From IMG/VR virus record IMGVR_UViG_3300034101_002081, positions 1-30,855 of that record: a stretch of 30,855 bases of DNA, one strand, 5' to 3'. This DNA is from a virus. This document shows positions 1 through 30,855 of the stretch, in pieces. The notes beneath the pieces were generated by a model. The model had not been told where the DNA came from and made no database searches. It saw nothing but the letters and a program-made list of their open reading frames with translations. Both the position numbers and the translations under genes were made by a program. Positions within the stretch are counted from its first letter, which is position 1. Each line of letters opens with the position of its first letter.

Positions 1-209
1 GCCTGTGGCGTGTGCGTGCTTCTCGGGAAAGTGTGGGAAAATGAAGCCGGGGCTGGTTAGGCTTGCAGCGCTGCGCAGGTGCTACGCCCAGCCCAGCCGT
101 CTACTTGCAGCCCCTCGCGCCGCTGGAACTGCCGCACCGCCTCTGTCGTCTTGGGGCCGTACGCGCCGTCAGCTCCGCCAGGCACGTCTATGCCCTTCGC
201 CATAAGTGC
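1..209. repeat. Terminal direct repeat, left copy
   Basis: These 209 bases recur at 30647-30855. The only difference is A at 128 against G at 30774. This is the usual appearance of a circular or circularly permuted phage genome assembled as a linear contig, giving a unit of about 30,646 bp. A true short terminal redundancy is possible but less likely, because the repeat cuts into the middle of the endolysin gene. Confidence 0.9.
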
Positions 210-815
210 GCGCTGTATCGCTTCAACGTGTGGGCCAATGTCGCCAGGCCGTGCTGTTTGCAGCTGCACCGGCGCCGGGGCCGGTGTCGTGCTTGATCCA
301 GTTACCGCAGCCGGTACGTTGTCGCCGGGGAAGTACCGCAGGTGCCACGCCTCGAAGTTTGGGTTGGACTGGTCTGCCACTTCCCACGAAAAGCCGAAGC
401 GCACCGCGTTCTGTACCAGCCAGGGCAGCCGGTTGCCGCTGCCAATGTCGGCAACGTCGATAGCCAAGCCCCAGCCGTGGTTGCTCGTGCCTGGTGTCGC
501 GCTTGGTGCTTTACCTGGGCGCAGGTAGTACGTGCGGCTGTTCCACTTGCGGGTGACGCGTGCACCGTTTGGTGTCGCTTGGTACCGCTCTTGGAATAGC
601 TGCACCTGCTGCTCGTAGCTGCGCATGGCACCAACGTGCCGCAGTTCTACACCCTCGAGTGCTGCTGCTTCGCGCATGGCGTTCCAGGCACGTGCAGCCA
701 GGTGGTGCAGCTGTCCGCTGGGTTTGATGGGTGCCAGAAGCTTCTGGGGCAGTTTGCCGTTGCTAATGCCGCGCAAGTCTGCGGGAAGCTTTACAGGGTG
801 AACCGGGTAGCGCAT
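57..815 (-). CDS. Endolysin: M15-type D,D/L,D-peptidase with peptidoglycan-binding domain
   Basis: This 252-residue protein should cut peptide cross-links of the host cell wall at the end of infection. The N-terminal two thirds match the VanY/M15 metallopeptidase family: an SNHGWGLAID motif (H113, D120) and EAWH (H158) supply the zinc ligands. A proline- and threonine-rich linker near residues 170-188 leads to a C-terminal peptidoglycan-binding type 1 repeat (about 190-250) with the typical VRQFQ and VDGWAG segments. No signal peptide is seen, so export probably needs a holin. The ATG at 815 is chosen because it sits six bases after an AGCACTGGT copy of the recurrent start motif; there is no clear SD. 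It lies 14 bases after the methyltransferase stop and is the last gene before the repeat-rich non-coding region. Family call is firm; the exact bond cleaved is not determined. Confidence 0.9.
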   Translation of the reverse strand: MRYPVHPVKLPADLRGISNGKLPQKLLAPIKPSGQLHHLAARAWNAMREAAALEGVELRHVGAMRSYEQQVQLFQERYQATPNGARVTRKWNSRTYYLRPGKAPSATPGTSNHGWGLAIDVADIGSGNRLPWLVQNAVRFGFSWEVADQSNPNFEAWHLRYFPGDNVPAAVTGSSTTPAPAPVQLQTARPGDIGPHVEAIQRALMAKGIDVPGGADGAYGPKTTEAVRQFQRREGLQVDGWAGRSTCAALQA

Positions 816-821
816 GCTTGC

Positions 822-830
822 ACCAGTGCT
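822..830 (-). promoter_or_regulatory. Start-associated motif before the endolysin
   Basis: On the minus strand the bases read AGCACTGGT and are followed by exactly six bases (GCAAGC) and the endolysin ATG. It is one of eight copies with identical spacing. It overlaps the last bases of the methyltransferase stop region. Confidence 0.75.
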
Positions 831-1867
831 TACAGCAGGGCCTGCTGTGCGCTCTCTGCTCCCTTTACGCGCCGGTCAAAGTGCGCCAGGTACTTCTCTG
901 CCGCTTCACAACCTACCCAGCGCACGCCTTCCATGATAGCAGCCACCGCTGTTGTGCCGCTGCCCACGAACGGGTCCAACACCGTCTCACCTGGGCGCAC
1001 GCTGGTGGCAATGATGTGCCGCAGCAGGGGCACCGGCTTCTGGCAGGGGTGTCGTCCCTCCCATTCACGATCACCGGCGAAGCGCCACACGGTGCCGCTG
1101 GGCCGCTCTGCTCGATCTGGTCCAAGGTCAAAGTACCGGCGCCGCGCCTCCCACTGTACGCGCAGCCGGTCATACTCTGCACGTACGTCTGCGTACGTAC
1201 GTGGCAACGCCGTGCCAAACAACTTCACCAGGCTGTTGTAGTTGTCTTCACTTGGAAGCACCCACTGGCTTGCGCTGAACCAGTGGCCTGCCATACCTGC
1301 AAAGCCCAGCGCTTTGTTGACCTGGGCTGTTGTGTAACCTGCTGCGTCTCTTGCTTGCACCAGGTACGTGCGCAGCGGTTCGTACACTTCCGCAGCTGCG
1401 TCGTGGTCTTTGTTCTTATACTGCCTGGACGTGTCGCAGCCTGGCGTGCTGTCGTGCACCGGTTCTGCAAAGATGAGCCGTTCTGTCTCGCCGCTGTGAA
1501 ACGTGCGCAGCGCTTCGCGGCTGCTACGCTTGTGGAAGCCGTCAGGCTTCTGCCATACTACTTCGTTGAGCACGTGGAAGCGCTTGCCTATCTCCACCTG
1601 GACGTACGCCGACAGCTGTGGTGAAGCGAACACGTACAAGCTACCGGTGGGTTTCAGCAGCCGGTGGCATTCTGCCAGGACTTCGCCCAGCCAGGTGATA
1701 AACGTAGCGCGGTCCTCCCACTGACGGTCCCAGGCTTCACCGGCCACGCGAAAGTACGGGGGGTCAGTTACCACCGCGTCAAAGCTACCGGTGGGAAGCT
1801 CTGCCAAACGTTGCAAACAGTCGCCCACCAGCAGCGTACCGGTTTCGTAGCTCCTGGTGTCGCCCAT
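830..1867 (-). CDS. DNA methyltransferase (N6-adenine or N4-cytosine), beta-class order
   Basis: This 345-residue protein should transfer a methyl group from S-adenosylmethionine to an exocyclic amine of adenine or cytosine in DNA. The catalytic TDPPY motif is near the N-terminus (D35-Y38). The cofactor motif DPFVGSGTT and the preceding HPCQKP segment are near the C-terminus, which is the beta-class arrangement. The middle (about 150-260) holds a helical insert that probably contributes to target recognition. No restriction enzyme is adjacent, so it is an orphan methyltransferase, likely protecting the phage DNA from host nucleases or marking it. The open frame runs upstream to 2473, but methyltransferase similarity begins at the ATG at 1867, which sits six bases after a GGGACTGGT copy of the start motif. 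It is divergent to the plus-strand gene at 1935. Confidence 0.88.
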   Translation of the reverse strand: MGDTRSYETGTLLVGDCLQRLAELPTGSFDAVVTDPPYFRVAGEAWDRQWEDRATFITWLGEVLAECHRLLKPTGSLYVFASPQLSAYVQVEIGKRFHVLNEVVWQKPDGFHKRSSREALRTFHSGETERLIFAEPVHDSTPGCDTSRQYKNKDHDAAAEVYEPLRTYLVQARDAAGYTTAQVNKALGFAGMAGHWFSASQWVLPSEDNYNSLVKLFGTALPRTYADVRAEYDRLRVQWEARRRYFDLGPDRAERPSGTVWRFAGDREWEGRHPCQKPVPLLRHIIATSVRPGETVLDPFVGSGTTAVAAIMEGVRWVGCEAAEKYLAHFDRRVKGAESAQQALL

Positions 1868-1934
1868 AGCAGAACCAGTCCCCGGCGCTGTGTACGCGAA
1901 TGCACGCCACGGGCAACTGCGCACCGTCGATGTT
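1868..1934. promoter_or_regulatory. Divergent intergenic region
   Basis: These 67 bases separate the minus-strand methyltransferase from the plus-strand HTH gene and are the only divergent gap in the window. Promoters for both directions are expected here. I see no convincing -35/-10 pair; the one recognisable element is the GGGACTGGT copy at 1874-1882. Confidence 0.4.
1874..1882 (-). promoter_or_regulatory. Start-associated motif before the methyltransferase
   Basis: The minus strand reads GGGACTGGT, then six bases (TCTGCT), then the ATG at 1867. It differs from the consensus at one position (C to G). No SD is present. Confidence 0.7.
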
Positions 1935-2186
1935 ATGGAAGAAGAAGTAAAGGAAGCCAAGCGCCGCATGATGGCGGCACGCCAGGCTGCTGACGAAGCC
2001 GCAGCTTTGTACCGGGCGACAGTACGCGAAGCGGTAAACGGGTGGCAAGCCGGTGGGCTGTCGATACGCAAGTGCGCCGAACGCCTGGGCGTCAGTGAGG
2101 GGGCGTTGCGCGATCTACTCCGCGCCCCAGGTACAGCACGACGTACTGCACGCCGGTCCACGCGCAGGGGCACAGCGTCCAAATGA
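1935..2186 (+). CDS. Small helix-turn-helix DNA-binding protein
   Basis: This 83-residue protein opens a three-gene plus-strand island. Residues 1-30 form a charged, alanine-rich helix. Residues 42-62 (SIRKCAERLGVSEGALRDLL) fit a helix-turn-helix. The tail, about 64-83, is rich in arginine and could contact DNA backbone. Its position beside the recombinase, on the opposite strand, would suit a lysogeny or excision regulator, but that is inference from context. The ATG at 1935 is chosen because coding-like sequence starts there; a GTG at 1857 would run into the methyltransferase. No SD is evident. Its TGA stop is followed directly, in the same frame, by the GTG of the HNH gene, so the two might once have been one protein. 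Specific function unknown. Confidence 0.6.
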   Translation: MEEEVKEAKRRMMAARQAADEAAALYRATVREAVNGWQAGGLSIRKCAERLGVSEGALRDLLRAPGTARRTARRSTRRGTASK

Positions 2187-2513
2187 GTGCGGGAAAAGAT
2201 AAACGAACAACGACGGCAAGCGCGGCAACAGCGTCGCCTGCACGTCATGCAGCAGCTGACGGGACGAACCGCCCCAAGGTGCGCGTGCTGTCCAGAGGAG
2301 CGCTTCTGGGCCTTGACAATAGACCACGTGCACGGGGGCGGCAACGTTGAGCGCCGTGAAACCGGTAGCCGCTCCACGTTTGAAAACGTGTGGCAACAGT
2401 ACAAAGCCACCGGTGTGTGGCCGCGTGATAAGTACCAAGTTCTATGCGCAACGTGCAACCACGGGCGTCGCATGAACGGGGGCGTTTGTCCGCACAGTTA
2501 TGAACATGAGTAA
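2187..2513 (+). CDS. HNH-family endonuclease-like protein
   Basis: This 108-residue protein carries an HNH/zinc-finger signature. A cysteine pair is at C34-C35 (with C32), the metal-binding IDHVHGGG is at 45-52, and a second cysteine pair CATCN is at 87-91, followed by C101 and H103. The N-terminal 25 residues are highly basic. The family nicks or cuts DNA; free-standing phage members are often homing-type nucleases. It is the second HNH gene here; the other sits beside the terminase and has a different arrangement. The GTG at 2187 is the first codon after the in-frame TGA of the upstream HTH gene and gives a natural-looking start (residues REKINEQRR); no good SD precedes it. The stop overlaps the start of the following membrane protein. 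Biological role not determined. Confidence 0.72.
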   Translation: MREKINEQRRQARQQRRLHVMQQLTGRTAPRCACCPEERFWALTIDHVHGGGNVERRETGSRSTFENVWQQYKATGVWPRDKYQVLCATCNHGRRMNGGVCPHSYEHE

Positions 2514-2715
2514 CCAACAGAAAGCCGCCCTCAAGTCCTACGCCAAGGTGTTCGCTGCTGTCGTGCTTGGTCAGTTGCTTGCTGACGGTGCCGACGTGTT
2601 CGCCGTGTCGTGGTCTGACCTTCGTACCTGGATCGCCGCTGGCGTTGCCGCTGTCGTGCCGCTGGTCGTCACCGCGCTTGATCCAACCGACTCACGCTGG
2701 GGCCGGGGCGCCTAA
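2506..2715 (+). CDS. Small two-segment membrane protein, holin candidate
   Basis: About 69 residues. Two hydrophobic stretches are visible: AKVFAAVVLGQLLADGADVF near the start and WIAAGVAAVVPLVVTAL, followed by a short polar tail. Size and two-segment layout suit a class II holin, which would make membrane holes so that the signal-less endolysin reaches the wall. Similar small membrane proteins are common near lysis genes of actinobacterial phages. The start could be ATG 2500 or 2506. I choose 2506 because it overlaps the HNH stop (ATGAGTAA) and because CGCACAGTT lies six bases upstream, a weak (6 of 9) match to the recurrent start motif. Its TAA overlaps the stop of the convergent 56-residue gene. 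Holin function is inferred only from topology and context. Confidence 0.62.
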   Translation: MSNQQKAALKSYAKVFAAVVLGQLLADGADVFAVSWSDLRTWIAAGVAAVVPLVVTALDPTDSRWGRGA

Positions 2716-2882
2716 CTTTCGTCGTCTACGACGTCAATGCGCAGCGCTCGCTGCTCTTTCTCGAAGTCATACAACGCGTCGATAGCGTCGCCGTCTGTTG
2801 CGTACTGTTCTACAAGGGCAGCGAAGCCTGGGAAGCGGACGGTGGTACCGGCTGGAATGAACTGGGTGCGGGGCGTTTTCAT
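2712..2882 (-). CDS. Hypothetical protein, 56 residues
   Basis: Reading from the ATG at 2882 gives MKTPRTQFIPAG..., ending ...IDVVDDES before a TAG at 2714-2712. The second half is acidic with regular E/K/R spacing, suggesting a helix (FAALVEQYATDGDAIDALYD). I do not recognise a family. It lies 40 bases after the recombinase stop on the same strand, and its stop overlaps that of the convergent membrane-protein gene. The sequence around its start is 16/22 identical to that around the recombinase start, suggesting shared control. A role such as a recombination directionality factor is possible but has no direct sequence support. Confidence 0.6.
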   Translation of the reverse strand: MKTPRTQFIPAGTTVRFPGFAALVEQYATDGDAIDALYDFEKEQRALRIDVVDDES

Positions 2883-2901
2883 ACCCTGCTACCGTACACG
2901 C
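2880..2901 (-). promoter_or_regulatory. Start-proximal block shared with the recombinase gene
   Basis: Minus strand reads GCGTGTACGGTAGCAGGGT followed by ATG. It matches the recombinase start (5803-5824) at 16 of 22 positions, including GTAC and AGGG. AGGG is only one base from ATG, too close for an ordinary SD. Confidence 0.4.
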
Positions 2902-2922
2902 TGGTGGCACGTAATGCAAGGG

Positions 2923-5805
2923 TTACTGCGCTTCTCTTGTCCCAGCTGCACGCTGGCCCTTGGCCACCGTTTTGCCGTACCCTCGCGGACCTACCCAGTT
3001 GCGCAGATAGTCAGCCGGGAACTTCACCGCAGGCAGCGCCGGGGCGTGTGCGCACTTCGTGCACAGCATGCCGCCTGGCACTTCTGGAACGCGCAGCACG
3101 TGCGTAAGCGTCTGCGTCTCGCAGAACGGGCAGGTGCGCAGCCACACGCGGCGCCCTTCTTTGCCACGTGCATGCCACACTTCGCTGCGGCGCAGGACCG
3201 GGTCATGTTGCACGCAGTGGTCTGGTTTGTCGCTGCCTTTGCCTACCACCAGTTCAATACCCAAGCCGCGCACCGCACCGCCTTCTGCTAGATCGGGTGC
3301 AATGGTTTCCAGCAACGTCTGCCAGTCCATGCCTTTGCGCCCAGCGGTGCGTACTGCCTGCACAGCGCTGCGTGCCATGGTCGCGTCGTCTGCACACCAG
3401 GACAAGCCCCACTTGCTTTCTACGTCCACGTACGTCTTTACAATGTGGGCCGCGTACTCCTTGGTGACGCCGGTTGGCGCCTGGAACTTCGTGCCGTTCG
3501 CGTCTGCGTCAATGGCTGCCCACAATACGCGGCGCACGTCTGCCACCGGGCAGTCCACAATGGCGGTGCGCAACTGCTTGGCGGGGAACAAGCCGGTGGC
3601 TTGCAGTTCTTCCGCAATGCGGCGCCGCGCAATGCCTTCCGTAACGTTGGCGTCAGCTGCAACTTCTTGCAAGCTCTTGCCGTCGCGCATGAAGCCGGTT
3701 AGCAAAACGTCCCGGCGAAGTTCACCGGCTACACGTACGCGGTTCTGTGCGCGGAACGTGATAGGTCCCAACTCAATGGGGCCTTCGTCAGTGGTGCCAA
3801 GCAGAACGTACACGCTACCGTCTACGTACAAGCCGTCAGTGCTCACAGCGAAGCGCAAGCCGCGCAGCATGATACGAAGCGCAACGTTTAGCTTGGCCGG
3901 TGCCTGGTACTCACACTCACGCAGCAGCGCCATGGCTGCGGCAAGATCGTCCAACACCGCCGCCGCTTCTTTCGTTAGCGGTGTGCTGGTCTGCACAGCG
4001 CCGTGTGCGTCCGCCACTTCTTTCTCTGCTGTGCGCAGGTCATGGTCTGCCGCTTGCTTCACGCCCAGGGCAGCCAGGTAACCAGCGCGGTTGGCGTCGT
4101 TGTCGTCAGCGTCCAGCAGCTGCTGCGCTGCTTCAAAGCGGAAGCCTGCTTGCCGTACCGCCTTCTCTGCTACTGCCAGTTTCTCCTTGGCGCGCTGTAC
4201 CGCTTCCTGGGCCGCTGCGGTGCCGTCTACGCCTGGGCGGGCGTTGGGGCGGCGCACCTGGGTGCCGTGTTTGTCGATAGCTTCCACGATCGCTGTTGCC
4301 ATGTTGCGGTGTAGTTCTGCGGGGTCAATGGTGGCCACCGTTTCGCTGTTCTTGTAGTTCCAGCCAGCACGACGTCCGTGCCGCACAGCAGCCGCCAACG
4401 TGCGCCGGGCAAGTTTGTAGTTGATACCGTAGCGCGCGGTGAGCTGCCAGGCGTAGGTTTCGTCTTCCCACTCTGACAGGCCAGCCAGGGGGCGCCGGTC
4501 CGTGTTGCTTGCCTGGCGTCCCTGTGGCGTGCGGTTGCGCACCATGGCACGCGGGTCGCGCTTCTGGCGGCATTTCGCCATGGTCTTCTTGTCTACCCAA
4601 ACGCCGCCGGGCAAGATCGCGTTACCGTCTTCGTCCAGTTCGTCATGATGGAACGACAGCTCACGGGTTACGAAGGTCTGCCCACCTATGCGCTTGTAGC
4701 TGTCGGTGTCGTCCATGCGCAACTGGTCATGTTCTACCGCCACGCGGCTGGTGTAGGTGTACGTGCCGGTTTCGAAAAGGTCCAACTGCGCCCACAGGCT
4801 GCGCACCGCATTCTCTGGGTGTTCCATGTCCATAATCGTGGCTTTGGGGTTGCCCAGGCGTTGGCGCAACGTGGGGCTGCCCCAGCCATGGACTTCTGCC
4901 AACTTCTTCGCAATGTCCAGGTCACTCATGTTGGTGGCGCCCCAGGTAAGCAGGTCGCGCACGACGGGTACCATGGCCTTGTCAGGCACCGGGGTGCGGT
5001 CCACTCTACGCGCCCCTGGTGCAGTCTTGCGGAACGTGTAGCCCATACCAGGCAGCGCTTCCCAGCTCTTGGGGTAATGCCCACGTGCCAGGGTGCCAAG
5101 CACACCGCGCGTCAAACGTTCCACGGTGTAGTCGCGGTCATTCACGCTTTCATCGATCCAGCGCACCATTTCCTTCTCTGCTTCCGCCGGTGCTTTGGTG
5201 AAGTCAATGGGGCGGCGCGAATACGGGAACACTGCGGTGCCAACGTCGCGCAGCGCGTGCATAAGTTCCTGCCCATGCGGGCGGCTGCGCATAAGTCGGG
5301 TAACTGGCCCCGTGTACAAGTTGCGGACACGGTGCGCTTTGATGATGTTTGTAAGGTGCTTCGTAAAGTCGTTGGTGTCGTCCAGGTTCGTCTTCGTTGC
5401 ACTGAACAACGACAGCAAGAACGCGGTACCTTCCACCACCAGCAAGTACCCAACGACGCTGCGCCCAGCACCACCGTACAACGTCATGGCGTTGTATTGC
5501 GCGCGCAGTTCCTCGCCTGCTGTTGTACGTGCCAACAACTTCGCGCCGTGGCCCAGCACAATGTCCACGCCGGGAATGGTGCCACGGTACGGCTGCAAGC
5601 CCAACTGCATAAGTTCGTCCATTTCTGCGTGTGCGCCTTTATCGCTTTCGCGGAACGTGAACAGGTACTCATACAAGTCACCGCTGGTGCCCACCTGGGC
5701 GTCCAGCAGCTGCTGGCGTGCCATGGCTTCGCGCTGTGAGGTTGTGATACGACCACGCTTGGGGGTGGTTCGCTTGCTGGTCTGGGGGGTGGTGGTGTCT
5801 TTCAT
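2923..5805 (-). CDS. Very large divergent serine-recombinase-like protein, probable integrase
   Basis: This 960-residue protein probably catalyses site-specific integration and excision. Residues 1-45 are basic and polar. TFRESDKG (50-57) fits the R-x-S active-site pattern, with S54 the candidate nucleophile. LYTGPVTRLMRSRPHGQELM (163-182) fits the conserved arginine motif, with R170 and R173. Residues 205-360 resemble the recombinase domain: an E/R-rich helix, PGMGYTFRK, a valine-proline segment and a repeated L/I pattern. Residues about 540-640 are coiled-coil-like. A second cysteine-pair finger (CPFC at 892-895, CTKC at 915-918) is at the C-terminus. Large serine integrases are usually 450-700 residues, so this one is long and the finger is unusually distal. 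It lies near the dyad at 5849-5880, a candidate attP. The N-terminal match is weak; it could instead be an inactive or repurposed relative. Confidence 0.62.
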   Translation of the reverse strand: MKDTTTPQTSKRTTPKRGRITTSQREAMARQQLLDAQVGTSGDLYEYLFTFRESDKGAHAEMDELMQLGLQPYRGTIPGVDIVLGHGAKLLARTTAGEELRAQYNAMTLYGGAGRSVVGYLLVVEGTAFLLSLFSATKTNLDDTNDFTKHLTNIIKAHRVRNLYTGPVTRLMRSRPHGQELMHALRDVGTAVFPYSRRPIDFTKAPAEAEKEMVRWIDESVNDRDYTVERLTRGVLGTLARGHYPKSWEALPGMGYTFRKTAPGARRVDRTPVPDKAMVPVVRDLLTWGATNMSDLDIAKKLAEVHGWGSPTLRQRLGNPKATIMDMEHPENAVRSLWAQLDLFETGTYTYTSRVAVEHDQLRMDDTDSYKRIGGQTFVTRELSFHHDELDEDGNAILPGGVWVDKKTMAKCRQKRDPRAMVRNRTPQGRQASNTDRRPLAGLSEWEDETYAWQLTARYGINYKLARRTLAAAVRHGRRAGWNYKNSETVATIDPAELHRNMATAIVEAIDKHGTQVRRPNARPGVDGTAAAQEAVQRAKEKLAVAEKAVRQAGFRFEAAQQLLDADDNDANRAGYLAALGVKQAADHDLRTAEKEVADAHGAVQTSTPLTKEAAAVLDDLAAAMALLRECEYQAPAKLNVALRIMLRGLRFAVSTDGLYVDGSVYVLLGTTDEGPIELGPITFRAQNRVRVAGELRRDVLLTGFMRDGKSLQEVAADANVTEGIARRRIAEELQATGLFPAKQLRTAIVDCPVADVRRVLWAAIDADANGTKFQAPTGVTKEYAAHIVKTYVDVESKWGLSWCADDATMARSAVQAVRTAGRKGMDWQTLLETIAPDLAEGGAVRGLGIELVVGKGSDKPDHCVQHDPVLRRSEVWHARGKEGRRVWLRTCPFCETQTLTHVLRVPEVPGGMLCTKCAHAPALPAVKFPADYLRNWVGPRGYGKTVAKGQRAAGTREAQ

Positions 5806-5824
5806 GCCCTACCACAGTACGTGC
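5803..5824 (-). promoter_or_regulatory. Start-proximal block of the recombinase gene
   Basis: Minus strand reads GCACGTACTGTGGTAGGGC followed by ATG at 5805. It is similar to the sequence before the 56-residue gene (2880-2901). It also resembles a stretched copy of the ACTGGT motif (ACTGTGGT), though spacing differs. Confidence 0.4.
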
Positions 5825-5828
5825 AGAA

Positions 5829-5840
5829 TGCCGCGCGGCA
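5829..5840. repeat. 12-bp perfect palindrome upstream of the recombinase
   Basis: TGCCGCGCGGCA is self-complementary and lies 24 bases before the recombinase start, a reasonable place for an operator. It could also be part of a larger attachment-site structure. Confidence 0.45.
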
Positions 5841-5848
5841 ATAGTCGT

Positions 5849-5880
5849 AAGTCCCAGACGGGGCATTTGGTCTCAAACTT
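5849..5880. other. Dyad, candidate phage attachment site (attP) or operator
   Basis: AAGTCCCAGAC (5849-5859) and GTCTCAAACTT (5870-5880) form an inverted repeat of the form AAGTnnnAGAC / GTCTnnnACTT around a 10-base spacer. Serine-integrase attP sites are about 50 bp imperfect dyads near the integrase gene. A second short inverted repeat follows (GTGAAG 5890-5895, CTTCAC 5909-5914). The attP reading rests on position and symmetry only. Confidence 0.38.
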
Positions 5881-5936
5881 ACTGCGCGTGTGAAGTGCGT
5901 GCGGTTTCCTTCACAAAGCCCTGTAAATACGCGGTT

Positions 5937-6146
5937 TCAGTTCCGGGGCTTTTTGCTCGGAATGTCAGCCACGAATACGGTGCCCTGTTCCCGGTCCAAG
6001 ATCGCCCAGAAGCCAGCCTGCTGCAAAGTGATGAGTGCGCTAACGGGGTCGTAGCTGTTTACTGCCACCATGTCGCGGGTTAGTTGCTTTATCGCCGGTG
6101 CCGGGCCAATGGCACGCCGCACGTTTGCCAGCAGTTCGCTCTTCAT
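5937..6146 (-). CDS. Hypothetical protein, 69 residues
   Basis: The protein starts MKSELLANVRRAIGPAPAIK and ends with a basic KKPRN tail. It has a helical first half and a possible beta strand segment near 46-60 (FWAILDREQGTVFVAD). No family is recognised. The ATG at 6146 follows AGGGGCGAGAA, a plausible SD, and overlaps the end of the zinc-ribbon gene by four bases (ATGA), so the two are probably translated together. It is the last gene of the replication and regulation block before the recombinase. Confidence 0.62.
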   Translation of the reverse strand: MKSELLANVRRAIGPAPAIKQLTRDMVAVNSYDPVSALITLQQAGFWAILDREQGTVFVADIPSKKPRN

Positions 6147-6661
6147 TTCTCGCCCCTGGTGAAACGAATGGGGCGCCCCGGTGTCTTGCCTTCTGCTACT
6201 CTCTCCTTGCGCAGGTTTGCGTTTCGTTCGCGTCGCTTTGCTTCCTTGCTCTTGCCGCTGCGGTCCCTGGTGAGTGGCGGCAAACCAGCAGCTGCACGTT
6301 CAGCAGCACGCCGCTCTCTTGCTGCTGCGTTCACCGCGTCGCGCTTCTCTTTGTCAGCGTAGTACCTGAGTGTGTGTACCGTGTCCGCTATCTCTGTGCC
6401 TTCACACACGCGGCAAAGGTCTGCCATGCCGTCGTCTGTTAGGTTAGTGGGCCGCCAGTGGGCCGCCGTGCTCGCCTTGTGCTGTTTGCAGCACGGGCAC
6501 GTCCTGGTGCCGTCTTGGTTGTTGATTGGCTGTTCCACCACGATGTTGATACCGGCCAGGGCATAGTACGCCGCCAAGCGCTCCACGTTGATACCTTCCA
6601 GCTCTGCCACTTCCCTGTCTACCCAAATGTTGGGCGTTGTTCTTGCGTTGTTTGATCCCAT
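6143..6661 (-). CDS. Zinc-ribbon protein with long charged helix
   Basis: About 172 residues from the ATG at 6661. A four-cysteine zinc ribbon is made by CPCCKQHK and, about 30 residues on, LCRVCEG. After it comes a long helix rich in R, A, E and K, ending in a basic tail. The N-terminal part (IWVDREVAELEGINVERL) looks like a small helical domain. Similar ribbons precede nuclease domains in some phage proteins, but no HNH or endonuclease VII residues are visible, so I do not assign an activity; nucleic-acid binding is likely. The start is uncertain: the frame continues to a GTG at 6706, and neither start has an SD. Its stop overlaps the following 69-residue gene. Confidence 0.6.
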   Translation of the reverse strand: MGSNNARTTPNIWVDREVAELEGINVERLAAYYALAGINIVVEQPINNQDGTRTCPCCKQHKASTAAHWRPTNLTDDGMADLCRVCEGTEIADTVHTLRYYADKEKRDAVNAAARERRAAERAAAGLPPLTRDRSGKSKEAKRRERNANLRKERVAEGKTPGRPIRFTRGEK

Positions 6662-6773
6662 GCCAGTGGACGGTGCACCGGGGCGCAGCCAGGACACACG
6701 CCCCACCAGGGGCGCCAGGAGCCTCTCTACGGGCCGCTGCGGGCCGCCTGGGGTGTTGGGTGCCCTGGGGCCT
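6662..6773. other. GC-rich gap with several short inverted repeats
   Basis: These 112 bases lie between the second sigma-like gene and the chosen start of the zinc-ribbon gene. They contain GGGGCG/CGCCCC (6680-6685, 6699-6704) and CCCC/GGGG arms around 6701-6712. No T-run follows, so a classical terminator is not supported. Part may be coding if the GTG at 6706 is used. Confidence 0.35.
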
Positions 6774-7223
6774 TTACAGGGCTTCCAGAAGCTCCTGGGA
6801 CAGGCTCACGGGCTTGGTACACCGGCGCACTGCCGTCAGGCGCTCCAAGGTCCAGCCAAGGGCTTCGCAGGTCTCTCTATCGCCTGGTGCGTGCTCCTGG
6901 CACGCAACGCTGCGCTGGTAGCGTTCCAGCACCAGCCGGTCCTTCTCTAACCTTACCGCCCAGGGCTGCTCTTTTCGCAGGCCGTCCAAGATGGCGCCGC
7001 GAATGCGTGGCACCGCGTACGTACTGAACGCCAGGCCGCGCTCTGGTTCGAATAACTCTGCCGCACGCCGCAGGCCCATGTACCCATACCCTACCATGTC
7101 GTCTGCTTCACGGTCATGGTTCTGCGCCATGTTGTTAGCTACGTGATACACCAGGCGCACGTTCGCGTCAGCCAGCTGCTTCGCTGCCTCGCCGCCTTGC
7201 ACGTTCTTGCGTCGCTTTCTCAC
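6774..7223 (-). CDS. Sigma-70-like protein lacking region 4
   Basis: 149 residues. Residues 20-85 match sigma region 2 of the FliA/SigB type: NVRLVYHVANNMA, then DDMVGYGYMGLRRAAELFEP and RGLAFSTYAVPRIRGAILDG. This region binds core RNA polymerase and the -10 element. Residues about 90-145 resemble region 3, with EALGWTLERLTAV as a possible helix-turn-helix. No region 4 is present, so -35 recognition in the usual way is not expected. It follows a complete sigma-like gene with a GTGA overlap, so the two are co-translated. It could be an alternative sigma factor for extended -10 promoters, a partner of the first sigma, or an inhibitor that occupies core polymerase. The basic N-terminus MRKRRKN is unusual. 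Family call is firm for region 2; role is not. Confidence 0.8.
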   Translation of the reverse strand: MRKRRKNVQGGEAAKQLADANVRLVYHVANNMAQNHDREADDMVGYGYMGLRRAAELFEPERGLAFSTYAVPRIRGAILDGLRKEQPWAVRLEKDRLVLERYQRSVACQEHAPGDRETCEALGWTLERLTAVRRCTKPVSLSQELLEAL

Positions 7224-8053
7224 AGCAAGCCGTCCAGGGGGTGGCGCAGCGCAGGGTGGCGTAGCTTACTGAGCGCGCTTGTCTCAATGCGCCGCATAGC
7301 CTCGGCACTAACACCATACCGGCGCCCCAACTTGCTCAACGTTTCACGTTCCACGCCTTCAAAGCCGAACCTGGACAACACCACGGCACGCTCCACGTCG
7401 TCCAGTTCGTCCAAGGCCTTCGCCAGAAGCGCAGCACGTTCGTCGTGCAGCAGCTGCTCGTCCGGGGCTGGCATGCTTTCGTCCGCTATTAGCTCTTCGT
7501 ACGTTGTTGGTTGTGTTGGGTCTGTCTGTGGTCGATCTTCGCGCAGCGGTTCGTCCAGCGAAGCGCCCACCGTTGGCAACTGCTCAAACGTGCGTGTGTC
7601 CCCAGCGATAGCAGCGCGCTCTGCCTGGCTGAACTTTCGCCCAGCCACCGCTTCCAGCTCTGCAATACGAATAGCTACCAGGGCAGCCTCATTAGCAACC
7701 GCTTCTGGTACCTTGATCGTGCGTTGCGCGTCCACCGCCTTCGTTAGCGCTGTGGTAATGTACCGGCGCGCGTAGCCGAAGATACTGCCCCGGTCAGGCT
7801 GCCAACGTTCCACCGCCTGGGTGAGTGCCAACGCACCGGTGGCGAAAATGTCCTCGGTGGTTAGTCGTTTTTCGTAGCCCTTACCAATGTGCAACACCAG
7901 GCGCAGGTGCCGCTCTACCAGTTCTTCCTTGATGGCTTGTTTGCGCTTCTTGTCTGCTGTCTTCCACTCGGCAGCCAGCTGCTTCTCCCGCTCTTCTGTC
8001 AATGGTTCAAAGCGTGGCTCACCAAGTCGCAGGTGTAGTGGTTTCGTGCTCAA
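7220..8053 (-). CDS. Sigma-70 family RNA polymerase sigma factor
   Basis: 277 residues with the core sigma regions. Residues 45-112 are region 2: ERHLRLVLHIGKGY, then LTTEDIFATGALALTQAVER and RGSIFGYARRYITTAL. Residues 115-165 resemble region 3, followed by an acidic linker to about 205. Residues 207-270 are region 4: ALDELDDVERAVVLSRFGFE, TLSKLGRRYGVSAEAMRRIE and SALSKLRHP, the helix-turn-helix that binds -35 elements. It should direct host core polymerase to phage promoters. The start is TTG at 8053, overlapping the helicase stop (TTGA); no ATG fits better. It stands immediately before a second, shorter sigma-like gene. Promoter specificity cannot be read from sequence. Confidence 0.87.
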   Translation of the reverse strand: MSTKPLHLRLGEPRFEPLTEEREKQLAAEWKTADKKRKQAIKEELVERHLRLVLHIGKGYEKRLTTEDIFATGALALTQAVERWQPDRGSIFGYARRYITTALTKAVDAQRTIKVPEAVANEAALVAIRIAELEAVAGRKFSQAERAAIAGDTRTFEQLPTVGASLDEPLREDRPQTDPTQPTTYEELIADESMPAPDEQLLHDERAALLAKALDELDDVERAVVLSRFGFEGVERETLSKLGRRYGVSAEAMRRIETSALSKLRHPALRHPLDGLL

Positions 8054-9657
8054 TATGGATCACCGCCGCGCTCTCCTTTCACGTCGTCTGCATGCACCAG
8101 GCCCAGGTCTGCCTTGTACAGCTTCACAAGCGCCAAGGTCTCCTCACGTCCCACCTTCTGCGTTGCTACCCAGCCGTTGGTTTGCAAAAACTCAAACGCT
8201 TTTGTGATCGTCTCACCGCGCCAGCCTTTGCCGCCATTCTCACGTCTGCGCTTGTTCAGTGCTTCGCGCAGGTCTGTCTTTGCAGTCGGCTGCCCATAGT
8301 CTTGCAGCACCTTGCACAGCTGTTCAGCTGCTATCAAGTCCCAGCGCTTTTCAGCAGCCTGCTCTGCTGCTGTCTCTGGTGACAATAGCTCCAACTTGGT
8401 GCACTCCACGACGTTCGTGGGTTGTGGCGTGCTCACCAACGTACCGGCCAAACGTTTACCGCTACGTGAAGATACTTGCACCCTACCAGGGCGGTCCTTC
8501 ACCAGCCAAAGGTCCACCTCTCCACGTGTCCAAGCACTGCCTGCTTGCCGTACTTCTGCCATGAGTGCGGTACCGCTCACAGCTGCAAGTTTCGCACCGC
8601 TACCACGTGGTGAACGTCCCGCGTAGCTACCGGCTGCCGCCTGGTTGTTCTTTACAGTGTGGTCTACGCACAGCACACCGGCACCGGCATGCACCAAGGG
8701 CCACACGTTGCCAGCAAGCCACAGCGACACGTCCCGCGCTTTATCTTCTTCTAGTGGTGGGGTGTGGCTGCCCATAGCTGCCGCTACGCCGTCCAGGACA
8801 ACGAAGGGCACACTTTGGCCGCGCACTACGCGCAAGATTTGCGCACGGTCAGCCGTTGATAAGCCGCCGGTGGCTGGCCGATAGTAAAACAACCGAGGCT
8901 GCGTGTCGCTACCTTTGAACCAGGCGCGCACCGTGTCCAGGCTATGGCCGCGCCCCAGGGCAATGCTGCACACGCGTTCTGTGCAACTGGTTCCGTCTGC
9001 TTCTTCAAAGTCCAGGTAAACAACCGGCTGCCCTTCTTCCATGAGCTGCACGCAGCAAAGCTTGGCCAACCAGCTCTTCATGCTCTCGGGCGGCGCTGCC
9101 AGCCACGAAAGCCTACCCTGGTACAAAAGCGCAGCGCCGTCGTTCCGTTTCAGCAACGTTGGTTCAAGCTTGCGGTGTGTGCCTGACACGATCGCGTCCA
9201 ACACGCTCCCAAGGTCTGCCCAGCCTTCGCGGTTAGTCTCGCCAATACCTGCAAGTTTGTCCAAGTCTTCAATAGGGTCGCCGCCCTCTGCCAACGTGCG
9301 CGCAACACGTGCAGCAGCCGCTGCCTGATCGCGCTTGCGGGCAAGGTCCACCAGAACGGTAGCAGCTTCTACAACCTCTGCCGTGCTTTTTTTGCCTTTG
9401 CTCTCCAAGTACGTAATAGCGCGGTCACCGCCAACTGCTTCCAGCTCACCGGCTGCGCGCAAGTCTTCAACCAGGGCAACGCTTCCTTGCTTGCCTGCCA
9501 TCGTGATACGGCACAGCGCTGAATACACGACACCGGCACGCGGGTCTGCAAAGTCCCCGGCGCCAAGTTTTTCCACGATCGCGTCCAGCGCGTCAGCGTT
9601 GCGAATGCAGCTACCAAGTACCAACTGCTCCGCTGCTGTGTTTGTTAGGTGCTTCAT
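8050..9657 (-). CDS. Replicative helicase-like protein: DnaB N-terminal domain plus RepA-like ATPase
   Basis: 535 residues. Residues 5-85 match the DnaB N-terminal domain (AAEQLVLGSCIRN, then DFADPRAGVVYSALC). Residues 175-400 match RecA-fold RepA/AAA_25 ATPases: the P-loop is the non-canonical AAPPESMKSWLA (187-198), YLDFEEADG follows, and PFVVLDGVAAAMG (284-296) is Walker B. The C-terminal 130 residues look like a winged-helix domain (DLREALNKRRRENGGKGWRG). It probably unwinds or loads at the phage replication fork. No DNA polymerase or primase is recognised in the window, so host enzymes would be used. A strong SD (AGGAGAAGGT) precedes the ATG at 9657, which overlaps the rusA stop. The first glycine of the P-loop is alanine and the glycine before the lysine is methionine. 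Confidence 0.82.
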   Translation of the reverse strand: MKHLTNTAAEQLVLGSCIRNADALDAIVEKLGAGDFADPRAGVVYSALCRITMAGKQGSVALVEDLRAAGELEAVGGDRAITYLESKGKKSTAEVVEAATVLVDLARKRDQAAAAARVARTLAEGGDPIEDLDKLAGIGETNREGWADLGSVLDAIVSGTHRKLEPTLLKRNDGAALLYQGRLSWLAAPPESMKSWLAKLCCVQLMEEGQPVVYLDFEEADGTSCTERVCSIALGRGHSLDTVRAWFKGSDTQPRLFYYRPATGGLSTADRAQILRVVRGQSVPFVVLDGVAAAMGSHTPPLEEDKARDVSLWLAGNVWPLVHAGAGVLCVDHTVKNNQAAAGSYAGRSPRGSGAKLAAVSGTALMAEVRQAGSAWTRGEVDLWLVKDRPGRVQVSSRSGKRLAGTLVSTPQPTNVVECTKLELLSPETAAEQAAEKRWDLIAAEQLCKVLQDYGQPTAKTDLREALNKRRRENGGKGWRGETITKAFEFLQTNGWVATQKVGREETLALVKLYKADLGLVHADDVKGERGGDPY

Positions 9658-10022
9658 ACCTTCTCCTGTGGCCAAATGTCCACCTGGGCTGTTGCAGAAG
9701 GAACTGCAAACACCGGGTCTTCCACCACTACCCACTCTGCTGCGTCGTCCGGTACCAAGCCTTCGCGCACCAGCGCGTCCACTACCGTCTTTACAACGGT
9801 GCCGGTGTAGTTGTGTGGGTCTCTGCGTCCGCGCTTGCTGAATGGAATGGTGACCTGAATGTGTACCGGCTGCTGTGGACCAGTCCAGCCGCTGTTGCGG
9901 AACTCTGCCGTTACTGACACAGCCCACGGCTCCAAACGACGACGACGCGCAGCCCAGTGCATGCGGTTGCTTTCGTTGATACTCAACGGGTGCGCAGGCA
10001 CAGGGAACGTTAGCACTATCAT
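9654..10022 (-). CDS. rusA: RusA-like Holliday junction resolvase
   Basis: 122 residues. RusA-family proteins are homodimers that resolve Holliday junctions using aspartates that bind metal. Here FPVPAHPLSINESNRMHWAA is a typical N-terminus, and the catalytic-type segment RRDPHNYTGTVVKTVVDALV (67-86) with D68 and D82, followed by GLVPDD (D92, D93), fits the family. It lies between RecT and helicase genes, a usual recombination/replication setting. The ATG at 10022 overlaps the stop of the preceding 73-residue gene (ATGA) and has the SD-like GGCAGGTGAG; a GTG at 10028 is an alternative. Length is normal for the family (about 120 residues). Confidence 0.87.
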   Translation of the reverse strand: MIVLTFPVPAHPLSINESNRMHWAARRRRLEPWAVSVTAEFRNSGWTGPQQPVHIQVTIPFSKRGRRDPHNYTGTVVKTVVDALVREGLVPDDAAEWVVVEDPVFAVPSATAQVDIWPQEKV

Positions 10023-10240
10023 GCGCACTCACCTGCCAGGGCTGCTACCCAGGTTTCTACGCCGTACGCCTCAATGGGGTGCATGCCCAGGCGCACCGCC
10101 CAGGTGTCCGCCTGGTCTACGGTAAGCCCTTCCGCAAGCTTGCGCTGCATGCGGTTGTACGGGCAGCCAACGACGCGCAGAAACTCACGCACCGGCAACT
10201 TGGAAGCTTCCAGCAACGGCTCAACTGGCAGTGCTTTCAT
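10019..10240 (-). CDS. Small helix-turn-helix-like protein
   Basis: 73 residues beginning MKALPVEPLLEASKLPVREF. Short helices around residues 14-50 (REFLRVVGCPYNRMQRKLAE, then GLTVDQADTWAVRLGMHPIE) fit a compact helix-turn-helix fold of the kind often found in actinobacterial phages. It may regulate transcription or bind DNA during recombination; neither is shown. The ATG at 10240 has a good SD (AAGGGAGG) and overlaps the end of recT by 20 bases. Confidence 0.65.
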   Translation of the reverse strand: MKALPVEPLLEASKLPVREFLRVVGCPYNRMQRKLAEGLTVDQADTWAVRLGMHPIEAYGVETWVAALAGECA

Positions 10241-11039
10241 ATGCGGCGCCTCCCTTGTCTTTTGCTGCTTGCAGTTTTGTAATCAGGTCTGCTGCCTGTT
10301 CTTGTGTCAGCTCTTTGCTGCTTGCAACGCCGTACAGCGTGCCCAGGCGCTTGCGGTACGCGTCGTCGTCTATGCCAAGTTCGCGGCGCAAGATGGCAAT
10401 ACGCGTCACCTGGTTGCGTGCAGCTGGCTTCGTCTCTGCTGCTTCTTCAACGTCGTACACCACTGCGTCCATAAGTCGCGCCGGTGCAGGCAGTTCGTCC
10501 TGCACGTCTACAACGTCGAACCGGTGCGCGTCCACAATCGCGCCTTCTTCGTCTACCGCCGCGCCAAGTTCTTCCGGTGTGTAGATCACACCAAACAACG
10601 CCTCAGGGCACGCCAGGCGCGCCACTTCTGTAATGGCACGTGCGGACAACATGGCAGCCGGGTATTGCTGCCACGGTCCACGCCCACCAAGGCCTGCTTT
10701 GCGTGCGCGGTCCATCGTCCACTCAACGCGAAACGTGTACTCAGGGTCGTCTGCTCGAATGATAGTAGCCACCGCTTTTGTGTCGGTGCTCTCTACGCGC
10801 AACTTGTGGCCTGCACGTCGAACCAGGCCGCCGATGAGCTGCGCGCTTGCAGTTGGCTTACCGTTGATGACAGCAATGCCGGTCACTGCTGTCATCGGGT
10901 GTACGCCAAGCGCCTGGGCATACTGCACTGCCCACAGCAAGTTGGCCGGGTTTTTGCGGTATTGCTCTGGCAGCAAGTTGGAAGCTGCCAGCTCTTTCGC
11001 CAGGTGTACCTGGTCGGTTATTGTCGCTGGTGTGTTCAT
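10221..11039 (-). CDS. recT: RecT-family single-strand annealing protein
   Basis: 272 residues. RecT proteins anneal complementary single strands during phage recombination and replication. The typical segments are present: NPANLLWAVQYAQALGVHPM and AVTGIAVINGKPTASAQL near 30-70, VRRAGH, then PWQQYPAAMLSARAITEVAR and GVIYTPEELG at 160-180. The acidic C-terminal third is more variable. No RecE-type exonuclease is recognised nearby; the neighbouring 199-residue gene has no nuclease motif. ATG 11039 is chosen; a TTG lies at 11048. The start follows a 15-bp inverted repeat (11041-11055) and has no SD or start motif, so translation may depend on that structure. Confidence 0.82.
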   Translation of the reverse strand: MNTPATITDQVHLAKELAASNLLPEQYRKNPANLLWAVQYAQALGVHPMTAVTGIAVINGKPTASAQLIGGLVRRAGHKLRVESTDTKAVATIIRADDPEYTFRVEWTMDRARKAGLGGRGPWQQYPAAMLSARAITEVARLACPEALFGVIYTPEELGAAVDEEGAIVDAHRFDVVDVQDELPAPARLMDAVVYDVEEAAETKPAARNQVTRIAILRRELGIDDDAYRKRLGTLYGVASSKELTQEQAADLITKLQAAKDKGGAAYESTAS

Positions 11040-11040
11040 G

Positions 11041-11055
11041 CACACCAACGGTGTG
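11041..11055. repeat. Inverted repeat just upstream of recT
   Basis: CACACC AAC GGTGTG is a perfect 6-bp inverted repeat with a 3-base loop. It ends one base before the recT ATG on the minus strand, where a ribosome would bind. It could be an RNA hairpin controlling recT or a protein-binding site. Confidence 0.5.
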
Positions 11056-11060
11056 GAGTG

Positions 11061-11660
11061 TCAGTTTCTGCGCATTTGCTGTAACCAGTCAGCCAGGCCG
11101 GTGTCAAACTCGGCCATAGCCTCCTGCGCCCATGCTCGCCACCGGCGCGCTTCTACACGACTACACCTGGTTATTCTGCGAATGTCGCGCAGGCTTGCAC
11201 CGTCCATAACCGCAAGCAGCACGCGGTCCCGGTGCGTGTCTTGCCAGTGCGCAACCAAGCCAAGCAGTTCGTTCAGTGCCTGCCACTCTGTTTCTTCAAG
11301 TCCTATTTGGTCAGCCAGCTCTTGCGGGTGCTGCCCTTGTAGCACCATCGTCAGAAACGCGCGCAGCTTCTCAACGCCCATTTCCCCGCCCCACAAGCCG
11401 GTGCCACTCAACGCTGCACAGAACGGCATGGCTGGCACTTCCAAATACCCAGCTATGCGTGCAATAGTCAAAGGGTCAGCCTGGTACGGGTTGAGCGCAG
11501 CACCCAGGGCACGAAGCGCGAAACGTGCACGTTCCACTGCGTCGAAAGCGTCCAGGCTGGTGGCACGTACTTCGCGCAACACACGCACAACGTTAGCGGT
11601 ACCTACTTCACCCAGCAGTGGGCTGGGATCTTCCAAGAAGAAGTCCAGGCCGTCGTTCAT
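11061..11660 (-). CDS. Regulator-like protein with C-terminal HTH-like segment
   Basis: 199 residues with no recognised family. The N-terminal half is helical and mixed. Residues 112-130 (PQELADQIGLEETEWQALNE) and 152-175 (GASLRDIRRITRCSRVEARR) look like two helix-turn-helix segments, the second more convincing. The C-terminus is helical. It follows whiB with an ATGA overlap (11657-11660) and precedes recT, so it is probably co-transcribed with both. It may be a DNA-binding regulator or replication accessory protein; no catalytic motif is visible. Confidence 0.6.
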   Translation of the reverse strand: MNDGLDFFLEDPSPLLGEVGTANVVRVLREVRATSLDAFDAVERARFALRALGAALNPYQADPLTIARIAGYLEVPAMPFCAALSGTGLWGGEMGVEKLRAFLTMVLQGQHPQELADQIGLEETEWQALNELLGLVAHWQDTHRDRVLLAVMDGASLRDIRRITRCSRVEARRWRAWAQEAMAEFDTGLADWLQQMRRN

Positions 11661-11890
11661 GCTTCCACCGCCTTCACGTACGCAGTACGTTCTGCTGGTC
11701 CAAGTCCTCCACGAATACCCAAGCGCAGCGTGCTCCCTTCCTCAAAGGACAGGCAGTCGTCCAGGCACTGCGCACGCACCGGGCACAGCAAGCACAGGGT
11801 TACAGCCCTTCGTCCTTCTATCGTAGCACGCCCTGCAAAGAACGGGGCTACGCCCTTACCCTTGCACGCTGCGCGGTCTCGCCAGGTCAT
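11657..11890 (-). CDS. WhiB-family iron-sulfur transcription regulator
   Basis: 77 residues with the complete WhiB signature: C9, C33, C36 and C42 to hold a [4Fe-4S] cluster, PVRAQCLD around 37-44, and a G-rich turn GIRGGLG (58-64) followed by a basic stretch. In cellular members the tryptophan form (G[VI]WGG) binds region 4 of the principal sigma factor; here the position is arginine. The family is restricted to Actinobacteria and their phages, which is the best host clue in the window. Phage homologues are known to alter host transcription. It opens the replication/regulation block and starts six bases after a TGCACTGCT copy of the recurrent motif, with no SD. A role in controlling or assisting the sigma proteins of the same block is inference. 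Confidence 0.87.
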   Translation of the reverse strand: MTWRDRAACKGKGVAPFFAGRATIEGRRAVTLCLLCPVRAQCLDDCLSFEEGSTLRLGIRGGLGPAERTAYVKAVEA

Positions 11891-11896
11891 GCTGAC

Positions 11897-11905
11897 AGCA
11901 GTGCA
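11897..11905 (-). promoter_or_regulatory. Start-associated motif before whiB
   Basis: Minus strand reads TGCACTGCT, six bases (GTCAGC), then the whiB ATG. It shares the GGT-to-GCT variant with the copy before the terminase-side HNH gene. Confidence 0.65.
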
Positions 11906-11919
11906 ACGTTCTGTGGACG

Positions 11920-12177
11920 TTAGGCCAGGCCTTCCTCTTCTTCTGTTATCTGATGGTAAGCCAGGTGGCGCTCTAATGCGCTGCGCAGTTCTGCCACGTC
12001 CCCGGCCATGTGATCGACGGTTTCTATGAGTGTGCGCTGGCCTTCTGTGCGGTGGTTTACTGCCCTGTTTACGTCAGCCAGGGGCTTGCTCAAACGCTTG
12101 GCTTGCCACAGCGCTGCAATAGCTGCAAGTGTCGGTGGTACTGCGGCAATGATCGCCACCCAGATGGTTTCAGGCAT
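11920..12177 (-). CDS. Small membrane protein with coiled-coil tail, possible holin or lysis accessory
   Basis: 85 residues from the ATG at 12177. Residues 3-24 (ETIWVAIIAAVPPTLAAIAA...) form one transmembrane helix. The remainder is a polar, heptad-like helix (RTLIETVDHMAGDVAELRSA) ending in an acidic EEEEGLA tail. It directly follows the tail-tip gene, a place where lysis or membrane proteins of siphoviruses are often found. The other holin candidate is at 2506. The start is taken from the GGCACTGGT motif exactly six bases upstream; the frame continues in the preceding gene, and no SD is present. Lysis role is inferred only. Confidence 0.6.
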   Translation of the reverse strand: MPETIWVAIIAAVPPTLAAIAALWQAKRLSKPLADVNRAVNHRTEGQRTLIETVDHMAGDVAELRSALERHLAYHQITEEEEGLA

Positions 12178-12183
12178 ACGCGT

Positions 12184-12192
12184 ACCAGTGCC
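12184..12192 (-). promoter_or_regulatory. Start-associated motif before the small membrane protein
   Basis: Minus strand reads GGCACTGGT, six bases (ACGCGT), ATG. It is a perfect consensus copy. Confidence 0.75.
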
Positions 12193-12215
12193 CTGGGCAT
12201 TCGCGAAGCCACGCA

Positions 12216-14873
12216 CTACACGGTAAACGCTTCACCGTACGCCGGTCCTGTTGCCTTTACGCCAGATGGCGCACCGCCCAACGTTCCAAGCGCCGCCAGG
12301 TTCGTGTGGAAGTAAAACGTGCTGGTGACGTTGTCTCTGTGCACAACGGTAGTGCGCGCAAAGCCCTCGGTGGCGCCAGATGATGAACCTAACAAGCCAA
12401 CGTACTCGGTGTCGTCTGTGCGTGTTGTCGTTGTTCCGTCCGTGCGCCAGTACGCCGGTACACAGCTGCCGGTGCGCGTCCCGCCGGTCACTTTGTCTTC
12501 ACGTACCGCGCCGAACAACACAACAGTGGTACCAGCCAGGCACAAGCCACCAGCCAGCAACAGCTCTCCGTCTGCTGCGTTGCCGGTGCTACTAGTTAGC
12601 TGGGTGTAAGTGGTTACTGCTAACGTTGTCGGGTCTATCTTGGCGAAGCCTGCGGTGGTTGGTGTACCGGTGCGCACGAAGTAATAGCACCAACCGTCTG
12701 TGTCAATGTCGCTGTATGCGTGCGCCCTGTTGCCGTCTCTGATAGCAACAGTGCCAGCACTACCGGTGGAACTGTATGGCAACGTGGCCGGTGCCGTGGC
12801 GCTGGTGAATGTCAGCGAAGCAGCTGCCACGTTAGTGTTAGCAACGTACAAAAGCGCCCCGGCTGTGTTGATACGGAAGAACAGTTTGCCGTTTTTGGCG
12901 CGCCCAAACACCTGGGTGCCTGCGGTTACGTTTGCTGGGTTGTCGATGGACGACAGCGTGCCGCTGCTGTCCAGGCTTACCACTTTCCAACGCGTTGGGT
13001 TTGCAGCGCCTGACACTTTACCTACCCACCAGGCGCGGCTGTCTGATACGCCCAGGAACACCGCGCTTTGAATGTCGTGGGTGCTCCATACTCCGGTGCT
13101 ACTGTTGTAGCTTTCTACGCAGTTGCCGGTAGTGCCATCGTAGGTGACGAATAGCCTGGTGCCCACTACGCCAATGTTGGTCGTTACGTTTGTTGCACCA
13201 ACTGCTGCCGTGCGGTTCACTGCCGTGCTGCTACCGGTTTCTACGTCATAGAACACAATGGTGGGCTGCGCCAACGTGCCACCACGTTCCAAGAATACAA
13301 CGACGCGCCCAGCATACCCAAGTACACCGCTACCATACCAGGCCACCGCGCACGCCGGGTAGTTCGCCGGTGTGACTGCCGAACCTATGCTAACGTTATC
13401 GCTAAATGCGTAGTTGAACGGGTCCGGTAGCTGGTCGCCGTCAAACGGGAAGCCGCTAACTGCCTGCGGGTTGTTGAGCACTGTTGGCGTGTAGCTTCCT
13501 ACGCGATCGTAAACCGCTACTGCAACCTTGTCAGTAATGCCAACGACGTCCGTAAGCGTTATCAAGTCGCCGGGTGCGACAGAAAAGCCGGTAGCGTTGT
13601 CAAAGTTGTACGTTGTGCCGTCAATGTCCACGGTACCGGTTTCTGTGTTGTCGTTGTACGTCAGCACTTCGCCGTTCACCAGTTCAACGCCGCCGCCACC
13701 GCCACCGCCCAGGCCGCTAATGCCGCCGCTGGTTGCCACTGCGCTCTCACCGCTTGCTGTGGCGCTCTCGATACGCGACAGCGCGCGCTGCAAGCGGCGC
13801 GTAAGGTCTGCGCGTACCGTGCCCAGCTCTGGCACAAACGACACGCTGCCGTCTTCGTTCAGATCGATACTGATACCGCGCACGCGGTACGTTGTCCTGG
13901 TACCGTCCACACCAGCCAGGTACAACAAGTCGCCCAGCTCAAAGTCCAGGTAAGGTAGCGGGCCAAGATCGTCCAACTGTATGGTGATACCGTCAGCCGG
14001 TGCTGCTGACGTGGTTAGCAGTTTACTGGTGGACAACGTTACGAAGGTGGTGTCGGTGGTATTAGCAAGCGCCAGGTATGCCTCACGCCGTCCATACGTG
14101 GCTTGGCTGCCTGCGTCCTCTTCTGTCGTGAACGTAGTGCCGTCTTGTCCTGTTGCTACCAGCAACGTGTTGCGCACCGGGCCAGCTACCTGCTTTGTGA
14201 CCTGGCCAACGCTCTGACCAACACGTAGCACCAACGGGTTGCCGCCGGTGGTGCGGTCTGTGCCGCGCTCGTTCACGTAATAGAGCAGCAGGTTAGGGTC
14301 CAGCCAACAGTCCACTGCAAGCTCTTGGTGCTCTGCTGCCAACTGCAACAACGTGGTGCCCACCTGAACGTCCATGGTAATGGTTTCTACAAACGGGTCA
14401 CCGTTGCTGTCGTTAGCGTTATTGAAGCCGTAGGTTAGTCCAGTGAGCGCTCCACGCGTTTGTGCCTCGTCCAGCAGTGTCTTCATAATCTCACCAGCTG
14501 TTGCAGCGGTAAACGTGCGCACGTTGCTGGCGCCGCTGTTGTACACAATCGCGTCTTCCAACAAAGCACGCACGCCTCGGCCAGATACTGCCAGAATGCG
14601 CGTCACGCTGTCGGTGCTGCGGCTAACTTCCTCCACCTGGATACGTTCAACCACACCGGCGAACACGTACGAAGCGCTGGTTGGTCCGAACGAAAACTTA
14701 ACAATGTGGCCTACTTCGATCGTCTCCCCGTCTTCTACCGGTATGCGAAACTCAAAGCTGCCAGCGTCTTCCAGTTCGTCCAGCCACCGGGCCGAGAGAA
14801 TGTTGGGCAGCAGTCCGACACCTGTAAGCGTGGCGCCGTCTCTGTCGAAGAGTGATACTGCTACGAAGTTCAC
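12216..14873 (-). CDS. Tail-tip protein, Gp37-like with C-terminal receptor-binding-type region
   Basis: 885 residues. Residues 1-360 resemble the Siphovirus Gp37-like/tail-associated family: LDELEDAGSFEFRIPVEDGE, a beta-rich ring and sGRGVRALLE. A glycine-rich hinge (GLGGGGGGGVELVNG) is near 390. Residues about 400-470 look like a small beta domain. Residues 470-885 contain repeated beta-strand patterns with W, Y and G, as in beta-propeller receptor-binding proteins, so this part may contact the host surface. GTG at 14873 overlaps the preceding stop (GTGA). It lies directly after the distal tail protein, as expected of a baseplate protein. N-terminal family is moderately firm; receptor is unknown. 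Confidence 0.72.
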   Translation of the reverse strand: MNFVAVSLFDRDGATLTGVGLLPNILSARWLDELEDAGSFEFRIPVEDGETIEVGHIVKFSFGPTSASYVFAGVVERIQVEEVSRSTDSVTRILAVSGRGVRALLEDAIVYNSGASNVRTFTAATAGEIMKTLLDEAQTRGALTGLTYGFNNANDSNGDPFVETITMDVQVGTTLLQLAAEHQELAVDCWLDPNLLLYYVNERGTDRTTGGNPLVLRVGQSVGQVTKQVAGPVRNTLLVATGQDGTTFTTEEDAGSQATYGRREAYLALANTTDTTFVTLSTSKLLTTSAAPADGITIQLDDLGPLPYLDFELGDLLYLAGVDGTRTTYRVRGISIDLNEDGSVSFVPELGTVRADLTRRLQRALSRIESATASGESAVATSGGISGLGGGGGGGVELVNGEVLTYNDNTETGTVDIDGTTYNFDNATGFSVAPGDLITLTDVVGITDKVAVAVYDRVGSYTPTVLNNPQAVSGFPFDGDQLPDPFNYAFSDNVSIGSAVTPANYPACAVAWYGSGVLGYAGRVVVFLERGGTLAQPTIVFYDVETGSSTAVNRTAAVGATNVTTNIGVVGTRLFVTYDGTTGNCVESYNSSTGVWSTHDIQSAVFLGVSDSRAWWVGKVSGAANPTRWKVVSLDSSGTLSSIDNPANVTAGTQVFGRAKNGKLFFRINTAGALLYVANTNVAAASLTFTSATAPATLPYSSTGSAGTVAIRDGNRAHAYSDIDTDGWCYYFVRTGTPTTAGFAKIDPTTLAVTTYTQLTSSTGNAADGELLLAGGLCLAGTTVVLFGAVREDKVTGGTRTGSCVPAYWRTDGTTTTRTDDTEYVGLLGSSSGATEGFARTTVVHRDNVTSTFYFHTNLAALGTLGGAPSGVKATGPAYGEAFTV

Positions 14874-16000
14874 AGGTACACGCCCCGGTACTGAATGCCG
14901 AACGCGGCGTCGACGTTGAGCCCCGGTGCTGTTATTTGCAGTTCGTTGTCACCGGGAAGCAGCGGCAGCCAGATGGGTGTACCGGTTACTACAATACTCC
15001 CACCGGCTGGTGCGCCGTCGTTCGTAGCAGTGTAAGCACCGCAGTCTATGAACACGTTGCCGTCCACGTTTGCGTCTAGTGATAGGGCAACACCGCCATA
15101 CGTCAGGTTCTCAATGACTAAGCTTGTGCCCAGGCTACCACCGCCCAGGGCCGTGAACGTGCGCGGGCCGTACACTTCCGCAGTTGGTCCTGGGAAGGTG
15201 AGCAGCACCACGTAGTCCGGTCCCACGTTGCGGTCTGTACCGGGTGGTGTACCAACTGCATAAGCGAACTCAAACGGTCCGTAGCCTGTCCAGCTGCCGC
15301 TGGTCTTGGGGCCGTACAACGCTGGCACCAAGTCGTCAATGTACCAGTCACCGTCACTTCCGTCCCCGGCGTCTGGCGGTCCGTCTCCGTTGAGCACAGC
15401 ACCAGCGTCCGGGCCGGGCCACACTGCTTCCGTTGTCCAGGCCAGCTCAGCGTCTTGTACTTCACCGTTTCCTTGGTCTAACGTAAACGTGAACGTGCTA
15501 ATGGTGCTACTTACCGGTGTGTAAAAGCGCCCATAGCCACCGCCGCGCAATGCTCCGCCTGGTAGCACCATACGCACAACAACGCGCGCAGCGTGTGGGC
15601 CGATAGCAGCCACGTCAATGTTAGGGCTAACGTGTACCTGGGCGGTGCGCTGCACGTAGTCGCCGTACCAGGTGAGTGTGCGTGTACCTGCTAACGTTGT
15701 ACCGCGCGGTGTTAGCAGCCCTTTCAGTTCGTCCAGGTTATTGACCAGGCCTTCGCGTGGATCGCTCCACGCGTTCCCGTCGCTGTCCAGGTAGCCGTTC
15801 ACCACGATAGGAATAGAAACTTCGCGCGCGTCTAACGTGCGCCTGCGCGCAACAGTGCCAGCGCGTCCCGGCACAACGATGTCACCGCCGCGTGTACCTG
15901 GACCGTTGAGCAACGTGCTAATGTCTTCCGTTGTCCAGGCTGCCGTTGTGAGCGGTGTGCCGTCAATATCCAAGTACTCTGTTGCTGTTGCTGTTGCCAT
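14870..16000 (-). CDS. Distal tail protein-like minor tail protein
   Basis: 376 residues. The order tape measure, this protein, Gp37-like tip protein matches the distal tail (Dit) position of siphoviruses. Residues 1-170 are beta-rich with Dit-like features (DIVVPGRAGTVARRRTLDAR, then DGNAWSDPREGLVNNLDELK). The C-terminal half is a different, beta-sandwich-like region ending GIQYRGVYL. It would connect the tail tube to the baseplate. ATG 16000 is chosen because it has a good SD (GCGAGGAT), which overlaps the end of the tape measure gene; the upstream frame has no such signal. Confidence 0.75.
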   Translation of the reverse strand: MATATATEYLDIDGTPLTTAAWTTEDISTLLNGPGTRGGDIVVPGRAGTVARRRTLDAREVSIPIVVNGYLDSDGNAWSDPREGLVNNLDELKGLLTPRGTTLAGTRTLTWYGDYVQRTAQVHVSPNIDVAAIGPHAARVVVRMVLPGGALRGGGYGRFYTPVSSTISTFTFTLDQGNGEVQDAELAWTTEAVWPGPDAGAVLNGDGPPDAGDGSDGDWYIDDLVPALYGPKTSGSWTGYGPFEFAYAVGTPPGTDRNVGPDYVVLLTFPGPTAEVYGPRTFTALGGGSLGTSLVIENLTYGGVALSLDANVDGNVFIDCGAYTATNDGAPAGGSIVVTGTPIWLPLLPGDNELQITAPGLNVDAAFGIQYRGVYL

Positions 16001-16004
16001 GGTT

Positions 16005-18002
16005 CTATCCTCGCAGGTAGCTGGCGCGGCGCAGCGCACCAGGCAAGCTTGTGCTTGTCGGTTCTGCCACCGGGTTTACTACCGTAATGTTGTACGTGTC
16101 TCCGCCGCCGCCCATAGACAGCTGGTTGTTGGGTATGATGGTGCCGCTGGTGCGCGGCACGAAAACTTCTGGCCCACGCTCGCCAACAATGTAAGTGCCA
16201 CCGGCTGACACCGGGCCACCGTCTGCTCTGAACGGGTTGATGGCGTCCAGGAAGCCACCGCCCAAGCCCTTGATGCCGCTTGCTATCGTGCTCGGCAGGT
16301 TTCTCACGCTGTCGACCAGGCGTGTGATGAAGCCAGCCACGCGCTCCACAATGGACTGCACGAAGCCAAACGCCAACTCAGCGCCGCGCTTGATACCGTC
16401 CCACACAGCGGTGAATACGGTAAGCACCAGCTTGATACGCTGGATTTGCAAATCGATAGCCACGCGAATGATGGTGCTTATGATGTTGAACGCAGCGCGC
16501 ACCACGTTAGCGATAGCGCCGAATGTGGCGTTGAACGCGTTGCGCACGCCGTTCACGATCGCCACAATGCCGTTGCCCAGGGCAGAAAAGAAGCTAACTA
16601 CCGGGCCGATGATGGCCGCCGCGCCGTCCTTGATACCCTGCCACAGCTTTGCAAAGAACTCCTTGATGGGCTCCCAGTTGCGGACGATGAGCACGATGGC
16701 GGCAATAGCAGCAGCTGCTGCAATAGCCCAGGGGTTAGCGGTGAGCAGCAACGACAGCGCCTTCACTGCTTTGCTTATCTGCAACACGACACCCACCACC
16801 TTCGCACCCACCAGCAACACCGGGCCAATAGCAGCAGCCAGGCCACCAACAACCACAATAACCTTCTGCGTCTCGGGCGACAGGCTGCGGAAGCCTGCCG
16901 CAAGCTTCTCAACCACAGGCAGCACCGCCTCCACTGCGTCAGTGATGGCTGGTATCAATGTCTCTGCAATAGGCAGCAGCGCAAGCCCCAGGCTCTTCTT
17001 CAACTGCGCCAACTTCTCGGGGAAGTCTGCGGTGGTCTCTGCCAGGCCGCTAATAGTCTCCTGGCCGGTTACTACTTCTGCCAGCACCTGGTCAATGTTG
17101 AACTGGCCGCGTCTGATAGCGTCCAGCGCGTCCAGGAATGTCCTGGCACCAAACAGTTCTTTGGCAGCAGCCTGTGCAGCTGCGTCGTCCCCGGCTGCCA
17201 GGAAGCCTTCTATTTGCTTCACGCTGTCGCGGAAGAACTGGCTGGCGCTCTTGCCCTCTTTCGCTGCGGTGACGATGTTCTTACGCAAGCCGCCCAGCAC
17301 CGTCTCCGTGTTGACGCCTGCTTTCTCGAACTGGCCAAGCAGCGCCGCCGTCTGGTCCAGGTTGAAGCCAAGCTCAGCAAACGCCGCGCTTTGTGTAACC
17401 AGCAGGTTCGTTAGGCTGTTGAAGTTCGTGCCGGTCGCCTGCGAAGCGCGGAACAACTTGTCAAACGTTGCGGTGGCTTCGTCTGCCGGTACGCCGAACG
17501 CGGACAGCACACGCGTGAGCGTGTCCAGGTTAGCCGCTTCTCCTGTTATCTGTTCCAGGTCTAGCAACTGTTTAGCCAAGTCTTGCAAGGGCTGGCCGGT
17601 CAGCCCCAGGCGTGCGTTGAGATCGGCAATAACTTCGCCTGTGCGCTCAAAGCTCCCGGTGCTTGTCTTTGCAACGGTCTCGAAGTCCTTGTTCAGTTGC
17701 TCCAACGTTGCGCCGGTCTCGCCGGTCTTGATCCTGATAGTGTCCAGCGCGCCGTCAATGTCCATACCGGCAGCAACTGCTGCGGTGCCTATCGCCAAGA
17801 TGGGCGCAGTGACTCCCTTCGTCAGTGTCTTGCCAGCCTTCTCAAATGCAGCCGAGAGCTTCTTGCCAGCCTCCTGGCCAGCCTTCTCCGCTGCCGGGCC
17901 AATGCCCTTCGCCAGGTCGCTGCCAAGCTTCTCGGCAAAGCCGTCCACCAGTTTGGGGCCAATGGCAATGTTAGCAACCGCTACTTCAATACCAAGCGCC
18001 AC
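16005..18002 (-). CDS. Tape measure protein
   Basis: 665 residues, the longest protein of the tail module, placed directly after the frameshifted assembly chaperones. The N-terminal half is helical and Ala/Lys/Gln-rich. Around 365-440 are hydrophobic stretches (VIVVVGGLAAAIGPVLLVGA and PWAIAAAAAIAAIVLIV). The C-terminus is glycine-rich and carries GGTYIVGERGPEVFVP and a beta-like end, typical of phage tail tape measures. It sets tail length and is released during DNA delivery; with the usual 0.15 nm per residue rule the tail would be near 100 nm. GTG 18002 overlaps the previous stop by one base and follows the SD GGGAGGTGG. Confidence 0.88.
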   Translation of the reverse strand: MALGIEVAVANIAIGPKLVDGFAEKLGSDLAKGIGPAAEKAGQEAGKKLSAAFEKAGKTLTKGVTAPILAIGTAAVAAGMDIDGALDTIRIKTGETGATLEQLNKDFETVAKTSTGSFERTGEVIADLNARLGLTGQPLQDLAKQLLDLEQITGEAANLDTLTRVLSAFGVPADEATATFDKLFRASQATGTNFNSLTNLLVTQSAAFAELGFNLDQTAALLGQFEKAGVNTETVLGGLRKNIVTAAKEGKSASQFFRDSVKQIEGFLAAGDDAAAQAAAKELFGARTFLDALDAIRRGQFNIDQVLAEVVTGQETISGLAETTADFPEKLAQLKKSLGLALLPIAETLIPAITDAVEAVLPVVEKLAAGFRSLSPETQKVIVVVGGLAAAIGPVLLVGAKVVGVVLQISKAVKALSLLLTANPWAIAAAAAIAAIVLIVRNWEPIKEFFAKLWQGIKDGAAAIIGPVVSFFSALGNGIVAIVNGVRNAFNATFGAIANVVRAAFNIISTIIRVAIDLQIQRIKLVLTVFTAVWDGIKRGAELAFGFVQSIVERVAGFITRLVDSVRNLPSTIASGIKGLGGGFLDAINPFRADGGPVSAGGTYIVGERGPEVFVPRTSGTIIPNNQLSMGGGGDTYNITVVNPVAEPTSTSLPGALRRASYLRG

Positions 18003-18406
18003 TACTTACCACCTCCCTGCGGGTTTACTCTTACGCCCATACGTAGCATCTCCTTGTAAGTAGTGCCGCGCGGACGTTGCGGTGTTTCCCGGTCTCCTGG
18101 GCGTGGAATGTGCAGCGGGTCAGGTAGCCGCGCGCCTGGCTTACTGTGCGCTTGCAGGTACAAGCGGCGCAGGCTGTCCAGCAGTTCCGCGTTCAGTGCA
18201 AGCAGTTCTTGGTCTGTTGACCAGCTGTTGCCCATGCTGCGCCATAGCGCTGCGTCTGGTGGTAGCCACTGCACCAGCGACAAAATGCGCCGCGCCGGTG
18301 TGTTGCGCACGTACAGCTCTTCGCCCAGGTCTTTCTGGTAGTATCTGGCAAAGTCTGCCTCAAGTGCTGGGTAGTGCTGGCGGACAATGGCCGCCAGCCC
18401 TGTCAT
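18002..18406 (-). CDS. Tail assembly chaperone, second product (T-type extension)
   Basis: These 134 residues, from MTGLAAIVRQHY to QGGGK, are probably made as the C-terminal part of a -1 frameshift fusion with the upstream protein, giving about 231 residues. The T part is helical with an R/P-rich end, and would bind the tape measure during tail assembly. A free ATG exists at 18406, overlapping the upstream TGA, so separate translation is possible. The open frame extends to 18499 but its upstream part is antisense-like noise. It overlaps the tape measure gene by one base. Confidence 0.75.
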   Translation of the reverse strand: MTGLAAIVRQHYPALEADFARYYQKDLGEELYVRNTPARRILSLVQWLPPDAALWRSMGNSWSTDQELLALNAELLDSLRRLYLQAHSKPGARLPDPLHIPRPGDRETPQRPRGTTYKEMLRMGVRVNPQGGGK

Positions 18407-18696
18407 TTTCCCTGGTCGATGTTGTACAGGTCTCCAATACCTTCCAGCAGTGTGCGCATGTCTTCCACTGTTGGGCGAAGTTTCGCAAAGGAGTCCCACT
18501 GCTTACCAAGCAACGCCTTGATAGCTTCTACTGCGGAAGCAGCGGTGCCCAGGCTTGCAGCTTCTGCAACTGCCCAGGGAAGTTCAGCGGGCAGTTTCCA
18601 GTCCTTTCCGCCAAAGCGGACAGTAGGCGCGCTGCCTTGGGCTGCCTCACGTGCTGCCCTGGCCGCGTCTAGATCAACGACGCGGCTGGTACTCAC
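18403..18696 (-). CDS. Tail assembly chaperone, first product (G-type)
   Basis: 97 residues beginning with GTG that overlaps the tail tube stop (GTGA). It is helical with an Asp/Ala-rich start (VVDLDAARAAREAAQGSA) and contains FGGKDWKLPAELPWAVAEAA. Its order between tail tube and tape measure is that of the frameshifted chaperone pair of lambda-like tails. It ends in a slippery sequence followed at once by TGA, so a fraction of ribosomes would shift -1 into the next frame. Confidence 0.8.
   Translation of the reverse strand: MSTSRVVDLDAARAAREAAQGSAPTVRFGGKDWKLPAELPWAVAEAASLGTAASAVEAIKALLGKQWDSFAKLRPTVEDMRTLLEGIGDLYNIDQGK
18406..18412 (-). other. Programmed -1 frameshift slippery site
   Basis: Minus strand reads G GGA AAA in the frame of the first chaperone, an exact X XXY YYZ heptamer, directly followed by TGA. 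A slip of one base puts ribosomes into the frame beginning ATG ACA GGG. It stands at the expected boundary of the two chaperone frames. Confidence 0.82.
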
Positions 18697-19250
18697 GACG
18701 GGTTGAGCGCCTGGTCGTCAGTGAACAAGTACCACGTTAGGCCGTTGTCTTCCAAAACGTTGAACGTAATGGGAAGGTCAGCGGCAGCGGTGCGCGTGAT
18801 GTTCGTTTCCACTGCGTCAGTTGCAACGCCACGCGGAATAACCAGGCGGTACACTTTGTTGGCACCGTCTTGCCAGTCGATGACCATAGCGCGCTCATAC
18901 AAGCCGTCACCGGCTGCGGGCGGGTCGTACTGGAAGTGGGTGCCCTGGTCGGTAACTTCGCCGCCGCCGAAAGCAAACACGACGTTAGCAGCGGACCATT
19001 CGCGCAGCGTAAACGCCACACTTGTGTTGCGCGCAGTTACAAGCCTGCGAACGGCTGACAGGCTTTGAAAAGCGTTCACGTCTGCGGTGGAAGTCTCCAC
19101 TGACAGGGTGAGGCCGTCTTCACTGATGTAGCCCAGGTCAACGAACGCAGCGTTAAGCGCGCCGTCCTCGGTGGTGGGAAGGGTGGTGCCTACGGGCGCA
19201 ATGTACACGCTGCCGTTGCTGCCCACCACAATGTTGTCTGCGTTTGCCAT
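18693..19250 (-). CDS. Major tail (tube) protein
   Basis: 185 residues of mostly beta structure (VVGSNGSVYIAPVGTTLPT, then AFTLREWSAANVVFAFGGGE), ending in NITRTAAADLPITFNVLEDN, as in tail tube proteins of siphoviruses. It polymerises into the tail tube. It sits between the tail terminator and the chaperone pair. ATG 19250 follows GTAGGAGA, a good but distant SD. No immunoglobulin-like C-terminal extension is seen. Confidence 0.8.
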   Translation of the reverse strand: MANADNIVVGSNGSVYIAPVGTTLPTTEDGALNAAFVDLGYISEDGLTLSVETSTADVNAFQSLSAVRRLVTARNTSVAFTLREWSAANVVFAFGGGEVTDQGTHFQYDPPAAGDGLYERAMVIDWQDGANKVYRLVIPRGVATDAVETNITRTAAADLPITFNVLEDNGLTWYLFTDDQALNPS

Positions 19251-19265
19251 GCTGGTGTTTGTCTC

Positions 19266-19673
19266 CTACGGGGTTGGGTGTGGGTGTATGTGAACCTGTA
19301 CGCTGCCAAGATACCTGGGCAGTTCTGTGTCCTGGTCAGGTGCCCACAACAGGCCACTGTCCAGGTCGCAGCTGGTCACTACTCCTTCCTGTACCTGTGC
19401 CGCCGTGAGTCCTGTTTCCAACTCTGCCAAAGCCACAGTAATAGCCTGGAACGCGGTGGCCTTGTCGTCTGCCCAGGCTTCAATGGTTAGCCGGGGCGCA
19501 TACAGGTGACGCTGCACTGCGATAGTTCCACCTGACAAACTGACGCGCAGCCGGGGCAGCGCAGCGTTGCGCGGCAGCTCTGTGCTTACGCGGTTCTCTG
19601 CGCCAAGCGCTTCCGTGACTGCTTCGTTGTTCAGCAGGTAGCCAACCACTGCCGCTTCTACGTCTGGGATCAT
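19266..19673 (-). CDS. Tail terminator-like protein
   Basis: 135 residues. Start MIPDVEAAVVGYLLNNEAV, beta/alpha pattern with PRLRVSLSGG and RLTIEAWADDKATAFQAITV typical of tail terminator (gpU/DUF3168-like) proteins. It would cap the tail tube and join it to the head. ATG 19673 overlaps the previous stop (ATGA). The position between the HK97 gp10-like protein and the tail tube supports the call. The C-terminus ends in a short proline/histidine stretch. Confidence 0.75.
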   Translation of the reverse strand: MIPDVEAAVVGYLLNNEAVTEALGAENRVSTELPRNAALPRLRVSLSGGTIAVQRHLYAPRLTIEAWADDKATAFQAITVALAELETGLTAAQVQEGVVTSCDLDSGLLWAPDQDTELPRYLGSVQVHIHPHPTP

Positions 19674-20254
19674 GTCGCACCGCCCTTCTTCTTGCGTACC
19701 GGTTTCTTGCCGTTGCGCCGTCCCGCGCGAATAGCTGCGGACAGCTTGCTAATGTTCTGCTGGTTAGTGGTGTCGTAAATGACCTCAACTTCCAGGCCCA
19801 GGCGTTGCGCAACGTTCTGCGCTGCTGCCAGCATAATGCGGCGCGGACCTTTCGCAGCGGTTCCGTACTCGATCATGGCAGCCTTGAAGTCAGTGTTGAC
19901 TACCACGCCCAGCTCACCGTCGTACGGCTTCGCGCTGGTGTCTCCGTTTAGCTGCACGTCCAAGAACCGGTTGGTTCCTTTGATGCCTTGTTGGAAGCGT
20001 AGCGCTTTGCCGCTCTTGCTTCCTTTGGAACTTGGTGCGTAGGCAAGTGCGCGCACACGTTTAGCGTTGCCGGTGCCTGCTTGGAAGCTGCGCGCATAGT
20101 ACCCTTCGTCACGCGCCTGCGCGTTGGCAAGCCGTTCCGCTTCGTCTTTGATGTCGTCTGCGACACGCTGCACCAGCTGCTGGAACTGCTTGCTGCGGCT
20201 AATAGCTGCCCACAGGCGGTCAGCGTCTACGTTAACTTCGTCTTTGTTGCTCAC
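19670..20254 (-). CDS. HK97 gp10-like head-tail joining protein
   Basis: 194 residues starting VSNKDEVNVDADRL from GTG 20254, which overlaps the previous stop (GTGA). It has a long helical N-terminal part (QLVQRVADDIKDEAERL), then YARSFQ, and the family's typical middle (VVVNTDFKAAMIEYGTAAKG with PRRIMLAAAQNVA). The C-terminus is highly basic (GRRNGKKPVRKKKGGAT), an unusual extension for the family that may bind DNA or capsid. The longer frame to 20338 has no supporting features. Confidence 0.72.
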   Translation of the reverse strand: MSNKDEVNVDADRLWAAISRSKQFQQLVQRVADDIKDEAERLANAQARDEGYYARSFQAGTGNAKRVRALAYAPSSKGSKSGKALRFQQGIKGTNRFLDVQLNGDTSAKPYDGELGVVVNTDFKAAMIEYGTAAKGPRRIMLAAAQNVAQRLGLEVEVIYDTTNQQNISKLSAAIRAGRRNGKKPVRKKKGGAT

Positions 20255-20583
20255 AGCTGCACCCACCTGAGGCTGACTTCGTAGTGGTGTAAGCCGGTGG
20301 CGTCGTGCCGGGGTAGCGGCTGGCCAACAACTTCCCACGTCTCTTCGTCTACGGTGATACGGTCAAATGGCGACAGGTCTGCGCTTGGATCGAAGAATGC
20401 GACAGCGGTGCGCGTGACGGTGTCTCGTTCGTCTGTGTCTTCCGCGCTACCTTGCTCTTGCAAGCGGCACGGCACGTCTTCGTCCACCACGTCAAGCGTG
20501 GTGACTTCGTTGCCATACGCGTCAAACGTTGCGGACGTTTCGCGCTCGATAGTGGCGAACTGGTGCAGCAGCCTGGTGAACAC
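20251..20583 (-). CDS. Head closure/head-tail adaptor protein
   Basis: 110 residues from GTG 20583, which follows AGGGGACGC, a proper SD. The sequence is beta-rich: VDEDVPCRLQEQGSAEDTDE, TVTRTAVAFFDPSADLSPFD, DRITVDEETWEVVGQP. Head closure proteins have this SH3-like or small beta-barrel pattern with W(E)V(V)G(P). The longer frame to 20673 lies inside the preceding gene. The place in the order (connector, this, gp10-like, terminator) supports the call. Confidence 0.7.
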   Translation of the reverse strand: MFTRLLHQFATIERETSATFDAYGNEVTTLDVVDEDVPCRLQEQGSAEDTDERDTVTRTAVAFFDPSADLSPFDRITVDEETWEVVGQPLPRHDATGLHHYEVSLRWVQL

Positions 20584-20584
20584 G

Positions 20585-21109
20585 TTAGCGTCCCCTGAAC
20601 TGGTCCAGCAACAACGTCTCGTTGGTTTGCAGCCCCATGCCGGTGCCGGTGTAGGTGACGCTGTACGCGCCAATGGTCTCTTGCTTCACTGCGGTGGGCG
20701 CTTCGTACAAACGTGCGGCAAGCGTAGCGGTTACAGCCACGATCACAGCGGGCACCGTTGCATAGCCGTGCGTGTACGTTGCGACAATGCTGCGCAGGTT
20801 CACCGGCCAGTTGGCACCAATGCGCCGCAGGTAGCCGTTTGCGCTCCACTCGTAGTCAGTTGCAGCCAGGGCTTCGCCGTCCACTTCAACGCTGGCCACA
20901 GCTGTAACTGGCACCTGTGGCAGCAGCAAGTTGTTGGTACCGCTGCCGTCGAGTGTTAGTTCGTCGTCCTCTACCTGCTCAATGTACTGGCCGGTGTAGG
21001 CGCGGACGATCTCGGTAGCAGCGTCCAAAGCAGCCAAAGCTGTTGCGTCTTCTGGGTCTACTTCTCTACCCAGCACGTTAGCCAGGTCGTCAGTCGTTGC
21101 GAATGCCAC
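20585..21109 (-). CDS. Head-tail connector (adaptor) protein
   Basis: 174 residues from GTG 21109, preceded by GAGGAAGAAG. The N-terminal helices (TTDDLANVLGREVDPEDATA, then ALDAATEIVRAYTGQYI) and later GTNNLLLPQVPVTAVASVEV are typical of HK97 gp6-like and SPP1 gp15-like connectors. It attaches to the portal and prepares the head for tail joining. It overlaps the preceding small protein by 20 bases. Family call is moderately firm. Confidence 0.75.
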   Translation of the reverse strand: MAFATTDDLANVLGREVDPEDATALAALDAATEIVRAYTGQYIEQVEDDELTLDGSGTNNLLLPQVPVTAVASVEVDGEALAATDYEWSANGYLRRIGANWPVNLRSIVATYTHGYATVPAVIVAVTATLAARLYEAPTAVKQETIGAYSVTYTGTGMGLQTNETLLLDQFRGR

Positions 21110-21296
21110 TGGTTTCTTCTTCCTCCACGTCTTCCACGGTTTCTACAAGCACGCGCTTCGTGCGCTTCTTGGTTGCAGCCGGTGCTGCCTTCTTCGTCTG
21201 CTGCGGTTCATAGGGCTTGTAGCCTTTTGCAGCTGCAAGCCGTGCGTTCATGCGCACGTGCACACCTGGGCGTACTTCAACAACTACCATGCTCAT
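21090..21296 (-). CDS. Small head-associated protein, 68 residues
   Basis: Begins MSMVVVEVRPGVHVRMNAR, then AAAKGYKPYEPQQTKKAAPA, followed by a basic KKRTKR stretch and an acidic ETVEDVEEEET end. Short proteins with a beta start and a charged tail commonly follow the capsid gene in actinobacterial phages. A role in head stability or head-tail joining is possible, not shown. ATG 21296 is chosen because it lies six bases after a perfect GGCACTGGT; the frame continues further but without coding character. Confidence 0.62.
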   Translation of the reverse strand: MSMVVVEVRPGVHVRMNARLAAAKGYKPYEPQQTKKAAPAATKKRTKRVLVETVEDVEEEETSGIRND

Positions 21297-21302
21297 GTGC
21301 GT

Positions 21303-21311
21303 ACCAGTGCC
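21303..21311 (-). promoter_or_regulatory. Start-associated motif before the small head protein
   Basis: Minus strand reads GGCACTGGT, six bases (ACGCAC), ATG. It is a perfect copy, 11 bases downstream of the hairpin at 21323-21346 in the direction of transcription. Confidence 0.75.
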
Positions 21312-21322
21312 GCAAAGCGTTA

Positions 21323-21346
21323 GGGCCGGGGCTTGCGCCCCGGCCC
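21323..21346 (-). terminator. Strong hairpin after the major capsid gene
   Basis: GGGCCGGGGC and GCCCCGGCCC form a perfect 10-bp stem with a 4-base loop. It stands in the 74-base gap after the capsid stop and before the next start. There is no T-run, so it may be a partial terminator or an RNA-stabilising end that separates high capsid expression from the following genes. Confidence 0.6.
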
Positions 21347-21370
21347 AGTTCGCTTGTTGCTGTACGGTGG

Positions 21371-22570
21371 TTAGTCCGTGATGGTTGCGACGCAGAACGC
21401 GCCAGGGCTGACGATACCGAACGCAGCGCGGACGCTGGCGACGATAGCCACAAGGCCCTTCACCGCGTAGTCCGAATGCTGCGGGTACACGCTGACGGTG
21501 AGCGGTGAACGCTCCCACAAGACAGCCTGGCGGAAGTCGCCAACGATGGCGGAACCGGCAGGAACCTGCGCGTCAGTGACCATAGGCAAGCCCCAGATGG
21601 TGCGAACGCTGGACGGAAGCGCAGGGCCGCCGAACAGGTAGTCCGAACCAACAGAACCAGCAAGCAGGTCGATGGCTTCCGCGTCAGCCGGGTTGAGAAG
21701 CACGCCGGTAGGAATGCGGTTCCCGGTGTGGCGCACTTTCGTGATGGCCTTACGAATGGTGGTAACCACGTCGGTGTCCCACGCCTGTGACTGCACGCCG
21801 CTGACGTTGAGGATACCTTCCATGTTTTCGCCGGTGCCGTCTCCGTTGATGATTTGGTTAGTGACTCCTTCCAAGATGGCGAAGCGCAGGAAGCTGTCGG
21901 CAAGCGACTGCAACTGCGACGCGTCAGAAAGGGCACGAACAGAAGCAGGCAAGAACGCGCGCACGTCTTTCACGTTTGCGGTTTGCTTTGCGAACTTCAT
22001 GGTTGCTTCGCTGGCTGCTTCGTCCTCGGCGCCTGGTGCCACGTCGTGGTCAGAACCAGAAGCTTCGTCAAAGCGCATAACGCGGGCGTACTCCACGACG
22101 TCCGAACCGGTGCGCCCCATGGTGATGAGGGACAACGCGTTCAGTTCGCGGGCGTAGCTGGTGTCAACTGCTGGCCAGAAGTCGTTAACGACAAGCGCAC
22201 CGGCAGATGACTCGGACGAACCAAGTAGGGTCGCCTTCAAACCACCAACGGTAACCGTTGGGGATGTCTGCAACGCCTTCGCGTCCGGGGTGCCGTGCGC
22301 GTTAGCGTTGGCAAGCCAGGTCTTGAACGACGGGTCAGCAAGAAGCTTCTCGCCGGTCGTACGTGCAGCCGGGGCAGCCTCTGCGGGCTTGGCGGCGGCA
22401 AGATCGGAACCAAGCGCGTCCACAGCGGAACGCAGGTCAGCGTCTGCCTTGAGTGCCTTTGCACCGGCCAGCGCCTGCTCCACAGTCTCGCGCTCTTCGT
22501 TGGTGAGGGGGCGGCCCTCTTCCGCAGCCTTGGCTGCAATGTTCTTCGCCTGGTTAATCAGGTCTTTCAT
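21371..22570 (-). CDS. Major capsid protein, HK97 fold
   Basis: 399 residues. Residues 1-75 are a charged helical region like the HK97 delta domain, which acts as scaffold and is normally removed by the protease encoded just upstream. The body shows HK97 signatures: VNDFWPAVDTSYARELNALS, FAKQTANVKDVRAFLPASVR, QIINGDGTGENMEGILNVSG and NPADAEAIDLL, followed by GLPMVTDAQVPAGSAIVGDF. ATG 22570 follows AGGAGGAC, the best SD in the head module, consistent with high expression. Exact cleavage site is not visible. Confidence 0.9.
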   Translation of the reverse strand: MKDLINQAKNIAAKAAEEGRPLTNEERETVEQALAGAKALKADADLRSAVDALGSDLAAAKPAEAAPAARTTGEKLLADPSFKTWLANANAHGTPDAKALQTSPTVTVGGLKATLLGSSESSAGALVVNDFWPAVDTSYARELNALSLITMGRTGSDVVEYARVMRFDEASGSDHDVAPGAEDEAASEATMKFAKQTANVKDVRAFLPASVRALSDASQLQSLADSFLRFAILEGVTNQIINGDGTGENMEGILNVSGVQSQAWDTDVVTTIRKAITKVRHTGNRIPTGVLLNPADAEAIDLLAGSVGSDYLFGGPALPSSVRTIWGLPMVTDAQVPAGSAIVGDFRQAVLWERSPLTVSVYPQHSDYAVKGLVAIVASVRAAFGIVSPGAFCVATITD

Positions 22571-22600
22571 GTGTGTTGTCCTCCTGGACTGGTTAGGGGT

Positions 22601-23608
22601 CTACTCGGCTGTTTCCAGTTCGAGCAGTAGTTGAGCTGTCGCCGCGTCCATGCCGGTGTTAGCCGGTGACTCTGCTTGCTCGTCCTTGACCTCTGGTTCC
22701 TCGGACTTCGCGTTGTCGTCTGCGGTTAGTGTTCCCAGTACTTCGTCCAGAAGTCCGACAGCCTCACGAATGCGGCCCTCGTTCTTCGTGGACAGTACTC
22801 GGCCACTCTTCACAGCAGTGCCGACGTGCGCGGACGTTTCAACGCGCGGGGCGTGTTTTGGCTCCACAGCTACAAGCTCTGAAAAGCGGTGGGCGGTAAA
22901 GTTGTCTGTTGGCAGCCATTCGCCGCCTTCTTCGTCGTACTCACGTACCAAAGCAAGCGGGTCTTCTGCGGTGGCTTCCAGGCTCAACGGGTCGCCCTCC
23001 ACGCCAAACTCTCCTTCTGTCATGATGTATTCAACGCGCCCATAGCCGCCAGCCCACTGCACAAAGCTGCCCTCGGCAAGATCGCCAGGCTCTGCTTTTG
23101 CGGTGTGTGTACCGGTAGCACGGTCGTAGCTGCGCACGCCAATAAGCCGCGTGGCGCTATTAGCCCCCTTCAAGCAAGGGCCTGCTTCCAAGATGTGCAA
23201 GCGCACCAGTTCGTTGACGCCGTCTTTACCGGGGCGCTGCTCCTTCACGTCATAGGCGAAGCTGAACTCGGTGACTACACCTTCCGCCAAAAGCCTGCGC
23301 ACTTGCTGCGCCTGGGCTGTTGGGAAGAACGTAGCCTTGACCACCAGGCCGTCCTGCGTTTCGCGTGCCTCGGTAACTTTGCCAATGTACGCGTCTGGGT
23401 TGTCCCACTGGTGACTCCACACCCAGGGAATGCTTTTGCCGCTCTCGGCATACAGCGCCAGGCTCTCCGCAAAAGCACCAGGCAACACACGGTCGCCTAC
23501 CAGGTCTTTGTTATTGAACACTGACACAAGCGCTTCTACTTCGCCGTTGGCGTCGTTCGCGCTCTTCATGCTCCAAGTTGCTGCCACCACGTGGCGCTTG
23601 ATGTTCAT
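22601..23608 (-). other. Possible internal translation product: free prohead protease, 335 residues
   Basis: The ATG at 23608 (M332 of the fusion) opens exactly at the start of protease homology (MNIKRHVVAATWSMKS). GGCACTGGT lies six bases before it, the same arrangement as in seven other genes. Free protease of this length would be typical for HK97-like phages. This is inferred from the motif. Confidence 0.55.
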
Positions 23609-24601
23609 ACGCTGACCAGTGCCGGGCTGGGCCTTGGCTTCCACCGCGCCGGTGTACACTACTTCGTCAGCGCCATGCGGTTCGTACTTTCTCCACCAAC
23701 GCTCAACTGCGCGCCGGTGCTCTTCCGCAGCCGCTGCTCTACTTTCGTCTTTCTCGATACGTGCAGCCGCTTCGTCTTGTGAGCACAGCACAACGACGAC
23801 GCGCGAAGCGCCAACTTCGTCCGCCAGGGCTTTACGTTCAGCCACACCAGGCGCACCGGCGATCACCCAAGCGCGCACGTCTTGCTCTGCGGCAGCTTCG
23901 CCCAGGGCAGTGTACAGCGCGGTACGTGCAGCGCCGACAATGCTGCGCAGCGGTTCCTTTTGGCTACGCCCCGCCTCTGGGTCGATCGCGGTAGCCAGGC
24001 GCTCCCACTCCACCACCAGGTCACCAGGCTTTGCGTGCGTTTGCACGTACGTGCTTTTGCCAGCAGCCGGTGGCCCAACAACCAGCACAACGTGCGCACC
24101 GTTCTTGTCTTCCTCTGTCTCTCGATACTCTGCCACGACACGCTCCGCCCATTCGCGTCCGCTGTCGCCGCCCCACAGTTTCCAGGCAATAAGGCCTGCA
24201 CTTGGGTAGCCGTCTTCGCCACGGTTCCAGCCTGGTGCTTCTTGGTCTACTTCATGGCGTGCAAAGTACGCGCGCATTTTCACCGCAAGTTCCAAGCTGA
24301 CGTCGTTGGCAACAATGCGCCGGGCTGTTCCTGCGCCGACAGCGGTGCCGCCGCGTCCATACTCTTCTCGCCAGTCCAGGCCCTGCTGGGCTTCGTCTCG
24401 CATGCTCTCGGTTACGTCCCCGGCGCTGCCAGCTTTCGCGTTGCGTTCGCCACCAGGCTCGAGTCCTTCTGCCAAACTTACCGCCACCATTTGGTCAATG
24501 GCGTCACGACGTGTGCGGTGACAGCCAACTACTTCGCCGTTGTCTTTCTCTACTGCCCAGCCGTTGCAGCCGGGGTTGTCGTTGCTAATGTAATACGGCA
24601 C
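22601..24601 (-). CDS. Fusion: P-loop kinase-like module plus HK97-type prohead protease
   Basis: 666 residues with four parts. Residues 1-45 form a small C/W domain (GCNGWAVEKDNGEVVGCH). Residues 65-160 are a conserved-looking domain with KMRAYFARHEVD and SAGLIAWKLWGGDSG. Residues 168-325 are a P-loop kinase-like domain: VVGPPAAGKST (174-184) as Walker A, then SRVVVVLCSQDEAAARI and RRAVERWWRKYE. Residues 332-490 are a prohead protease (family U35/S78-like) with VFNNKDLVGDRVLPGAF, H397 in WSHQWDNP and S447 in EFSFAY. The end is acidic. GTG 24601 starts the whole protein six bases after the portal stop. The protease domain begins with M332, preceded by the recurrent start motif, so a second, shorter product is likely. 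The kinase substrate is unknown. Confidence 0.85.
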   Translation of the reverse strand: MPYYISNDNPGCNGWAVEKDNGEVVGCHRTRRDAIDQMVAVSLAEGLEPGGERNAKAGSAGDVTESMRDEAQQGLDWREEYGRGGTAVGAGTARRIVANDVSLELAVKMRAYFARHEVDQEAPGWNRGEDGYPSAGLIAWKLWGGDSGREWAERVVAEYRETEEDKNGAHVVLVVGPPAAGKSTYVQTHAKPGDLVVEWERLATAIDPEAGRSQKEPLRSIVGAARTALYTALGEAAAEQDVRAWVIAGAPGVAERKALADEVGASRVVVVLCSQDEAAARIEKDESRAAAAEEHRRAVERWWRKYEPHGADEVVYTGAVEAKAQPGTGQRMNIKRHVVAATWSMKSANDANGEVEALVSVFNNKDLVGDRVLPGAFAESLALYAESGKSIPWVWSHQWDNPDAYIGKVTEARETQDGLVVKATFFPTAQAQQVRRLLAEGVVTEFSFAYDVKEQRPGKDGVNELVRLHILEAGPCLKGANSATRLIGVRSYDRATGTHTAKAEPGDLAEGSFVQWAGGYGRVEYIMTEGEFGVEGDPLSLEATAEDPLALVREYDEEGGEWLPTDNFTAHRFSELVAVEPKHAPRVETSAHVGTAVKSGRVLSTKNEGRIREAVGLLDEVLGTLTADDNAKSEEPEVKDEQAESPANTGMDAATAQLLLELETAE
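23615..23623 (-). promoter_or_regulatory. Start-associated motif inside the kinase-protease gene
   Basis: Minus strand reads GGCACTGGT, six bases (CAGCGT), then an in-frame ATG. It codes for part of the linker (PGTGQR) between the two modules. It is the only copy inside another gene of the same frame. Confidence 0.65.
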
Positions 24602-24607
24602 GGCTGG

Positions 24608-26557
24608 CTACTCCCAGTCTACCAGGCACTGGCAGTTGCTTCGTTCCTCGTCTGGCAGTGTAGGGTCACCGGGAAACGCGGCGCCGTTGCTAAACGTTTC
24701 GCTACGTGCCACGGTTTCGCCGTCCAAAGCCGCGTGGCTGCTGCGCGGGTTGCCGCTGGTTACCAACCACGTCTTGCTGCCAATGTCGTTAGCAGCTGCT
24801 GCTTCCGCGCGGGCAAACTCTCCCACACCGGTGATCAACGAAGCCGCGTACACCGGCGCCATGTTTTGGGCAAGCCGGTCAAACAAGCCGGTGGTTTCCT
24901 CCACTGCGTCCTCTGCGCCCAGGGCTGTGTCTAGATCGTCTGCCACAGCCTCCACTACGCTGTCAGCAAAGTTTTCTGCTACTGTGTCCAGGTAGTCGCT
25001 TGCGTTATCTGGGTCCCATTCTCCAACAGTGGAAGCCATGCTGCGCGCAGCCTTGCGCACTACCGGCTTCATGTCGGTACCAAGTTCACGGGAGAAGCGC
25101 TGCCGGTCGAACACGTCCGACACTTCTGCCTTTACGCCGCTCTTGGCTTTTGCTCCAAGCTTGGCCAGCACGCTGCGCTTCTGTCTTTCAAACGCCGCCA
25201 CCAGGTCTTCCTGCAATGCGTCTGTGGCAATGCGCCGCTGACGTAGCACCAGGCCACGCCGCAACGCTTTCACGTCTGGCTGTGCAGTCTCTGGTGCGCT
25301 CTTTGCTTCTGGTGTTGCGCTTGCAAGTCCCAGCTGGCGTTCTGTGCTGACGCTGTCTTGTGGGTTTGCCATACCGCCAACAAGAACGTTGAGCGGTGTA
25401 ACCAGCGCGTCTCCGTCTTCCACCGGGGGCAGGTTCAACCGCGCGCGTGCTTCGTTCCTGGTAAGGTATGGTGCGCCAACTGACGCCTGCAAAACGGCAG
25501 CCTGCTCGGTAAAGCTACCGGCCAACTTCGCGCTTATGTTGAACTCCAAGTAAGTACCGGGCACCAGGTCAAACTCTGGCAGCAGTTGCGCTTCCAGTTC
25601 CTCCTGGATCCGAACAAGCCAGGGCGCCAGGCAGTCGCTGTATAGCTGTCTGTGCTGCTCTGTTAGGCTGGCGTACGTGTTGCTGCCAAGCCCAAGCAAG
25701 CCGTTAGGAATGCCGTACGCTGCTGCCACTACTTCACGCGACAGCTGCACGCTCTCCAAGAACTGCGCGTCACGTGCGCTGAATGACGTGGGTTTGTACG
25801 TCATGCCTTCTTCCAACACCAACGTGCGCCCACTTGCAGCTGCACCGGTGTATGTACTTTCAAAGTCTGCGCGGAACCGGGCGCGTGCGGTGTCGCTCCA
25901 CTGCGGTGCGTTTTGTGGGCGCTCGATAATGCCGCCCATGCGCGCGCTGTTCTGCCAGAACTTCTCACGATACTCACCGGCTGCATGTTGCTCTGCCAGC
26001 AAGCGGCGCAACGTCTCGATAGGTGACAAGCCCTTACGTGGGTCCAGTGGGTTGTAGCCATGTATGTCAATAATCTGGGCTGCGTCAAAGTCTACGGTAC
26101 CGCTGTTGCCATGCACGCGGTAGCCGTCAGGCCGCAGCCAGTTGGTGCCAAGCAGCTCAACGGTAGCCGGTGGAATACGCACCAGGGCCAGGCGTCCGTC
26201 AGTGCCGCGCACCTTCACGAAGTAAGCCTGGTCATAAATAGCCAAATCCTTTACGAAAGCGTCCAGCCACCGGCTGCGTGTGGTGTGCACGTCGGGGCGG
26301 TCGATGGTAGCAGCCAGCGGTCCTTCGCTAATACGCACGCGCTCGTTGTCGTCTATGCGCTGGTAAATGTGCAGCGGCACCTGGCTAATGTTGCGCGCCA
26401 GGAAGTCCACCGCGCTGCGCAGCTCTGGCTGCCGTTCATAAATGGCCGCGTACGTGGTGGCCGTTCCGTTGTACAACGTAATGGCGTCATACACCAAGCC
26501 GGTGAGCGTGGGGCGCTGTACGCCTACGAGTCCCTGTTCGTTCTGGACAACTGCCAT
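24608..26557 (-). CDS. Portal protein with C-terminal MuF-like domain
   Basis: 649 residues. Residues 1-400 match the HK97 portal family: SAVDFLARNISQVPLHIYQR, AYFVKVRGTDGRLALVRIPP, DIHGYNPLDPRKGLSPIETL, then AAYGIPNGLLGLGSNTYASL and LLPEFDLVPGTYLEFNISAK. Residues 430-560 are helical. The last 60 match the MuF end: KTWLVTSGNPRSSHAALDGE, PGDPTLPDEERSNCQCLVDW. Portals form the dodecamer through which DNA passes; MuF proteins are minor head proteins made separately in many phages, here fused. ATG 26557 overlaps the previous stop (TAATG) with AGGTGG upstream. Confidence 0.88.
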   Translation of the reverse strand: MAVVQNEQGLVGVQRPTLTGLVYDAITLYNGTATTYAAIYERQPELRSAVDFLARNISQVPLHIYQRIDDNERVRISEGPLAATIDRPDVHTTRSRWLDAFVKDLAIYDQAYFVKVRGTDGRLALVRIPPATVELLGTNWLRPDGYRVHGNSGTVDFDAAQIIDIHGYNPLDPRKGLSPIETLRRLLAEQHAAGEYREKFWQNSARMGGIIERPQNAPQWSDTARARFRADFESTYTGAAASGRTLVLEEGMTYKPTSFSARDAQFLESVQLSREVVAAAYGIPNGLLGLGSNTYASLTEQHRQLYSDCLAPWLVRIQEELEAQLLPEFDLVPGTYLEFNISAKLAGSFTEQAAVLQASVGAPYLTRNEARARLNLPPVEDGDALVTPLNVLVGGMANPQDSVSTERQLGLASATPEAKSAPETAQPDVKALRRGLVLRQRRIATDALQEDLVAAFERQKRSVLAKLGAKAKSGVKAEVSDVFDRQRFSRELGTDMKPVVRKAARSMASTVGEWDPDNASDYLDTVAENFADSVVEAVADDLDTALGAEDAVEETTGLFDRLAQNMAPVYAASLITGVGEFARAEAAAANDIGSKTWLVTSGNPRSSHAALDGETVARSETFSNGAAFPGDPTLPDEERSNCQCLVDWE

Positions 26558-26766
26558 TAGCTAACCACCTGCACAAACTCAACGCGTTTGCGTTCAACAA
26601 CAACAGAACCGGGCACCGGCAAGGGCCGGTCTCCTGGTTCTATGATCTCGGCATTAGCAAGCACCAGCACGTCCCGCTTTACGTGCAGCAGCGCGCCGCG
26701 AAAGCACCTACCGGTGTCCAGGTTGACCAGGACTGTCTTGTGTAGTGTTAGGTTCTTGTAGCTCAT
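26557..26766 (-). CDS. Hypothetical small beta-rich protein, 69 residues
   Basis: Starts MSYKNLTLHKTVLVNLDTGR and continues with CFRGALLHVKRDVLVLANAE and VERKRVEFVQVV. The strand-turn-strand pattern looks like a small beta barrel, similar to SH3- or Sm-like folds. It follows the appendage-like gene with an ATGA overlap and overlaps the portal start. No family is recognised; a role in portal or head assembly is suggested only by place. The longer frame to 26832 overlaps a known gene. Confidence 0.62.
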   Translation of the reverse strand: MSYKNLTLHKTVLVNLDTGRCFRGALLHVKRDVLVLANAEIIEPGDRPLPVPGSVVVERKRVEFVQVVS

Positions 26767-27638
26767 GAGAAGGTAGTGCCCCACCGGTGTCCGTACCAGG
26801 TTGCACCGTCGTCCCAGGAAATGAACTTCCAAATGCCTACGTGGTCAGCCGCGGTGCTAATGTTGTTTTCGTTGCTATGCCACAAGATGTTTTCAGCCCA
26901 GCCAACGGTGTGGCCGCCGGTGGCGTCTTGAATGAGGACCACGGTAAGCTCTGCGAAACGTGTGCCCAGGTTGTACGCGTCCAGTGCGTTCAGTCCTGAC
27001 GTGAAGGAAAACGTGACGTCGTCTGTGATCGTGAGCACGAACGCGTTGCCGTCATAGGGGTTTATCTCATGGGTACCGGCAACGTTGTAGCTGGCAATGT
27101 ATTCACGCCCACCAAGGTACGCATAAACGTGGTTGGTGTTGATGTTGTGCAGCTCTGTCTTTACCGGTTTCACTTCCGCAAGGTCTGGGTTGTTGTAAAT
27201 GGCGTTGGTATCGTACCATACGCGGTCAGCGTCTATGTAGTTGCTAACCACTTCGAAGTCTCCGTCAGCCTGGGCGCGTAGCAGGTCGTTGTAGTTTATC
27301 GTTGTCTTCTTCTGGAACAGTACGTAAACGCTGCCGTCACCGTTTTCGTCCCACACGTACCAGTCCCCGCTCTGGCTTGTAGGGCTAACAGATGAAACCA
27401 GGACGTTAGCCAACGCTGTGCCCCAGTCCCAGCCAGGTATGCCTGGGTCAAACGTTGCCGGGCCGTACAGCTCTTCGTTGGTAATGTCAAACCAGTACGC
27501 GCCTGGGTAGCCGGTGCTGCTGGTTGGCGCACCTGCTTGTGCGTAAAACGTGAGCCAGTCCACAGCTTCCCATGATCGTGGCTGCGGGTCAAATGCTGCA
27601 CCGCCTGGTGCTGTGTAGAAAGCGTCGGCGTTGCTCAC
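26763..27638 (-). CDS. Structural protein, head appendage/fiber-like, unusual position
   Basis: 291 residues. Beta-rich, W/Y/G/N-rich and low in lysine, starting VSNADAFYTAPGGAAFDPQP. The C-terminal third has the pattern TVVLIQDATGGHTVGWAENI, then ILWHSNENNIST, and DHVGIWKFISWDDGATWYG, seen in phage fiber and decoration proteins. This suggests a trimerising appendage or decoration protein. It lies between the large terminase and portal genes, where appendage genes are rarely found. GTG 27638 overlaps the previous stop (GTGA). Surface location is inferred. Confidence 0.6.
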   Translation of the reverse strand: MSNADAFYTAPGGAAFDPQPRSWEAVDWLTFYAQAGAPTSSTGYPGAYWFDITNEELYGPATFDPGIPGWDWGTALANVLVSSVSPTSQSGDWYVWDENGDGSVYVLFQKKTTINYNDLLRAQADGDFEVVSNYIDADRVWYDTNAIYNNPDLAEVKPVKTELHNINTNHVYAYLGGREYIASYNVAGTHEINPYDGNAFVLTITDDVTFSFTSGLNALDAYNLGTRFAELTVVLIQDATGGHTVGWAENILWHSNENNISTAADHVGIWKFISWDDGATWYGHRWGTTFS

Positions 27639-27919
27639 GGCACCACCAGCACGCGAACGTCTGCGGTGCAAGCAACACCGTCGCACACTCCGAACAAGTC
27701 GCCGCCCAAGCGAATGGCAATGGTGAGCGTACCACCGACTGCAAGTTCGAAACCTTCGTAGTGGACTACTTCGCTGTTGCCCAGGTACACAGGGTCAGGT
27801 CCAAGGTTCTGCACCAGGTAGGTAACGCGTCCGTCCTCCTTCGCCTTTGGCGCACTCTCGTCTTCGATGATTTGCGTGACGCTGTCGTTTACTGCCACGT
27901 TGTAGCTGCTGGGGTTCAT
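27635..27919 (-). CDS. Small beta-rich protein, possible decoration protein
   Basis: 94 residues: MNPSSYNVAVNDSVTQIIED, then VTYLVQNLGPDPVYLGNSEV and YEGFELAVGGTLTIAIRLGG, ending in DVRVLVVP. Strand-rich pattern with NLGPDPVYLG resembles small jelly-roll capsid accessories. ATG 27919 overlaps the terminase stop (ATGA). The next gene is the appendage-like protein, so the two may form one structure. No firm family. Confidence 0.58.
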   Translation of the reverse strand: MNPSSYNVAVNDSVTQIIEDESAPKAKEDGRVTYLVQNLGPDPVYLGNSEVVHYEGFELAVGGTLTIAIRLGGDLFGVCDGVACTADVRVLVVP

Positions 27920-29520
27920 AGTGTCTCAATACCTCTCGTCTCGTACACGCTGGTGTAGCTGTCTGCCGATCCAGATAGCAGCGCACTGTTGAGCGCCATA
28001 ATGGTGGCCACGCAGCCGTCTACACGTGCGGTAGACGATGCCTTGTTCACCTTTATGTTTCCAGCTGGGTCTGTTGTACACAGTGCCGCAGTCACGTGGC
28101 TTTCCAGCACAGGGTGCCCAGCATGCCGCAGGCGCTGGGACAGGCACATGCGTTCCAGCTCTTTGGTGGGCGCACTCATGGTTGCATATCCCTGGCGCGT
28201 TGGTAAACAGGGCAGCCCCGCGCCTATTAGCTCCGTCACCAGGCCGGTAGCGTTCCAGGGGTCGTAGGCTATGGTCATGCCTGGGTACCGGTCCGCCAGT
28301 TCGAAAATCTTTGCCTTGATGAAGCCGTAGTCCACCAAGTTGCCAGGCGTTAGCGTTATGTGTCCCTCTGCTGCCCACTGGCGGTACGGCAGCCGGTCGC
28401 GTCGTTCACGTTCCGCCAGGTCTGCCTCTGGTAGCCAGAAGTACGGCTCAGCGTCGTACGTGTCGTCGTCGTGTCGGCGCAACAATACCAGGGCTGACAC
28501 GTCTGTGGTGCTTGAAAGGTCCAGGCCTGCATACACCGGCATGTGTCGCACCGGTTCGCGCAGCGGCTCGGCGCACGTCTTCCACGCGTCTGGGTCTATC
28601 CAACGCTGTACTTCTGTGGTCCACACACCCAGGTGCAGCTGGCGGAAGGTTGTTTGTCGTGCCGGGCTTACCTGGGCGCGCGTCATTTCTTCGCGCAGGT
28701 AGTCCTCTGTGATACTAACACCAAGGGAAGGGTTGGCCTTCGCCCACACCGCTGGGTCTTTCCAGTCGTCGTCTTTCTCCGCACCATAGATGACGCCCAG
28801 GAACGTGGGGTCTTGCAGCTCACCCTTGGCCACGCGCACCGCATAGTCGTGTTGTTCCCACGCAATACTGAACGGGTCGTAAACGCCTGCGGTGGTAATG
28901 CCGAACACGATAGGCTGCGCCCTGGCGCCCACTGACGTGGCAAGCACGTCCCACAGTTCCCGGTCCCGGTGAGCGTGCACCTCATCGATAATGACACAGC
29001 TCGCGTTGATGCCGTGTTGTCCTGCTGCTTCTGCACTGACAGCGCGCAACACGCTACCGCTTTTTGGGTGCTCAATGTATGAACGCACCGCGCGGCACCG
29101 CTTCGTTAGCGCCGGTGAAGCAGCTACAAGTTTGCGCGCCAACTCAAAGCACAGGCGTGCCTGCATACGATCGCGCGCACCCATGATCACCTGCGCCGCC
29201 GGTTCGCCATCGGCTACCAGTGAGTACAGCGCAATGCCAGCGGCCAAAGTGGTCTTTGCGTTTTTCCTCGGTATCTCGGTCCAGCAAGTTCTATACAAGC
29301 GTGTGCCGTTCTCTCGTTTCCAACCGAACAGGGGCCGCACCACCTCATGCTCCATCCATGGCATAAGCTTCCAACGTTCACCGGCGCCGCGTCCCTCTAC
29401 AAGTGTGAGAAGCCCAAAGAACCGCACCGCACGGTCCGCTGCCTCTTCGTCAAAGTACGCACCTGGTGGTAGCTGCTTGCCTGCTGTTGTGTAAGTTGGT
29501 CTAGTCCAGGAAGTCGTCAC
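27916..29520 (-). CDS. terL: Terminase large subunit
   Basis: 534 residues of the HK97 (Terminase_1) type. The ATPase half has the atypical Walker A TEIPRKNAKTT (81-91) and Walker B CVIIDEVHAH (174-183). The nuclease half has D333 in YAGLDLSSTTDVSALVLL, then MTIAYDPWNA and RVDGCVATIMAL with further acidic residues. It drives DNA into the prohead and cuts it. GTG 29520 follows GGAGAGAGCG, a usable SD, and overlaps the small subunit gene by 20 bases. Together with the adjacent HNH gene it suggests cos-type packaging. Confidence 0.93.
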   Translation of the reverse strand: MTTSWTRPTYTTAGKQLPPGAYFDEEAADRAVRFFGLLTLVEGRGAGERWKLMPWMEHEVVRPLFGWKRENGTRLYRTCWTEIPRKNAKTTLAAGIALYSLVADGEPAAQVIMGARDRMQARLCFELARKLVAASPALTKRCRAVRSYIEHPKSGSVLRAVSAEAAGQHGINASCVIIDEVHAHRDRELWDVLATSVGARAQPIVFGITTAGVYDPFSIAWEQHDYAVRVAKGELQDPTFLGVIYGAEKDDDWKDPAVWAKANPSLGVSITEDYLREEMTRAQVSPARQTTFRQLHLGVWTTEVQRWIDPDAWKTCAEPLREPVRHMPVYAGLDLSSTTDVSALVLLRRHDDDTYDAEPYFWLPEADLAERERRDRLPYRQWAAEGHITLTPGNLVDYGFIKAKIFELADRYPGMTIAYDPWNATGLVTELIGAGLPCLPTRQGYATMSAPTKELERMCLSQRLRHAGHPVLESHVTAALCTTDPAGNIKVNKASSTARVDGCVATIMALNSALLSGSADSYTSVYETRGIETL

Positions 29521-29947
29521 CGCTCTCTCCGTCGTCCACCGTCAGGCGGCTGCGGCTGGAAGGTGTAAAGCCCAACTCACTGCCCAGTTGTCGAATGAGC
29601 TGCGCGCTGTCGCGCTGCACGCGCACCGCTGGGTTGGTCACCAGTCCGTCCCGGCGCCCCTCTACCAAAATGCCAACCTGGTCTACCTGTTGCGTTGCAC
29701 GTTCATACGCAACGACAGCGTTGCAGTAAGCAGCAATGACGTCCAGGTCAGCCTCTGACAAGATACCCATAAGCCGCAGCTGCTTCACAGTGCGCCGCCA
29801 CACGCGCTTGGCGTCCTCGCAGAAGTACGCCGGGCACCTTGGTTCCTTCTTGCTGGCCTTTGGTTCTCCCTGGTTGATACGGTCAGGCCTTGTGCCGCGC
29901 ACAACACGCAGGTGTGTGGGTGTCGGTTTGGGGCCTGGTTTCGTCAT
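29501..29947 (-). CDS. terS: Terminase small subunit, P27 family
   Basis: 148 residues beginning MTKPGPKPTPTHLRVVRGTR, the typical proline-rich P27 start, followed by CPAYFCEDAKRVWRRTVKQL, ILSEADLDVIAAYCNAVVAY and a basic/acidic end. It recognises the packaging start and recruits the large subunit. ATG 29947 lies six bases after a perfect GGCACTGGT; the frame extends upstream to 30037 but without family similarity. Overlap with terL is normal. Confidence 0.88.
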   Translation of the reverse strand: MTKPGPKPTPTHLRVVRGTRPDRINQGEPKASKKEPRCPAYFCEDAKRVWRRTVKQLRLMGILSEADLDVIAAYCNAVVAYERATQQVDQVGILVEGRRDGLVTNPAVRVQRDSAQLIRQLGSELGFTPSSRSRLTVDDGESGDDFLD

Positions 29948-30055
29948 GTTCACACCAGTGCCGCCCACCGGCGACAAAGTTAGGCGAACTCGTCGGCATG
30001 CGTTCCTGCTCCCGGGCGCGGTAGTCAGGCGTTTCAACGCAGTTTCGTGACGCCC
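29948..30055. other. Gap between HNH and small terminase genes
   Basis: 108 bases with no supported gene. The start motif at 29954-29962 is the only recognisable element. It could also hold part of a cos region, but I cannot identify one. Confidence 0.4.
29954..29962 (-). promoter_or_regulatory. Start-associated motif before the small terminase
   Basis: Minus strand reads GGCACTGGT, six bases (GTGAAC), ATG. It is a perfect copy that opens the terminase-portal block. Confidence 0.75.
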
Positions 30056-30403
30056 CTACCCTTTTGCGCGTCGTTTGCCCAGCGTTTGCGTGTATGTGTG
30101 TCTGTCGTGGCACCCTTTGCACAGCGGTCGAAGGTTAGCCAGGTCGTGCGTTCCGCCCTGGCGCAGGGGTCTAATGTGGTCGACTACTGTTGCAGGCTCG
30201 CCACAAACGCGGCAGTTGGGCTCACGTCGTAGTACTTCGCTGCGCGCTTGCTTCCATTCTTGGCTATCGTAGTCGCGCCACGTTTCGCGCTTCTTGCGTG
30301 CTTGCTGCTTCACACGTTTGTGCACAGCGCAATGGCCTACACCGGTGGGGACCAGGTTGGGGCAGTTGATCTCACGACAGTGGTGGGGGGGCTTCCAGGG
30401 CAT
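30056..30403 (-). CDS. HNH endonuclease next to the terminase
   Basis: 115 residues. An N-terminal finger-like part (C9, C14, C25) is followed by a basic helix and a canonical HNH: C64/C67 (CRVC), VVDHIRPL (73-80), N90 in DLANL, and LCKGCH (C95, C98, H99). HNH proteins next to HK97-type terminases help cut the cos site; loss of the gene blocks packaging in some phages. This supports a cos mechanism. ATG 30403 is preceded by CGCACTGCT and six bases, the recurrent start motif. Confidence 0.9.
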   Translation of the reverse strand: MPWKPPHHCREINCPNLVPTGVGHCAVHKRVKQQARKKRETWRDYDSQEWKQARSEVLRREPNCRVCGEPATVVDHIRPLRQGGTHDLANLRPLCKGCHDRHTYTQTLGKRRAKG

Positions 30404-30409
30404 GGGGGT

Positions 30410-30418
30410 AGCAGTGCG
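30410..30418 (-). promoter_or_regulatory. Start-associated motif before the HNH gene
   Basis: Minus strand reads CGCACTGCT, six bases (ACCCCC), ATG. It has the GCT variant also found before whiB. Confidence 0.65.
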
Positions 30419-30465
30419 GTTAGGTCGTGGTTTCTGTCCGTTTCAGGGGCCGGGGCTGCTGTTGT

Positions 30466-30513
30466 CATTTTCCCTTCCGCGCCCTTCCTAAGGGAAGGGG
30501 CGCCGGGAAAATG
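30466..30513. repeat. 48-base hairpin with CATTTTCCC/GGGAAAATG arms
   Basis: The outer arms CATTTTCCC (30466-30474) and GGGAAAATG (30505-30513) pair perfectly. An inner stem GCGCCCTTCC / GGAAGGGGCGC with one bulge closes on the loop TAAG. It lacks a T-run in either direction. Confidence 0.75.
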
Positions 30514-30522
30514 AGCAACGTA
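30505..30522. repeat. Direct repeat unit A (GGGAAAATGAGCAACGTA)
   Basis: It matches 30585-30602 (GGGACAATGAGCACCGTA) at 16 of 18 positions. Both copies are followed by a GGGGTTT-containing stretch, so the two blocks look like degenerate copies of one unit. Confidence 0.65.
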
Positions 30523-30568
30523 CGCAAAGCCCTGCAAACGTTGGGGTTTGTGTGGGTGGGGGTGCTGA

Positions 30569-30602
30569 CGTTTTCCCAGGCTTTGGGACAATGAGCACCG
30601 TA
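30569..30602. repeat. Second dyad and direct repeat unit B
   Basis: CGTTTTCCC (30569-30577) and GGGACAATG (30585-30593) are inverted relatives separated by seven bases. The right part is the second copy of the 18-base direct repeat. Confidence 0.55.
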
Positions 30603-30670
30603 GTTGCTGGGGTTTCGTGTTGCACGCTGGTGGCGTGGCACCGCATGCCTGTGGCGTGTGCGTGCTTCTC

Positions 30671-30689
30671 GGGAAAGTGTGGGAAAATG
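30671..30689. repeat. Tandem GGGAAAGTG / GGGAAAATG pair
   Basis: GGGAAAGTG (30671-30679) and GGGAAAATG (30681-30689) stand ten bases apart in the same direction, like iterons. The same bases appear at 25-43 in the left terminal copy. Confidence 0.6.
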
Positions 30690-30702
30690 AAGCCGGGGCT
30701 GG

Positions 30703-30855
30703 TTAGGCTTGCAGCGCTGCGCAGGTGCTACGCCCAGCCCAGCCGTCTACTTGCAGCCCCTCGCGCCGCTGGAGCTGCCGCACCGCCTCTGTCGTCTTGG
30801 GGCCGTACGCGCCGTCAGCTCCGCCAGGCACGTCTATGCCCTTCGCCATAAGTGC
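30703..30855 (-). CDS. Partial second copy of the endolysin C-terminus
   Basis: It equals 57-209 and codes for the end of the peptidoglycan-binding domain, truncated at the window edge. The mismatch changes residue 230 from Phe (TTC) to Leu (CTC) in the otherwise canonical VRQFQ segment. It is the same gene seen twice because of the circular overlap, not a second endolysin. Confidence 0.88.
   Translation of the reverse strand, partial: ALMAKGIDVPGGADGAYGPKTTEAVRQLQRREGLQVDGWAGRSTCAALQA

Follow-up and report, generated by a model that had tools for sequence, protein, structure and literature searches.

What use has a phage with a genome of some 30 kb for two adjacent sigma-70-like genes, one of them complete and the other ending before region 4? 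The stretch of DNA analyzed here (the window) is an IMG/VR record of 30,855 bp whose minus strand carries two sigma-like genes, S1 and S2, in tandem; the original prediction had given their coordinates without a strand. The record is classed as linear, and its ends (positions 1 to 209 and 30647 to 30855) share 209 bp in direct overlap at 99.5% identity, from which we take the genome to be complete, circular or circularly permuted, with a length of ~30.65 kb. The stop codon of S1 and the start codon of S2 overlap in the sequence GTGA, as had been predicted, and S1 and S2 are hence probably cotranslated; the TTG start of S1 itself overlaps the stop codon of the gene for a DnaB-like helicase (Table 1). 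In one survey of phage genomes, 86.6% carried no sigma gene, 11.7% carried one, 1.1% carried two, and 0.7% carried three (PMC9429907); the view that a full sigma factor is uncommon in a phage is therefore upheld as far as rarity goes, given the 86.6% of genomes without one, but extreme rarity is not.

Table 1. Features of the sigma locus and its surroundings (positions are those of the window)
Feature	Position	Strand	Evidence
S1, complete sigma-70 factor, group 1/2 type, 277 aa, TTG start	7220..8053	-	Pfam regions 2 and 4; NCBIfam rpoS_proteo, E=4e-33; orthologues; AlphaFold and Foldseek
S1 region 2, residues 45-109	7727..7921	-	Pfam PF04542, E=3.5e-7
S1 region 4, residues 213-266, KLRHP at end	7256..7417	-	Pfam PF04545, E=1.5e-11; motif by alignment
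S2, truncated FliA/WhiG-type (group 3) sigma factor, regions 2 and 3 only, 149 aa, GTG start	6774..7223	-	PF04542, E=6.7e-16, sole Pfam match; FliA_WhiG best NCBIfam model; group-3 clade, support 0.99
S2 region 2, residues 18-86, including YAVPRIRGAILDGLR helix	6966..7172	-	Pfam and alignment
S2 region-3-like part, residues 87-136	6816..6965	-	Alignment to full-length group-3 sigma factors; model helices 87-107, 115-122, and 126-136
DnaB-like helicase/AAA ATPase, synteny anchor immediately upstream of S1	8050..9657	-	Pfam DnaB N-terminal domain and AAA_25; relatives
WhiB-like protein, upstream, same strand as S1 and S2	11657..11890	-	Pfam PF02467, E=5e-12
Cysteine-rich (zinc-finger-like) protein, downstream of S2	6143..6706	-	CPCC and LCRVC motifs
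960-aa protein, position of large serine recombinase in relatives	2923..5805	-	39% to G025 homologue

Both open reading frames are present where they had been placed, and Pfam and HMM searches agree that one gene is complete and that the other lacks region 4, with Pfam matches for both proteins that are far beyond chance. S1 is a full sigma factor of the group 1/2 type, with region 2, a region-3-like part, and region 4. Its matches to Sigma70_r2 and Sigma70_r4 are both above the Pfam cut-off and lie on one chain; its best NCBIfam models were those of RpoS and cyanobacterial RpoD/SigA, every one scoring below its own cut-off, and its best PHROG was PHROG 351. In the AlphaFold model (pLDDT, 84), region 2 and the region-3-like part are joined to region 4 by a linker of low confidence, and the model matches SigA and RpoS chains in Foldseek searches. 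The Trp-Trp pair of region 2.3, which acts in promoter melting, is absent from S1, which has YARRY in place of YATWW, and most S1 relatives carry R-W or R-Y at the position of the pair in the alignment; melting or choice of the -10 element by S1 therefore probably differs.

The predicted contrast between a principal-type first gene and a FliA-type second gene also stands, as FliA_WhiG is the best NCBIfam model for S2 (E=1.8e-18), with a score against TIGR02479 (FliA_WhiG) of 67.1 bits that lies below the family cut-off of 189.6. Region 4 gave no Pfam match in S2 even at E<=10, and a region-4 HMM applied to all six frames of the window detected S1 only (E=3e-32; next best, 0.17), so the missing region is not hidden by a frameshift. 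In a comparison with 396 bacterial genomes, all from the phylum to which an Acidimicrobiaceae genome belongs, S2 had its best matches at ~40 to 44% identity over regions 2 and 3, in longer frames, several of ~255 to 290 aa. In alignments, the YAVPRIRGAILDGLR helix of S2 region 2 is nearly identical to the -10 helix of bacterial FliA-type sigma factors, region 3.0 deviates from the FliA pattern, and the protein ends at about the point where region 3.2 starts in full-length group-3 relatives; S2 appears to have lost region 3.2 together with region 4 and to have kept region 2 and the region-3-like part. The codon bias of S2 (0.475 in frame, versus 0.36 to 0.53 for other phage genes and 0.13 and 0.26 for its own other frames) fits a phage gene. 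Its AlphaFold model (pLDDT, 77), like that of S1, matches sigma structures; a structural comparison had been proposed with the original prediction.

The two genes are not the halves of a single protein: a fused homologue of both frames was sought among the relatives, and none was found. A split caused by mutation or sequencing error is rejected, as S1 is complete, no region 4 follows S2 in any frame, and S1 occurs alone in relatives. In a FastTree phylogeny built over the columns of S2, S2 fell within a group-3 clade that contains bacterial FliA/WhiG sigma factors (support, 0.99), and the S1 proteins of the phage group formed one clade (FastTree support, 0.984). Because S1 (0.98) and S2 (0.99) lie in separate clades, the tree rules out that S2 is a duplicate of S1, and S2 is not a fragment of S1 either. 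Judged from the sequences, the genes are of different ancestry, S2 being best described as an accessory, truncated group-3 sigma gene inserted behind S1.

Orthologues of S1 were recovered from 13 other distinct uncultured phages, at 34 to 45% identity (alignment A7), and from two near-duplicate contigs. These relatives were reached by alignments, that of TerL leading to G025 and those of the helicase and S1 to further members of the group; scans based on short peptide patterns, with a reach limited to the collections searched, returned no close relatives for S1 or for the helicase as single proteins and, for S2, no more than two single-sigma contigs, both distant. The genome of G025, complete at 33 kb and with ends that overlap by 356 bp, agrees with the window in gene order (TerL, 70%; portal, 69%; DnaB, 61%); its helicase gene is followed by S1, a Cys-rich gene, and the gene for a 945-aa homologue, without S2. 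Nearest to the phage of the window are L005 (TerL, 98%) and L109 (DnaB, 74%). Conservation of the pair in related phages had been suggested as a check, and only S1 proved to be conserved, S2 being found neither beside S1 nor elsewhere in the 13 other S1-carrying phages. Pfam searches of whole relative records gave at most one region-2 match each, in a search that overlooked even S1 in G469, G470, and G474; an S2-like gene should have shown, because S2 scores 58 bits, against 21 to 47 bits for the region-2 matches returned.

The surroundings of S1 are also shared. In the contigs to which the helicase led (L110 to L116 and L118), a DnaB-like gene lies directly before S1; this is the set that the synteny covers, as distinct from contigs found through S1 only, such as L124, L127, L128, L129, L131, and L138. 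In the relatives, the next gene after S1 is small (Cys-rich, WhiB-like, or of another kind), and a large gene of the serine recombinase type often comes after it. The Cys-rich gene of the window and the G025 gene directly after S1 share their position and a weak sequence similarity, and in L124 a second WhiB-like gene (6801-7193) directly follows S1, at the place held by S2 in the window. The 960-aa protein of the window matched no Pfam family; for its G025 homologue the match to Resolvase is sub-threshold (E=0.025), and Resolvase and Zn_ribbon_recom matches occur in L111. Relatives of the protein stand at the position of large serine recombinases, a hint that the phage is, or once was, temperate. 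Elsewhere, sites resembling TCATTTTCCC with up to two mismatches number 11 in the window versus 3.9 expected. Several such boxes lie in a mostly noncoding stretch upstream of the packaging genes (30404-30855), possibly an operator, promoter, or terminator, beside a strong minus-strand hairpin (30455-30525; -38.2 kcal/mol; z, -6.1), and at 18376-18412, opposite the tail chaperone gene, a GC-rich plus-strand hairpin is followed by another.

A WhiB gene was present in 16 of 16 DnaB/S1-group records, a count that includes G058 and G067, which do not reach S1, and in 2 of 30 TerL or methylase relatives, 26 of which were found via TerL and four via the methylase (G010, G014, G019, and G022), none with a known S1. 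In a control set of 14 genomes, WhiB was found only in the single actinobacterium, and since the phage carries WhiB, its host is probably actinobacterial. The host is deduced from WhiB because scans of bacterial genomes for prophages found none, either with TerL or, among the 396 genomes of the phylum sampled, with the helicase. WhiB binds region 4 of SigA and needs Arg515 there, KLRHP being its docking site in mycobacterial SigA (PMC3905903). The arginine of KLRHP is kept in 12 of the 14 S1 proteins aligned; as this residue is a general feature of SigA as well, and as the co-occurrence of WhiB and S1 may reflect only a shared host and lineage, we put forward a partnership of S1 and WhiB as a proposal. 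The presence of WhiB in every DnaB/S1-group record examined suggests a sigma-WhiB pair through which small actinophages may take over the host polymerase, and a phage sigma factor paired with the phage's own WhiB is a candidate partnership that is directly testable.

The joint explanation that we prefer, and to which we give an even chance, is that S1 serves a group of WhiB-carrying phages as their resident sigma factor and that S2 is an accessory sigma factor or a displacer of host sigma factors; the mechanism that follows is one that we infer. S1 would bind the host core RNA polymerase and redirect it to phage promoters, and the phage WhiB would probably dock on region 4 of S1. S2, probably translated together with S1, would most likely bind the beta' clamp of the polymerase through its region 2 and, once there, would either recognize -10 or extended -10 elements without -35 contacts, in the manner of T4 gp55, a sigma-R2 protein that reads a -10-like element (PMC7892883), or displace host sigma factors. 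A more elaborate version, a two-tier system in which the phage WhiB, bound to region 4, sets the promoter choice of S1 and an acquired WhiG/FliA sigma factor without region 4 uses the -10 element only and reads or silences host developmental or motility promoters, strikes us as improbable when taken as a whole. A scan for sigma-70 promoters gave no excess over shuffled sequences. The FliA-type -10 element, taken as GCCGATAA, was not enriched in the phage genome when one mismatch was allowed, with 12 sites versus 12.1 expected, which counts against a specific use of such promoters in the phage. An active S2 would be a natural sigma factor of only 149 aa without region 4 and would offer a simple test of the minimum sigma needed to start transcription.

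Lacking regions 3.2 and 4, S2 may be unable to initiate, which would favor its being a competitor or a remnant. As a competitor, S2 would sit on the sigma-2 site of the core without being able to initiate and would lower the activity of host FliA/WhiG-type factors or SigA to the advantage of S1. The absence of the two regions, the failure of FliA-type -10 sites to be enriched in the phage, and the probable production of S2 together with S1 all speak for such a role, but the near identity of YAVPRIRGAILDGLR to FliA-type sigma factors, despite an overall identity of ~40%, suggests that DNA recognition still matters, and we consider the competitor somewhat unlikely. A lower probability attaches to the remnant, the idea that S2 was acquired as a bacterial sigma gene, is now decaying, and no longer has a function, a reading that accords with its occurrence in this phage only and its truncation before region 4 but that sits poorly with an open frame of phage-like codon bias, with a start that overlaps the S1 stop, and with core-binding and -10 segments that are intact in a protein that has diverged throughout.

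Two further readings are very unlikely. The adjacency and overlap of the genes had invited the idea of a divided sigma factor, with one protein on the -10 element and the other on the -35 element, like SigO-RsoA of Bacillus subtilis, in which two neighboring sigma-related genes include one without region 4 (PMC8103513). We reject it, as regions 2 and 4 are both in S1 and no half is missing, no separate region-4 protein is encoded, and the pair is not conserved, S1 standing without S2 in the 13 other phages and S2 having no conserved partner. In SigO-RsoA, sigma-4 and sigma-2 reside in separate proteins, whereas both are part of S1, which relatives carry without S2; because S1 is whole, SigO-RsoA is not a fitting model. 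Hardly more credible is a decoy role in which S2 would titrate a host anti-sigma factor of WhiG/FliA, of the RsiG or FlgM type, and so free the host factor. S2 does have the WhiG-type sigma-2 fold, and RsiG is in contact with both sigma-2 and sigma-4 (PMC8325347), but the sigma-4 contacts are absent from S2, and the Lys, Gly, and Arg residues of LVKYVAGR, through which WhiG sigma-2 contacts c-di-GMP, are Tyr, Asn, and Asn in S2 (S2 aligned with the WhiG-like L223; contact residues from PMC8325347). As the contact residues are not retained, a decoy for RsiG is rejected.

A literature search for sigma factors "lacking region 4" found no paper under that wording. The closest precedent is the cyano-siphophage P-SS2, with a group-2 sigma factor (ORF113) and a group-3 sigma factor (ORF003) (PMC2784084), the latter with no detectable region 4. 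The group-3 sigma factors of P-SS2, S-CBS2, and S-CRES1 (206 to 244 aa) have a Pfam region-2 match, sub-threshold in S-CBS2 and S-CRES1; SigF models match mainly their region 2-3 part, and Pfam reports no region 4. They are longer than S2 and SigF-like, whereas S2 is FliA/WhiG-like, and their grouping with S2 has weak support (0.755) and may be an effect of long branches. P-SS2 also has a genome of 107 kb in which the sigma genes are far apart, ORF003 following terL, whereas the pair in the window overlaps.

T4 gp55 and S2 are alike in being phage-encoded sigma-R2 domains without region 4, but gp55 acts together with gp33 and with gp45, the sliding clamp, whereas S2 adjoins a complete sigma factor and is recognizably of the FliA/WhiG type; no clamp or gp33 was named among the window open reading frames scanned against PHROGs, a scan that covered part of the small frames and that a divergent coactivator could escape. 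With bacterial group-3 FliA/WhiG sigma factors S2 shares region 2 with its RIRGAILDGLR helix as well as the region-3-like part, and it departs from them in stopping at about the start of region 3.2, in having no region 4, and in scoring below the TIGR02479 cut-off. S1 resembles the phage sigma factors that take over the host polymerase in being a complete, phage-encoded sigma-70 factor; unlike other phage sigma factors, it belongs to a monophyletic group in WhiB-carrying phages and has a region 2.3 without the Trp-Trp pair. Phage sigma factors are already known, and a tandem, overlapping pair that includes a truncated FliA/WhiG sigma factor in a 30-kb phage is a new and unusual variant of them.
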